In this document: one piece after another, positions 1 through 64,000 of the stretch
Layout of the letters: each line of letters opens with the position of its first letter
Position numbering within the stretch: the first letter of the stretch is position 1
From: Erythrobacteraceae bacterium E2-1 Yellow Sea
GTDB lineage: Bacteria > Pseudomonadota > Alphaproteobacteria > Sphingomonadales > Sphingomonadaceae
Direction of reading: 5' to 3'
Assembly: GCA_014983025.1 (NCBI GenBank)
Contig: JADCLP010000002.1
Coordinates: 1-64,000, forward strand
DNA length: 64,000 nt
Position numbers and translations under genes: made by a program
Notes under the pieces: generated by a model
Database searches by the model: none
Seen by the model: the letters and a program-made list of their open reading frames with translations, nothing else
Told to the model about the DNA's origin: nothing

Positions 1-77
1 CCGCATCGCGGGACATAAACACCACCCGGGTCACTTCTCGATGAAAATCCCGGGTCAACTCTCAGCGGTAATCAACA
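1..77. mobile_element. Probable terminal remnant of an IS21-type element
   Basis: Read on the minus strand from position 77, the sequence begins TGTTGATTACCGCTGAG and carries two spaced GACCCGGG-containing repeats (around 26-33 and 49-56). This resembles the multiple terminal repeats of IS21-family elements, which start with TG and contain tandem GACCC-type transposase sites. No istA or istB coding sequence is present because the window begins here, so the rest of the element, if any, lies to the left. The assignment is by pattern memory only; a chance GC-rich repeat is possible. Confidence 0.4.
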
Positions 78-158
78 ATCGTTAGATACAGAACTAACCG
101 AAAACCCTAGGGTTTTTAGGTCATTCTGAACCATCAGGACACTTGTAGAATTGAAGAA

Positions 159-174
159 ATGGTGCCAGAAGAGG
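159..174. repeat. Near copy of the tRNA-Leu 3' end (possible att remnant)
   Basis: The segment ATGGTGCCAGAAGAGG matches the plus-strand sequence at the 3' end of the tRNA-Leu gene (4,521-4,537) with one missing C, in the same orientation. The two copies bracket the accessory strip 175-4,520. Integrases of the tyrosine recombinase family often use a tRNA 3' end and leave a direct repeat at the far side. No integrase gene is seen, so this would be a decayed or minimal site. Confidence 0.5.
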
Positions 175-319
175 CATCACATTCGGCCTATTTTTCTGAA
201 TATTTTCAGGTATTTAGGTAATTCGGTTTATGCAAAGAGCCCGCAAAAGGCCCGCAAAAACCGTCTAATGCATTGGTTCGATGCCTTTTTCGGGACTCGA
301 ATCTTGATTTGCTTCTCCG

Positions 320-762
320 TCAGGGAGTGAATGTTCCGGCAGGCTCTGCGTAGCTCTTGATGCTCTTTTTGGGGCTTTCATGCCAGCCGATATTGAATGC
401 CCAATAGGTCGGAAAGAAATAGAGCGTTGAGTAAGGGAGGTGCTCGTGGATCCATCGAGCGAGTATCTGCCAATCGCCTTGCTCTTGGTGATTGGCCCAG
501 AAACTGGGAACGACCACACAAGCCATCGCCCCCATGTGTCCGTTCACATCGAGGCGATCCCAGATGTGCCCCGCGAAATTGCTCTCGTTCGAAGCACAGG
601 TGTAGCCGGCCTTCTTCTTGCGCTGCATCGCATTGCAAAAGCCATTTACCTCACACGAGCGATACGCAGACCGGATCGCAATCCTGCCCCAATGGTCTTG
701 AAGGGGTTCGAGCAATTCCTCGCATAGGTGTCTGCCTGCCTTGATCGCCAGGTCTGGATCAT
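320..762 (-). pseudogene. C-terminal fragment of an M15-like (DD-peptidase/hedgehog fold) protein, cut by IS3
   Basis: The minus-strand reading frame from about 762 to the stop at 320 encodes a coherent protein end of about 145 residues, including RSAYRSCEVNGF, a region ASNESNFAGHIWD and a WAFNIGWHE segment. This resembles the C-terminal part of uncharacterised M15-type peptidase-like proteins of proteobacteria, in which the SxxxH...D and later H residues lie in a zinc-binding fold. The N-terminal half is absent: upstream of about 762 the frame runs into IS3 OrfB sequence. No matching N-terminal half is found beyond the outer end of the IS3 remnant at 2,876, so this is more than a simple insertion; a deletion accompanied it. 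Fold assignment is from memory of the family; activity is not expected. Confidence 0.6.
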
Positions 763-983
763 CTGGCGGTTCTGCATCGACCAGCCCACCACTCGGCGGG
801 AGTAAAGGTCGATCACCACCGCCAGATAGGCAAAGCCCTCCTGCGTCCTGATGTAGGTGATGTCGGTCACCCATGTCTTGTCGGGTGCCGCGACATCGAA
901 CTGGCGGGCCAGCGTATTGTCGACCACCCTGGATGGCTTGCCACCATAGCTGCCCGGCCTGCGCTTGTAGCCGATCCTCGCTT
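711..983. repeat. Direct repeat copy 1 (273 bp) flanking the IS481 element
   Basis: Positions 711-983 are identical by eye to 1,985-2,257 (offset 1,274). The repeat contains about 50 bp of the peptidase fragment and about 220 bp of truncated IS3 orfB. It is far longer than a normal IS481 target duplication of a few bases. Confidence 0.9.
763..983 (-). mobile_element. IS3-family orfB fragment, left copy
   Basis: The minus-strand frame encodes part of the IS3 OrfB catalytic core, from SRVVDNTLARQFDVAAPDK through the first catalytic aspartate in WVTDITYI to SRRVVGWSMQNRQ, then switches into peptidase sequence at about 762. The second D and the E of the DDE triad are missing. It is the duplicate of the matching part of the larger remnant at 2,036-2,876 and cannot act. 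Confidence 0.85.
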
Positions 984-1984
984 GTAGCCATGCCGGGACT
1001 CGCGAGACACCTTTATGATCGCCCTAATCGGGCAGGAGGTGTTTCGAATGACGAAAGAAGATCAGCGCGAGATCCAACGCAAGCTGCGGGTGCTCCGGCA
1101 CGCCGAGCGTACCGGCCAGGTGGCGAAGACCTGCCGCTACTTTGGCATTGGGCGGGCCAGCTTCTACAGATGGAAGCGCGCCTATAAGCGAGACGGGGAA
1201 GCTGGACTGGCCAATGCCAAACCCATTCCAAAATCGTCGCCCAACCAGACGCCACCGGAGGTCGAGGAGAAAGTTCTTCATCTCCGAAGGAAGTACCATC
1301 TCGGGCCCGAGCGGATCATGTGGTACATGGCGCGCTATCATGCGGTTCGAATGTCGGATGCAACCGTCTATCGCATCCTCAGGCGTCACGGCCTGAACCG
1401 ACTTCCACGCGGCACGCGCGTTCGCAAAATCCATACCAAGCGGTATAACAAGCAGGTGCCGGGCCACCACATCCAGATGGATGTCAAGTTCCTGACTCTA
1501 ATCGGGAAGCGCGGCAAGAAGGTCCGCCGTTTCCAGTACACTGCCATCGACGATGCAACCCGCGTGCGCGCCCTCAAAGTCTACAAGCGGCATACTCAGG
1601 CCAACGCCATCGACTTCGTCAATCACATCATCGACAAGTTCCCCTTCCGCATCCGGGAAATACGCACCGACAATGGGCATGAGTTCCAGGCGAAGTTCCA
1701 CTGGCACGTCGAGGACCTCGGAATCCGCCACGCCTACATCAAACCCAGTTCACCTCAGCTCAACGGCAAGGTCGAGCGATCGCATCGCTCCGACAGCCAG
1801 GAGTTCTATCAGCTGCTCACCTACAAGGGCGACGTCGATCTCGAAGAACGCCTCGATGAATGGGAGCGCTTCTACAATTTCCATCGACCGCACGGCGCGT
1901 TCAAAGGAAAAACGCCTTATGAAGCGCTTCGCGAGAAGCTATAGAACAGGTCCAACCGTGTCTCGCCAGTCACCCGATGTTACA
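983..1984 (+). mobile_element. Complete IS481-type insertion sequence
   Basis: The element is about 1,002 bp. Its left end reads TGTAGCCATGCCGGGACTCG and the reverse complement of its right end reads TGTAACATCGGGTGACTGGC; both then continue GAGACAC, giving imperfect inverted repeats of about 28 bp. One transposase gene fills the interior. Instead of a short target duplication, both flanks are copies of the same 273-bp sequence. The ends and single DDE gene are typical of IS481. The intact ends and gene suggest it may still be mobile. Confidence 0.85.
1048..1944 (+). CDS. IS481-family transposase
   Basis: A 298-residue transposase. The N-terminal region (about 1-60) carries a helix-turn-helix with TGQVAKTCRYFGIGRASFYRWK, followed by a second HTH-like segment (VYRILRRHGLNR). 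The integrase core starts at about residue 130 and shows the DDE triad: D in HIQMDVKFL, D in EIRTDNGHEF and E in QLNGKVERSHR. The start at 1,048 is chosen because AGGAGGT lies seven bases upstream; an in-frame ATG at 1,015 has no such site. The gene has no frameshift or internal stop, so it appears functional. It inserted into an already truncated IS3 copy, and faces opposite to it. Confidence 0.93.
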   Translation: MTKEDQREIQRKLRVLRHAERTGQVAKTCRYFGIGRASFYRWKRAYKRDGEAGLANAKPIPKSSPNQTPPEVEEKVLHLRRKYHLGPERIMWYMARYHAVRMSDATVYRILRRHGLNRLPRGTRVRKIHTKRYNKQVPGHHIQMDVKFLTLIGKRGKKVRRFQYTAIDDATRVRALKVYKRHTQANAIDFVNHIIDKFPFRIREIRTDNGHEFQAKFHWHVEDLGIRHAYIKPSSPQLNGKVERSHRSDSQEFYQLLTYKGDVDLEERLDEWERFYNFHRPHGAFKGKTPYEALREKL

Positions 1985-2257
1985 AGCAATTCCTCGCATA
2001 GGTGTCTGCCTGCCTTGATCGCCAGGTCTGGATCATCTGGCGGTTCTGCATCGACCAGCCCACCACTCGGCGGGAGTAAAGGTCGATCACCACCGCCAGA
2101 TAGGCAAAGCCCTCCTGCGTCCTGATGTAGGTGATGTCGGTCACCCATGTCTTGTCGGGTGCCGCGACATCGAACTGGCGGGCCAGCGTATTGTCGACCA
2201 CCCTGGATGGCTTGCCACCATAGCTGCCCGGCCTGCGCTTGTAGCCGATCCTCGCTT
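1985..2257. repeat. Direct repeat copy 2 (273 bp) flanking the IS481 element
   Basis: Identical to 711-983. Its left edge is exactly the right end of IS481, and its right edge continues without a break into the rest of the IS3 remnant. The structure left flank-X-IS-X-rest is what unequal crossing over between two IS481 insertions 273 bp apart would leave. Confidence 0.9.
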
Positions 2258-2564
2258 TAATACCCGCCAGACTGGCGAGACGCGCCACGCGGTTCGGGCA
2301 GCAGGTCTCGCCCTGATCGAGCAGGTCGTCGTGCAGTTTGCAGTAGCCATAGACCTTGCCGCTGTCTTCCCACGCCTGCCGGAGCAGCTCGGTCTGCCGA
2401 GCATCTTCCTTCGCCCGTCTGCTCAACGGGTTCTTCAACCAGGCGTAGAAGCCGCTGGGCTGGATGCGAAGACACCGGCACATCACACGCACCGGGAACA
2501 GCGTGCGATGCTCGGCAACGAACGCGTATCTCACTTTGCATCCCTGGTGGAACGAAGTGGCCAA
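2036..2564 (-). pseudogene. IS3-family transposase OrfB, truncated
   Basis: From 2,564 the minus strand encodes an OrfB with the HTH_21-type start (CRCLRIQPSGFYAWLK), the region GKVYGYCKLHDDLLDQG and the first catalytic D in WVTDITYI, then breaks off after SMQNRQ at about 2,036, where about 50 bp of peptidase gene follow. The remaining DDE residues are gone. In addition, an in-frame TGA just upstream of the TTG at 2,564 blocks any programmed frameshift from OrfA into this frame. The copy is doubly dead. Confidence 0.88.
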
Positions 2565-2817
2565 AGGTCAAATACGCGGTGGCTTTTTTTAGGATGTCGC
2601 GCTCCTCGGTCACCCGCAGCAGCTCGCGCTTCAGCTGGCGGATCTCGGCATCCTTCGACCCATCTTCGGGCCGCCGTGCGAACTGCCGCTTCCATGCATA
2701 CAGCGAATGCTGGCTGACCCCGAGCCGCTGCGAAACCTCCGCCACCCGGTAGCCGCGCTCGGTGATCTGGGCCACCGCATCACGCTTGAACTCGTCGCTG
2801 AAATTAGCTTTCCCCAT
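2565..2817 (-). pseudogene. IS3-family OrfA (HTH protein), fusion frame broken
   Basis: Encodes about 85 residues starting MGKANFSDEFKRDAV, with the HTH_Tnp_1 helix-turn-helix (GYRVAEVSQRLGVSQHSLYAWK) and the leucine-zipper-like EIRQLKRELLRVTEERDILKK typical of IS3 OrfA. The run of seven A on the minus strand at 2,584-2,590 is the usual slippery site for OrfAB synthesis. Downstream of it the OrfA frame does not reach the expected early stop and OrfB lies in the wrong relative frame, which points to an indel of this copy between the two genes. OrfA itself could still be translated. Confidence 0.8.
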
Positions 2818-3133
2818 CGTCGCCTCCTGTCCTCAAATTTAGGAAAGAAGGCGTCCACAAATCTAGGGGCTATTCAACTGGAGAGCGACGGCGCAATAAC
2901 CCACCCCGCTCACAACGCATGTCGGAAGACAAAATTCAGCGCGAGACTCTCGCTCCGACCAGCCTCGCGCCGCTACATGTAATATCCGTACAAATTTCCC
3001 AAAAAGCCGACAGTCCGCAATCGGCCCAGTTTCTGTCACCATCGCTACGACAGTGATCCCGGAAAGCTTAGTACGGCGACACCTACCGATGACCTGAAAG
3101 CAACCGATAACAAGGGAGCCGGCGTCGGATCGC

Positions 3134-4123
3134 TTAATCGCGCTGCGGTTTCTTGGCATCCCATCGTTCAAAATGCGGCTTCAATACTTCGGGCAGCTCT
3201 TTGCAGAATTCTTCATCCAATGGGTAATGCCGCATGGCAACCCAGACTGCATCAAGCACGGCATTTCCTTGCTTGCGATCCTTGGGCTTCTTTTGCGGAT
3301 CGCGCTCACGCTTTTCTGCCATCCACAGTTTCTGCAAGGCGAACCATCGCGGATCGGGAACAACCATGCGCGCAGCTTCGCCGTCGCGTACACCAACGAC
3401 GCGGTCGACCGGTCGTCCATTCAACAGCCATTCCTGTTCGGGTAGCGGTATGGGCCGAGGTCGGTCCTGCAAAACTTGTCCGCTAATGCGGCTAGGGGCC
3501 GAAAGAATTTCCACCTCGTATGCCTTGGCGTTGCGTGCCTGGAAAGGCCGCTCGGTGTTCACCGAGTAGGTCAAGTCGGCTTCTTTAAGCACTTTCCATA
3601 AGGTTGGTCGGTCCTCATCAGCCTCGATTCCGGTCAACGCCATGTCAAAATCCAGTGTTGTGTCGGGCGCATCTCGAATGAATCCATTTGCCTCCAAGGC
3701 ATATGCAATCAGAGCGTTGGTGCCGACTACCATGGCCTGATCTCCAAGAAAACGAAGGCGGTCAGCTTCGCGCAGGATCTTGCCCGCCTCCGCCGGGAGC
3801 ATTGGGAGACGCAGCGCGCGGTACAGGCTCGCTTGTTCCTTGAGCGCGTCCTTGCTTCCTGAAAGACGTTCCTTGAGCTCTGCCTTCTCAGCCTTGTAAT
3901 CGTCGAATTCAGCCTGCTTTTCCTGATCGAGCGGGCCCTTGCTCTTCATCGATCCGCGCCGATCTGTAACCTCATAAAGATATTCTCGACCAGAAACCTC
4001 CTTGATGCGCATGTTGTAGGGCATCTCATTCAGCGCACGCAGGGCCTCCATCCAGACCTGGTAGGTCTGCTCGAGATTGACGATCACCCTTGCCTGTTCG
4101 TCGGAAAACGGTTTGAAGTTCAT
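3134..4123 (-). CDS. GSU2403-family nucleotidyltransferase-fold protein
   Basis: A 329-residue protein recognised as the GSU2403 / NTP_transf_8 type. Residues about 20-110 form a charged helical stretch (LDQEKQAEFDDYKAEKAELKERLSG is part of it, likely coiled). The nucleotidyltransferase core follows with the glycine turn VVGTNALIAYALEANGF (about 131-147) and the acidic strand TTLDFDMAL (about 154-162), which places two aspartates as in DxD nucleotidyltransferases. The C-terminal part resembles AbiEii-like proteins (WFALQKLWMAEKR, basic linker, then HYPLDEEF). Substrate is unknown for this family. It stands alone on the island, with no evident antitoxin beside it. The start overlaps a TTACCCTGCAAT motif repeated upstream, suggesting autoregulation. 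Being an orphan toxin-like enzyme or a solitary cargo gene are both possible. Confidence 0.75.
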   Translation of the reverse strand: MNFKPFSDEQARVIVNLEQTYQVWMEALRALNEMPYNMRIKEVSGREYLYEVTDRRGSMKSKGPLDQEKQAEFDDYKAEKAELKERLSGSKDALKEQASLYRALRLPMLPAEAGKILREADRLRFLGDQAMVVGTNALIAYALEANGFIRDAPDTTLDFDMALTGIEADEDRPTLWKVLKEADLTYSVNTERPFQARNAKAYEVEILSAPSRISGQVLQDRPRPIPLPEQEWLLNGRPVDRVVGVRDGEAARMVVPDPRWFALQKLWMAEKRERDPQKKPKDRKQGNAVLDAVWVAMRHYPLDEEFCKELPEVLKPHFERWDAKKPQRD

Positions 4124-4126
4124 GTA

Positions 4127-4223
4127 TTACCCTGCAATCTGCGATTTCACGAAAATGCAGGGTAAAGACCGGAAATGCAAGATTTACGCAGCATCTCCTC
4201 AATTCATACGAATTGCAGGGTAA
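4127..4223. promoter_or_regulatory. Repeated TGCAGGGTAA motifs upstream of the nucleotidyltransferase gene
   Basis: Three related sites lie in 97 bp: TTACCCTGCAAT at 4,127-4,138, ATGCAGGGTAA at 4,155-4,165 and ATTGCAGGGTAA at 4,212-4,223. The outer two are a perfect 12-bp inverted repeat; the middle one is in the same orientation as the right one. The site nearest the gene ends three bases before its ATG and includes its AGGG ribosome-binding region, so a bound protein would block both transcription and translation. Beyond it, 4,224-4,521 contains no recognisable gene. Confidence 0.6.
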
Positions 4224-4521
4224 GTTGCCTAGACCGCTCCCCAAACTTCCCCAAGCGTGGCAATCGCTCAAGAGACAGGAAAGAGGCGTTCCTCACGGGA
4301 ATGACGATGCGGGCCTCCGAATTCGGATTTTCAGAAGGCCCACAGAAAGGCCCGCAAGAATTTCAAGCCAGAATGATCCGGGACTATCGATGATTCGAAC
4401 GCTGGAGACCGATAGGCATTGAAAGAGAAGGGAAAAGACAAGCCGAGACAAGAATTTGGAGAACCAATGTGAGTCCTCAAAGTATCCCATTTTTTCTATG
4501 TATTTCAATGCTTTAAGCTAA

Positions 4522-4608
4522 TGGTGCCCAGAAGAGGACTCGAACCTCCACGCCCTTGCGAGCGCCGCCACCTGAAGACGGTGCGTCTACCAATTCCGCC
4601 ATCTGGGC
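4522..4608 (-). tRNA. tRNA-Leu (anticodon CAG)
   Basis: An 87-nt class II tRNA on the minus strand. The acceptor GCCCAGA pairs with TCTGGGC, followed by A and an encoded CCA (4,522-4,524). The D arm has GGCGGAATTGGTAGACGC, typical of tRNA-Leu. The anticodon arm CCGTC-TTCAGGT-GGCGG gives anticodon CAG. A long variable arm (CGCTCGCAAGGGCG) and GTTCGAGTCC in the T loop complete it. Its 3' end is the apparent boundary of the accessory region to the left. Confidence 0.97.
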
Positions 4609-4655
4609 ACATATGCGACAAGTCATCAAAGCCTTTGCCGCTGGGTAGGCGCGGG

Positions 4656-4685
4656 CCAATAGCGACAGGTTACCCCCTCTGTCAA
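4656..4685 (-). promoter_or_regulatory. Likely promoter of tRNA-Leu
   Basis: On the minus strand TTGACA (4,680-4,685) is followed after 18 bases by TATTGG (4,656-4,661). It lies about 48 bp upstream of the tRNA 5' end and faces it. Confidence 0.6.
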
Positions 4686-4788
4686 CGCAAGAAAACGCAG
4701 CTTCTTGCCTGGAAGACTTGCAGGCTATCACGCCTTGGGGCAATGCGCGGCGCATAAAGTGCAAACCAAGCGATAATGGACCAACCCC

Positions 4789-5742
4789 ATGGCCAAGAAT
4801 GACACATTGAATGGAAAGCTTGTCACTCTGTTCGGTGGCAGTGGATTCCTGGGCAATTATGTCGCCCAATCATTGCTGAAGCGCGGCGCGCGCCTGCGCA
4901 TCGCCAGCCGTCATCCTGAAAAAGCCTACAAGCTGAAGCCGCTCGCCAATCTGGGCCAGATCCAGTTCGTTAACTGCGACATCACGCACGGTGACAGTAT
5001 CAGGGCTGCACTGTACGGCGCAGATGCCGCAATCAACCTTGTGGGTGCCTTTGGCGGCGATCAGATGAAATTGATGGGCCAGGCACCAGGCAAGATTGCC
5101 CAAATCGCCATGGAATATGGCCTGGAAGCATTTGTCCATATCAGCGCGATTGGTGCCAATACAGAATCACCTGCCACCTATGCCCAGGCCAAAGCACAGG
5201 GAGAAACAGAGGTTCTGGCGGCTTTTTCCAAGGCTACCATCATCCGTCCATCAGTTATTTTTGCCGCTGACGATGATTTCGTGAACATGTTCGCCCAGCT
5301 GATCCAGATGCTGCCGGCACTGCCTGTATTCGGGCCCAAGGCCAGGCTGCAGCCAGTCTTTGCCGACGATGTGGCAGAAGCGATCGCAGTGGTGGTGTGC
5401 GATCCGGCCCAACATGGTGGCAAGACCTATGAGCTGGGCGGTCCCGAAATATTGACCATGATGGAACTGCATCAAAGAATTGCAGATACGCAGGGTCGCG
5501 ACCCTAACCTTATCGCCATGCCTGATTTTGCCTCTGCGATGTTTGCCAGCCTGCCGCTGACGCCCATGTCGCGTGAGCAATGGGCATTACTGAAGGCGGG
5601 CAATGTAGCCTCAGGCGATTTCCCCGGCTTTGCAAAATTAGGTATCGAGCCACGCCCGCTGGGCCTGTTCCTTGACCGCTGGATGGTGAGGTTCCGCAAC
5701 CATGGCAGGTTCGGGCTGAACGGTAACATAGCTGCCAGCTAG
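4789..5742 (+). CDS. NDUFA9-like NAD(P)-binding protein (complex I assembly/subunit family)
   Basis: A 317-residue extended short-chain dehydrogenase. The Rossmann motif GGSGFLG is at residues 16-22, and the SDR-type serine/tyrosine region appears as FVHISAIGANTESPATYAQAKAQGE. This combination matches the complex I NDUFA9 subunit family, in which the bacterial members bind NADPH and are associated with respiratory complex I or quinone metabolism rather than catalysing a known reaction. No signal peptide is present; cytoplasmic, perhaps membrane-attached through the basic C-terminus (DRWMVRFRNHGRF). It stands alone, transcribed away from tRNA-Leu, and meets nfeD tail to tail across 22 bp. Confidence 0.85.
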   Translation: MAKNDTLNGKLVTLFGGSGFLGNYVAQSLLKRGARLRIASRHPEKAYKLKPLANLGQIQFVNCDITHGDSIRAALYGADAAINLVGAFGGDQMKLMGQAPGKIAQIAMEYGLEAFVHISAIGANTESPATYAQAKAQGETEVLAAFSKATIIRPSVIFAADDDFVNMFAQLIQMLPALPVFGPKARLQPVFADDVAEAIAVVVCDPAQHGGKTYELGGPEILTMMELHQRIADTQGRDPNLIAMPDFASAMFASLPLTPMSREQWALLKAGNVASGDFPGFAKLGIEPRPLGLFLDRWMVRFRNHGRFGLNGNIAAS

Positions 5743-5764
5743 ATCTGCATTCGAGCTGAGCCTG

Positions 5765-6253
5765 TTAAGTCTGATCTTGATCGGGATCTTGCGTGCCTGC
5801 TGACAGCAGCATTGCAGGTTCAACCAGCAAGATCGCCCCATCATTGCCTGTTATGCGTACCCGCGCACCCACAGGCAGATCAGGCCCCTTTGCCAACCAT
5901 TCGCTATCGCCATGGCGGACGCGCCCTGTGCCGCCGTCAATCGCCTGAGTGACCGTGGCCGTATCGCCAACCAGACGAGAGCCACGCCGGTTCATCAAGG
6001 GATCAGAGCTTTCAATCGGCGAATCACGCAGGAAACGGCGTGCGCTGAAAGCTGAAATCAGCGCCAGCGAGACAAAGATCACCACCTGGGCGGGCAGCAT
6101 CAGGCCCAGTGCGAAGGTCAACATGCCAGTGATGACCGCAGCCACGGCCAACCAGATCAGATACACTCCCGGCACAAGTATCTCGAGTGCGGCCAGCACC
6201 AGCCCGATCGAGATCCAGACCCAGTGCGGATCGAAAGAATCGAACCCGTTCAT
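5765..6253 (-). CDS. NfeD family membrane protein
   Basis: A 162-residue short NfeD protein. Hydrophobic segments span about residues 11-65 (ISIGLVLAALEILVPGVYL, then two more), and the C-terminal half (about 85-150) has the OB-fold pattern GSRLVGDTATVTQAIDGGTG...GARVRITGNDGAILLVEP. NfeD proteins are partners of SPFH/stomatin proteins, which is consistent with the gene immediately upstream: its ATG shares one base with the stop codon of the SPFH gene (TGATG), so translation is probably coupled. The role is membrane quality control or microdomain organisation, by family knowledge. Confidence 0.9.
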   Translation of the reverse strand: MNGFDSFDPHWVWISIGLVLAALEILVPGVYLIWLAVAAVITGMLTFALGLMLPAQVVIFVSLALISAFSARRFLRDSPIESSDPLMNRRGSRLVGDTATVTQAIDGGTGRVRHGDSEWLAKGPDLPVGARVRITGNDGAILLVEPAMLLSAGTQDPDQDQT

Positions 6254-7242
6254 CAGCTGTCGCCTGAACGCGGCACGCTGGCGCGTGGCCGGTTATCGGG
6301 GATAGGTGTGCCCGCCTTGGCCGTGACATCACCTTCGCGCGGCACAATGGCATCCTTCACCAATTCGCCGATACCGCCCAAAGATCCGATCAGCTGGGTT
6401 GCTTCCACCGGGAACAGGATTGTCTTGGCATTGGGGCTATCCGCAAACTTGCCAACCGCCTTGGTATATTCCTGCGCGATAAAATAATTGATGGCCGAAC
6501 TGCCAGATGAGGCGATAGCATCTGACACCATTTGCGTTGCGCGCGCCTCTGCCTCTGCTGCACGTTCGCGGGCCTCTGCATCACGGAACTGTGCCTCTCG
6601 CTTGCCTTCTGCTTCCAGAATGGCGCTCTGTTTGCGGCCTTCTGCGCGCAGGATGGAGCTGGTCTTGTCCCCTTCTGCCTCCAGGATTTCGGCACGCTTC
6701 AGGCGTTCCGCCTTCATCTGGCGCGCCATCGCTTCTGAAATATCATGCGGTGGGCGGATATCCTTGATCTCAACACGGGTGATTTTCACGCCCCATGGTG
6801 ATGTGGCATGGTCCACCACTGCCAGCAGGCGCGCATTGATTTCATCACGCTTTGACAGCGTCTCGTCCAGATCCATGCTGCCCATAACGGTACGTAGATT
6901 GGTTGTGGTCAGCGCCATGATAGCAGCATAAAGATTGTGCACCTCATAGGCTGCCTTGCCAGCATCCAACACCTGGAAGAAGACGACGGCATCTACGCCC
7001 ACCATAGCGTTGTCAGCCGTAATGATTTCCTGGCCGGGAATATCCAGAACCTGCTCCATCATGTTCACCTTCTGCCCGACACGGTCAAAGAAGGGGATCA
7101 ACAGATGCAGACCAGGCTGAGCAGCCATGGTGAAACGGCCAAGCCGCTCAATCGTATAGACATAACCCTGCTTCACGACCCGCACGGCCATGATCAGAAA
7201 TACGAAAAGCAGGAACAGCAAAGCTGCCAGCACAAATTCCAC
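6253..7242 (-). CDS. SPFH domain (paraslipin/QmcA-like) membrane protein
   Basis: A 329-residue stomatin-like protein. One N-terminal membrane helix ([18 protein letters not shown], about 3-20) is followed by the SPFH domain ([20 protein letters not shown] onward) and a long alanine/glutamate-rich coiled coil (about 190-260, with [18 protein letters not shown] repeats). The GTG at 7,242 is preferred as start because GGAGGAG lies about nine bases upstream and the membrane helix then begins at once; longer starts would add a basic tail with no support. It forms a two-gene operon with nfeD, as in E. coli qmcA-ybbK. Likely a membrane scaffold linked to proteolysis. Confidence 0.92.
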
Positions 7243-7483
7243 GGCGGTTCTCCTCCATTGCAGAATAGAACACAGCCTAACCCGCCCTGCGCCATTGTCC
7301 AAGCGAAAGCGGTGTAGTTTGAAATACATACCAAGCCGGGGATTTATCCTTTCCCCATTAACCCAATCGCGAAACCTCCAATGCTAAGTAAAAATCTGCC
7401 ATGCTTCTTTGTCGCTGGTGAAGACTGCCCCGCATAGAATGCACTAACCCTGACACGTAACCAGATGATGGAGTCTTTACGTC

Positions 7484-7774
7484 ATGGCGTCACTCGCCAG
7501 CCTTGAAAGAAACGCCCGCCCTCAGCTGCAATGCCGTTATCGCTCGGGGATGCGGCTCGAGCTCAATATATTGGAGGTTTCGGCGGGCGGCTGCATGGTT
7601 GAATCGCTGGGGTGGTCCGTCAGGCCAGACGAAGACATATCCATCAAGCTTCCCGGGCTTGGCTATCAGCCCGCCACGGTGGTGTGGATTGAAGATGGGC
7701 GCGCAGGCGTGGCCTTTGAAGAGCCGCTTTATGGCCCGATGCTGGAGCATATTGAACGGCTGCTAGCGGCCTGA
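7484..7774 (+). CDS. Small PilZ domain protein
   Basis: A 96-residue stand-alone PilZ domain: LELNILEVSAGGCMVES is the strand after the c-di-GMP switch, and PATVVWIEDGRAGVAFEEPL the closing strands. The canonical [D/N]xSxxG is here ExSxxG (EVSAGG), and the leading arginine motif is irregular (RNARPQLQCRYR), so c-di-GMP binding is uncertain. A GGAG precedes the start by about eleven bases. It is monocistronic and converges with the hydrolase gene 12 bp away. Such single-domain PilZ proteins are numerous in sphingomonads and mostly unassigned. Confidence 0.82.
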   Translation: MASLASLERNARPQLQCRYRSGMRLELNILEVSAGGCMVESLGWSVRPDEDISIKLPGLGYQPATVVWIEDGRAGVAFEEPLYGPMLEHIERLLAA

Positions 7775-7785
7775 ACTGGCCGCGC

Positions 7786-8652
7786 TCAAAGCGACTTTCC
7801 GTATAGCTCCTGCAAATTTGCCCAGGCCTTTTCCGCCGGCTCTTTGGCATAGGCTGGTGAATCCGGCACCGTCCAGCCGTGATCGCCAGGGAATACCTCG
7901 ATCATTGCATTGCGGCCCGCGGTCTGCGCCGCTTCACGCAGAACATCCTTTTCTTCGGGCGCCTTGGCATCATCATCCTGCGCAATGGCAAGCAGCAGAT
8001 TGGCTGACATGCCACCCATCAGGCGATGCGGGCTCTTGGGATTGTCTGGCTGCACCAGGCCGCCGCCATGGAAGCTTGCCGCTGCTTTCACACGATCAGG
8101 CCGGGAGGCAGCAGTCCAAAGTGTAAATGGGCCGGTCATGCAATATCCCTGAGTACCCATGCCCCGCGCAGTATCGACTTCTTCCCTGCCATCGAGATAA
8201 TCGACAATGGCGGTCGCATCGCGCATCACCGCATCGGCGGTGAATTTTTCACGCCAGGGCGCAACCTTGGGGAAGCCGTCATTACCAAAGAACTCAGCAA
8301 AATCTTCAAACTGCTGCCCTGCCACATCCCGGTAATAAGGGTTGACCAGCAAAACTGTAAAACCGCTCTCGGCCACACGGCGCGCCATCATCTTCTTGGC
8401 GTCACGAATACCGGCAATGTCGGGCCAGAAAATTACGGCAGGCGCAGGCTTGCTGCCAGCATAAAGGATGGCATCCATCGTCCCGTCTGGCGTTGCGAAA
8501 GTGACAGCCTGTTCAGTTAAACTGCTTTCTTCCGATGCGCCACCAGGTGCCGGTGCACATGCAGCCAGAGCCGCCGCACCACTGCCGATACCGAAGGATC
8601 TGCGCGTCAATTGCTTGCTGGCCCATTCTTTCAGTTTCGCTTCATCACACAT
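7786..8652 (-). CDS. Dienelactone hydrolase family protein with Tat signal
   Basis: A 288-residue alpha/beta hydrolase. The N-terminus has a twin-arginine motif TRRSFG (Arg 17-18) and a hydrophobic stretch ending LAAC (Cys 32), so it is exported folded and may be a lipoprotein. The catalytic core shows the cysteine nucleophile in GTQGYCMTG, an acidic residue near IAQDDDAKAPE and the histidine in FPGDHGWTVPD, as in dienelactone hydrolase. The start at 8,652 has AGGGA upstream and places the Tat motif correctly; an upstream in-frame ATG would hide it. Export is unusual for a ring-cleavage enzyme, so a general ester or lactone hydrolase in the periplasm is more likely. Confidence 0.87.
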   Translation of the reverse strand: MCDEAKLKEWASKQLTRRSFGIGSGAAALAACAPAPGGASEESSLTEQAVTFATPDGTMDAILYAGSKPAPAVIFWPDIAGIRDAKKMMARRVAESGFTVLLVNPYYRDVAGQQFEDFAEFFGNDGFPKVAPWREKFTADAVMRDATAIVDYLDGREEVDTARGMGTQGYCMTGPFTLWTAASRPDRVKAAASFHGGGLVQPDNPKSPHRLMGGMSANLLLAIAQDDDAKAPEEKDVLREAAQTAGRNAMIEVFPGDHGWTVPDSPAYAKEPAEKAWANLQELYGKSL

Positions 8653-8842
8653 GTTCGGTTCCCTTCGGCTGGTGTCATGGCAGAGTAACTCATGCGCAGG
8701 GACAAGCAATCTGGAAAGCTGGAAATACCCGCCCGCGCCCATATTCTCATCCGGTTTATCGGCAGGTCTGGTCACACCATCCAGTAATTTTTTTGAAAAT
8801 TACAACCTGCGCAAGCTGCACGGCCTGCACAGCCGCAGCGTT

Positions 8843-9697
8843 TCAGCCCTTGAATACCACTGTACGCGATCCATTGATCAACACACGTTCTTCAAGATGC
8901 AACCGCACCGCCTCTGCCAGCACGCGCCGTTCAATATCGCGTCCCTTGCGAACCAGTTCATCCGGAGTGTCGGCATGGGTGATAGATTCCACATCCTGAT
9001 GAATGATCGGCCCCTCATCCAGATCACTGGTCACATAATGGGCGGTAGCGCCAATCATTTTCACACCACGCGCATGCGCCTGATGATAGGGTTTGGCCCC
9101 TTTGAAACCCGGCAGAAAGCTGTGGTGAATATTGATGCAGCGCCCGCTGAAATGGGCCGCCTGCTCGTCTGACAGGATCTGCATATAGCGTGCCAGCACA
9201 ACCAGCTCTGCATCGCATTGTGCAGCGATCTCCCGCACCTGCGCTTCCTGCTGTGCCTTGCTGTCCCGCGTGATGGGAAGGTGATAAAAGGGCAGATCGC
9301 CAATATCGGTAAAATGGATGGCTTCGCGCGGATGGTTGGAAATGATCGCAACCGGCTGCATCGGCAATTCGCCAATACGCCAGCGATAGAGCAGATCGGC
9401 CAAACAATGGTCGAATTTGCTGACCATGATCATCACCCGGCGCGGACGATTGAGCTTTGCCAGCTTCCAATCCATGCCCAATTCTGAAGCGATTGCGGCA
9501 AAACCGGTGCGCAGATCATCGCTGTCAGACACGCCCGGATCAAATTCCACCCGCATGAAAAAGCGGTCACTTTCGCGATCATTGAATTGCTGCGCTTCCA
9601 GCACATTGCTGCCGCGTTCATACAGAAATCCCGTAACCCGCGCCGTTATACCGGGGCGGTCAGCGCAGCTGAGCGTCAGGACAAGCGGTTCTGACAT
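8843..9697 (-). CDS. purU: Formyltetrahydrofolate deformylase
   Basis: A 284-residue protein hydrolysing 10-formyl-THF to formate and THF, which supplies formate and balances one-carbon pools. An ACT domain covers about residues 5-80 ([21 protein letters not shown]). The formyltransferase fold follows with the catalytic trio visible: Asn in [11 protein letters not shown], His in [19 protein letters not shown] and Asp in [10 protein letters not shown]. The start at 9,697 follows the stop of the upstream flavin oxidoreductase gene by one base, so the two are translated together. The pairing is not an obvious pathway link. Confidence 0.95.
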
Positions 9698-9698
9698 A

Positions 9699-10709
9699 TC
9701 AGCGCCGCGCCAACGCCTCTTCACATCCTGCCATCAGCCCCTGCATAATCTGGGCCACAGGCTCCTCTTCCTTCACCAGGCCAACAATCTGGCCCGCCAT
9801 CAGGCTGCCATTGTCCACATCGCCATCAATCACTGCGCGACGAAGGGCGCCCGCCCAGAAATGTTCGATCCGCAATTGCGCCTCGCCCATATCCACGCTG
9901 CCCTGATCCAGCAGCTGGGCAACCTCGCGCTGGATCTGTTCGAACTCTGCAGTACCCTTGTTCTTCAGCGCACGCACCGGAATCACCGGCAGGCGTGCAT
10001 CCAGCTGAACACTGGCCACCGCATCGCGGGCATTCGCCCGGAAGAAAGCTTTCTTGAAATCGGGATGCGCGATGCTTTCATTGGCACAGGCAAAGCGAGT
10101 GCCCAATTGCACACCAGATGCGCCCATTTCCAGATATCCGGCGATCATATCGCCAGTGCCGATCCCACCTGCGACAAATACCACGAATTCTTCCGCCAGC
10201 GCAGGCAGGAATTCCTGTGCCAGCACGCTGGTGGCGACAGGGCCGATATGGCCGCCTGCCTCGCTACCTTCAATCACCAAGGCATCGGCACCCGATCGCA
10301 GCAGCTTTTTCGCCAGCGCCAAAGTCGGGGCAAAAACCAGAACCTTGGCCCCTTGCGCCTTGATCGCTTCAACGCTGCCCTTGGGCGGAATGCCCCCGGC
10401 CAGCACCACATGGCTGACGTTGTGTCGCCCGCAGACTTCAATCAATTCCATCAGCTGCGGATGCATGGTGATCAAATTCACACCAAAGGGCTTGTCCGTC
10501 ATGGTGCGGGTCGCTGCAATTTCCGCATAAAGCAAATCCGGTGTCATCGCGCCGCAGGCAATCACCCCAAATCCGCCAGCATTGGAAATAGCCGAAACCA
10601 GATTGCGTTCACTAACCCAGCTCATCGCACCGCAAAGCACGGCATATTCACAGCCAAGGAATTCGGTTCCGCGCTGCATCAGCGCCAGAGATTTGGAATA
10701 CATACTCAT
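9699..10709 (-). CDS. NAD(P)H-dependent flavin oxidoreductase (nitronate monooxygenase/FabK superfamily)
   Basis: A 336-residue FMN TIM-barrel protein. Features are [20 protein letters not shown] near residue 45, the phosphate-binding [13 protein letters not shown] (about 145-157) and [29 protein letters not shown] (about 185-213). These match the nitronate monooxygenase/2-nitropropane dioxygenase group; the same fold includes enoyl-ACP reductase FabK, so the substrate is not fixed by sequence. It is the first gene of a two-gene unit with purU. It may detoxify alkyl nitronates. Confidence 0.88.
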
Positions 10710-10779
10710 AGGTCGCGCGATTAGGCGGGATGGCCCCCAAGGGCAAGCAGATCAGTTATTACGCCCTCTACCCGTCTGA

Positions 10780-11739
10780 TTAAGCCCTGCGCCCCTTGGT
10801 CAAATAAGCTGGCCACATCTCAAAAAGTTCAGCCCTTGCCCCACCTGCAGCATTAGCCAGGATCAGTGCACGCTCAGCCCGGTTGAGCGTTTGCTGTTGT
10901 GTCCCGTGCAAGCTGGCAAGGCCTGCACTTGCAGAAATAGGCAGGCTGCCCGCACTGGAATTTTGGGATAATTCCGCAAAGGTTGCGATGATCTCTCGCA
11001 CGCGTGCCAGGGCATCTTCTGGATCATTCCCCGGCATCAGCATGGCAAAGCGGGGGCCGTCCAGGCGGGCAACCAGCTCTCTTTCGTGTCGCACCACCCC
11101 GATAAAGTCCGCAAAGGCACGGATCATCGCTTCGCCCGAACTTTGCCCCAGCCGGAGGCATAATGCGCGAAAGGCATCAATTTCGAACAGTGCCACTGCG
11201 CCCTTGCTATCAGTTCCCAGATATTCGGAAATGGTTTGAACAAAGGCGCGGTGGTTGGCGATTCCTGTAAGTTGATCGGTCAGATCATCGCATGACCAAT
11301 ATTGATCGACAGCTTGGCGTGGCTCTATCGCCCGCAACAGGCCCAAAGCACCCCCCTTCCCATTATCAGCAACGGGTATGGGTCGCAGCCTCAACGCGAA
11401 CCAACGGCGGGAATAGCGCTGGCCTTGCGCAGCGCTGCCATCATTTAATTTCTCTGCCACAGATCGTGGAAGCGCGAATTCTATTCGGTCCCGCTCTGCA
11501 CACCCATTGCATGCCTCAAGGAAATAGGCTCGTACCGCAGCATTATGTGCCCTGTCAGCCAGATCGGCGATATGTGGAGCGATCAATAGTGCAGAAATAT
11601 CCACGCCGAGATCGTGCAGGTCTGGCGATGCATGTTCGATAAAGCCGTCAGCGTCAGTCTTAAGGATGATATCACCGGCAATCTCTGCCAGCATTCCATA
11701 CAATGCAGACCCGTCATTGACGGAAAACCACGGATTCAT
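10780..11739 (-). CDS. Degenerate GGDEF domain protein with N-terminal PAS-like region
   Basis: A 319-residue protein. Residues about 1-140 look like a PAS sensor (ALYGMLAEIAGDIILKTDADGFIEHASPDL). The C-terminal half is a GGDEF domain by pattern (DDLTDQLTGIANHRAFVQTI, then LVARLDGPRFAMLMPG), but the active-site motif is LDGPRF in place of GGDEF, and the metal-binding DLDxFKxxND is FEIDAFRALC. It should not make c-di-GMP and more likely senses or binds a ligand or partner. It lies directly downstream of a PilZ-HTH gene on the same strand, across an AT-rich region with palindromes, which suggests a shared signalling function. Confidence 0.85.
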   Translation of the reverse strand: MNPWFSVNDGSALYGMLAEIAGDIILKTDADGFIEHASPDLHDLGVDISALLIAPHIADLADRAHNAAVRAYFLEACNGCAERDRIEFALPRSVAEKLNDGSAAQGQRYSRRWFALRLRPIPVADNGKGGALGLLRAIEPRQAVDQYWSCDDLTDQLTGIANHRAFVQTISEYLGTDSKGAVALFEIDAFRALCLRLGQSSGEAMIRAFADFIGVVRHERELVARLDGPRFAMLMPGNDPEDALARVREIIATFAELSQNSSAGSLPISASAGLASLHGTQQQTLNRAERALILANAAGGARAELFEMWPAYLTKGRRA

Positions 11740-11794
11740 CGTCGCTTGCCCCCGACGTTTCGACCCAAAAGTCGACCCGCCATCAGTCAAGTCC

Positions 11795-11909
11795 AATATT
11801 GTTAGCTAACGATTACAGAGATATTTATCAAATTTCTCTTATATCTCTTTATAAATTACAATATCTGTTAGCTTAGTAATATAACTTAACTAAATATCGA
11901 ATCGATATT
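11795..11909. promoter_or_regulatory. AT-rich intergenic control region with direct repeats and palindromes
   Basis: The 237 bp between the GGDEF and PilZ-HTH genes are strikingly AT-rich against their surroundings. They contain the direct repeats AATATTGTTAGCTAA (11,795-11,809) and AATATCTGTTAGCTTA (11,860-11,875), the perfect palindrome GTTAGCTAAC (11,801-11,810) and a 17-bp inverted repeat AATATCG-AAT-CGATATT (11,893-11,909). They lie 55-170 bp upstream of the GGDEF start and so probably contain its promoter and operators. Confidence 0.6.
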
Positions 11910-11976
11910 GTATTTTGTTTACCATATATCGGAATAAATGAAGCGGTAATATCATCACTGATGACGGCTTTACGCT

Positions 11977-12648
11977 TTACAGCTCAATCATAATCCTGAC
12001 TTTTTCAGGGGAAATCCCATAGGCGCGTGCGATTTCATTGCGGCTGGTTTTTATGATCTCCTCCCCCTCTTTTTGGGTCGAGTGGGTTGTGAGCTCGGTT
12101 ACATCCACGCCAAGCGCCTGGGCGATAGCAGGCAGCCGATCCTCCACAGGCCGCGCCTTGCCCTTTTCCCACGCCCAGACAGTGGGCTTGCTGACCCCTA
12201 GCTCACTCGCCACGTCAGCAAGAGTGAGGCTGCGGCTTTTGCGCAATTGTTCGATGCGCTTACCCAATCCTTCTGCTGCGGGCTTGAAGCTGGGCGAAGC
12301 TACCTCAAAATGATTGGGCAATGCTGCATCGCTGCGCAATTGTGCCGCACTCAGCACAGCGGAAGAGATTGGCGATTCAAACTCGCAACCGTAAAATCTA
12401 TCGTTTACCCAAACTATCCGTGCCGGGATCAAGGGGGCTTCGGGCAGGTTGACCAGCAATGCCTCGCCTTGGGTCAGCACCAGATCGGTTTCGATCAACA
12501 TGCCGCTGGTAGATGCATTGTGAATCAAGACAGCTGATGCCGCATCCCCCGGTCGCGCTCCACTCGTTGCCAAGCTCAGCTGATGGCGTGTGTGACGCCG
12601 GTCATCAGACCCCTCGGTTACTGAATCCAGATAAGCCCTGACAGACAT
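11977..12648 (-). CDS. PilZ-XRE fusion: candidate c-di-GMP-responsive transcription factor
   Basis: A 223-residue two-domain protein. Residues about 15-110 are a PilZ domain with both c-di-GMP motifs: RRHTRHQL (RxxxR) and NASTSGMLIE (NxSxxG). Residues about 128-185 are an XRE/Cro helix-turn-helix (IEQLRKSRSLTLADVASELGVSKPTVWAWEKGKARPV). A tail of about 30 residues (SRNEIARAYGISPEKVRIMIEL) looks like a second small helical element. AAGGGAG lies eight bases before the start. The obvious reading is a repressor or activator whose DNA binding depends on c-di-GMP; the targets are unknown. The neighbouring AT-rich palindromes and GGDEF gene are natural candidates. Confidence 0.9.
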   Translation of the reverse strand: MSVRAYLDSVTEGSDDRRHTRHQLSLATSGARPGDAASAVLIHNASTSGMLIETDLVLTQGEALLVNLPEAPLIPARIVWVNDRFYGCEFESPISSAVLSAAQLRSDAALPNHFEVASPSFKPAAEGLGKRIEQLRKSRSLTLADVASELGVSKPTVWAWEKGKARPVEDRLPAIAQALGVDVTELTTHSTQKEGEEIIKTSRNEIARAYGISPEKVRIMIEL

Positions 12649-12771
12649 GAGTGCGACTCCCTTGCAATAGGCAAGAGGTCGCTCCCGAAAGTTAAGTTTT
12701 GGTTAGCAAACAGCCGCTTGTGCGGCGCGTCGTTACTGATCGCATGATAGGCCGAACGACCCTTGAAAACC

Positions 12772-14052
12772 TCAGGCAGCCTCGTCCTGGGCATCCAGCC
12801 CATAGGCTGTATGCAGCACACGCACGGCCAGCTCGGTTTCATCCTCATCAATCATCACCGACACCTTGATTTCCGATGTCGAAATTGCCTGGATATTGAT
12901 GCCGCGGTCTGACAGCGCCTTGAACATGGTGGCTGCAACACCTGCGTGGCTCTTCATGCCCACACCAACCACACTGATCTTGGCAACCTTGCTATCTGTT
13001 ATGATGCGGTTGAACCCGATTTCCGAGCGACGATCCTCCAGCAGAGCCTGGGCACGGGTTAGGTCAGCCTGTGGGACCGTGAAGGTCACATCTGTCTCGC
13101 CCTTATCGCGCCCCACGTTCTGGATGATCATGTCGACATTGATCGATGCCTCAGCCAGCGGCCCGAAAATGTGCGCCACAGCACCCGGCTTGTCCGGCAC
13201 GCGGGTCAGGATGATCTTCGCTTCGTTCTTGTCATGGGCAATGCCGGTTACAAGTTGGCGTTCCATCTCGCCCTTCTCCACCAATTGATCCATTTCTTCA
13301 TCCGACACGATCATCGTACCGGGTAACTCATCAGCCGGAATGGCATCATCGCCGATAAAGCTGGAGAGCACTTGAACGCGCACCCCCTCTTTCATCGCAA
13401 GGCCAACGGACCTGGTTTGCAAGACCTTGGCCCCGACAGACGCCAGCTCCAACATTTCCTCATAGGTCACGGCCGTTTGCTTGCGCGCCTTTGCCACGAT
13501 ACGCGGGTCTGTTGTATAGACGCCGTCAACATCAGTGTAGATGTCACATCGATCTGCCTTCACCGCAGCTGCCACTGCCACGGCAGACGTATCCGAACCA
13601 CCACGGCCAAGCGTAGTGATCCGCCCATGATCGCTAATACCCTGAAAACCGGGAATCACTGCGATTTCGCCTGATTGCATAGATGCGATGAGTTCATCTG
13701 CCTCAATCGATTCGATCCGCGCCTTGGCATGCGCTTCAATCGTGTGCACCGGTAATTGCCAGCCAAGCCAGCTGCGCGCCTTGCAGCCCATGGATTGCAG
13801 AGTCAGTGCCAGCAGGCCACTGGTGACCTGTTCACCACTGGAAACGACCACATCATATTCCGCCGGGTCATATAACGCATTGGCTTCACGACAAAAATTC
13901 ACCAGACGATCAGTTTCGCCGGCCATGGCGGAAACAACCACCGCTACCTCATGCCCGGCGGCCTGTTGCTTACGCACAATATTCGCCACGCGACGAATAC
14001 GCTCGGTCCCCGCCATAGAGGTGCCGCCGAATTTCATCACGATACGTGCCAA
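12772..14052 (-). CDS. lysC: Aspartate kinase
   Basis: A 426-residue monofunctional aspartokinase, the first enzyme of the lysine, threonine and methionine branch. The kinase domain shows KFGGTSMAG (7-15), VVSSGEQVTSGLL, TTLGRGGSDTSAVA and DVDGVYTTDPR. Two ACT domains follow (ILTRVPDKPGAVAHIF and ISVVGVGMKSHAGVAATMF), which bind the feedback amino acids. Length and order match the alphaproteobacterial class II enzyme, in which an internal start can yield a separate regulatory subunit; I see no decisive internal site. It diverges from ubiG across 52 bp. Confidence 0.97.
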   Translation of the reverse strand: MARIVMKFGGTSMAGTERIRRVANIVRKQQAAGHEVAVVVSAMAGETDRLVNFCREANALYDPAEYDVVVSSGEQVTSGLLALTLQSMGCKARSWLGWQLPVHTIEAHAKARIESIEADELIASMQSGEIAVIPGFQGISDHGRITTLGRGGSDTSAVAVAAAVKADRCDIYTDVDGVYTTDPRIVAKARKQTAVTYEEMLELASVGAKVLQTRSVGLAMKEGVRVQVLSSFIGDDAIPADELPGTMIVSDEEMDQLVEKGEMERQLVTGIAHDKNEAKIILTRVPDKPGAVAHIFGPLAEASINVDMIIQNVGRDKGETDVTFTVPQADLTRAQALLEDRRSEIGFNRIITDSKVAKISVVGVGMKSHAGVAATMFKALSDRGINIQAISTSEIKVSVMIDEDETELAVRVLHTAYGLDAQDEAA

Positions 14053-14104
14053 GGTTTGTCAGCTCCTGCTGGTTTCAATCACCGCGCGCTGTTAGGGATG
14101 CGCA

Positions 14105-14884
14105 ATGACAAAGGCAACTGTCACAAATGTAACCATTCGCCCAGAGGAAACAGCGCATTTTTCCGGGCTGGCGCAGCAATGGTGGGATGCCAAGGGGCCA
14201 ATGGCGTCCCTGCATCAGGTTAACCCGGTCCGTCTGGCGTTTTTGCGCGATGCGATTGATGCGCATTGGGGTGGCGACATTCGCGGCGCGGCTCCGCTGG
14301 CAGGCAAGAGTGCGCTGGATGTCGGTTGTGGTGCCGGGCTGCTGTGCGAGCCTATGGCGCGATGGCAAGCGCAAGTGACAGGGGTGGATGCCACGCCTGA
14401 AAATGTGGGGGTGGCCAGCGCCCATGCCATACAGGTCGGGCTGGATATCCGCTATCTGGCAGGCGAATTGAGCAGCCTGAACATCGGACAATTCGATCTG
14501 GTAACTGCGTTGGAAGTGATCGAACATGTCGCGGACAAGCCATCTTTCATCGGTTCATTGGCTGATCGGCTTGCCCCTGATGGACTGATGGTGCTTTCAA
14601 CACCCAACCGGACCGCTGCAAGCAAGCTTTTGCTGGTCGAGGCGGCTGAACGTGTTGGCTATGTTCCACGTGGCACGCACCACTGGGACGATTTCATTAC
14701 GCCTGACGAGCTGCGCGAACTCTTGTCTGATGTCGGCTTGGTGATGGGTCAGCCCTGCGGCATCAGTTGGCGCCCATCAAAAGGGCTGCATCTTTCGGGC
14801 AGCGACCTGTCACTGAATTACATCGTCACCGTGACGCGCCAAGCTGACCCAATGCCTGTTTCACCAGGCCGGGATCATCGGTAA
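14105..14884 (+). CDS. ubiG: Ubiquinone biosynthesis O-methyltransferase UbiG
   Basis: A 259-residue SAM-dependent methyltransferase that carries out both O-methylations of the ubiquinone ring. Residues about 15-35 (FSGLAQQWWDAKGPMASLHQ) and NPVRLAFLRDAI are UbiG signatures; motif I is LDVGCGAGLL (about 73-82), and LVTALEVIEHV marks motif II. Cytoplasmic, peripheral to the membrane. Its last 59 bp overlap the 3' end of the opposing phosphodiesterase gene, a true tail-to-tail coding overlap. Confidence 0.96.
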   Translation: MTKATVTNVTIRPEETAHFSGLAQQWWDAKGPMASLHQVNPVRLAFLRDAIDAHWGGDIRGAAPLAGKSALDVGCGAGLLCEPMARWQAQVTGVDATPENVGVASAHAIQVGLDIRYLAGELSSLNIGQFDLVTALEVIEHVADKPSFIGSLADRLAPDGLMVLSTPNRTAASKLLLVEAAERVGYVPRGTHHWDDFITPDELRELLSDVGLVMGQPCGISWRPSKGLHLSGSDLSLNYIVTVTRQADPMPVSPGRDHR

Positions 14885-15923
14885 ACACGCCATCGACGCC
14901 CTGCATATCAAGCAGCGCGACCATGCCCAATACGTCACCAGTACCACCCTCGCCTTCACCCTTACGCAACACCGGCGGCAGGAAGGCATTTTCCTTGCGC
15001 AGGGTCCATGCATGGACTTGCAGCCCGGCTGCATGCGCATCTTCAACCAGACCCAAAGGAATACCCTCAGGCCCGAACAACAGCTGCATATCGGGCCCCA
15101 CTGCATCGGCATATTTCGCAACTTCTGTCAGGCCGCTGGGTGATAGCATGTCGCCATAATAAATACCGGGTTCGTCTGCAGGGCCGCCTTCTTCCGCCAT
15201 CAGCTGGACCAGCTTGAAATCGCTGCGCTGGTTTAGGCGCTGGAGCGTGCCCACTTCAAAGCACTGTAGGTAAACTGGATCATCTGCTGTGATCCCAAGT
15301 TTCCTGAGATCGCGCAGCAACAGGTCGACCATATCAATCCCTGCTTCCTGCAACAGGTAGTTGGGGTGCTTCAGTTCAATATAGAGCCCGATACGCCGTC
15401 CACTCTCTGCCTCTTTTGCGCGCAAGAGTTTCACCACGTCTTCCAGGGTTGGCACCTGGTACAAATCATTGAAACGGGTATTGGCAGGCCTGATGGAAGG
15501 GATACGTTCCTTCGCACGCAATTGGCGTAATTCAGCCAGAGTGAAGTCTTCGGCAAACCAGCCAGCCATGCGCTGCCCGTCTATGATCTTGTCGCGGCGG
15601 CGCCCCTCAAATTCTTCAATCGAGCTGACATTAGTCGTGCCGGACAACTCATTCTCATGCCGGGAAACAAGCGCCAGATCGCTGGTCGCCACCAGATCCA
15701 GTTCGATGTAGTCCGCACCCTGGTCAATGGCGCGCTCATACGCGGCGAGCGTGTGTTCAGGCCTGTCACCACTGGCACCCCGATGAGCGATGATCAGCAT
15801 GTCGCTATCTCTTGCATAAGAATTTACAGGGAAACCAACAGCCAATGATAACATGGTTACTGCGGTCAACAGAAAGGCACTTAACCTTTTATTAGCTCCA
15901 CAAGCGATATTTTTGCTGGCCAT
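14826..15923 (-). CDS. Periplasmic glycerophosphodiester phosphodiesterase
   Basis: A 365-residue GlpQ-like enzyme that hydrolyses glycerophosphodiesters to an alcohol and glycerol 3-phosphate. The N-terminus is a signal peptide (LSAFLLTAVTMLSLAVGF, cleavage probably after YA in NSYARDSD). The TIM-barrel active site is clear: AHRGASGDRPEHTLAAYERA with the catalytic His and Arg, then DYIELDL with the metal-binding Glu and Asp, and SRHENELSGTTN with the second catalytic His. Start is uncertain: ATG 15,923 is used, but a TTG at 15,929 sits at better spacing (seven bases) from AAGGAG, and an ATG at 15,953 adds ten residues. The stop end overlaps ubiG by 59 bp. Confidence 0.92.
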   Translation of the reverse strand: MASKNIACGANKRLSAFLLTAVTMLSLAVGFPVNSYARDSDMLIIAHRGASGDRPEHTLAAYERAIDQGADYIELDLVATSDLALVSRHENELSGTTNVSSIEEFEGRRRDKIIDGQRMAGWFAEDFTLAELRQLRAKERIPSIRPANTRFNDLYQVPTLEDVVKLLRAKEAESGRRIGLYIELKHPNYLLQEAGIDMVDLLLRDLRKLGITADDPVYLQCFEVGTLQRLNQRSDFKLVQLMAEEGGPADEPGIYYGDMLSPSGLTEVAKYADAVGPDMQLLFGPEGIPLGLVEDAHAAGLQVHAWTLRKENAFLPPVLRKGEGEGGTGDVLGMVALLDMQGVDGVFTDDPGLVKQALGQLGASR

Positions 15924-16092
15924 GTTCAAGAAACTGCTCCTTGCGACACTCATCGTATTTGTCGGCCTGTGGGGTGCCGGTTACGATGTATGGGCTATAA
16001 AAGATGGTATTTTGGGCCTGGCTGACAAGAACGCGGGCAACATGTCGGGCCGCAACCAGATTGAAGGTGGTGACTGGGGCCCTAACGCCTGA
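15922..16092 (+). CDS. Small membrane-anchored hypothetical protein
   Basis: A possible 56-residue protein. It starts FKKLLLATLIVFVGLWGAGYDVWAI (one membrane helix, about 3-20) and ends with a polar tail NMSGRNQIEGGDWGPNA. The ATG overlaps the ATG of the divergent phosphodiesterase gene in the palindrome CATG (15,921-15,924). No clear ribosome-binding site is present, and I recognise no family. Amino-acid composition is protein-like, but this could be chance. Confidence 0.4.
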   Translation: MFKKLLLATLIVFVGLWGAGYDVWAIKDGILGLADKNAGNMSGRNQIEGGDWGPNA

Positions 16093-16105
16093 TCCTCGAC
16101 TCTTG

Positions 16106-16447
16106 TCACAGGCTGTCTTCCCACTCGCTTTCCTTGAAGCCCACCAATAGCCCTCCGTCAAATTCCACAACCGGTCGTTTGATGAGCGATGGATGCTGCG
16201 CCATCAAACGCACGGCCTTGGCATCATCAATATCGGCTTTGTCTGCGTCAGATAGCTGACGGAAAGTTGTGCCACGGCGGTTCAGTACCACGTCAACACC
16301 TTTGGCATCGACCCATTCCGCCAGCTTGGCCGGGCCTGCACCTTCCTTCTTATAATCATGGAAACTGTATTCGATCCCCTTCGTTTCCAGCCATTTGCGC
16401 GCTTTCTTCACTGTGTCGCAATTGGGAATACCGAAAAATTGGATCAT
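16106..16447 (-). CDS. ArsC/Spx/YffB-type reductase-like protein
   Basis: A 113-residue thioredoxin-fold protein. FFGIPNCDTVKKARKWL carries the single active cysteine (residue 9-10), with NRRGTTFRQL and PSLIKRPVVEFDGGLLVGF later. The pattern is that of YffB, which lacks the extra cysteines needed for arsenate reduction, so a glutathione-dependent thiol role is more likely than arsenate resistance. It is the last gene of a five-gene run; its ATG overlaps the preceding stop by four bases (ATGA). Confidence 0.88.
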   Translation of the reverse strand: MIQFFGIPNCDTVKKARKWLETKGIEYSFHDYKKEGAGPAKLAEWVDAKGVDVVLNRRGTTFRQLSDADKADIDDAKAVRLMAQHPSLIKRPVVEFDGGLLVGFKESEWEDSL

Positions 16448-16758
16448 CGTGCGTCCTTGTACTGGAATTGGTGTATGCGCGGATTTTCGCACGCATAGAT
16501 GGTATATTCTGAATAATAACTGCCGCGACCATTGGCCTGCGCCACGCGATGTTCAGCCACCTGGCCCCATGCGCGCGCAGCAGCTTCATCTACCCATTCA
16601 GAGATAACCACCACTTCGCCATCATCAGCCTGAAAGCCTTTGAAGGAAATATAGCCCGGCTGTGCCGCGGCCAGCTCCTCCATCCGTAAGGCTTCCGTAT
16701 CATAGGCCACCTGATCAATATCGGCGCGCTTGCGGTTACGGAAGACAACCAAATACAT
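16444..16758 (-). CDS. Antibiotic biosynthesis monooxygenase (ABM) superfamily protein
   Basis: A 104-residue dimeric alpha/beta barrel protein (YLVVFRNRKR..., then QPGYISFKGFQADDGEVVVISEW and AHRVAQANGRGSYYSEYTIYACE in outline). Members include quinol monooxygenases and haem-degrading proteins, but many are uncharacterised. It is translated between ruvC (two-base gap) and the arsC-like gene (four-base overlap). Confidence 0.82.
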   Translation of the reverse strand: MYLVVFRNRKRADIDQVAYDTEALRMEELAAAQPGYISFKGFQADDGEVVVISEWVDEAAARAWGQVAEHRVAQANGRGSYYSEYTIYACENPRIHQFQYKDAR

Positions 16759-16760
16759 CC

Positions 16761-17234
16761 CTACCTCCGCATCAAATGGGCATCGGCAATTGCCACCGCC
16801 AAAGCATCGGCCGCATCTGCTCCAGCGATATGTACGCCAGGCAGCAGCACTTTCAGCATGGCCTGGATTTGATTCTTGTCTGCCCCGCCAGTGCCGACAA
16901 CAGATTTTTTGACCAACCGGGCAGCATGCTCATTCACACTTAATCCACGCGCTGCACATGCGGCAAGCACCGCCCCGCGCGCCTGCGCCAGCTTCAGCGT
17001 TGATTGTGGGTTCTTGTTGAGGAAAATTTCCTCAGCTGCCGCACGGTCGGGTGTATGGATTTCTATCACTGCACGCACAGCATCATGCAAATGATGCAAA
17101 CGCTCCGCTATCGGTGCCTTGGCGTCGGTTTGAATCTGGCCGTTAGCAATATGGGACAAACGGGGGCCTTCACTGCGCACCACCCCCCATCCTGTACAGC
17201 TGAGCGAGGGATCAAGGCCAATAATGATGGTCAT
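16761..17234 (-). CDS. ruvC: Holliday junction resolvase RuvC
   Basis: A 157-residue endonuclease that cleaves Holliday junctions with RuvAB. The RNase H-like acidic tetrad is visible: Asp in [16 protein letters not shown], Glu in [20 protein letters not shown] and two aspartates in [16 protein letters not shown]. The start ATG 17,234 overlaps the upstream stop (ATGA). ruvA and ruvB, which often follow ruvC in alphaproteobacteria, are not in this operon. Confidence 0.96.
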
Positions 17235-17581
17235 AATCGCAGGCCGAAACGCGGCCCGATCTGCATCATCGCGAAATATAGAATGATGGTCACCACGCAT
17301 CCCGCCGCCAGCGACCACCAGAACCCATATCCATTTCGCAACATCATGGGGATCAGCAGGAACATCGGCAGGCTGGGCAGGACATACCAAAAGGTCGCCT
17401 GCGCATGCACAGCCATGTTTTCAGCATCAGGCCGGGTATGCCACAGGAAGATCATACCCAGGATGGATACCAATGGGAGCGAGGCGATCAGGGCGGCTGC
17501 CGTTGGCAACCGCCGCCCAATTTCAGCAATCGCCGCGATCATGACACCGGCCAGCAGCGCCTTCGCGACGAAGCCCCACAT
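17231..17581 (-). CDS. DUF3147 family membrane protein
   Basis: A 116-residue protein with about four membrane helices ([72 protein letters not shown]). It resembles DUF3147; function unknown. Its start shares one base with the yebC stop (TGATG) and its stop overlaps the ruvC start, so it is locked between these two genes, but the linkage gives no clear functional clue. Confidence 0.82.
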
Positions 17582-18333
17582 CAGCCGAGCTTGTCCATGA
17601 TCTCGTCAGAGATCTCGTAATTGCCCCACACGGTCTGAACATCGTCATCATCATCCAGCGCGTCGACCAGTTTCAGCAGGGTTCCTGCCGCACCTTCATC
17701 CATATCAACGGTGATATTGGGCTTCCACGCCAGCTTCACGTTTTCGGCTTCACCCAGAGTAGCTTCCAGCGCGGTTGCGACAGCGTGGAGATCATCCGCA
17801 GCGGTCCAGATCGTGTGACCGCCATCTTCACCCATATCGCTTTCGACATCGTCTGCCCCGGCTTCGATTGCGGCTTCGAGGACTTTTTCCTCATCGCCCG
17901 CATTCACAGGATATTCGATCAGTCCCTTGCGTTCAAAACCATGGCTGACCGAACCTTCACTGCCCAGATTGCCGCCATTCTTGCTGAAGGCAGTGCGCAC
18001 ATTGGTGGCGGTGCGGTTGCGGTTGTCAGTCAGCGCTTCGACGATCAGCGCAACGCCGCCGGGGCCATAGCCTTCATAGCGGATTTCTTCATAATCCTCG
18101 CCGCCGGCCTGCGCCGCCTTGTCAATCGCGCGCTGGATATTGTCCTTGGGCATGGATTGCGCCTTGGCCGCATTCACCGCCAGGCGCAGGCGCGGGTTCA
18201 TGTCCGGATCGGGCATGCCCATTTTGGCCGCAACGGTGATTTCACGGCTGAGCTTGGAGAACATCGCACTGCGCTTTTTATCCTGCGCACCCTTGCGATG
18301 CATGATGTTCTTGAATTTGGAATGGCCTGCCAT
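17581..18333 (-). CDS. yebC: YebC/PmpR family regulatory/translation factor
   Basis: A 250-residue protein with the family start [21 protein letters not shown] and the region [18 protein letters not shown], followed by [27 protein letters not shown]. YebC proteins have been described as DNA-binding regulators and as factors that help ribosomes through difficult proline-rich codons. The yebC-ruvC association is conserved widely. First gene of the tight operon yebC-DUF3147-ruvC-ABM-arsC. Confidence 0.96.
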
Positions 18334-18422
18334 GGGATCTCTTGTTTGCTTGGCGTAATGATTGTCGCGCGCGGCCTAGCCCAGCCGCGCCTTCGCTTCA
18401 ATATTTGTGACGAAAATCGTGA

Positions 18423-18770
18423 TCAGACCCGCACCGCCGTGCCACTGGCAGAAACCATCAGCATCGACCCGGTATCGCCGATCACCTCATAATCAAGGTC
18501 AACACCCACAACGGCGTTCCCGCCCCGTGTAGCACATTCAGCCTGCAACTCCTCAATCGCCTGCTGGCGCGCTTCGGCCAGAATTCGTTCGTAACTGCCT
18601 GAACGTCCACCCACGATGTCACGGATATTGGCAAAGAGATCGCGGAAGATATTTGCGCCCACGATCACTTCACCTGTCACGATGCCCAAATATTGCTGGA
18701 TCGGTTGCCCTTCAATCGTGGGCGTCGTGGTGACAATGATACCACGTGCATCTTTCCAGGGGCCAGCCAT
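18423..18770 (-). CDS. YbjQ/UPF0145 family heavy-metal-binding-like protein
   Basis: A 115-residue protein with [21 protein letters not shown] and [14 protein letters not shown], the family hallmarks, and an N-terminal [28 protein letters not shown]. It probably forms a pentameric ring; function is unknown although Pfam calls it a putative heavy-metal-binding domain. It lies between yebC and gapR on the same strand, 17 bp after gapR. Confidence 0.88.
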
Positions 18771-18787
18771 GCCTGTTCTCCTTCACT

Positions 18788-19024
18788 TTAACCCAGGCCA
18801 AGTGCGGCCTTATATGTATCCAGCACCATTTCCATTTCAGCCCGATCATCCGGTTTCATTTTTCGTAACCGAACAATCTGACGCATGATCTTGGTATCAT
18901 AGCCGACAGCCTTCGCCTCTGAATAAACATCGCGGATGTCGTCTGCGATGCCCTTCTTCTCTTCTTCCAGGCGTTCGATACGTTCAATCAGCAAGCGCAG
19001 GCGGTCATCGGTGGCTTCGGCCAT
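18788..19024 (-). CDS. gapR: GapR family nucleoid-associated protein (DUF2312)
   Basis: A 78-residue alphaproteobacterial DNA-binding protein. The N-terminal coiled coil ([20 protein letters not shown]) and the conserved [23 protein letters not shown] are the GapR signature. In Caulobacter GapR encircles overtwisted AT-rich DNA ahead of polymerases and is essential-like for chromosome segregation. Length matches the family. Confidence 0.95.
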
Positions 19025-19115
19025 CAGTCATTATCTCCATGGATTGAAATATGCCGAGAGAATCGGCTCAGCTTTCGATAGCCAGCGGGCACGCGGGCGT
19101 GAACCCGGTGGAGAA

Positions 19116-19430
19116 TCAATCCACCTTATTTTTCTTCAGGCTTTCTTCCATGCGTGCCAGCTGCTCGTCAGTTGCCGGTGTCTGCCTCGTCGCCTTCCAC
19201 TCCTCCATCGACATACCGTGGATCAATTCGCGCGCGGTCGCCTTATCACCTTCAAAGCCCGCATCCCTGATCCAATCCGCAAGGCAATTGCGGCAAAAAC
19301 CGGAAAGGCCCATCAAATCAATGTTCTGCGCATCATGGCGATGCTGCAAGTGGCGCACCAACCGCCGGAAGGCAGCCGCAGCAATGGCATCATCCAGAGC
19401 TTCGAGTGGGTCAGGTGCATTCGTATCCAT
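19116..19430 (-). CDS. DUF1244 domain protein
   Basis: A 104-residue protein with the DUF1244 core FRRLVRHLQHRHDAQNID and LMGLSGFCRNCLADWI (two cysteines) and GMSMEEWKATRQTPAT. Structures of this family show a small helical metal-free fold; function is unknown. The start is set at 19,430, the first ATG that keeps the domain and leaves a 48-bp divergent promoter region shared with pyk. Confidence 0.9.
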   Translation of the reverse strand: MDTNAPDPLEALDDAIAAAAFRRLVRHLQHRHDAQNIDLMGLSGFCRNCLADWIRDAGFEGDKATARELIHGMSMEEWKATRQTPATDEQLARMEESLKKNKVD

Positions 19431-19478
19431 GTCGACTAATCCTTGAGTTGAAAAACTTCTGTGCCATAGCTCCATTCC

Positions 19479-20963
19479 ATGTCGAAGGGCGTTACACAAC
19501 GGCGCGATGCGCCAAAGCTTGATCCACGCAGCCGCAAGGTCAAAATTCTGGCCACGGTTGGCCCTGCCAGCAGCAGCCCTGAAATGCTGCGCAAACTGTT
19601 CAAGGCGGGGGCCGATGCCTTTCGCGTGAATATGAGCCATGGCGATCACGCGACCCATGGCGAAACCATTGCCGCGATCCGCGCGATGGAGAAGGAATTT
19701 GGCCGCCCCATTGCCATTCTGGCCGATTTGCAAGGCCCAAAACTGCGGGTGGGGACCTTCAAGGACGGGCAGGCGGTGATCCGCCACTCGGGTCATTTCA
19801 CGCTGGACCGTGACCCTACGCCCGGTGATCAAACGCGCGTTTGCCTGCCGCATCCCGAATTGTTCGGCATTTTGCAGAAAGGCCAACGCCTGCTGATTAA
19901 TGACGGGAAAATACGCCTGCGAGTGATCAGCGCCGATGCGAACAAGATCCATTGTTCAGCTGAGGTCGGTGGTGTAATTTCAGACCGTAAGGGCGTGAAC
20001 GTACCCGATGCCGAGGTACCAATTCCGGCGCTGACAGAAAAGGACCGCAGGGATCTTGCCTTTGCTGTCAAACATGGCGCCGATTGGATTGGCCTCAGCT
20101 TCGTGCAGCGTCCGGAAGATCTGGCCGAAGCAAGAAAGTTGATGGGCGGCTATGGTGCGCTCTGCGCCAAGATTGAAAAGCCCATGGCGGTGCGGCGATT
20201 GGCCGAAATTATCGAACAATCAGACGGTATCATGGTCGCCCGCGGCGATCTGGGGGTAGAATTGGAGCCGCAGGAGGTTCCTCCACTTCAGAAGAAAATC
20301 ATCAACGCCACACGCATGGCAGGCAAGCCGGTGATCGTGGCAACACAGATGCTGGAAAGCATGATCGAAAGCCCCACCCCGACCCGAGCTGAAGTGTCTG
20401 ACGTGGCCAATGCCGTTTATGATGGGGCAGACGTTGTGATGCTGTCCGCAGAAAGCGCAGCCGGTGATTGGCCTGAAGAATCGGTCACCATGATGGACAA
20501 GATCGCCGAGCAGGTGGAAGCAAGCGAAGATTTCCGCGCTCGCGTGCGCTTTCTGGATACGCCGCCTGATGCCACCACGGCTGATGCACTGGCGCATAGC
20601 TGCATGACCATTTCGGACAGCCTGCCGATCAAGGCAATCGTGGTCTTTACTGGATCGGGTTCAACTGCACGACGCGTGTCGCGCGAACGGCCCGGCGTGC
20701 CGATGCTGGTGCTGACACCGTCCTCCAAGACGGCGCGGCGCGTGGCGCTGTTGTGGGGCGCCCATGCGGTGATGACCAAGGATATTGGCAGCTTCGAAGA
20801 AATGATTGCCAAGGGTAAGCGTATGGCGCTGCGCCATGGCTTTGCCGAGGCGGGTAGCAAGCTGATTGCGCTGGCGGGCGTACCCTTCGGCACGCCGGGA
20901 TCAACCAACCTGCTGCATATCTTCACCCTTCATGGGGATGAGCTGGAAAAACACCGGGGCTGA
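19479..20963 (+). CDS. pyk: Pyruvate kinase
   Basis: A 494-residue glycolytic enzyme making pyruvate and ATP from phosphoenolpyruvate. Seen are RKVKILATVGPASSSPEML (about 20-38), the loop ILADLQGPKLRVGTF, the lysine region GALCAKIEKPMAVRR and the signature IMVARGDLGVELEPQEVP. The C-terminal allosteric domain is complete. It converges with gltX with only 20 bp between stops. Confidence 0.97.
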   Translation: MSKGVTQRRDAPKLDPRSRKVKILATVGPASSSPEMLRKLFKAGADAFRVNMSHGDHATHGETIAAIRAMEKEFGRPIAILADLQGPKLRVGTFKDGQAVIRHSGHFTLDRDPTPGDQTRVCLPHPELFGILQKGQRLLINDGKIRLRVISADANKIHCSAEVGGVISDRKGVNVPDAEVPIPALTEKDRRDLAFAVKHGADWIGLSFVQRPEDLAEARKLMGGYGALCAKIEKPMAVRRLAEIIEQSDGIMVARGDLGVELEPQEVPPLQKKIINATRMAGKPVIVATQMLESMIESPTPTRAEVSDVANAVYDGADVVMLSAESAAGDWPEESVTMMDKIAEQVEASEDFRARVRFLDTPPDATTADALAHSCMTISDSLPIKAIVVFTGSGSTARRVSRERPGVPMLVLTPSSKTARRVALLWGAHAVMTKDIGSFEEMIAKGKRMALRHGFAEAGSKLIALAGVPFGTPGSTNLLHIFTLHGDELEKHRG

Positions 20964-20983
20964 TCAAGCCCTTTCAATCGCTA

Positions 20984-22333
20984 TCAATAATGGGCAGCGT
21001 GTTCCAATCGCGCCCTTGCTTCCGCTTCGCCGATCAAGGGCAGCAGTTCCTTCATATCGGGCCCGTGATCCATGCCCGTGAGCGCCTGGCGCAATGGCAG
21101 GAATAATGCCTTGCCCTTGCGCCCAGTCACCTCTTTCAAAGCAGTGGTCAGTCCATGCCATGGGTCATCGCCCCAGCTGAGCAATTGCGCCGCCTGGGCC
21201 AGATAGGCATGGTCATCGCCCGAAAACTCAACCTGATCGATCGGGCCGGTCACCAGCCGCCACCACTCGCTGACTTCATCTAACGTCGTCAGGTTTGGAC
21301 GCACCGCATGCCAGCCGGCCTCGTCCATACCGGCAGGCAAGCGATGCTGCACTTCGGCAAATTCCATCTGATGGACCAGTGCAGTATTGATCCGCTCCAG
21401 TTCCGCATCATCAAATTTGGCTGGTGCCCGGCCAAAGGTTGAAAGGTCGAACGTATCAACCAGCACCTGCCGGTCAGCAATGGGTTCGACCGCCTGCGAC
21501 GTTCCCAGCCGCGCCAGCAGCGCGATCAATGCCTGGGGTTCAATGCCCTTCTCACGGAAAGCGTCACAGCCCAGAGATCCCAGCCGTTTGGACAGCTTGC
21601 CTTCACGGCCAACCAGAAGTGCCTCATGCGCAAAATTGGGAATGGGTTTTTCTGCTGCATATTGCGCAGCATAAAGTGCGGTAAACATCTGAATTTGCGT
21701 GGCTGTGTTGGATACGTGATCTTCACCTCGCAAAACATCCGTCACGCCCATATCGATATCATCCACCGCGCTGGGCAGCATATAGAGCCAGCTTCCATCG
21801 GCCCGCCGGATCACGGGATCGGATAGCTGCGCAGCGTCAAATTTCTGCGCACCACGAACGCCATCTTCCCATTCAATCGGTTCATCATGGTCCAGCTTGA
21901 ACCGCCAATGTGGCTGGATGCCCTCCGCCTCTTTCTCGGCACGATCCGCATCGGTGAGCTTAAGCGCCCCGCGATCATATATTGGCGGCAATCCGCGCGA
22001 GAGCAGGATCTTGCGTTTAACGTCCAGTTCCTGCGCCGTCTCGTAGCATGAGTAAACCCGACCTGCCGCCAGCAATACCTCGAATGCATCCTGGTATCGC
22101 GTCAGCCGCTGTGATTGCCGCTCCTCACCATCAGGTTCGATCCCCAGCCACGCCAGATCGGCACGGATCGCCTCGACATATTCCTCCCGGCTGCGTTCGG
22201 CATCTGTATCGTCAATGCGCAGAAGGAAGCGCCCGCCAGCTTTCTTGGCCAGCATCCAGTTGTGGAGCGCGGTGCGGATATTGCCAACATGAAGCCGCCC
22301 AGTGGGCGAAGGTGCAAAGCGAGTAACAGTCAT
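20984..22333 (-). CDS. gltX: Glutamyl-tRNA synthetase
   Basis: A 449-residue class I synthetase. RFAPSPTGRLHVGNIRTAL contains the HIGH equivalent (HVGN), LLRIDDTDAERS follows, and KLSKRLGSL is the KMSKS loop. At 449 residues it is of the shorter GltX type of alphaproteobacteria, many of which carry two GltX paralogues with one specialised for tRNA-Gln; which of the two this is cannot be decided here. It is separated by eight bases from the upstream hypothetical gene. Confidence 0.95.
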   Translation of the reverse strand: MTVTRFAPSPTGRLHVGNIRTALHNWMLAKKAGGRFLLRIDDTDAERSREEYVEAIRADLAWLGIEPDGEERQSQRLTRYQDAFEVLLAAGRVYSCYETAQELDVKRKILLSRGLPPIYDRGALKLTDADRAEKEAEGIQPHWRFKLDHDEPIEWEDGVRGAQKFDAAQLSDPVIRRADGSWLYMLPSAVDDIDMGVTDVLRGEDHVSNTATQIQMFTALYAAQYAAEKPIPNFAHEALLVGREGKLSKRLGSLGCDAFREKGIEPQALIALLARLGTSQAVEPIADRQVLVDTFDLSTFGRAPAKFDDAELERINTALVHQMEFAEVQHRLPAGMDEAGWHAVRPNLTTLDEVSEWWRLVTGPIDQVEFSGDDHAYLAQAAQLLSWGDDPWHGLTTALKEVTGRKGKALFLPLRQALTGMDHGPDMKELLPLIGEAEARARLEHAAHY

Positions 22334-22341
22334 GCGCGCGG

Positions 22342-23079
22342 CTATAGGCGCTTTTGCGGCAGATTGAAGCGTTTGCGCACCTTGGCAATTTCTTCGCGGA
22401 ATTTTTCTAAAGCGCGGTTGTCTTCGCGTGAACCGTGCTGAGCCAGATAAGTCTCAATCTCTGCAATTTCCAATTCGGCAATATCCAGTTGAGCAGGAAG
22501 CTCGCGAATTTCCTTGGCCTTCATATCTTCAAACTGCGGGCGATACTCAGGCGGTAAATCCGGGCGCATTTTCGCGCCGGCATTGCGCCAGCGATTTTGT
22601 GCATACTCACGAACCTTGGCGAGATATTTGCGCAGCAATACAACCGCCATCGACGTTTCACCGCCCGCAATCATCCCGTCGAAGATCAAACGGTTGCGCG
22701 GGGTCATATGCGTAAAGCCTGTATAATGAAGCCTGGTCTTGAGATATCGCGCCATAAGCTCGAACTCGCGCATTTCGATATAACGTTGGGCCAGCGGGTA
22801 TGAAACGATATCGCCGCGATCACTGAAGATCATTTCTGCATCATGTGCAGCCAATTCGCCATTTCTGGCTGAAGCAACAGCTGCACATTCGATATTTTCC
22901 CGGTCGATACGGAAATCTTTAAACTTTAGCTTGGCGCGACCGACCAGCGTCCTGCCAAGCTCTATCAGATGCGGGGGCGGGGGTGGCCGCCCTTCGAAAA
23001 GCATTCTTTCACCGGGTGTCAGCGGCCCTGGCTCGGGCTCACCCTGCCACGGATTTGGAATATCATCATCATTATCCAT
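22342..23079 (-). CDS. Conserved hypothetical protein, highly charged
   Basis: A 245-residue soluble protein I do not recognise. It begins with a proline-rich acidic leader (PNPWQGEPEPGPLTPGER, RPPPPP), has a middle segment with FSDRGDIVSYPLAQRYIEMREFELMARYLKTR and ends in basic helical stretches (FREEIAKVRKRFNLPQKRL). No membrane helices or signal. It may be cotranscribed with gltX (eight-base gap) and lies downstream of the rpoC terminator. Confidence 0.7.
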   Translation of the reverse strand: MDNDDDIPNPWQGEPEPGPLTPGERMLFEGRPPPPPHLIELGRTLVGRAKLKFKDFRIDRENIECAAVASARNGELAAHDAEMIFSDRGDIVSYPLAQRYIEMREFELMARYLKTRLHYTGFTHMTPRNRLIFDGMIAGGETSMAVVLLRKYLAKVREYAQNRWRNAGAKMRPDLPPEYRPQFEDMKAKEIRELPAQLDIAELEIAEIETYLAQHGSREDNRALEKFREEIAKVRKRFNLPQKRL

Positions 23080-23134
23080 ATCCCGGGCACTCTTTTACTG
23101 TGGTGGGCCCGGCGACATTTAAAGCATCACCCTG

Positions 23135-23173
23135 AAAAGAAAAACCCCGCCAGGGCCAAAGGCTCCAGCGGGG
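23135..23173 (-). terminator. Rho-independent terminator of rpoBC
   Basis: On the minus strand a stem CCCCGC/GCGGGG (23,168-23,173 with 23,145-23,150), with further pairing GGCTC/GGCC inside, is followed by TTTTTCTTTT. It sits about 40 bp after the rpoC stop. Confidence 0.88.
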
Positions 23174-23210
23174 CAATTCTTTTCAAGCCTTCAAGGCGCA
23201 GCGACGATTA

Positions 23211-27503
<4,293 letters not shown>

Positions 27504-27571
27504 TTTTCAAATCCCATACGGGTGAAATTCTCAAAGGGCGAATGGGGTGGGGGCCGTATGGCCCGCCGCCC

Positions 27572-31753
<4,182 letters not shown>

Positions 31754-32000
31754 GGAGTGAGGTGTACCTCTTTATATATGCCACCACGCCATAAAGCGTG
31801 GCCGCTGCCGTGAACTCAAAAAACGTCACGCGTTTGAAAGGCTCCAGCAAGACGCAAAAAGGCCGCAGCGAAGGCGCACCTCTGCTGGGGTGCTGCTGCA
31901 GCTTTTAAAAAGCGTCGCGAATATGGAGCCCGTCGCTTCCATCCTGTGCCCGATCCCCGCGCATGAATCAGACTCGCTCGAAGCGTGCGGTTGGACCCAG

Positions 32001-32029
32001 CATATAGGAATACGACCACCACCTGTCAA
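32001..32029 (-). promoter_or_regulatory. Strong promoter of rpoB-rpoC
   Basis: On the minus strand TTGACA (32,024-32,029) and TATATG (32,001-32,006) are separated by 17 bases. It implies a transcript start near 31,994 and a leader of about 240 nt before the rpoB ATG. The leader contains a GCACC/GGTGC hairpin near 31,876-31,894 and a GAGGT/ACCTC pair close to the start codon; otherwise no recognised riboregulator. Confidence 0.75.
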
Positions 32030-32086
32030 ACACGCAGGCACCGGGAATCCTACTTTCTGATTATCAATTAGCTATATATTGTTTTT

Positions 32087-32140
32087 CGATATTATCGATT
32101 GACAATAAACCGAATCGCCCTTATTGAATATCAATATTGA
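32087..32140. promoter_or_regulatory. Palindromic operator-like sites upstream of the DUF2975-HTH module
   Basis: The AT-rich stretch contains CGATA-T-TATCG (32,087-32,097) and the perfect palindrome TCAATATTGA (32,131-32,140). A -10-like TATATATT lies just left of them. They are placed as operators for the small HTH protein encoded downstream, and recall the CGATAT palindrome at 11,893-11,909. Confidence 0.55.
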
Positions 32141-32159
32141 GATTATAGGAGATCGATAA

Positions 32160-32288
32160 ATTTCTCAGATTTTGAACCATTCCGTAGCCGCGATTGCGGC
32201 AATCCTGCTTACCGCTGGGTCTTTGACCGCAATTGTCACCATCCCACCCGTACAGGCCAATGTGATCCACGCACCCATCGTCGCCTGA
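32160..32288 (+). CDS. Possible 42-residue exported peptide with ATT or TTG start
   Basis: An open frame with a strong Shine-Dalgarno AGGAG (32,147-32,151) exactly eight bases before an ATT at 32,160. The frame has a TAA just in front, so translation must begin at ATT 32,160 or at TTG 32,172, which is too far from the AGGAG. The product reads NHSVAAIAAILLTAGSLTAI and then VTIPPVQANVIHAPIVA, that is, a signal-peptide-like helix followed by a VQA-type cleavage site and a tiny tail. DUF2975 follows 29 bp later. I recall similar small secreted-looking peptides near such modules but cannot name a family. Confidence 0.45.
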   Translation: MSQILNHSVAAIAAILLTAGSLTAIVTIPPVQANVIHAPIVA

Positions 32289-32317
32289 CAAGAAATTGCA
32301 CAGCTGGAGAGACCGTT

Positions 32318-32854
32318 ATGTCTGCCGCCTTATCCAATGATGGCCTGCTCAAGGCTGTCCGCATCATCGTAACAATACTGATGGCCATCCTGGGCGTCGG
32401 CTTTGTTGGGCTGGCCATCGCCATGCCAATCATCTTTTTCAGCCAATCCCATCTTGCAGAAGCCATGGTAGCGGATGCTCCGGGATCTCTTGCGGTCGCC
32501 CTCTCAACAATCATCGCCGTTCTGGCGCTGGGTATGGTGCTGATCGCTCTGGCCTTCCACTTTCTGCAATTGCTGAAAAGGATCGTCGGATCAGTTGGCG
32601 AAGGCGACCCCTTTATTGCCGACAATGCTGACCGCCTCAGCCGCATGGCCTGGATTGCTATCGCTATCGAAGTACTCAAGCTGCCACTTGGCGCCCTGGC
32701 CCTATATCTGGTGCAGTTCTTTGAAAGCGATGCCATGAAGATCGATGCACAATTCTCGCTCACAGGCATCCTTCTTGCACTGATCCTGTTCATCCTTGCC
32801 CGCGTGTTCCGCCATGGCGCAGCGTTGCGCGCCGATCTGGAAGGAACCGTGTGA
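32318..32854 (+). CDS. DUF2975 family membrane protein
   Basis: A 178-residue protein with four predicted membrane helices (AVRIIVTILMAILGVGFVGL, SLAVALSTIIAVLALGMVLI, WIAIAIEVLKLPLGALALYL, FSLTGILLALILFILARVF) and a conserved VGEGDPFIADNADRLSRMA loop between helices two and three. This loop is the DUF2975 hallmark. GGAGAG lies seven bases upstream of ATG. It is coupled to the small HTH gene by a one-base overlap, as in YoaS-YozG of Bacillus; the membrane protein may sense a signal and hold or release the regulator. Confidence 0.88.
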   Translation: MSAALSNDGLLKAVRIIVTILMAILGVGFVGLAIAMPIIFFSQSHLAEAMVADAPGSLAVALSTIIAVLALGMVLIALAFHFLQLLKRIVGSVGEGDPFIADNADRLSRMAWIAIAIEVLKLPLGALALYLVQFFESDAMKIDAQFSLTGILLALILFILARVFRHGAALRADLEGTV

Positions 32855-33081
32855 TGGGCAATGACATTGAAGGGAGCAACATCGTGGTGAAACTGGACGA
32901 TCTGCTTTATGCTAAGCGTATGACGCTGACCGAATTGGCGGAGCGCGTTGGCCTGACGCTCGCCAATCTCTCAATCCTGAAAACCGGCAAGGCCAAGGCA
33001 ATCCGATTTTCCACGCTGGAGGCGATCTGCCGAGAGCTGGAATGCCAGCCCGGCGATCTACTGGGATATAAGGCAAATTGA
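32854..33081 (+). CDS. YozG-type small helix-turn-helix regulator
   Basis: A 75-residue Cro/CI-type HTH (KLDDLLYAKRMTLTELAERV, then GLTLANLSILKTGKAKAIRF and STLEAICRELECQPGDLL). ATG 32,854 shares a base with the DUF2975 stop. A GTG at 32,884 preceded by GGGAG would give a 65-residue protein closer to the usual family length and may be the true start. It probably controls its own operon through the nearby palindromes. Confidence 0.88.
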   Translation: MGNDIEGSNIVVKLDDLLYAKRMTLTELAERVGLTLANLSILKTGKAKAIRFSTLEAICRELECQPGDLLGYKAN

Positions 33082-33115
33082 GGCAGATCGCTTGACTCTT
33101 ACCCGTAATTCGTTA

Positions 33116-33142
33116 GAGGCCCGCCGCTGATCGGTGGGCCTC
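33116..33142 (+). other. Strong 11-bp hairpin between the HTH gene and rplJ
   Basis: GAGGCCCGCCG-CTGAT-CGGTGGGCCTC forms an 11-pair stem (one G-U) with a five-base loop. No T run follows, so it is either a Rho-assisted end of the HTH transcript or part of the rplJ leader, where ribosomal protein L10 autoregulation is expected. The rest of the 290 bp before rplJ shows no other gene. Confidence 0.6.
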
Positions 33143-33372
33143 GCCCATTTGATCATCCGTCCGAGACAGTTGGTGACCGGAATTTGCCGGTCTTAATTTC
33201 CAGCCTAGACGGGGAAAAGAGATTTCTTGCGGTGGCCATGCGCCATCGTTTCGCACGTTTGGCGTGCACTCCTTCCCCATCAACGGACTCGCCCATGTTG
33301 CATTTGCAGCATGGACAAACGTAGCCGGCCATGCGGGAGCCATCCTGTATGGTCATAGTGAAGGAGTATGGC

Positions 33373-33888
33373 ATGGATCGTTCGCAAAAAGCCGATGCGG
33401 TTGCCCAGCTCAATGCAGCCTTCCAAGAGGTTGGCGTGGTGGTTGTCACCCGCAACCTGGGCCTTTCGGTCGCTCAGTCGACTGATTTGCGCTCGAAGAT
33501 GCGTGAAGCAGGTGCATCCTATAAGGTTGCGAAGAACCGTCTCGCCAAGCTCGCCCTGAAAGACACCGATTATGTCGGCCTGGAAGAATTCCTCTCCGGT
33601 CCGACCGCGCTGGCCTGGTCAACTGACCCGGTTGCGGCTGCCAAGGCCGCTGTCGATTTCGCCAAGTCGAACGACAAGCTGGAAATCGTTGGTGGCTCGA
33701 TGGGCACGCAGGTACTCGACGAAGCAGGTGTGAAGGCCCTCGCCTCCATGCCCAGCCTCGACGAACTGCGTGGCACAATCGTGGGTCTCATCAACGCCCC
33801 GGCAACCAAGGTTGCCCAGGTCGTCAATGCCCCTGCTGCCAAGCTCGCTCGCGTATTCGGTGCCTATGGCGCCAAGGACGCAGCGTAA
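33373..33888 (+). CDS. rplJ: 50S ribosomal protein L10
   Basis: A 171-residue stalk base protein (MDRSQKADAVAQLNAAFQEV, KNRLAKLALKDTDY, SMPSLDELRGTIVGLINAPA). AAGGAG lies seven bases before ATG 33,373. It is cotranscribed with rplL. The usual upstream rplK-rplA and downstream rpoB are not adjacent, so the ribosomal-RNA polymerase cluster is split here. Confidence 0.98.
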   Translation: MDRSQKADAVAQLNAAFQEVGVVVVTRNLGLSVAQSTDLRSKMREAGASYKVAKNRLAKLALKDTDYVGLEEFLSGPTALAWSTDPVAAAKAAVDFAKSNDKLEIVGGSMGTQVLDEAGVKALASMPSLDELRGTIVGLINAPATKVAQVVNAPAAKLARVFGAYGAKDAA

Positions 33889-33972
33889 GAGACGCTTTTC
33901 GCAAACGCGATTTTTTCCGGGATGTGACCCTGCGTGGCCATCCCAGCCGAGTATTTTTTGGAGTGAAACATC

Positions 33973-34350
33973 ATGGCCGATATTGCCAAGCTTGTTGAAG
34001 AACTGTCGAAGCTGACTGTCCTGGAAGCCGCTGAGCTCGCCAAGGCGCTTGAAGAAGAGTGGGGCGTTAGCGCCGCTGCTGCTGTTGCTGTTGCTGCACC
34101 TGCTGGTGGTGGCGACGCTGGTGCCGCTGCTGAAGAGAAGGACGAATTCGACGTCATTCTCACCGGCGACGGTGGCAAGAAGATCCAGGTGATCAAGGAA
34201 GTCCGCGCCATCACCGGCCTGGGCCTGACCGAAGCCAAGGCGCTGGTTGAAAGTGCACCGAAGGCACTGAAGGAAGGCGTGAACAAGGCTGAAGCTGAAG
34301 ACGTGAAAGCCAAGATCGAAGCTGCCGGCGGTACCGTCGAGCTGAAGTAA
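33973..34350 (+). CDS. rplL: 50S ribosomal protein L7/L12
   Basis: A 125-residue stalk protein. N-terminal dimerisation domain ([20 protein letters not shown]), alanine-rich hinge and the C-terminal domain ([40 protein letters not shown]) are all normal. It binds elongation factors as dimers on L10. 84 bp separate it from rplJ and a terminator follows. Confidence 0.99.
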
Positions 34351-34377
34351 GCTTCTTTCTCGCTTGCGAGATAAAGG

Positions 34378-34411
34378 AAGGGCGGCCCCATTGCGGTGCC
34401 GCCCTTTTCTT
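34378..34411 (+). terminator. Rho-independent terminator of rplJ-rplL
   Basis: GGGCGGC (34,80-86 of this block, that is 34,380-34,386) pairs with GCCGCCC (34,398-34,404), followed by TTTTCTT. Placed 30 bp after the rplL stop; it may also end the opposing cytochrome gene. Confidence 0.9.
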
Positions 34412-34439
34412 ATGCGCCCAGCGCGCAGGCAAGATACGA

Positions 34440-34937
34440 TCAGATCGTCTTGAGGTATTCGATCAATTCGGTCCGCTTGGTGTCATCCTTCAGCCCCGGA
34501 TAACTCATCTTGGTGCCGGGCACGACTTCGCGGGGATTCTTGAGATAGGAATCCAGCGTCGCCACATCCCAAGTCAGACCCGAAGAATTCATGGCTGCGC
34601 TATAGGTAAAGTCTTCCAGGTGCCCCGCCTTGGTACCGAACACACCCGCCAATGATGGACCTATACCGTTCTTGCCCGGCACAACGCTGTGACACGCCTT
34701 GCACTGTGCAAAAACGGCAGGGGCGTTACTGGCTGGAATAGTCTGCGCAGCAGGCGCTTCAACCGCCACCGGAACCATCTCTGCCTTTGCAGTCTCAACA
34801 GATGGCACGCCTTCAACGGCAGCCGATTCAACTGGCTTTGCGGATTGAGGCGCTTCATCCTTTGGGGCAGTATCACCGCCACAAGCTGTGAGGGCTAGCA
34901 TGCCTGCCATAGTGACCAATTTCATATGTTTACGCAT
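34440..34937 (-). CDS. Lipoprotein c-type cytochrome
   Basis: A 165-residue exported cytochrome. The leader MRKHMKLVTMAGMLALTAC ends in a lipobox (LTAC), so it is likely anchored to a membrane in the periplasm. A proline/valine/glutamate-rich linker (about 20-75) precedes a class I cytochrome c domain with haem motif CKACH (in FAQCKACHSVVPGKNGIGPS) and axial methionine in GTKMSYPGL. The start at 34,937 has AAGGAA eight bases upstream. It could shuttle electrons between the bc1 complex and a terminal oxidase. Confidence 0.92.
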   Translation of the reverse strand: MRKHMKLVTMAGMLALTACGGDTAPKDEAPQSAKPVESAAVEGVPSVETAKAEMVPVAVEAPAAQTIPASNAPAVFAQCKACHSVVPGKNGIGPSLAGVFGTKAGHLEDFTYSAAMNSSGLTWDVATLDSYLKNPREVVPGTKMSYPGLKDDTKRTELIEYLKTI

Positions 34938-35157
34938 CGCCGGATTCCTTTCGATTCTGCGCCAGATCGGTAATTGTAACTTGTTCTGCAAGCAAACATT
35001 GTTCCGCATCAATTCACAGGCAAGATCAGGCTGGCTGTGGCTACAAAGCTGCACCGGCCAGACAAAATCAAACGAGAGTAACCGATAAAATTGTACCGTC
35101 AGCCTGCTCCCCCTATTCGGTGCGGCTGTTCGTCGCATTCGGACAGCGACTGAACCT

Positions 35158-36558
35158 ATGCATGATCAACATGTCTTAAAGCCCCTGCCCCAAGGCAGTG
35201 ATGGCTGGCGGAAAGAGATTTTCGCCACTTCCCGTCTCGCATGGCCGCTGGCGCTCGCCAATCTTTTGCAAATGCTCACCTATGCAGTGGATGTGATGTT
35301 CATTGCCCGCCTGGGTGAAAAACCCCTGGCAGCTTCGGCCATAGCCATTGCATTGTTCGGCCTGATCTTGTGGGCGTTATCAGGGCTGACCGGTGCCGTC
35401 GCCCCGGTCATTTCCGCAACATTGGGCGAACGCGCGATAGCCCTTCGACCTGTGCGCAGAGCCACACGTATGGCATTATGGCTTGCTGTTATGGCGGGCG
35501 CAGTTGGCATGGGTGTTGCGCTGATGCTGGGGCCGATCATGCAAATGACCGGGCAAGAACCGCAGATCATCCTGCTTGCCACATCCTACAACCAGATATT
35601 GATCTGGTCGCTGGTCCCCATGGTGCTGGCCAATGTCCTGCGCAATTTTGTTTCAGCACTGGATCACCCCATAATTGCGACTGCGATTACGGCTGGTGGC
35701 ATTTTTGTAAATGCTGCTGCGAATTACGCCTTCATCTTCGGCAATTTCGGGGCACCTGAAATGGGGCTGGAGGGGGCGGCCGTTGCTACCGTTATCACTT
35801 CCTTGGTAACGGTAGCTGCTTATGCCTTGCTGATCCTGTTTATCCCTTCATTGCACCGGTACCGGATTTTCGGGCGCTTATGGAGCGCGGACTGGAAAGT
35901 CCTGATGCATATAATCCACGTGGGCGCACCGATTGCACTGACTATCACAGCAGAGGCCGGCATATTCGCCACAGCTGCATTTCTGATGGGAAATATCGGC
36001 ACAGCGCAACTCGCAGCCCATACCGTGGCACTGCAAATAGCTGCATTGGCTTTCCAGGTGCCTTTTGGCGTGGGCCAGGCTGCAACCATCAGAGTCGGCT
36101 TTTTCTATGGCGCGCGTGACAAGGAAGGGATGCGCAAGGCAGGCTGGACAGGCATTGCCATTGGCACCGGCTTTATGGCGATCACAGCATTGGCCATGTT
36201 GTTGATGCCCATGGTCTTGTTGACGATCTATATCGATCCATGGGCGCCTGAAAATACAGTTCTGGTCGGCTTTGCCCTGCAATATCTGATGATCGCCGCA
36301 GCCTTCCAGCTGTTTGACGGCATGCAAGCGGTCGCCGCGGGTGCATTACGCGGCTTGCAGGATACGCGCATGCCCATGTGGATTGCGCTGTTCGCCTATT
36401 GGGTGCCCGGCATTGGCATCGCGCTCACGCTGGGTTTTGCCACGCCATTACAGGGAACCGGCGTATGGATCGGGCTAGCCACCGGACTGGCAGTGGCGGC
36501 ATTGCTTCTGACCTGGCGCTGGACCCATCGCGACCGTCTGGGTCTGACGCAGCGATAG
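35158..36558 (+). CDS. MATE family efflux transporter
   Basis: A 466-residue protein with about twelve membrane helices. The N-terminus (LAWPLALANLLQMLTYAVDV) and FIARLGEKPLAASAIA are the NorM-type signature; the second half repeats it (GAPIALTITAEAGIFATAAF, FQVPFGVGQAATIRVG, DGMQAVAAGALRGLQDTRMP). It exports drugs or metabolites against sodium or proton gradients. Divergent from the cytochrome gene, no regulator beside it, and followed by groESL after the CIRCE site. Confidence 0.94.
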   Translation: MHDQHVLKPLPQGSDGWRKEIFATSRLAWPLALANLLQMLTYAVDVMFIARLGEKPLAASAIAIALFGLILWALSGLTGAVAPVISATLGERAIALRPVRRATRMALWLAVMAGAVGMGVALMLGPIMQMTGQEPQIILLATSYNQILIWSLVPMVLANVLRNFVSALDHPIIATAITAGGIFVNAAANYAFIFGNFGAPEMGLEGAAVATVITSLVTVAAYALLILFIPSLHRYRIFGRLWSADWKVLMHIIHVGAPIALTITAEAGIFATAAFLMGNIGTAQLAAHTVALQIAALAFQVPFGVGQAATIRVGFFYGARDKEGMRKAGWTGIAIGTGFMAITALAMLLMPMVLLTIYIDPWAPENTVLVGFALQYLMIAAAFQLFDGMQAVAAGALRGLQDTRMPMWIALFAYWVPGIGIALTLGFATPLQGTGVWIGLATGLAVAALLLTWRWTHRDRLGLTQR

Positions 36559-36646
36559 GCCAAGGGCCACCAATCAACAAAACTTGCAAAATTTTTTCCT
36601 GAACAAAGGTTGACTCCTTCTTGGGGGATCACCAAATGCGCCGCGC

Positions 36647-36671
36647 TGGCACTCTGACAAGGAGAGTGCCA
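36647..36671. promoter_or_regulatory. CIRCE element (HrcA operator) of groESL
   Basis: TGGCACTC-N9-GAGTGCCA at 36,647-36,654 and 36,664-36,671, the consensus HrcA operator with a nine-base spacer. A TTGACT at 36,609 is a possible -35. HrcA repression and heat induction of groESL are expected. Confidence 0.95.
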
Positions 36672-36708
36672 ATATCATGAGATCAACCTTAAGAGAGAGG
36701 TCATTACA

Positions 36709-36996
36709 ATGGCATTTCGCCCTCTGCACGACCGCGTTCTGGTCCGTCGCATCGAAGCCGAAGAAAAGACTGCTGGCGGCATCATCATTCCCGACAGCGC
36801 CAAGGAAAAGCCCAGCGAAGGTGAAGTTGTCGCAGTAGGCAATGGCTCCAAGGCGGAAGACGGCACCGTCACCCCGCTCGACGTCAAGGCTGGCGATCGC
36901 GTGCTGTTCGGCAAATGGTCGGGCACCGAAGTGAAGCTCGACGGCGAAGACCTGCTGATCATGAAGGAAAGCGACATCATGGGGATCATCGGCTGA
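36709..36996 (+). CDS. groES: Co-chaperonin GroES
   Basis: A 95-residue GroES ([40 protein letters not shown], mobile loop and [19 protein letters not shown]). Cytoplasmic heptameric lid of GroEL. GAGAGG lies about nine bases before ATG. The gene is preceded by CIRCE and followed 54 bp later by groEL. Confidence 0.99.
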
Positions 36997-37011
36997 TCGG
37001 CCGAGCCCTGA

Positions 37012-38697
<1,686 letters not shown>

Positions 38698-38724
38698 GCC
38701 AGCCAGCCAAGCTGTTATCAGAAT

Positions 38725-38762
38725 GGCCCGGCGGGGACGTGTTCCTGCCGGGCTTTTCTTTT
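38725..38762 (+). terminator. Rho-independent terminator of groESL
   Basis: GCCCGGC (38,726-38,732) pairs with GCCGGGC (38,747-38,753) followed by TTTTCTTTT, about 28 bp after the groEL stop. Confidence 0.9.
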
Positions 38763-38891
38763 GCGTAAGATCATTTGGCGACGGTTTGGTCGTGCATTGC
38801 GCACTTTTCAGCGCTCAAAATGCGTAAATCGCTTTACGAGGGGAATCTCGACACGTTAACCTTACGACAACCATAGGGGACTTACGCTGCC

Positions 38892-39926
38892 ATGATGCTG
38901 AAGCGGATGATCAGACTTGCTGCGATAACCCTGGCCGCCACCGGGCTGGCCATTGCCCCTGCACAGGCGCAATCCAATGATCTCAACGCCGCTTTTGACA
39001 ATGCATTGGGCACACAGGTCCGTGCTCCACGCACATTTCAGGCGACTTACGACAGTTCGCTCGAACGGCGCATCGCGCAGCTGGCTGATGGCGATAAGGG
39101 CCGTATTGGTGTGGCAGCGATTGACCTGAGCACTGGCCAGGAAATTTCCGTACTGGGTGATCAACTGTTCCCCATGGCTTCAACCAGCAAGATTGCTGTT
39201 GCGGCGACATTTCTGGAAATGGTCGAACAGGGCAAATACTCGCTCAGCAGCGAATTCCCGCTGATGCTGCCGGTAAGCTCGGCCAGATTCTCCAGCGCAG
39301 TCGCGCCAGTACGCCAGGGCGAATATATGCCCGCAATCGATCTGATTGAAATCATGATCACGCGGTCCAGCAACCCAGCTACAGATGCACTTCTGGCGGC
39401 CGTCGGCGGTCCCGCCAAAGTCAATGATTGGGTCCGCCGCCAGGGGATCAAGAACTGGAGCATCAACCGCGATATCGCAACTCTGGTGCGCGATGATGGG
39501 GAATTCGATCCTGCCAATCACATTGACAAGCGCGATGCGGCAACCCCGCGCGCGATGCTGAAACTATTGACCGGGCTATATCAGGGCAAATTCCTGTCCG
39601 CCGAAAGCCGCCGTGTCTTGTTGAGTGCCATGAGCCGCACGCGCACCGGCAAACGCCGTATTCCCGCGCTGATCCCTGCTGATGCAAAAGTGAGCCACAA
39701 GACAGGCTCTCTCAACAACACATCCAGCGATGTTGGTTTTATCGAAGGGCCCGATGGCCGCGTTATTGCCCTGGCCATATATGTCACTGGACAAGGTGCC
39801 CGATTGGCGCGTGAAGAACGGATCGCGGCACTGGCTCGTGCCCTTTATGATGGCTATGCCGCAGAAGCGCGCAAGCAGGTATGGACCAGCGCACCAGCAC
39901 AAAACGACAATCAGACTGGCGGCTGA
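38892..39926 (+). CDS. Class A beta-lactamase-like serine hydrolase, likely not a lactamase
   Basis: A 344-residue exported protein (signal MIRLAAITLAATGLAIAPAQ then AQ cleavage). Class A fold motifs are SxxK (STSK in PMASTSKIAVAA, about 99-102), SSN replacing SDN in ITRSSNPATDALLAAVGG, and KTG in VSHKTGSLNNTSSD. The omega-loop glutamate with ExxLN is not recognisable (region RDDGEFDPANHIDKRDAATP), so deacylation is unlikely. It is probably a peptidoglycan-active or acyltransferase-like serine enzyme. A second ATG three bases on is equally possible. No ampR-type regulator is adjacent. Confidence 0.85.
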   Translation: MMLKRMIRLAAITLAATGLAIAPAQAQSNDLNAAFDNALGTQVRAPRTFQATYDSSLERRIAQLADGDKGRIGVAAIDLSTGQEISVLGDQLFPMASTSKIAVAATFLEMVEQGKYSLSSEFPLMLPVSSARFSSAVAPVRQGEYMPAIDLIEIMITRSSNPATDALLAAVGGPAKVNDWVRRQGIKNWSINRDIATLVRDDGEFDPANHIDKRDAATPRAMLKLLTGLYQGKFLSAESRRVLLSAMSRTRTGKRRIPALIPADAKVSHKTGSLNNTSSDVGFIEGPDGRVIALAIYVTGQGARLAREERIAALARALYDGYAAEARKQVWTSAPAQNDNQTGG

Positions 39927-39983
39927 GCATCGCCGAATTCAATCTGGTTTAACCGGCGACCGTGCCGGATCATCAACCGGGCA

Positions 39984-40016
39984 AAGAAAAAGGGTGGCGC
40001 CTTGCGGCACCACCCC
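39984..40016 (-). terminator. Rho-independent terminator of the small lipoprotein gene
   Basis: On the minus strand GGGTGGTGCC (40,106-40,115 side) pairs with GGCGCCACCC with one mismatch and is followed by TTTTTCTTT, about 27 bp downstream of the lipoprotein stop. Confidence 0.85.
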
Positions 40017-40042
40017 TTAACTGTTCGAAAGAACTTGCGCGA

Positions 40043-40279
40043 TTACTCGGCAGCAGCTTCTTCAGTTGCTTCAACAGCAGCGTCAGCAGCTTCAGCAGCA
40101 GCGTCGGTTGCTTCTTCAACAGCTTCAGTAGCTTCAACAGTAGCTTCGTCAGCAACGGCTTCAGCGTCAGCAGCCATCGATTCTGCAGTTGCGTCTGCAG
40201 CTTCTTCGGTCTGTTCCGAGCAAGCAGCCAGGCCAAGAGCCGAACCGGCGATCGCAGCAGCGAGAATGATCTTACGCAT
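40043..40279 (-). CDS. Small alanine/glutamate-rich lipoprotein
   Basis: A 78-residue protein. The leader MRKIILAAAIAGSALGLAAC ends in a lipobox (LAAC). The rest is almost only A, E, T, D and V (EATEAVEEATDAAAEAADAA as part), with a heptad-like spacing that predicts one amphipathic helix, comparable in build to Lpp-like or Ala-rich periplasmic lipoproteins. Own promoter region and terminator. No family name is certain. Its repeat DNA is due to this amino-acid bias. Confidence 0.8.
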   Translation of the reverse strand: MRKIILAAAIAGSALGLAACSEQTEEAADATAESMAADAEAVADEATVEATEAVEEATDAAAEAADAAVEATEEAAAE

Positions 40280-40540
40280 AGGTATAAACCCCTTAAAACA
40301 GCGAGTGAAATGCATGGCTTACTTTAGTAAGCCTTGCACAAAGCCAGCCGAAATATGGCTGGCTTCGGGGTGGCTAAATAATGGCGATTTTGTGACCATG
40401 CAAGCCGATTCGATGAATGAGGCCATTTTTTTGCCTCAATTCACCGCAGCTGCCGCAGAGTTCATCCTGCTTGCCCCACGGTAATTTTGTCAGTGGAAAT
40501 CGACTTACCAGCAGTGCCGCGCACTGCTAGCAAGCATGCC

Positions 40541-43375
40541 ATGTCTGATAAGCAGCATCTCTATCTCGTTGATGGTTCATCCTATATATTCCGGGCATAT
40601 CATCGCCTGCCCCCTCTGACAGATCCGGAAGGAACGCCAGTGGGGGCGGTTTATGGTTACACCACAATGCTGTGGAAGCTGGCAGACGATCTGGACAAGG
40701 CAGAAGGTCCGACACATCTGGCGGTGATTCTGGACAAGGATTCGAAGAGTTTCCGCAACGAGATTTACCCTGAATACAAGGCCAATCGCCCACCAGCGCC
40801 TGAAGATCTGGTGCCGCAATTCCCGCTGATTCGTGATGCAACACGCGCCTTCAGCCTGCCCTGCATCGAACAAGCTGGACTGGAAGCCGACGATCTGATC
40901 GCTTCCTATGCGCGTGCTGCGCAGGCGCGCGGCTGGGACGTCACCATTGTATCATCTGACAAGGATCTGATGCAGCTGGTGGGTGAAGAAAATGGCGCGC
41001 GGATCGACATGCTCGATACGATGAAAAGCCAACGCATTTATCGCGATGAAGTGGAAGAGAAATTCGGTGTCCAGCCAGAATTGGTGGGCGATGTTTTGGC
41101 CCTGATGGGCGACAGTGTTGACAACGTTCCCGGCATTTTCGGTATCGGGCCCAAAACTGCCAGCAAGCTGATTGCGGAACACGGATCACTCACTGCTGCG
41201 CTTGCTTCAGCTGAAGGCATGAAAACGTCCAAGCTGAAGGAACGGCTCATCGAACATCGCGCTGACGCAGAACTCAGCCGTATTCTTGTTGCATTGAAGG
41301 AAGATTGCGAACTTCCAGAGCCGCTGGACGATTTCAAGCTCGAAGGCGTTCCGCCCGAACCCCTTGCTGCGTTCCTGGCGAAGCACGGCTTCACTTCGCT
41401 GCTGCGGCGTCTGGATGCGGGGACTGGCAGCCCCTCCCGCGCAACTGACCTCAACCCACCCAAGCAGGTGGTGGCAAGTGACAAGGGCACGCAAGACGCA
41501 CACCGTCAGCCCTTGCCGGAACTGCCTGAGGTTGACCGCAATTCCTATGAAACAGTCCAATCGATGGAACGGCTGGAATATTGGATAGCGCGGGCGCATG
41601 CAGCCGGACTTGTGGCGGTCGACACCGAAACCAGCGCGCTGGATGCAATGCAGGCTGATCTGGTTGGCGTCAGCCTGGCACTTGGCCCCAATGATGCCTG
41701 TTATATTCCGCTGGGCCATGGCGGGACAGATATGTTTGCAGAGAAGCCCGATCAGGTGCCCCTGGATCAGGCTGTGGCCGCTCTCAAGCCCCTGCTGGAA
41801 AGTGATGCCGTGCTGAAGGTGGGGCAGAACATCAAATATGACATCAATGTGCTGGCACGCCACGATATCGCCATTGCGCCAGTTGATGACACAATGGTCA
41901 TCAGTTTCACACTTGATGCCGGCCGTCAGCAGGATGGGATTGGCGGCGGCCACGGGATGGACGAGTTGTCTGAACGGCACCTCGGCCATATCCCGCTCGC
42001 TTTCAAGGATGTCTGCGGCACCGGCAAGAAAGCGATACCCTTTGGCGAAGTGCCCCTGGACAAGGCGACCGAATATGCCGCCGAAGACGCCGACGTAACC
42101 TGGCGATTGCACGCATTGTTGAAACCGCGTCTGGCTGAAGAAGGTGGCACTCGCATTTATGAACGAGTTGATCGTCCGCTGATACCGGTGGTTGCGCGCA
42201 TGGAGCGTGAAGGGATCAAGGTTGATAGAGGGCGATTGTCCAAACTGTCAGAACAATTTGCGCAGGAAACAGCACGTCTGGAAAGCGAAATTCACGGCCT
42301 GGCCGGGCAGGAATTTACCGTCGGCAGCCCCAAGCAATTGGGTGATATTCTGTTCGACAAGCTCGGCTTCAAGGGCGGGAAGAAAGGCAAGAGCGGCCAA
42401 TATTCCACTGACCAGAGCGTGCTGGAAAAGCTTGCCGTCGACGGGGCTGAAATTGCCCGCAAAGTGTTGGAATGGCGCCATCTGGCCAAATTGAAATCCA
42501 CCTATACCGATGCCCTTCAGGAACAGATCAATCCGCATACGGGCCGTGTCCACACCAGTTACGGCCTTGTGGGCGCACAAACCGGTCGCCTATCCTCCAC
42601 CGATCCCAATCTGCAGAATATCCCGGTGCGTACTGAAATCGGGCGACAAATTCGCCAGGCATTTGTGCCTGAAACGGGCAATGTCCTGCTCGCTGCCGAC
42701 TATTCACAGATCGAATTGCGGCTGGCCGCACATATGGCCGATGTGCAAAGCCTGAAGGATGCCTTTGCCGCAGGTGAAGACATTCACGCCCGTACTGCGC
42801 AGGAAATGTTTGGTGAGGTGACCCGCGATAGCCGTGCCCGCGCCAAAACCATCAATTTCGCCATTCTTTATGGCATTTCACGCTGGGGGCTTGCTGGTCG
42901 TCTAGAGGTCACTCCAGAAGAAGCCCAGAGTATGATCGACACCTATTTCCAGCGCTTCCCCGGCATCCAGCGTTACATCATGGAAACCCTGGAGACAGTC
43001 CGCGAGCGCGGCTATTCCGAAACCCTGTTTGGACGCAAGACATGGTTTCCGCGGATCAACTCAAAGAACCAGGCCGAACGACAGGGCAGCGAACGTGCCG
43101 CCATCAACGCCCCGATCCAGGGCACAAGCGCCGACATTATCAAGCGAGCCATGGCACGCATGCTGCCCTCTCTGGAGTCTGAAGGGCTGCACAATGTGCG
43201 CATGCTATTGCAAGTGCACGATGAATTGGTGTTCGAACTGCCAGAAAATGATGTCGCTAAAGCCAGTCCGGTGATCGAGCGTGTAATGGCAGAAGCCGCC
43301 GCACCAGCGGTGGAACTGTCAGTTCCACTGGGTGTTGAAATCGGAACCGGCATCAACTGGGATGCAGCGCATTGA
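40541..43375 (+). CDS. polA: DNA polymerase I
   Basis: A 944-residue enzyme. The 5' nuclease domain (LYLVDGSSYIFRAYHRLPPL onward) is followed by a 3'-5' exonuclease with its metal ligands intact (VAVDTETSALDAM, GQNIKYDINVLARHD, EYAAEDADVTWRLHALL) and the polymerase domain with NVLLAADYSQIELRLAAHMA and RRxxKxxNFAxxYG as ARAKTINFAILYGISRWGLA, finishing with LLQVHDELVFEL. ATG 40,541 is used; the frame stays open upstream to a TTG at 40,487 without homologous sequence. A complete, proofreading-type PolA. Confidence 0.98.
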   Translation: MSDKQHLYLVDGSSYIFRAYHRLPPLTDPEGTPVGAVYGYTTMLWKLADDLDKAEGPTHLAVILDKDSKSFRNEIYPEYKANRPPAPEDLVPQFPLIRDATRAFSLPCIEQAGLEADDLIASYARAAQARGWDVTIVSSDKDLMQLVGEENGARIDMLDTMKSQRIYRDEVEEKFGVQPELVGDVLALMGDSVDNVPGIFGIGPKTASKLIAEHGSLTAALASAEGMKTSKLKERLIEHRADAELSRILVALKEDCELPEPLDDFKLEGVPPEPLAAFLAKHGFTSLLRRLDAGTGSPSRATDLNPPKQVVASDKGTQDAHRQPLPELPEVDRNSYETVQSMERLEYWIARAHAAGLVAVDTETSALDAMQADLVGVSLALGPNDACYIPLGHGGTDMFAEKPDQVPLDQAVAALKPLLESDAVLKVGQNIKYDINVLARHDIAIAPVDDTMVISFTLDAGRQQDGIGGGHGMDELSERHLGHIPLAFKDVCGTGKKAIPFGEVPLDKATEYAAEDADVTWRLHALLKPRLAEEGGTRIYERVDRPLIPVVARMEREGIKVDRGRLSKLSEQFAQETARLESEIHGLAGQEFTVGSPKQLGDILFDKLGFKGGKKGKSGQYSTDQSVLEKLAVDGAEIARKVLEWRHLAKLKSTYTDALQEQINPHTGRVHTSYGLVGAQTGRLSSTDPNLQNIPVRTEIGRQIRQAFVPETGNVLLAADYSQIELRLAAHMADVQSLKDAFAAGEDIHARTAQEMFGEVTRDSRARAKTINFAILYGISRWGLAGRLEVTPEEAQSMIDTYFQRFPGIQRYIMETLETVRERGYSETLFGRKTWFPRINSKNQAERQGSERAAINAPIQGTSADIIKRAMARMLPSLESEGLHNVRMLLQVHDELVFELPENDVAKASPVIERVMAEAAAPAVELSVPLGVEIGTGINWDAAH

Positions 43376-43435
43376 TAGAACGGAACATCCGACACAAACT
43401 TGCAAGTACCGCCTACCTTCCATAGGGCACGCGTG

Positions 43436-44515
43436 ATGTTAGAAAGATATAATCCAACTAATTGGGATATCGCCTGGACTGAAGTAACTGCTGCTGCAAT
43501 TGAGGTGGTCGCCGCGATCACAATTGCTTGGCTGCTCTTTCGCGCCGTATTCGCACTTGTCAGCCGGTTGACGCAGCTTTCGGAAACACAAGTTGACGAG
43601 ATGATCGTTGATCGCGTGCGTCGACCGGTCAAATGGTCATTTATCGCCATTGGCATCACTTTGGTTGCGCAATCCAACCCAGAATTGAAAGCATACTGGG
43701 AGCCGATGGCCCGCTTCCTGCGCCCAGCCCTGCTCGGCTGGATTGCCTTTACTCTGGTCAAGGCTTTCACAGCAGCGCTGGAATTGCGACTGGAGTTATC
43801 GGAAGATCCGGTTTCCGTGCGCAGCCGACGTACGCGAATTGCCATCCTGTCACGTACCGCCACATTTGCTATCATTTTTATCACAGTTGGCCTGATGCTG
43901 CTGGGCATTCCGGCAGTACGCGATATTGGCACGACTTTACTTGCGTCCGCTGGTCTTGCTGCTTTGGCAGTGGGTGCCGCTGCGCAGCCCGCGCTCAAAT
44001 CCCTGATTGCAGGAATGCAGGTGGCATTGACCGAGCCGTTTCGTATTGGCGATCTGGTCCGGGTCGATGGCGAAGGTGGTCGCGTAGAGGAAATTCGGCT
44101 GAGTTTTGTCACAGTACGCACCTGGGATGAACGTGTTCTGGTTGTGCCCACCAGTCGTTTTCTGGATCAAAGCTTCGAAAACTGGTCACGCATCAGCGAG
44201 AAACTGACGGGGCCTGTTTTCCTTCATCTCGATCCGGCTGCTGCTATCGACCCGATCCGCGAAGAATTTGAGCGCTTCGTGACCAGCCACGAACTCTATG
44301 ATGGTCGTAATATCGCCTGCCTGATGACCGAAGCCTATCCAGAAAGTGTGGAACTGCGTCTGTCTATGAGCGCAGCAACCATTGGTGACCTGTGGGTTCT
44401 GCGCTGCGAAACACGCGAACATATGCTGAAATGGTTGCGCGAAAACCAGCCCGATGCGTTGATCCGCCACCGGCTGGAGGTGGAAGCAGCAAATGCACGG
44501 GTGGCTGGCGGTTAA
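43436..44515 (+). CDS. Small-conductance mechanosensitive channel (MscS) family
   Basis: A 359-residue membrane protein with four helices: VTAAAIEVVAAITIAWLLFR, KWSFIAIGITLVAQ, LRPALLGWIAFTLVKA and FAIIFITVGLMLLG, followed by the MscS pore-helix region ASAGLAALAVGAAAQPALKS (about 180-200) and the beta domain LTEPFRIGDLVRVDGEGGRV. The start 43,436 avoids a 12-residue extension from a TTG. Probably releases ions on hypo-osmotic shock. It lies 60 bp downstream of polA and converges with CDC48. Confidence 0.92.
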   Translation: MLERYNPTNWDIAWTEVTAAAIEVVAAITIAWLLFRAVFALVSRLTQLSETQVDEMIVDRVRRPVKWSFIAIGITLVAQSNPELKAYWEPMARFLRPALLGWIAFTLVKAFTAALELRLELSEDPVSVRSRRTRIAILSRTATFAIIFITVGLMLLGIPAVRDIGTTLLASAGLAALAVGAAAQPALKSLIAGMQVALTEPFRIGDLVRVDGEGGRVEEIRLSFVTVRTWDERVLVVPTSRFLDQSFENWSRISEKLTGPVFLHLDPAAAIDPIREEFERFVTSHELYDGRNIACLMTEAYPESVELRLSMSAATIGDLWVLRCETREHMLKWLRENQPDALIRHRLEVEAANARVAGG

Positions 44516-44555
44516 GCTGTCAGCTCGGACGGACTAAGCCTGCCAAACTGACAGC

Positions 44556-46898
44556 TCATTCGATGCCATTATCCTGTGCACCGCCATGCTTGCGATCGCG
44601 CGTAGGCTCCACCATGCCTTCATGGATGAACCCAATCGGGTGCACTTCTGCAGCGCGTTTCTTCAACTCGCCGCGCATCTTTTTATATTCCGCTTCCAGC
44701 TCAGCAGTAACGGTGGCGCGGGAATCATTCAGTGCCTCGTCAAAATCAGCTGCGGCAACCTCACTGACATCGCTACCCACCCGGCGTAGCGCATTAAGCC
44801 CTGCGCGACGCACAACATCCTCCAGATCGGCGCCGGTAAAGCGCTCGGTCTGTTCGGCGATCTTGCCCAGATCCACATCACTGGCCAGCGGCATATCGCG
44901 TGCATGGATTTCCAGAATATGTTTGCGGCCATCCTTGTCAGGCGTTCCGACATACACCAGCTCATCGAACCGTCCTGGTCGCAGCAGTGCCGGATCCACC
45001 AATGTGGGGCGATTTGTCGCGCCAATAACAACCACGGATTGCAGTTCTTCCAGCCCGTCCATCTCAGCCAGAATCGTATTGACCACGCGACCCGTCACCT
45101 GCGGTTCGCCTTGTCCAGTGCCACGTGCCGGTACAAGGCTGTCAATCTCATCAATAAACACCACGCATGGCGCCACTGACCGCGCGCGGGCAAACATGCG
45201 TGCGATCTGTTGCTCGCTCTCACCATACCATTTGGACAAGAGATCGCTCGATTTCATCGATATGAAATTTGCTTCCGCTTCCTTGGCCACAGCTTTCGCC
45301 AGCAAGGTTTTTCCGGTCCCCGGCGGGCCATAGAGCAGGAATCCCTTGGCTGGGCGAATGCCCAACCTCGCAAAGGCTTCTGGATTCTTCAGGGGCAATT
45401 CGATCCCCTCTTTCAACTTATCGATCGCATCGCCTACACCGCCAATATCATTCCAGGAAACATTGGGCATCTGCACCATGACTTCGCGCATGGCTGAAGG
45501 TTGGACACGCTTGAGTGCGGAAAGGAAATCCTCTCGTGTGACACATAATTCATCCAGCACCTCTGGCGGGATGGTACGTTCATCCAGATCGAGCTTTGGC
45601 ATGATCCGGCGCACCGCATCGATGGCAGCTTCACGTGCAAGCGCCGCAATATCCGCACCGACAAAGCCGTGGGTCACGCGCGCCAGTTCATTCAAGTCCA
45701 CCTTCTCACCCAAAGGCATGCCGCGCGTATGGATGCCCAGAATTTCTCGCCGCCCGCTTTCATCAGGCACGCCGATCACGATTTCCCGATCAAACCTGCC
45801 GGGACGACGCAACGCTTCATCTATCGCATCAGGACGATTGGTTGCGGCGATCACCACCAGATTGGAGCGCGCCTCCAACCCGTCCATCAAAGTCAGCAAC
45901 TGGGCGACCAGCCGTTTTTCTGCCTCTCCCGTCACTTGCGTGCGCTTTGGAGCAATCGAATCAATCTCGTCAATAAAGATGATGGAAGGGGCAACGCGTG
46001 TCGCCTCTTCAAACACCTCGCGCAGTCTCTTCTCGCTCTCACCATAGCCAGAGCCCATGATTTCAGGCCCATTGATGGTAAAAAATTCAGCATCTGATTC
46101 GCTGGCAACAGCTTGTGCCAGCCGTGTCTTGCCTGTGCCCGGCGGGCCATGCAGCAACACACCTTTTGGCGGGTCGACCCCAAGGCGGGTGAACAATTCG
46201 GGGTAACGCAGCGGCAGTTCCACCATTTCGCGCAACTGCTGGATAGTATCGGACATGCCGCCGACATCATCGTAATTGACTACGGCGCGCCCATCTCGCG
46301 GCTCTTCAAAATCGGCACGCAGCTCCACCTCGGTATTTTCGTCAATATGAACGATACCCTTGGGGTTGGTCGATGCGACTGACAGGCGAATTTGCGTCAG
46401 TGCATAGGCCGGTGCGCGTAACATCTGGCGCAGTTCTGGTGGTATATTCTGCACTGGTTGCTGCCCGGTGGTTGCCACAACATCACCGGAAACCAAGGGA
46501 CGACGGAAAAAATTGCGCTTCAACGCCAGGCTGGGGCCCTGCAGGCGCATTTCCCGCTGGGCCGGCGCAAATACCACGCGCGTTGCAGGGCGCGACTCAG
46601 CTTTGCTGATCTGGACATGTTCGCCCGAGCCGACTTCCGCATTACCGCGTTGCAACCCGTCCAAACGCACCATTTCAAGTGATTCGTCTTCGGGATAGGC
46701 CGCCATCGCAATCGCAGCTGTGACACGCTTGCCAGCGACCTCTACCACGTCGCCTTCAGTGATCCCGAGTGCTTGAAAGGCACTTCTCGGCATGCGAGCT
46801 ATGCCCTGGCCACTTTCTTCTTGCCTGGCGGCCGCAACTTGCAGCCTGATTTCCTGCTTCTTTTCCTTTGACGGGCTGGCGGCATCCGCATCGGCCAT
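44556..46898 (-). CDS. CDC48/p97-type AAA+ ATPase
   Basis: A 780-residue double-ring AAA protein. An N domain (about 1-200: [20 protein letters not shown] with the double-psi barrel) precedes AAA1 ([23 protein letters not shown]) and AAA2 ([24 protein letters not shown]), with the second arginine fingers in [11 protein letters not shown]. This is the archaeal/eukaryotic Cdc48 build, present in sphingomonads and few other bacteria. It lacks the C-terminal HbYX motif that contacts proteasomes (ends NGIE), and this organism should have no proteasome, so the client protease is unknown. Confidence 0.95.
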
Positions 46899-47044
46899 AA
46901 TGGCACCACTCCTTCATTCGCATTTCAGCTGCGTATTCCCTAGCTAGGTAGTGCGGGCGCATCATGCAAACTCCGCCGCGCGAAATACGAAATGTTGACG
47001 GTGGCCGATTACAGCCGCGATCCATCAAATACCGCCAAAACATG

Positions 47045-47073
47045 AAAAAAGCCCGGCTCACTTGGAGCCGGGC
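47045..47073 (-). terminator. Orphan Rho-independent terminator
   Basis: On the minus strand GAGCCGGGC-type stem: 47,051-47,059 pairs with 47,065-47,073, nine pairs and a five-base loop, followed by six T. It lies 147 bp upstream of the CDC48 start and 285 bp upstream of scoA. In the whole 459-bp gap 46,899-47,357 no protein gene is seen. Confidence 0.9.
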
Positions 47074-47160
47074 CTGGAAGTCTTGGGAGAGGATGCCTGA
47101 AAGGCAGATGCAGATATGCCGCCGGATAAAAAATTGTGCAAGTGCGAAAAGCGCATTCTT
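47045..47160 (-). ncRNA. Candidate trans-acting small RNA on the minus strand
   Basis: A perfect nine-pair terminator hairpin and T run (see 47,045-47,073) faces left with no gene in front of it for 280 bp. The RNA that would precede it has a small TGCC-TTTCA-GGCA stem and a pyrimidine-rich single strand CATCCTCTCCCAAGACTTCC, complementary to ribosome-binding sites as in AbcR-type alphaproteobacterial sRNAs. The 5' end is a guess from an AT-rich TTGTAATAAAG near 47,160. The other reading is a leader attenuator of the CDC48 gene 150 bp downstream. Confidence 0.35.
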
Positions 47161-47357
47161 TATTACAAATATTGCAACTCATACCACTAAACTACTGTAA
47201 AAACGTGCTTGCCGTAGCGTAAACCACCCAAATTCTCTTCCCTGAAGTAGCAATCCAATGCAAATTAACGCTGCGATGCAGCAAAGTTGCGCACGACAGG
47301 TGACATAACGCATTAGTCCGACTATTCAGGCGCCCATTGCAAGCCAGTGGGATACAG

Positions 47358-48065
47358 ATGAGCAAACTTTTTCCTAATGCTTCCGCCGCCCTTGAAGGGC
47401 TTTTGAAAGACGACATACTGATTGCCAGTGGTGGCTTTGGCCTTTGTGGCATACCTGAACGCCTGTTGGTCGCAATCCGCGAATCTGGCGTGAAAGGCCT
47501 GACCTTTGCCAGCAACAATGCCGGTATCGATAATGAAGGCATCGGCATGCTGTTGCGTACGCAGCAAGTGAAGAAGATGATCAGTTCCTATGTTGGTGAA
47601 AACAAGGAATTTGAACGGCAATATCTTTCTGGTGAGCTTGAAGTTGAATTCTCACCGCAGGGCACGCTGGCCGAACGTATGCGTGCAGGTGGTGCAGGGA
47701 TCCCCGGTTTCTACACCAAAACGGGTGTCGGCACGAAGGTCGCCGAAGGCAAGGAAACCAAGCTCTTCAATGGCGAGGAATATATTCTGGAACATGGCAT
47801 CTTTGCCGATCTGTCCCTCGTCAAGGCATGGAAAGCTGATGAAACCGGCAATCTGATGTTCCGCAAGACGGCGCGCAATTTCAACCACCCCGCCGCCACT
47901 TGCGGCAAGGTGTGCGTGGTTGAAGTGGAAGAAATTGTTCCGGCAGGCTCAATGGACCCGGACTGCATCCATCTGCCCGGCGTCTATGTGAACCGTATGA
48001 TCCTGGGCGCACCCTACGACAAGAAAATCGAATTCCGCACCACACGTGAGCGCGCCGAGGCCTGA
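47358..48065 (+). CDS. scoA: 3-oxoacid CoA-transferase subunit A
   Basis: A 235-residue subunit that moves CoA from succinyl-CoA to acetoacetate or a like 3-oxoacid. DDILIASGGFGLCGIPERLL (about 20-39) is the CoA-binding loop and MISSYVGENKEFERQYLSGE and GKVCVVEVEEIVPAGSMDP are family motifs. ATG 47,358 is chosen over an in-frame upstream codon. The B subunit follows 1.1 kb later, separated by a phosphatase gene, which is unusual. Confidence 0.96.
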   Translation: MSKLFPNASAALEGLLKDDILIASGGFGLCGIPERLLVAIRESGVKGLTFASNNAGIDNEGIGMLLRTQQVKKMISSYVGENKEFERQYLSGELEVEFSPQGTLAERMRAGGAGIPGFYTKTGVGTKVAEGKETKLFNGEEYILEHGIFADLSLVKAWKADETGNLMFRKTARNFNHPAATCGKVCVVEVEEIVPAGSMDPDCIHLPGVYVNRMILGAPYDKKIEFRTTRERAEA

Positions 48066-48067
48066 TA

Positions 48068-49015
48068 GTGCACGCCTGCGTCTGTTTGACCCGAATTGGC
48101 GCTGTCGCCATGGTGGCGACAGGGTTGATCGGCTGTGCCCAAACCACGGAACAGACCGCCATTATCACTGATGACGTAGCTGTCATCAATGAGGCTGATC
48201 AACCAGCTCCAGAGGGTAAACGCTGGCAATATGGATCTGGCGAGGCGGCAGGCGCAACAATACAGGCATGGCGCGCCTTGGCCGATTATGCGCTGGCCCG
48301 TGCAGCCGAAGCACCAGAAGAATCTGTCATCATGGGCCTGCCCGATGATGCTGGCGGTATAACCACAGGTTCAGTGCCCTGCACTGCTGCGGACGGCAGA
48401 CGCAAGCCGCCCGCCATTATCGCCGATGCCGATGATACGGCGATCCAGAATCAGGGCTTTGCTTATTGGCAAGCCATGAATAACGGTGCCTATGATGCCA
48501 ATGTATGGGCTGATTACATGGCAACGGGCGCCCCACAGGTCACGCCCGTCCCCGGGGCAGTCACCGGGATCAAACGGCTGCGTGAAGGCGGCATTACAGT
48601 CATCTTCAACAGCAATCGCGATAACATCTACGCCAGCGGCACGATCGCGATGATAGAGGCCGCCGGATTAGGCACCGTGGAGCATGGACGGGATCTGTTT
48701 CTTCGCGATGATGACGACATGGGTAACCGGAAGGATGGCCGCCGCGCCCATGTGGCTGAAAAATATTGTGTCCTTGCCTTGGCGGGAGACAATATGGGTG
48801 ACTTTGCAGACATCTTCAATTTCAGCGCCCTGCCAGTACTTGAACGCAGAAAGCTCGCTGCGCGCGGTGACCTGGCGCAATTATGGGGCAATGGCTGGTT
48901 CATGATGGCCAATGCCTCATACGGAGCATGGAATAAAGGCACTGTGCATGATGTCTTTGCGCCGGAAACACGCTGGCAGCCATCACCTTCATCACATACA
49001 GGCCAGGGAGAATAG
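48068..49015 (+). CDS. Lipoprotein HAD-superfamily acid phosphatase (class B/e(P4)-like)
   Basis: A 315-residue exported phosphatase. The leader ends GLIGC (lipobox, Cys 23). The HAD motif I is IIADADDTAIQNQ, with DxD followed by D-T as in class C/e(P4) phosphatases; motif II is FNSNRDN (N-S-N-R), and the C-terminal acidic cluster LALAGDNMGDFAD is motif IV. It dephosphorylates nucleoside monophosphates or cofactors outside the cell, allowing uptake of the nucleoside. GTG start, two bases after the scoA stop, so it is read with scoA. Confidence 0.88.
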   Translation: MHACVCLTRIGAVAMVATGLIGCAQTTEQTAIITDDVAVINEADQPAPEGKRWQYGSGEAAGATIQAWRALADYALARAAEAPEESVIMGLPDDAGGITTGSVPCTAADGRRKPPAIIADADDTAIQNQGFAYWQAMNNGAYDANVWADYMATGAPQVTPVPGAVTGIKRLREGGITVIFNSNRDNIYASGTIAMIEAAGLGTVEHGRDLFLRDDDDMGNRKDGRRAHVAEKYCVLALAGDNMGDFADIFNFSALPVLERRKLAARGDLAQLWGNGWFMMANASYGAWNKGTVHDVFAPETRWQPSPSSHTGQGE

Positions 49016-49158
49016 GATGAGCGAAATGCCCAGAACATTCCCAATATGCGCTGGCCACGCATTCATCGACCCGATTATACTGTCACTTCGTTTAGCGGCG
49101 GCAGGGCTTGATCGGGCGCTCTTCTCGACACAATTGTAACAGGAATAGGACTCCGGAC

Positions 49159-49815
49159 ATGTCCGAAGAAAAATACGGCTGGACCCGCGACGAAATGGCA
49201 GCACGCGCTGCCCGTGAGTTGCAAGATGGCTTTTACGTCAATCTGGGCATCGGCATCCCGACTCTGGTGGCGAACCACATCCCTGAAGGGATGCAAGTTA
49301 CGTTGCAGAGCGAAAATGGGATGCTGGGCATCGGCCCTTTCCCCTATGATGATGAAGTTGATGCTGACCTGATCAATGCGGGCAAGCAGACGATCAGCGA
49401 ACTGCCACACAGCGCCTATTTCGACAGCGCCACAAGTTTTGCCATGATCCGTGGTGGCCATATCGACCTGACCGTGTTGGGCGCTATGGAAATCTCCGAA
49501 AATGGCGATATCGCCAACTGGATGATCCCGGGCAAGATGATCAAGGGCATGGGCGGCGCCATGGATCTGGTCGCTGGGGTCAAGAAGATCATCGTCGTAA
49601 TGGACCACGCCAGCAAGGCGGGTGACCCCAAGTTCATCCCGGAATGCACCCTGCCGCTGACCGGCAAGAATGTGGTCGACATGATCATAACCAATCTGGC
49701 CGTGTTCCAGCGCCCCGATCATAATAGCCCGTTCCGCCTGATCGAACTTGCGCCCGGTGTAACTGAAGAAGATATCGCAAAGATGACCACCGCGAAATAT
49801 GAAGTGGCTTTGTAA
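49159..49815 (+). CDS. scoB: 3-oxoacid CoA-transferase subunit B
   Basis: A 218-residue B subunit. The catalytic glutamate lies in LQSENGMLGIGPFPYDDEVD; FYVNLGIGIPTLVANHIPEG and NWMIPGKMIKGMGGAMDLVA are the family regions. AGGAATAGGA lies upstream of ATG 49,159. It pairs with the A subunit at 47,358 to degrade ketone bodies or short 3-oxoacids. Confidence 0.96.
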   Translation: MSEEKYGWTRDEMAARAARELQDGFYVNLGIGIPTLVANHIPEGMQVTLQSENGMLGIGPFPYDDEVDADLINAGKQTISELPHSAYFDSATSFAMIRGGHIDLTVLGAMEISENGDIANWMIPGKMIKGMGGAMDLVAGVKKIIVVMDHASKAGDPKFIPECTLPLTGKNVVDMIITNLAVFQRPDHNSPFRLIELAPGVTEEDIAKMTTAKYEVAL

Positions 49816-49829
49816 CGCATAGTGTAATC

Positions 49830-50512
49830 GTGGTCGCGCTCGACAGCTTTGACGAGGTCGCCCCAGGCATCTGGTCGGCCCTTCCAGCTGGAGAGCGCAC
49901 CGCACATTATGATAATATCGCGCGCGGTTATGACCTTGTGGTGGGCAATGCGCTGTATAACCGTGTGGTCTGGGGCTGCCCCAAACAGACCTATAATGAG
50001 ATGGCGCACACCTTTTTGATGGCCTCCACAACAGGTCCGATAATTGATTTCGGCTGCGCGGGTCTTTGGTTTTCACAGCAACTGGATATCGTGGCGTTGA
50101 AGATCGTCTGATCTTGTTTGACCGGTCACTGGGAATGCTCAGGCAGGGTAAGAAAAGACTACCATCGGGGCAGTTTCTGCAAGGTGATGCATTCGCGCCA
50201 CCCTTTGGTAATGGCAGTTTCGCAGGCGGCATGGACTGGGGCATGTTGCATGTTTTTGGTACAGCATCAGACTATCTGGCCAACCTGCACCGGATTTTGT
50301 CACCTGGCGGCACAGTGGCGATTGGCACTTTGGTGCTGTCCGGCCGCACAATTGGCGATAGGATGCTGAATCTTCTGCATGCCAAGGGCGAGGCAGCTTT
50401 ACCTGAAAGCCGTAGCGATGTTGAAACGGCATTCAGTCGATTGTTTGACATCGATCACAGCAAACTCGCCGGCAACATGTTGTTCCTGCAAGGGCGGAAA
50501 GGAAAACATTAG
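49830..50512 (+). pseudogene. Class I SAM methyltransferase broken by a -1 frameshift
   Basis: The first frame (49,830-50,058) encodes SALPAGERTAHYDNIARGYD and ends at motif I as IDFGC-A-G; the second frame picks up SLVFTATGYRGVEDRLILFD and runs to 50,512 with LSPGGTVAIGTLVLSGRTIG. Restoring one G in TGCGCGGGT would give GCGGSLVF, a normal motif I, so a single-base loss near 50,053-50,058 is the likely cause. The split product would lack SAM binding. It may be a recent mutation or a sequencing error; the protein class is otherwise unnamed. Confidence 0.8.
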
Positions 50513-50543
50513 GCCGGCCATCACTTTCATGCGATAATCAGGA

Positions 50544-51212
50544 ATGGCCTTCCATGCCGCCTTTCGTGCCAGATTTCTGGACGTTCTTGCGTCAATCTAC
50601 ATCTATAACGAACATCGCGGTTACACATCACTAGACCGCGTTCTTGAAGCCGCCCGCGCGCGTTGCGCCAACAATCAGACATTTATCGCCGAAGTTGAAA
50701 AACATCGTGCCGAAGAGGAAAGACATTACCGTATGTTCCGCCGCTGGTTCGAACATCGCGGCGAAATGCCGCTCAAGGTTGATCGAACATGCGGCCACAT
50801 CGATCATTTTATTGAAAGCATCTTCGGGTGCACCATTGAAGAATTGGATACAGAAGCGATCGTTGCCGACGGCAATGCTTTCGAAAAACTGTGTCGTGTA
50901 ATCATGATTACGGAACGGCGTGGCATGCATCAGGTCGAAACCCTGCTGGATAACGCGCATGTTCTTTCAGATCGCGGAATGACGGCGATATTCAAGGTTG
51001 TTCAGCGTGATGAGCCCAGCCATTGGATGCCGTATGATACGTGGTTACGCGCCAACGGCCGTAGACCACAGCCACGCTTGCGCGAGCTATGGACCGATTA
51101 CTGGATCCACAAATCGCTGATGCTGGTAAAATTGCCCGCGATTTTCATCAATCACAACACTCCACGACTTAGTGCATGGCCAGACGAAGCCAGCGAAGTC
51201 TACAGTAACTGA
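50544..51212 (+). CDS. Ferritin-like di-iron domain protein, function unknown
   Basis: A 222-residue protein of mostly helices. Four ligand motifs are spaced as in di-iron four-helix bundles: Glu 23 in YNEHRG, Glu 58-x-x-His 61 in EEERHYRMF, Glu 124 in TERRGMHQ and Glu 157-x-x-His 160 in RDEPSHW. The last segment (WIHKSLMLVKLPAIFINHN) may touch the membrane. Reactions of this class include hydroxylation, desaturation or iron handling. It sits 32 bp after the broken methyltransferase, on the same strand, and may have worked with it. Confidence 0.8.
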   Translation: MAFHAAFRARFLDVLASIYIYNEHRGYTSLDRVLEAARARCANNQTFIAEVEKHRAEEERHYRMFRRWFEHRGEMPLKVDRTCGHIDHFIESIFGCTIEELDTEAIVADGNAFEKLCRVIMITERRGMHQVETLLDNAHVLSDRGMTAIFKVVQRDEPSHWMPYDTWLRANGRRPQPRLRELWTDYWIHKSLMLVKLPAIFINHNTPRLSAWPDEASEVYSN

Positions 51213-51254
51213 TTTGCAAGCAGGCCAGTGAACTCTTGATAGGAGGTTGCTCGC

Positions 51255-52475
51255 TTAGCCCAACTCTTTCCTCAGGGTTGCGACCAGGTCGGTACGCTCC
51301 CAAGGGAAGAAATCACCCTCTGCCGTCCGGCCAAAATGCCCATAGGCCGCGCTCTTGCGATAAATCGGCTTATTGAGGCCCAAATGCGTACGAATACCGC
51401 GTGGAGTCAGCCGCACCAATTGCGGTAACAGCGACTCAAGGCGCGCCTCTGTCACGCCCACACCCGTGCCATGCAGATCAACATAGATCGAAAGTGGTTC
51501 GGCCACGCCGATGGCATATGACAACTGGATCGTGCAGCGTCGTGCCAAGCCTGCCGCCACGATATTCTTGGCCAGATATCGAGTGATATAGGCGGCAGAC
51601 CGGTCCACCTTGGTCGGGTCCTTTCCACTGAAGGCACCCCCGCCATGCGGAGCTGCGCCACCATAGGTGTCTACAATAATCTTGCGCCCCGTCAGCCCGG
51701 CATCCCCATCTGGACCGCCAATTTCAAAACGGCCAGTGGGGTTGATGTGATAGACTGTATTATCAGTCAGCAATTCAGGCGGTAGAATATCCACGATCAC
51801 GCCTTTCACATAATCACGCAGCTGGGCATATTTGGCCTCGTCACCAGCGCCATCATGGAAAAAGTATCCAGGCTTGTGCTGTGTGGAAACCACAATCGCC
51901 ATCGCTTCGGCTGGACGTTCTTTCTGGTAACGCAAGGTTACCTGGCTTTTGGCATCCGGCTCCAGAAATGGGGCTGCACCAGAATGGCGGTCAGCCGCAA
52001 GACGTTCCAGTATCTTGTGGCTATAATCCAGCGTCGCCGGCATTAAATCAGGCGTTTCATCGCTTGCATAACCGAACATAATGCCCTGATCGCCAGCACC
52101 TTCATCCTTATTGCCACTGGCATCCACACCCTGCGCAATATGGGCTGACTGCGCATGTAGATGATTTTCAAAGGTCAGTATCTCCCAGTGGAAACCGTCC
52201 TGCTCATAGCCGATTTCGCGGACAGTACGGCGCACCACCTGTTCGATTTCTTCCAATGCTCCAGGGGCCCAATCGCCATTTTCAAACACGCCCTTGCAGC
52301 GGATTTCGCCAGCAAGAATGACACGCTGGGTCGTTGTCAGAGTTTCGCAGGCAACGCGGGCTTCCGGATCTTTCGACAGGAACAGATCAACAATCGCATC
52401 AGAAATCTGGTCCGAAACCTTGTCCGGGTGACCTTCGGATACACTTTCCGACGTGAACAGAAATTCGCTGCGCAT
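51255..52475 (-). CDS. metK: S-adenosylmethionine synthetase
   Basis: A 406-residue enzyme forming SAM from methionine and [23 protein letters not shown] (about 13-32), [12 protein letters not shown] and [20 protein letters not shown] are the signatures. It is read 42 bp after lnt. That gap is too short for a known SAM riboswitch and I see none. Confidence 0.98.
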
Positions 52476-52517
52476 GAAACCTCGATATAAGGGGTTCTTT
52501 ATGTCTTGGCGTCGGTC

Positions 52518-54107
52518 CTAGCTGTCGCGGTGGCGCAAGGCAACCAGCGAAAGCAGCGCAAGCACTCCGGCCCAAAATAGTGGCAAGGCATTACCCCATT
52601 GGGCAAATAATGTAGCGTCTTTGGCTGGCGGAATAAAACCATCCAAACGCGCGGACTGACCGCGGCCAATCGCCTGCCGCACCACCCCATTGGCATCGAT
52701 CACGGCACTGATCCCTGTTGTGGTCGATCGTAGGACAGGCAACCCCTCCTCAATCGCACGCATACGCGCCTGCGCCAGATGCTGTGGCGGGCCCCACGCA
52801 CCAAACCAGCCATCATTTGATGGGTTGAAAATGTAATCTGGTCGATTGCTGCGGTCCACGACTTGTCCTGAGAACACGATTTCATAGCAAATTTGCATGC
52901 CTGCATTGCCAAATTCACCCAGGCTGATCGTCTGTAGGCCAGGGCCTGGAATAAAATCGATCGACCCTGCAACAAGGCGACTGGCACCCAATGGTTCCAG
53001 CAACCAGCGCATAGGCAGATATTCGCCATAGGGCACGAGATGCGCCTTGGCATATTCGGCGCGAATATCACCCGTACCGTCCAGCAAGAGTATTGAATTA
53101 TATGCACCAGTTGCGCGGCGGCGGCCATCACGCTGCCCGATCTCCAGATTAACCGCCCCGGTCAGCAGTAAGGAGTTTTCGCCGATTACGCTGCCAATGC
53201 GAGCCCTTGCAAAATCCGGATCCCCGGCAGCAGTCATACGGTCATAATAGCGTTGCGGGTATCCGTTTTCGAGATAATCGGGCACCGCGCTTTCCGGCCA
53301 CAACACCAATCGTGCAGCTTCATGACCCGGCAACGTCAGTCTGGCGATCCGGGCGAATTGCTCTTCAAATTTGGTTGGATCGTCAATCTCTTCTTGCGGG
53401 ATGAGCGGTTGGACCAAGGCATAGGGTACATGCCCTTCCTGTGTCGCAGGGGCGGGCCAGTACATCGCAGCCGCTATCCCCAGAAAGGCCAGGGGCAATG
53501 CAATCCACCGCACCTTCAACTGCCAAAACACTATCAGTACACCAGCGATAAGTAAGGCCAATCCCGACAGCGCATAAGTGCCAAGCCAAGGCAGCAGCGC
53601 CGCAAGCCCGGGACGCCCCCAACCGCCCAGCAACATCAGGCCAAGCGGTGGCCAGGGATACCCCGTAAATATCCAACTGCGCAGCCATTCGGTGATGATC
53701 CATGCGGCGGCAAATACTGCGCTGAAGGCAGGTATCTTTGCTCCACTTGCCACCCGATGCGCCGCCAATCCGGCGACGGCTGGGTAGATCGCCAGATAAA
53801 GACACAACAGCGGAACGGCGAACCAGCCAAGGATTGCCGGCATTTCAGCCTGATAAGTGAATGCAGTCGCAATCCAGTTATTGGCAATGGTCAAATGCGC
53901 CCAGCCAAACAGATAGGAAATGATGGCCGCATCCAACCACTTATCCACCCGGCGTAGTAATACAATGAACAATGCCAGGGCGGCCAATCCCACCGGCCAT
54001 AGCGCCCAAGGGGGATATGCCGTCGCAGCAAAGCCACCCAGCACAAGCGCACTCAACTTGGGATGGCCAAGCCACCAGCTGCAAATTTTGACGAGGCGCG
54101 CTGGCAT
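52518..54107 (-). CDS. lnt: Apolipoprotein N-acyltransferase
   Basis: A 529-residue inner-membrane enzyme that adds the third acyl chain to lipoproteins. Seven to eight N-terminal helices (WWLGHPKLSALVLGGFAATA, GLAALALFIVLL and others) lead to a periplasmic nitrilase domain with the triad Glu in RLVLWPESAVPDY, Lys in YAKAHLVPYGEYLP and Cys in MQICYEIVFSGQVV. It supports the lipoproteins predicted in this window (cytochrome, phosphatase, Ala/Glu protein). lnt-metK order is common in this group. Confidence 0.97.
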   Translation of the reverse strand: MPARLVKICSWWLGHPKLSALVLGGFAATAYPPWALWPVGLAALALFIVLLRRVDKWLDAAIISYLFGWAHLTIANNWIATAFTYQAEMPAILGWFAVPLLCLYLAIYPAVAGLAAHRVASGAKIPAFSAVFAAAWIITEWLRSWIFTGYPWPPLGLMLLGGWGRPGLAALLPWLGTYALSGLALLIAGVLIVFWQLKVRWIALPLAFLGIAAAMYWPAPATQEGHVPYALVQPLIPQEEIDDPTKFEEQFARIARLTLPGHEAARLVLWPESAVPDYLENGYPQRYYDRMTAAGDPDFARARIGSVIGENSLLLTGAVNLEIGQRDGRRRATGAYNSILLLDGTGDIRAEYAKAHLVPYGEYLPMRWLLEPLGASRLVAGSIDFIPGPGLQTISLGEFGNAGMQICYEIVFSGQVVDRSNRPDYIFNPSNDGWFGAWGPPQHLAQARMRAIEEGLPVLRSTTTGISAVIDANGVVRQAIGRGQSARLDGFIPPAKDATLFAQWGNALPLFWAGVLALLSLVALRHRDS

Positions 54108-54145
54108 GGGAGGCTACCCTGTCAGATCAGTGACAACAGACCGCC

Positions 54146-54808
54146 TCAGCTCACCGCCTGCAGATCATCGTCACCACTACCGCCATCATCGCTAGCGGGG
54201 CGGCGGCGACGACGCGGCTTCACCGAAACTTCAATGGCATCGTTATCCTTGCCAATGGCAGGGGGCAGAACGCCCGCATCAATTTCGCCATCATCATTGG
54301 AGGAAGTTTCATTACGAGAATTACGACGGGGTTTGCGATTCTCGCTGCGTGCGCGACGCGGCTTAGGTTCATCCTCCTCTGAGGTGCTCACCTGTTCGCC
54401 ATCGGTGATTTCATCACCTTCATCGCCACGATCACCTTCGTTCACATCATTGCGGCGTGATCCACGTTCACCACGTGAATTGCGGCTGGGGCGACGGCGA
54501 TCTTCGCCTTCATCATCGTAATCATCGTCATTGGACTGATCGCGGTCGTCATTACGCTTGCCCCGCGCTTCGTCCTGACGCGCCTTGTTATCGGCAATTA
54601 CGCGAAAATAATGGTCCGCGAATTGCAGGTAATATTCGGCCTGCACACGGTCCCCATTATGCTGAGCGTCCTGAGCAAGCTTTTTGTATTTGTCGAGCAA
54701 CTGCGGCGCATTGCCCCGCGCGCGGCTGTCAATCCGGTTGGCGTTGTTGCCCCCGCTCTGATTGCGATTGCCGCGCCCACGGCGGCGATTGTTACGATTG
54801 TTATTCAA
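54146..54808 (-). CDS. DUF4167 domain protein
   Basis: A 220-residue protein. The N-terminal DUF4167 begins LNNNRNNRRRGRGNRNQSGG and includes ARGNAPQLLDKYKKLAQDAQ and QAEYYLQFADHYFRVIADNK; the remaining half is a disordered, arginine/aspartate-rich tail (about 90-220). The start is put at the TTG at 54,808, behind GAGGAAG and matching the family start MNNNRN. Alphaproteobacterial, perhaps RNA-binding by its charge; function unknown. Confidence 0.85.
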   Translation of the reverse strand: MNNNRNNRRRGRGNRNQSGGNNANRIDSRARGNAPQLLDKYKKLAQDAQHNGDRVQAEYYLQFADHYFRVIADNKARQDEARGKRNDDRDQSNDDDYDDEGEDRRRPSRNSRGERGSRRNDVNEGDRGDEGDEITDGEQVSTSEEDEPKPRRARSENRKPRRNSRNETSSNDDGEIDAGVLPPAIGKDNDAIEVSVKPRRRRRPASDDGGSGDDDLQAVS

Positions 54809-55039
54809 GGAGATTTCTTCCTCATCCGTGACCGCATTCGGAACCCAATGTCCGGCGGCCCATAGACCCCTTGTCACGAGCACTGCCGGTATGGCAGCGC
54901 ACCCTAATCCGCAAAACCCGGCAGGCGGTTATTCGCTGCCAATCAAGTCTGAATTACGGAGCTTGATCTGGTGGTCGCCACAGCGGCAGACCAGAGACCT
55001 TTTACCGGCGTAGCCGCACGAATCGCTTTTGCCAAGTGT

Positions 55040-55870
55040 TTATGTCAACACTAATGCACGGTCTCGTCCGCCCAGATCGTGCAGAACCTCCACTGTAAAG
55101 CCCGATTCGTGCGCAATATCCGAAACCTGCGCCGCCTGAAGATGCCCGATCTCGAAAATTGCCACACCACCGGAAAATAAAAGCTTGCCAAGCTGGGGGA
55201 TGATCACGCGATAATCGTCAAGCCCTTCTGGCCCGGAAAAAAGCGCCTCTGTCGGCTCATGATCGCACACATCCGGATCCAGCACCGCATCACTTTCTAC
55301 ATAGGGTGGATTGCACAGGATCAAATCAAACTGGCCCAGATCATCGGCCCAGCCCTCATCGCGCCAACTGCGGCGCAAAATTTGTACGCGTCCGGACAGG
55401 CCATGTGCACTGGCGTTGGCAGAAGCAACCAGTGCCGCTGTTTCGGAAGCATCGATCCCGATGCCCTGTGCCCCCGTATTCGCAAGGAGGCTGGATATCA
55501 GCAGCGCGCCAGAACCTGTTCCCATGTCCAGCACACGCCCTGCATCAGGGGCCATTTCTAATGCGGCACGGACCAGGGTTTCGCTGTCCCCGCGCGGAAT
55601 CAGCACGCCCGGCATTACCGCAAATTCATGTCCGAAAAATTCCTGCCGCCCAAGAATATAGGCGATTGGCTCATGCGCGGTACGCCGGGCCACAAGTGCA
55701 TCAAAACTGGCCAGATGGGGCGCCGCCTCATCACGCATATGACGCAACAACATGTCTGAACGTGATAAGCGTAAAACATGCGCCATCAGTAATTCGGCAT
55801 CCAGCCGCGCGGTATCACTAGTGGCGAAAAGCCTGTCTGCCGCTGCGCGAATGGCGTCAGCAATAGTCAC
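55040..55870 (-). CDS. prmC: Release factor glutamine methyltransferase
   Basis: A 276-residue SAM enzyme that methylates the GGQ glutamine of release factors. The motif [13 protein letters not shown] carries NPPY, and [17 protein letters not shown] is motif I. It follows prfA with a four-base overlap (ATGA), so enzyme and substrate are made together. Confidence 0.96.
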
Positions 55871-56934
55871 TCAGCCAATGCCGCCAATCGCTTGGCCTCA
55901 TCCTCAGAAATCAGGGCGTCCACCAGTTCACCGAGGCCCGTCCCAGCCAGGATTTCTTCCAGCTTGTGCAGCGTCAGCCCGATGCGATGGTCGGTCACGC
56001 GGCCTTGCGGGAAATTATAGGTGCGGATGCGTTCGGATCGGTCACCACTACCGACCATGGCCTTGCGCGCTTCTGCTTCTGCACCCTGCGTCGCCTCTCG
56101 CTGAGCTTCATAGAGCCGCGCGCGCAGCACCTGCATCGCCTTTTCACGGTTCTTGTGCTGGCTGCGACCATCCTGACAGGTGACAACGGTATTTGTCGGA
56201 AGGTGTGTGATGCGCACGGCGCTGTCCGTGGTGTTCACGTGCTGCCCACCCGCGCCGCTGGCGCGATAGACATCAATCTTCAAATCGCCCGGATCGATCT
56301 GGACGTCGACCTCATTTGGTTCAGGCAATACCGCCACGGTCGCAGCGCTTGTATGGATGCGGCCACCACTTTCAGTGACGGGAACGCGCTGGACGCGGTG
56401 CACTCCGCTTTCAAACTTCAGCTTGGCGAACACGCCTGCGCCGGTGACATTGGCAACGATTTCCTTGAAGCCACCCACTTCAGATGCGTTCATGCTGACC
56501 GGCTCAACCCGCCAGCCCTGTTCAGTGGCAAAGCGTTCATACATGCGGTAAAGATCGCCCGCAAACAGGGCCGCCTCGTCCCCGCCCGTTCCCGCGCGGA
56601 TTTCCAGCATGGCAGAGCGGCTGTCTGCCGCATCACGCGGCAACATGGCAATCGCAAGCTGATGTTCCAGATCGGGCAGGCGTGCCTTGATCGCGGCCAG
56701 CTCTTCCTCAGCCATTGCCTTCATTTCCGGATCGCCAAGCATTTCGGTGAGGCTGACAATTTCCTCGCGCGCCCTTTTCACCTCGGCAGCGATCTTCGCC
56801 ACCGGCTCTAGCTCGGCATAGTCGCGGCTCGCCTGGACAAAGGCATCACCTTCCAACGTGCCCGATGCCATGCGTGCCTCAAGCTCGGCAAAACGATGCG
56901 CGATCTGGTCAAGACGTTCTGCAGGTATTCGCAT
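55867..56934 (-). CDS. prfA: Peptide chain release factor 1
   Basis: A 355-residue RF1. The codon-recognition tripeptide PVT is seen in [11 protein letters not shown] and the GGQ loop in [17 protein letters not shown]. Start 56,934 shares its first base with the hisS stop (TAATG); an upstream ATG would extend into hisS. Middle gene of hisS-prfA-prmC. Confidence 0.97.
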
Positions 56935-58202
56935 TAGATCACGATGGGCCAATGCTTACCGAATAACTGCAACGCCTCTGCCTCACGCGGGATCGCAGGG
57001 TCAGTTTGAAGAAGACTATGGGTTTTCTGGCCATCGCGAATATCAAAGGAAATCAGCATCGCCGCTTCTGCTTTGCGTGCCTTATCATATCTTTTGCGAG
57101 GGCTGCCTGTTGCAAACAATTCGGCAGAAAATCCTGCCTGTCGAAAGAGCGCTACAGCCTTAGCTGCATCCGCTTCTCTATCCCTATTCTCTGCAGCAAC
57201 GGCGATTTCCAAGCGCTCATCGCCCCGTTCCCCCACCAGCATCGCCAGTCGCTCAATCCCCGCAGCCCAGCCGACAGCCGGTGTCGCTGCGCCGCCCAGC
57301 GATTCCATCAGCCCGTCATAGCGACCGCCGCCCAGCACCGTGCTCTGGCTGCCGAGCTTGCTCGCAGCTTCCGATCCCTCATCGGGAATAAACTCAAACG
57401 CGGTGTGGCGATAATAGTCCAGCCCCCGCACGAGGCTTTCCGCCCGCTGCCATTTCACGCCCGCTGCATCCAACCCGCTGGTTACTGCATCGAAGAAGGC
57501 GCGCGCCTCATCAGACAGATAAGCATCGATCTTGGGCGCATCGGCCACAAAGCGTTTGTCACGCGGGTCTTTGCTATCGAGGATGCGCAGCGGGTTCTTT
57601 TCCAACCGTTCCTGCGAATCTTCGCTCAATTCATCTTTCACACCGCGGAAATGTTCCACCAGTGCCGCACGCCATGCATCGCGGCTATCGGCATCGCCGA
57701 GTGTGTTGAGGTGAAGCGTAACGCCGGTGATCCCCAATTCCTTCAGCAGCTGGTCCGCCATGGCCAGCAATTCCACATCGGCCTGTGGCTCTGCCGCACC
57801 AATGATCTCAGCGTCGATCTGGTGGAACTGGCGATAGCGGCCTTTTTGCGGGCGCTCGTAACGGAACAGCGCGCCGTGGGTCGCCACCTTCAGCGGCGCA
57901 TGTTGCTGCCAGCCATTGGTTAGATAAGCACGCGCAATGCCGGCGGTGAATTCGGGCCGCAGGGTCAGGCTTTCCCCCCCGCGATCCTCAAACGAATACA
58001 TTTCCTTCGATACGACATCGGTCGTTTCGCCAATCGCGCGACTGAACACCTCTGTTTTTTCGAACACCGGCATTTCGACACGGCGGAAGCGATACAACCG
58101 CCGCACACGTTCAAAGGTTTCGACGACAAAGGCGAAAGCTTCTGCATCGGCACCAAATATGTCCTGTGTGCCGCGAATGGCCTGTGGAGTATTCTTGCTC
58201 AT
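56934..58202 (-). CDS. hisS: Histidyl-tRNA synthetase
   Basis: A 422-residue class II synthetase. [18 protein letters not shown] (about 9-26), the motif 2 region [34 protein letters not shown] and the anticodon-binding end ([17 protein letters not shown]) are present. First gene of a coupled run hisS-prfA-prmC. Confidence 0.97.
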
Positions 58203-58372
58203 GATGCGCGCGATTAGGGCAGACTGCGTCCCGCCGCAATATGCCCATCAAAGTGGTAACCTTCGACCAATTGACGGTTGGCGAGAGAGAATTCCCCCGC
58301 TAGGGGCCGCACTGCAACACACAGCGCCGCCTTTTGGGGAGAGGAGGTAGCGCAAAATCGAAAGAGCGAGAT

Positions 58373-58903
58373 ATGCAGATCGACAAGATCGCCGTTGGCG
58401 ACAATCCCCCAGATAGCCTGAACGTCATCATCGAAGTGCCGACAGGCGGCGAACCTGTGAAATACGAATTCGACAAGGCTTCTGGCGCGCTGTTCGTTGA
58501 TCGTATCCTGCACACGCCAATGCGTTATCCTGCTAATTACGGCTTTGTCCCGCATACACTTTCGCCTGACGGTGACCCGCTTGATGCGCTGGTAATTTCG
58601 CGTTCGCCCTTCATCCCGGGCTGTGTGGTACGCGCACGTCCCATCGGCGTGTTGAACCTGGAAGATGAGCATGGCGGCGATGAAAAGCTGATCTGCGTGC
58701 CGGTCGACACGACCTTCCCCTATTACTCTGATGTTGGGGAAACCAAGGATCTGCCATCAATCATTTTCCAGCAGATCGAACACTTCTTCACCCATTACAA
58801 GGATCTGGAAGCAGACAAATGGGTGCGCGTCGGCAAATGGGGCGATGCGAACGAAGCGCGCCAGATCGTGATCGAGGCAATCGAGCGCTACAAAACCGCC
58901 TGA
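58373..58903 (+). CDS. ppa: Inorganic pyrophosphatase
   Basis: A 176-residue family I enzyme. RYPANYGFVPHTLSPDGDPL followed by DALV holds the DGDPLD metal site. ATG 58,373 matches the usual start MQIDKIAVGDNPPDSLNVII. A GGGTGGG-TTGGC-CCCACCC hairpin without a T run lies 26 bp after the stop (58,929-58,947). Confidence 0.98.
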   Translation: MQIDKIAVGDNPPDSLNVIIEVPTGGEPVKYEFDKASGALFVDRILHTPMRYPANYGFVPHTLSPDGDPLDALVISRSPFIPGCVVRARPIGVLNLEDEHGGDEKLICVPVDTTFPYYSDVGETKDLPSIIFQQIEHFFTHYKDLEADKWVRVGKWGDANEARQIVIEAIERYKTA

Positions 58904-58956
58904 ACGGACCTGCATTCAAATGAGAGGAGGGTGGGTTGGCCCCACCCGTCAACACA

Positions 58957-59337
58957 TCAAATCAGTGCAGTGATCGCCTTGAACAAAGCGGTAAGCACGA
59001 ATGGCAAGCCGATGGCGAGTGCCCAGAGACGGATAATATCGTGGCGGAACGCATCCAGTAAGCCTGGATCATGCGCCTGTTCATCACTGATATGAATCCA
59101 GCGGCCTTCAAATTTGCGGCAGGCGGGAATGATACCTGCAACCAGCACGATCAGGGCAAAATAGGGCAAGATCGAATGTGAGCCCTGCTTCATGGCGTGG
59201 ACAGTCACGAAAATCTGTAATGCCGTATAGACCAGCAAGGCATAAGCGACATGATCGCTCATCGACTTACGCCAATCGCGCGTATGCGAATTTTTGGTTT
59301 CCGCTTGTGCATTATTGCCATGCATTTGATCATTCAT
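58957..59337 (-). CDS. Hypothetical three-helix membrane protein
   Basis: A 126-residue protein with three membrane helices (VAYALLVYTALQIFVTVHAM, ILPYFALIVLVAGIIPACRK, LWALAIGLPFVLTALFKAI). A polar N-terminus (MNDQMHGNNAQAETKNS) and an acidic loop (ISDEQAHDPG) lie in the cytoplasm or periplasm. GGGGAG precedes ATG 59,337. I do not recognise a family. Confidence 0.7.
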   Translation of the reverse strand: MNDQMHGNNAQAETKNSHTRDWRKSMSDHVAYALLVYTALQIFVTVHAMKQGSHSILPYFALIVLVAGIIPACRKFEGRWIHISDEQAHDPGLLDAFRHDIIRLWALAIGLPFVLTALFKAITALI

Positions 59338-59519
59338 CGCACAAACTCCCCCGAATTCCCCGCTGGTGAGGAGTATTTCAGAGCGCTCGGTGACTGGCAA
59401 GCCTTATGATGGCTCTGACTTGTTGCTTTGTGATACCCAAATGCACCGCATGCATAAATCCTGCCAAAAGGGCGTTGATGGGGGTTTTCTAGGGCACACG
59501 GCCTGCTAAAGCTGCGTGC

Positions 59520-60299
59520 ATGAGCGAGAGCGACACGATTGACGCGTACACCCCTGACGCCACGGCACAGGTGCCCAATGGCGGGCTGGAAGTCATCTCC
59601 ATTGCCAAAAGCTATGACAAGCGCGCAGTTTTGACTGACATCTCCCTGACAGTTGCCAAAGGCGAAGTTTTGGGGCTGTTGGGCCCGAATGGCGCGGGCA
59701 AGACCACTTGTTTCTATTCCATTATGGGCCTGGTTCGTCCCGATGCAGGCCGCATCCTGATGGATGGCGAAGATGTGACCAAGCTGCCCATGTACCGCCG
59801 TGCTATATTGGGCCTGGGTTATTTGCCGCAGGAAACCAGCATTTTTCGTGGCATGACTGTGGAACAGAATATCAATTGCGTGCTGGAAATGGTGGAGCCG
59901 GACCCTGAAACGCGTGCTGCAGAACTGGAACGACTGCTGGAAGAATTCCATATTGAACGGCTGCGAAGTTCACCTGCCATGGCGCTGTCGGGTGGTGAGC
60001 GGCGCCGCTGTGAAATTGCGCGGGCGCTGGCGGCCAAACCATCGATCATGCTGCTGGACGAACCCTTTGCCGGGATCGATCCGCTTTCGATCAGCGATAT
60101 CCGCGACCTGGTCAAAGATCTCAAGAAGCGCGGCATTGGCGTACTGATTACTGACCATAATGTACGCGAAACGCTGGATATCGTGGACCGCGCATGCATC
60201 ATCTATGGCGGCCAAGTGCTGTTTTCAGGCAGCCCACAGGATCTTGTGGCAGATGAGAACGTGCGTCGACTTTACCTGGGCGAGGGCTTCACGCTCTAA
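59520..60299 (+). CDS. lptB: LPS export ABC transporter ATPase LptB
   Basis: A 259-residue ABC ATPase with Walker A LGLLGPNGAGKTTCFYSIMG, signature LSGGERRRCEIARALA and Walker B PSIMLLDEPFAGID. It powers LptFGC in moving LPS to the outer membrane. rpoN follows 12 bp later, the conserved lptB-rpoN order; lptA and lptC, often just upstream, are not seen here. Confidence 0.96.
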   Translation: MSESDTIDAYTPDATAQVPNGGLEVISIAKSYDKRAVLTDISLTVAKGEVLGLLGPNGAGKTTCFYSIMGLVRPDAGRILMDGEDVTKLPMYRRAILGLGYLPQETSIFRGMTVEQNINCVLEMVEPDPETRAAELERLLEEFHIERLRSSPAMALSGGERRRCEIARALAAKPSIMLLDEPFAGIDPLSISDIRDLVKDLKKRGIGVLITDHNVRETLDIVDRACIIYGGQVLFSGSPQDLVADENVRRLYLGEGFTL

Positions 60300-60310
60300 G
60301 GGTAGTCACG

Positions 60311-61765
60311 ATGGCTCTTGGACCTCGGCTGGATCTTCGCCAAACGCAATCATTGGTGATGACACCGCAGCTTCAGCAGGCGATCAAGCTGCTGGCGCTA
60401 TCCAATCTGGAAATAGAAGCCTTTATTGGCGAAGCACTTGATTCAAATCCCCTGCTGGAAGCCGGGGAAATCCAGCGCGAAGATAGTGATCTAGCGGCTA
60501 GTGATGATCAGCGCCCCACCGAACCAGGTGCCGATACTGGTGCAGGAGATGAAAGTGCGTTGGACATTGATCCAGGCGCGCTGGACCATGACCGTGAAAC
60601 AGGCGATGGCGAATGGGGTGCTGCAGGCACAAGCTATTCGGGCGAGGAAATGCCCGATATTGAAAGCCGCGCCAGTGATGCACCTGCCCTTGCAGAACAT
60701 CTTGAAGCCCAGGTCGGGCCAGCTGCATATAGCGTGGGCGAAGCCTTTATCGCGCGACATATTATCGGACTGCTGGATGAAGCAGGTTATCTGACCAGTG
60801 ATTTACGAGACATCGCAGCCGAACTGGGCGCCTCCATATATGAGGTGGAGGATGCACTGGAACTGGTCCAATCGCTTGACCCAACAGGGGTTGGTGCACG
60901 CAGTCTGGCAGAATGCCTGGCGCTGCAGGCCAAGGAAGCCAATCGTTACGATCCCTGCATGGCGCGCTTGATCGATAATCTGGAACTGATCGCACGCGGT
61001 GAATTTGCCCGGCTCAAGCGAATGTGCGGGGTTGATGATGAAGACTTCGCCGATATGCTGGCCGAACTGCGTGAATATAACCCCAAGCCAGGAATGGCAT
61101 TTGGCGGTTCGCCTGAAAATGCAGTTGTGCCGGACATCTTGATTACACAGGCTAAGAACGCCGGCTGGAACATTGCCCTTAATGAAGCCACCCTGCCGCG
61201 ACTGATCGTCAATCGCGGTTACGCTATGGAACTGAGCGGGGGCAATGCAGACAAGCAAACGCAAAGTTGGCTGCGGGAAAAGCTGGCTGATGCAAACTGG
61301 CTGATCAAGGCGCTGGACCAACGCCAGAAAACCATCCTCAAAACCGCCAGCGAAATCGTTAAGCGGCAGGATGGATTTTTCCGCCGGGGTGTTTCTGAAC
61401 TGAAACCATTGACCTTACGTGAAGTGGCTGATGCAATCGACATGCATGAATCAACCGTCAGCCGTGTGACCAGCAATAAATACCTTCATTGCGACCGTGG
61501 CTGTTTCGAGCTGAAATACTTCTTCACCAGCGGCGTTGGTTCATCCGATGGTGAAGGCGCCAGCTCCGAAGCAGTAAAAGCGCGGATCAAGTCGCTGACC
61601 GATGCAGAAGATCCGAAAAAGATCCTGTCGGATGACAAATTGGTGGACTTGCTGAAAGGCGAAGGCTTCGATCTCGCACGCCGAACGGTGGCCAAATATC
61701 GCGAAGCCATGGGCATAGGATCAAGTGTACAGCGACGCCGGCAGAAGAAGATGATGGGGTTGTAG
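60311..61765 (+). CDS. rpoN: RNA polymerase sigma-54 factor
   Basis: A 484-residue sigma factor. The N-terminal region I (LRQTQSLVMTPQLQQAIKLL) contacts enhancer-binding proteins, the central core domain is EHLEAQVGPAAYSVGEAFIA onward, and the C-terminal RpoN box is ARRTVAKYREAMGI. An acidic insert separates region I from the core (about 60-110). Read with lptB. It governs enhancer-dependent promoters, for example of nitrogen or flagellar genes. Confidence 0.97.
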   Translation: MALGPRLDLRQTQSLVMTPQLQQAIKLLALSNLEIEAFIGEALDSNPLLEAGEIQREDSDLAASDDQRPTEPGADTGAGDESALDIDPGALDHDRETGDGEWGAAGTSYSGEEMPDIESRASDAPALAEHLEAQVGPAAYSVGEAFIARHIIGLLDEAGYLTSDLRDIAAELGASIYEVEDALELVQSLDPTGVGARSLAECLALQAKEANRYDPCMARLIDNLELIARGEFARLKRMCGVDDEDFADMLAELREYNPKPGMAFGGSPENAVVPDILITQAKNAGWNIALNEATLPRLIVNRGYAMELSGGNADKQTQSWLREKLADANWLIKALDQRQKTILKTASEIVKRQDGFFRRGVSELKPLTLREVADAIDMHESTVSRVTSNKYLHCDRGCFELKYFFTSGVGSSDGEGASSEAVKARIKSLTDAEDPKKILSDDKLVDLLKGEGFDLARRTVAKYREAMGIGSSVQRRRQKKMMGL

Positions 61766-61804
61766 GTCATGCCACGCCCTGTGGATAACCTGTTGCGCAG
61801 AAGA

Positions 61805-61858
61805 CTCACAATCACCCGCGACTCGCCAGATTCCATAGGTTTACGTAAAATTAACCTT
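61805..61858 (+). promoter_or_regulatory. ctrA control region: three GANTC sites and a CtrA box
   Basis: Three GANTC CcrM methylation sites lie within 31 bp (61,805-61,809; 61,822-61,826; 61,831-61,835), followed at once by TTTA-N7-TTAACC (61,842-61,858), close to the CtrA box TTAA-N7-TTAACC. This is the arrangement expected for methylation-timed, autoregulated transcription of ctrA as in Caulobacter. Confidence 0.75.
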
Positions 61859-61944
61859 TTTCGTTGAGATCTTGTGTGGTTAATTCAAGTCAACCTCTCT
61901 TATCGAGCGGTTACCGCAAGGTTAGGGGCAAAAGGGGAATACCC

Positions 61945-62640
61945 ATGCGTGTGCTTTTGATTGAGGACGAGCCAACAACCGCGAAAGCGATTGAACTCAT
62001 GCTCACCACTGAAGGCTTTAACGTCTATTCGACCGATCTGGGCGAAGAAGGTCTCGATCTGGGTAAGCTGTATGATTACGATATCATCCTGCTTGACCTG
62101 AATCTGCCAGATATGCACGGTTATGACGTGCTGAAGAAACTGCGTGTCGCCAAGGTGCAGACACCGGTTTTGATCCTTTCGGGCATTTCCGAAATGGACA
62201 GCAAGATCCGCAGCTTTGGCTTTGGCGCTGACGATTACGTGACCAAACCGTTCCATCGTGAAGAACTGGTCGCCCGTATTCACGCTGTTGTTCGCCGCTC
62301 TAAGGGCCACAGCCAGTCAGTAATCCGCACAGGCAAGCTGGCCGTGAACCTCGATGCCAAAACTGTTGAAGTCGATGGCGCCCGCGTTCACCTGACGGGC
62401 AAGGAATATGCGATGCTTGAGCTGCTTTCGCTGCGCAAGGGCACCACGCTGACCAAGGAAATGTTCCTGAACCACCTTTATGGCGGTATGGACGAGCCCG
62501 AACTCAAGATCATCGACGTGTTCATCTGCAAGCTGCGCAAGAAATTGAGCCTGGCCTGCGGTGGCGACAATTACATCGAAACCGTCTGGGGGCGCGGCTA
62601 TGTGCTGCGCGATGCAGACGAAGCTGCCGAAGCAGCTTAA
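61945..62640 (+). CDS. ctrA: Cell-cycle response regulator CtrA
   Basis: A 231-residue OmpR-type response regulator. The receiver domain has [20 protein letters not shown], the phospho-acceptor Asp in [11 protein letters not shown] and Lys in DDYVTKPFH. The DNA-binding domain is almost invariant in the order ([20 protein letters not shown] and [15 protein letters not shown]). ATG 61,945 follows an AGGGG. The C-terminus AAEAA ends in two alanines, as required for ClpXP degradation of CtrA in Caulobacter. Controls cell division, flagella or similar traits. Confidence 0.98.
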
Positions 62641-62672
62641 CAGGAAAAGCAATTCCAGTCGGGATGGGGGTA

Positions 62673-62706
62673 CGCCCGGGGCTTCCAGCCTCGGGCGTTT
62701 TTCTTT
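62673..62706 (+). terminator. Rho-independent terminator of ctrA
   Basis: CGCCCGGGGC (from 62,673) pairs with GCCTCGGGCG, followed by TTTTTCTTT, about 33 bp after the ctrA stop. Confidence 0.9.
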
Positions 62707-62864
62707 GTGGCAGCCAAATTAAGGCAAGCTGCTGATATCACACGCTTTCACAGCCACTGTTAGATTTGAAGCAAGTGCTAGCGCATAAAATGCAATCAAT
62801 TGTGTCGTCACCCCATGCTATTGTGCAGTGCACAATGGCAATCGCAACGGAAGGAGCGTCGGTC

Positions 62865-63065
62865 ATGAAGCACTTTAGTGAAATGCCGGAAGCTATTGAT
62901 TTTATTGCTTCGCAGGCTTGGCTGTCGCCCGATGAACCAGTGGCTAATAATGTCAGCCATGTCCGCAGACCGGTTACAAATCGCCGTATCGGACCGTCAC
63001 AAGCCTTGCGTGAAATCGCCAGCATCCTGAGCCGGACAAGTCTTTCAAGAGGTCGCGTGAACTGA
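62865..63065 (+). CDS. Small hypothetical protein between ctrA and trmB
   Basis: A 66-residue protein with an AAGGAG nine bases upstream of its ATG. It begins MKHFSEMPEAIDFIASQAWL and has a basic middle (HVRRPVTNRRIGPSQALREI), ending SILSRTSLSRGRVN. No family recognised; the Shine-Dalgarno site and continuous frame argue that it is made. The 160 bp before it show nothing else. Confidence 0.5.
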   Translation: MKHFSEMPEAIDFIASQAWLSPDEPVANNVSHVRRPVTNRRIGPSQALREIASILSRTSLSRGRVN

Positions 63066-63108
63066 CTGAGCTTTACATATGGCCGCGCCAAGCTTTAACG
63101 GCGCGGTC

Positions 63109-63810
63109 ATGACGGCTTATAAAGAAGGCGATCCGACCACACTCAACCGGCTTTATGGCCGCAGCCAGGGCAAGCCCCTGCGCGCGCGGCAACAAGGGTT
63201 GGTTGATAATTTGCTGCCGCAGATTGCTGTGCCAGCTGATGGATCGGTGACATCCGAACGATTGTTCGGAGATTCACGCCCACTCCACTTCGAGATTGGT
63301 TTCGGTGGCGGCGAACATCTGGCCTTTCGTGCCGATCTGCTGCCCGATCACGGTTTCATCGGGGCCGAACCCTTCGTCAATGGCGTGGCGCAGGCACTGG
63401 CCCATGTGGAGGATCAGCGGCTGGCCAATGTCCGCCTGCATATGGGCGATGCATTGGACGTGCTGCAACGCATCCCCGATGGCGCGCTGACTATGCTCTA
63501 TCTGCTCCACCCTGACCCATGGCCCAAAAACAAGCATGCCAAGCGTCGGATGATGAATGATGGCCCGGTAGAATTATTCGCGCGCAAGCTGAAACCCGGC
63601 GGCGAATTTCGCTTTGGCACCGATCATCCGGTCTATCTGCGCCATGCGCTGATGGTGATGCAACGCCATACCGATGCATTCGAATGGCAGGTGAAAGACC
63701 GGTCCAGCTGGGAGGTGCGCCCGTCCGGCTGGCCGGAAACCAGATATGCACACAAGGCGCGCACCGTATACGGGCATGAGGTGTGGCATTTCCGGTATCG
63801 GAGGAAATGA
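63109..63810 (+). CDS. trmB: tRNA (guanine-N7)-methyltransferase
   Basis: A 233-residue enzyme that forms m7G46 in tRNAs. LHFEIGFGGGEHLAFRADLL is motif I and YLLHPDPWPKNKHAKRRMMN is the TrmB signature. Start 63,109 (MTAYKEGDP) is preferred over 63,079; neither has a strong ribosome-binding site. In related genomes trmB often follows metK; here it is elsewhere. Confidence 0.95.
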   Translation: MTAYKEGDPTTLNRLYGRSQGKPLRARQQGLVDNLLPQIAVPADGSVTSERLFGDSRPLHFEIGFGGGEHLAFRADLLPDHGFIGAEPFVNGVAQALAHVEDQRLANVRLHMGDALDVLQRIPDGALTMLYLLHPDPWPKNKHAKRRMMNDGPVELFARKLKPGGEFRFGTDHPVYLRHALMVMQRHTDAFEWQVKDRSSWEVRPSGWPETRYAHKARTVYGHEVWHFRYRRK

Positions 63811-64000
63811 TGCTCGGACCCAAGGGCCTCGTTGGCGGCCTTTTCGCTATCATCGGAGCGTTGTTTCTTGTCCTTTCCCTGTCCTCGCTGGCCCAGGGCC
63901 TTTGGTTGAGAGTAAAGGGCGAACGCGCCGAGGGCGTTATCATCGGCTGGGAGCCGTGCGGTCGATATTCACATTGCCCAGTCGCCTTGTTCACCGATAT
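63810..64000 (+). CDS. DUF3592-like membrane protein, cut by the window end
   Basis: The first 63 codons are seen: a membrane helix (LVGGLFAIIGALFLVLSLSS) then AQGLWLRVKGERAEGVIIGW and a cysteine-bearing EPCGRYSHCPVALF, matching the start of DUF3592 proteins. ATG 63,810 overlaps the trmB stop (GGAGGAAATGATG), so translation is coupled. The rest lies outside the window. Confidence 0.6.
   Translation, partial: MLGPKGLVGGLFAIIGALFLVLSLSSLAQGLWLRVKGERAEGVIIGWEPCGRYSHCPVALFTD

What the first reader, a model, noticed from the sequence alone, without database searches (positions are those of the whole stretch)
11977..12648. PilZ domain fused to an XRE helix-turn-helix: a candidate c-di-GMP-gated transcription factor
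Both c-di-GMP motifs (RRHTR and NASTSG) are intact, and an XRE domain follows in the same protein. Most known c-di-GMP transcription factors use other folds, so this build is a simple, testable ligand-to-DNA switch. The next gene is a GGDEF protein without a working active site, and an AT-rich palindromic region lies between them.
Basis: partly seen in the sequence, partly recalled or inferred. Interest (0 to 1): 0.75.

Follow-up and report, generated by a model that had tools for sequence, protein, structure and literature searches.

The report
Cell-cycle-linked c-di-GMP gene switch
One bacterial protein joins a predicted sensor of the messenger c-di-GMP to a DNA-binding domain; in related bacteria its gene usually sits next to a look-alike of a c-di-GMP-making enzyme that lacks the catalytic motif, with a strongly conserved stretch of DNA between the two, so the pair is likely a gene switch tied to the cell cycle.

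Summary
ORF 11977-12648 (-) is a 223-aa PilZ-XRE fusion with both PilZ ligand motifs. The next gene is a PAS-like plus GGDEF protein without the catalytic motif. A 27% GC region with inverted repeats lies between them and is the most AT-rich stretch of the window. In 78 of 80 related loci the same partner follows on the same strand. In 199 family genomes, 23 of 25 with a strong fusion match also have a strong partner match. The intergenic region carries a box T[G/A]GT[A/T]A followed within 30 bp by the CcrM methylation motif GANTC in 77 of 79 loci and 12 of 15 others. The fusion gene's own promoter carries a CtrA-type box, YTAA-N7-TTAA, in 27 of 81 and 10 of 15, specific to that spacing. The genome encodes CtrA, CcrM-like and GcrA-like proteins and seven GGDEF proteins with an intact motif. 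I read it as a c-di-GMP-responsive regulator wired into the CtrA/GcrA/CcrM cell-cycle circuit. Ligand binding, DNA binding and the operator are inferred, not shown. New variant of a known kind.

The parts
11977..12648 (-). PilZ-XRE fusion gene, 223 aa: PilZ about residues 16-97, XRE 128-186, long helix 183-210 and conserved C-terminal tail
10780..11796 (-). Partner gene: PAS-like domain plus GGDEF fold with DGPRF instead of GG[DE]EF; likely start is the ATG at 11739
   Evidence: start by alignment (M20 column kept in 79 of 79)
11797..11976 (.). AT-rich intergenic control region (27.2% GC), downstream of the fusion gene and upstream of the partner
11890..11924 (-). Conserved core TGGTAAA-N14-GATTCG-N4-TTAG
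   Evidence: once in the own genome
11899..11903 (-). GATTC, a GANTC CcrM methylation motif inside CGATTCG (fits YGAKTCG)
   Evidence: methylation itself not tested
11804..11873 (.). Inverted arms AGCTAAC (11804-11810) and GTTAGCT (11867-11873), 56 bp apart; candidate operator pair
   Evidence: CTAAC-N55..58-GTTAG in 39 of 79 loci, shuffle mean 0.07
12691..12706 (-). CTAACCAAAACTTAAC, CtrA-type box (CTAA-N7-TTAAC) in the fusion gene's promoter
61864..62640 (+). ctrA gene (ORF coordinates; the CtrA profile starts at residue 28)
   Evidence: NF045991, 422.6 bits against a cut-off of 350; found through

Best explanation
The gene encodes a PilZ-XRE fusion that likely acts as a transcription factor switched by c-di-GMP, and its likely local target is the AT-rich region in front of its conserved partner gene, which encodes a GGDEF-like protein without the catalytic motif. 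Inferred steps: CtrA would time expression of the fusion gene through the CTAA-N7-TTAAC box. c-di-GMP made by other GGDEF proteins would bind the intact PilZ motifs and change how the XRE domain, presumably as a dimer, sits on DNA. The conserved GANTC site would make the partner promoter sensitive to CcrM methylation and GcrA, so that the partner is made at a set time of the cell cycle. The partner, predicted inactive as a cyclase, would feed back on the regulator or on c-di-GMP signalling by protein contact. Shown directly: the domain build, the motifs, the gene pairing and co-occurrence, the conserved intergenic region, the two promoter signatures, and a CtrA gene with CcrM-like and GcrA-like genes in the same genome.
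For: Ligand residues R17, R21, N44, S46 and G49 kept in 79 to 81 of 81. Fold matches to c-di-GMP-bound PilZ domains and to XRE repressors. Partner on the same strand in 78 of 80 loci and 19 of 37 more; co-occurrence 23 of 25. Intergenic box plus GANTC in 77 of 79 (shuffle mean 2.7) and 12 of 15 (0.41), GATTC changing to GAATC in 5 of the 12; 0 of 203 regions upstream of four neighbouring genes. Inverted arms 55-58 bp apart in 39 of 79, shuffle mean 0.07. CtrA box specific to N7 spacing. All 19 paired proteins keep SKPT[VI]WAWE, while 14 of 18 unpaired ones do not. Seven other GGDEF proteins with an intact motif.
Against: No binding or expression data. The GANTC block may be read by GcrA alone. 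A pattern search for further sites in the own genome gave no excess over the reversed control. TTAA-N7-TTAA in its textbook form is in 0 of 81 promoters and the strict YTAA form in only 27 of 81; YGAKTCG is in 6 of the 15 more distant loci. GcrA and CcrM score below their curated cut-offs. Four unpaired proteins keep the recognition helix, L035 and L061 lack the box in the 79-set, and L120, L129 and L136 lack it in the 15-set. Two strong-fusion genomes lack the partner. Relatedness of the sequences is not corrected for.
Confidence: 0.55

Rival explanations
1. The intergenic region is only a GcrA/CcrM-controlled promoter of the partner gene; the fusion protein may respond to c-di-GMP but acts on other genes.
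For: GANTC is the best kept feature, and GcrA binds such promoters in a methylation-dependent way in Caulobacter (PMC3667746, passages). A GcrA-like gene is present.
Against: The inverted CTAAC/GTTAG arms at fixed distance and the TGGTAAA box are not explained by GcrA; the recognition helix is constant in paired and mostly different in unpaired proteins.
Confidence: 0.27
2. The PilZ domain does not gate DNA binding; it serves for pairing or docking with the GGDEF-like partner, and the XRE part binds DNA constitutively.
For: Tight co-occurrence with the partner. PilZ plus tail without XRE, and XRE plus tail without PilZ, exist, so the parts can work apart.
Against: The residues kept in 79 to 81 of 81 proteins are the ligand residues themselves.
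Confidence: 0.13
3. The intergenic block is a structured RNA leader, small RNA or short reading frame.
For: It is conserved and outside the called genes; ATGGTAAAC could open a very short frame.
Against: RNAalifold gives 0 pairs on 51 sequences; the two Rfam matches are far below gathering scores; the frame is not kept, because the spacing varies from 18 to 20 and several other genera lack the ATG.
Confidence: 0.05

Closest known systems
MrkH (Klebsiella), PilZ-containing c-di-GMP transcription factor
   Different: MrkH pairs PilZ with a novel, non-HTH DNA-binding domain; here the DNA-binding part is a C-terminal XRE domain, and no MrkH chain was among the listed sequence or fold matches.
BldD (Streptomyces), XRE-type c-di-GMP transcription factor
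   Same: XRE helix-turn-helix DNA-binding domain and response to c-di-GMP (PMC4151990, passages).
   Different: BldD has no PilZ and binds tetrameric c-di-GMP through a C-terminal domain of its own; here the sensor is an N-terminal PilZ domain.
CtrA- and GcrA/CcrM-controlled promoters of Alphaproteobacteria
   Same: CtrA layout TTAA-N7-TTAA (PMC9437464, passages) and GANTC in YGAKTCG context (PMC7987155, passages; PMC3667746, passages).
   Different: The first CtrA half-site is consistently a variant; neither promoter has been tested; a PilZ-XRE regulator was not named as a target in the passages I read.
mPilZ-1753 of Erythrobacter flavus 21-3
   Same: c-di-GMP signalling through a PilZ protein in the same group of bacteria (PMC10267684, part 1 of 2; PMC12172448, passages).
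   Different: mPilZ-1753 has 123 aa and acts by protein contact with TsdA; no DNA-binding domain is described in what I read.

Membership tests
PilZ c-di-GMP receptor | RxxxR and [D/N]xSxxG motifs | tested here: met
   R17/R21 in 79 and 80 of 81, N44, S46 and G49 in 81 of 81; motif definition in PMC10333796, passages
PilZ c-di-GMP receptor | PilZ fold and profile match | tested here: met
   PF07238 31.1 bits over the cut-off of 22.5 with the N half alone; Foldseek to Alg44, MapZ and BcsA
PilZ c-di-GMP receptor | Binds c-di-GMP | not testable with these tools
   needs purified protein
XRE-type transcription factor | XRE/Cro helix-turn-helix | tested here: met
   HTH_31, HTH_3 and HTH_19 over cut-off; DdrO, P22 c2 and SinR folds
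XRE-type transcription factor | Specific DNA binding | not testable with these tools
   candidate operators only
Active diguanylate cyclase (partner gene) | GG[DE]EF motif with catalytic Glu | tested here: not met
   no GGDEF or GGEEF in any of 79 partner ORFs; Arg at the catalytic Glu in 74 of 79
Degenerate GGDEF c-di-GMP receptor (partner gene) | I-site RxxD | tested here: not met
   the aligned positions, placed by recalled PleD layout, are H237 and E240 in the window and are not conserved
MrkH | PilZ joined to a non-HTH DNA-binding domain | tested here: not met
   the DNA-binding part is XRE; definition from PMC12564702, passages
BldD | XRE plus C-terminal domain that binds tetrameric c-di-GMP | not tested
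   the C-terminal tail of about 40 aa has no Pfam domain over cut-off and was not compared with BldD
CtrA-controlled gene | TTAA-N7-TTAA type box upstream | tested here: inconclusive
   variant YTAA-N7-TTAA in 27 of 81 and 10 of 15, other spacings at most 3; textbook form 0 of 81; CtrA gene present
GcrA/CcrM-controlled gene (partner gene) | GANTC in extended YGAKTCG context upstream of the gene | tested here: met
   79 of 79 within 330 nt but 6 of 15 in the more distant set; GANTC near the box in 77 of 79 and 12 of 15
GcrA/CcrM-controlled gene (partner gene) | Methylated in the cell and bound by GcrA | not testable with these tools
   needs methylome and ChIP

The most novel reading that the evidence does not exclude
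A two-input epigenetic switch: a c-di-GMP-bound PilZ-XRE dimer reads an operator built around a CcrM methylation site, so that second-messenger level and replication-dependent DNA methylation jointly set when a pseudo-cyclase partner is made, closing a loop with CtrA. It would found a class of PilZ-HTH transcription factors that can be predicted from sequence and would link GANTC methylation directly to c-di-GMP output.
Probability: 0.2. Interest if true: 0.85.

Novelty: new variant of a known kind. Interest (0 to 1): 0.63.

Why it matters
The 2014 BldD paper says that transcription factors sensing c-di-GMP lack the common binding motifs and so must be identified experimentally (PMC4151990, passages). 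A conserved PilZ-XRE family would be one that can be found by sequence. [quoted passage not shown] The conserved GANTC in front of the GGDEF-like gene makes a close form of that question directly testable in named Erythrobacter strains that are among the loci.

Tried and rejected
RNA reading of the intergenic block: Rfam and consensus folding of 51 sequences gave no support. Micro-ORF from ATGGTAAAC: the frame is not kept. CtrA sites inside the intergenic region: YTAA-N7-TTAA is in 0 of 79 and 0 of 15 there. Further sites in the own genome: the core pattern with up to 3 mismatches gave 132 forward and 119 reverse matches against 161 and 148 for the reversed control, and only one exact match. 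The extra gene between GGDEF and NMO in several relatives looks like purT (recognised from recall; the six loci looked at are); unrelated.

Cautions on counts. Alignment A2 holds 51 of the 70 loci that contain GGTAAA followed by [CT]GATTCG, thinned by me, so those columns are invariant by selection; the unselected figures are 70 of 79 exact and 77 of 79 loose. The 15-locus set is 15 of the 19 paired loci; L114, L115, L116 and L118 were dropped as repeats or near relatives of the 79-set, and L117 shares its genus with L116. The thresholds 1e-65 (fusion) and 1e-60 (partner) for the co-occurrence count were chosen after seeing the lists; of the 23 genomes with both, in G070 the two lie on different contigs and in G080 on opposite strands. 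Of the places listed, 37 were fetched for synteny and six regions for half-length matches. Shuffles keep local base composition only and no test corrects for ancestry. The upstream regions of the neighbouring genes used as controls overlap coding sequence in part, so they are a weak control.

Searches of papers that returned no report of this fusion that I could recognise from the listings. The Cai 2023 paper (PMC10267690), which according to PMC10267684 tested ten PilZ proteins of Erythrobacter flavus 21-3, is not held, so I cannot say whether a member of this family was among them. All papers were seen as passages, except PMC10267684, of which part 1 of 2 was read.

It corrected the rank of the AT-rich region, removed a claim that the region is better conserved than coding sequence, and added a control for the inverted arms.

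Full report
OBSERVATION. ORF 11977-12648 (-) encodes 223 residues. Its N half matches PilZ with E 3e-7 when scanned alone. In the scan of the whole protein PilZ is not among the 25 families shown of 40, and a genome-wide PilZ search at E <= 0.001 did not list the gene. Of the 120 homologs listed (1419 found), 108 by my count carry a precomputed PilZ domain. The XRE domain spans residues 128-186. The AlphaFold2 model (58 sequences, mean pLDDT 82.5, pTM 0.46) has a PilZ barrel, a low-confidence linker, the XRE helices and a long helix 183-210. Foldseek finds c-di-GMP-bound PilZ domains of Alg44 and MapZ and XRE repressors such as DdrO. The placement of the domains relative to each other is not determined.

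CONSERVATION OF THE PROTEIN. A scan of genome contigs kept 80 of 86 relatives, mostly named Erythrobacter, Altererythrobacter, Porphyrobacter or Pelagerythrobacter, at 36-52% identity to the window protein. In the 81 proteins (80 plus the window) H43, N44, S46 and G49 are in all, R21 in 80 and R17 in 79. In the recognition helix S153, K154, P155, W158, A159, W160 and E161 are in all 81. The C-terminal tail (R203, I206, A207, then a VRIMIEL-like end) is also strongly kept.

THE PAIR. In 78 of 80 loci a degenerate GGDEF gene follows on the same strand; L086 (Sphingopyxis) has none and L050 ends at the contig edge. Aspartokinase is matched in 75 of 80 loci. Of 37 further loci from the window's family, 19 have the same arrangement; in 12 of these 19 no aspartokinase match lies in the 7-8 kb fetched, so the pair stays together where the surroundings differ. 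In 199 family genomes, fusion matches at E <= 1e-20 occur in 42 genomes and 23 of 96 genera, some only half-length. At stricter cut-offs 25 genomes have the fusion and 26 the partner; 23 have both, two only the fusion (G061, G093), and three only a partner match, all of one genus and inside frames of 633-635 aa. In 385 genomes of the class no match outside the family covered both halves; the four outside matches covered the XRE half, one of them with the tail.

THE PARTNER. It has a PAS-like domain joined to a GGDEF fold; the best Foldseek match is the PAS-GGDEF-EAL protein PA0861. None of 79 partner ORFs contains GGDEF or GGEEF; the usual motif is DGERF, and Arg stands at the catalytic Glu in 74 of 79. 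The I-site positions, placed by recalled PleD layout, are not conserved. The seven other GGDEF genes of the genome all show GG[DE]EF, so the cell likely makes c-di-GMP without the partner. Many weaker partner matches in other genomes lie in frames of about 585-770 aa, which suggests that the partner descends from a longer GGDEF protein, perhaps of the PAS-GGDEF-EAL type; this is inference.

THE CONTROL REGION. The 13 most AT-rich of 6382 sliding 180-nt stretches of the window all overlap the space between the genes. GGTAAA followed by [CT]GATTCG occurs in 70 of 79 loci, with start-to-start spacing of 19 (61), 18 (8) or 20 (1). With the looser box T[G/A]GT[A/T]A followed by GANTC within 30 bases it is 77 of 79 (shuffle mean 2.7; missing in L035 and L061) and 12 of 15 in the more distant set (shuffle mean 0.41; missing in L120, L129 and L136). 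Five of those 12 have GAATC where the others have GATTC: the methylation motif is kept while its centre changes. None of 71, 53, 8 and 71 regions upstream of lysC, NMO, purU and ubiG has the combination. In the 199-genome sample the strict core pattern occurs once in each of the four genus genomes, beside the fusion gene, and in no other; in other paired genera the core is altered. Inverted arms CTAAC-N55..58-GTTAG are in 39 of 79 loci, shuffle mean 0.07, and at 56 bp in the window. No RNA structure is supported.

THE FUSION GENE'S OWN PROMOTER. CTAACCAAAACTTAAC at 12691-12706 fits the CtrA layout with seven bases between the halves. YTAA-N7-TTAA is in 27 of 81 and 10 of 15, and any other spacing from 2 to 14 gives at most 3. 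It is in 0 of 79, 72, 53, 8 and 71 regions upstream of the partner, lysC, NMO, purU and ubiG. The textbook TTAA-N7-TTAA is in 0 of 81, so the first half-site is a variant. CtrA is encoded in the window at 61864-62640 (+), 422.6 bits over a cut-off of 350. CcrM and GcrA are the best NCBIfam matches of their genes but lie below the curated cut-offs: 596 against 830 and 132 against 280.

RECOGNITION HELIX AND PAIRING. All 19 paired proteins keep SKPT[VI]WAWE. Of 18 unpaired ones 14 have another helix and four keep it: L123, L125 (contig end), L126 (partner on the other strand) and L128. This is expected if the paired group shares a DNA target, though it also follows descent. PilZ plus tail without XRE (L170, L171) and XRE plus tail without PilZ (L167, L168, L169) occur, so PilZ, XRE and tail look like exchangeable modules.

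READING. Most likely a c-di-GMP-responsive transcription factor, timed by CtrA, acting at the promoter of its pseudo-cyclase partner, a promoter that also carries a CcrM/GcrA-type mark. In Caulobacter GcrA binds GANTC promoters in a methylation-dependent way (PMC3667746, passages), and activation was proposed for those with YGAKTCG, a motif extension that was not seen in Brevundimonas (PMC7987155, passages). Sphingomonadales keep the CckA-ChpT-CtrA relay (PMC2877005, passages). c-di-GMP and PilZ signalling is active in Erythrobacter flavus 21-3 through a different, 123-aa PilZ protein. Every binding step is inferred.

LIMITS. There are no binding, expression or regulon data. Counts are not corrected for shared ancestry. 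The intergenic element could belong to GcrA alone.

Noticed in passing
7484-7774 (+): A stand-alone PilZ protein of 96 aa (29.9 bits) in which no RxxxR...[DN]xSxxG pattern was found (L003); it reads EVSAGG at the second motif, so it may not bind c-di-GMP.
   Followed up: partly
61864-62640 (+): The ctrA gene lies in the same 64-kb window as the CtrA-type box of the fusion gene.
   Followed up: partly
L167-L171: The C-terminal tail occurs with PilZ but no XRE (L170, L171) and with XRE but no PilZ (L167-L169), as if it were a module of its own; it has no Pfam match over cut-off.
   Followed up: partly
L010:5887-7068 and L057:6065-7240: A purT-like gene (named from recall) lies between the partner gene and NMO in these relatives but not in the window.
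   Followed up: no
L031, L042 and similar loci, intergenic block: One clade has GGAGGTGATT, a Shine-Dalgarno-like string (recalled), at the GATTC site without a start codon at a usual distance.
   Followed up: no
just upstream of the partner start, alignment A2: A G-rich string such as GCCGGGGGCA is kept next to the partner's start in many of the 51 rows.
   Followed up: no
32001-32220: A second AT-rich dip, 35.0% GC from 32001 and 37.8% at 32041-32220.
   Followed up: no
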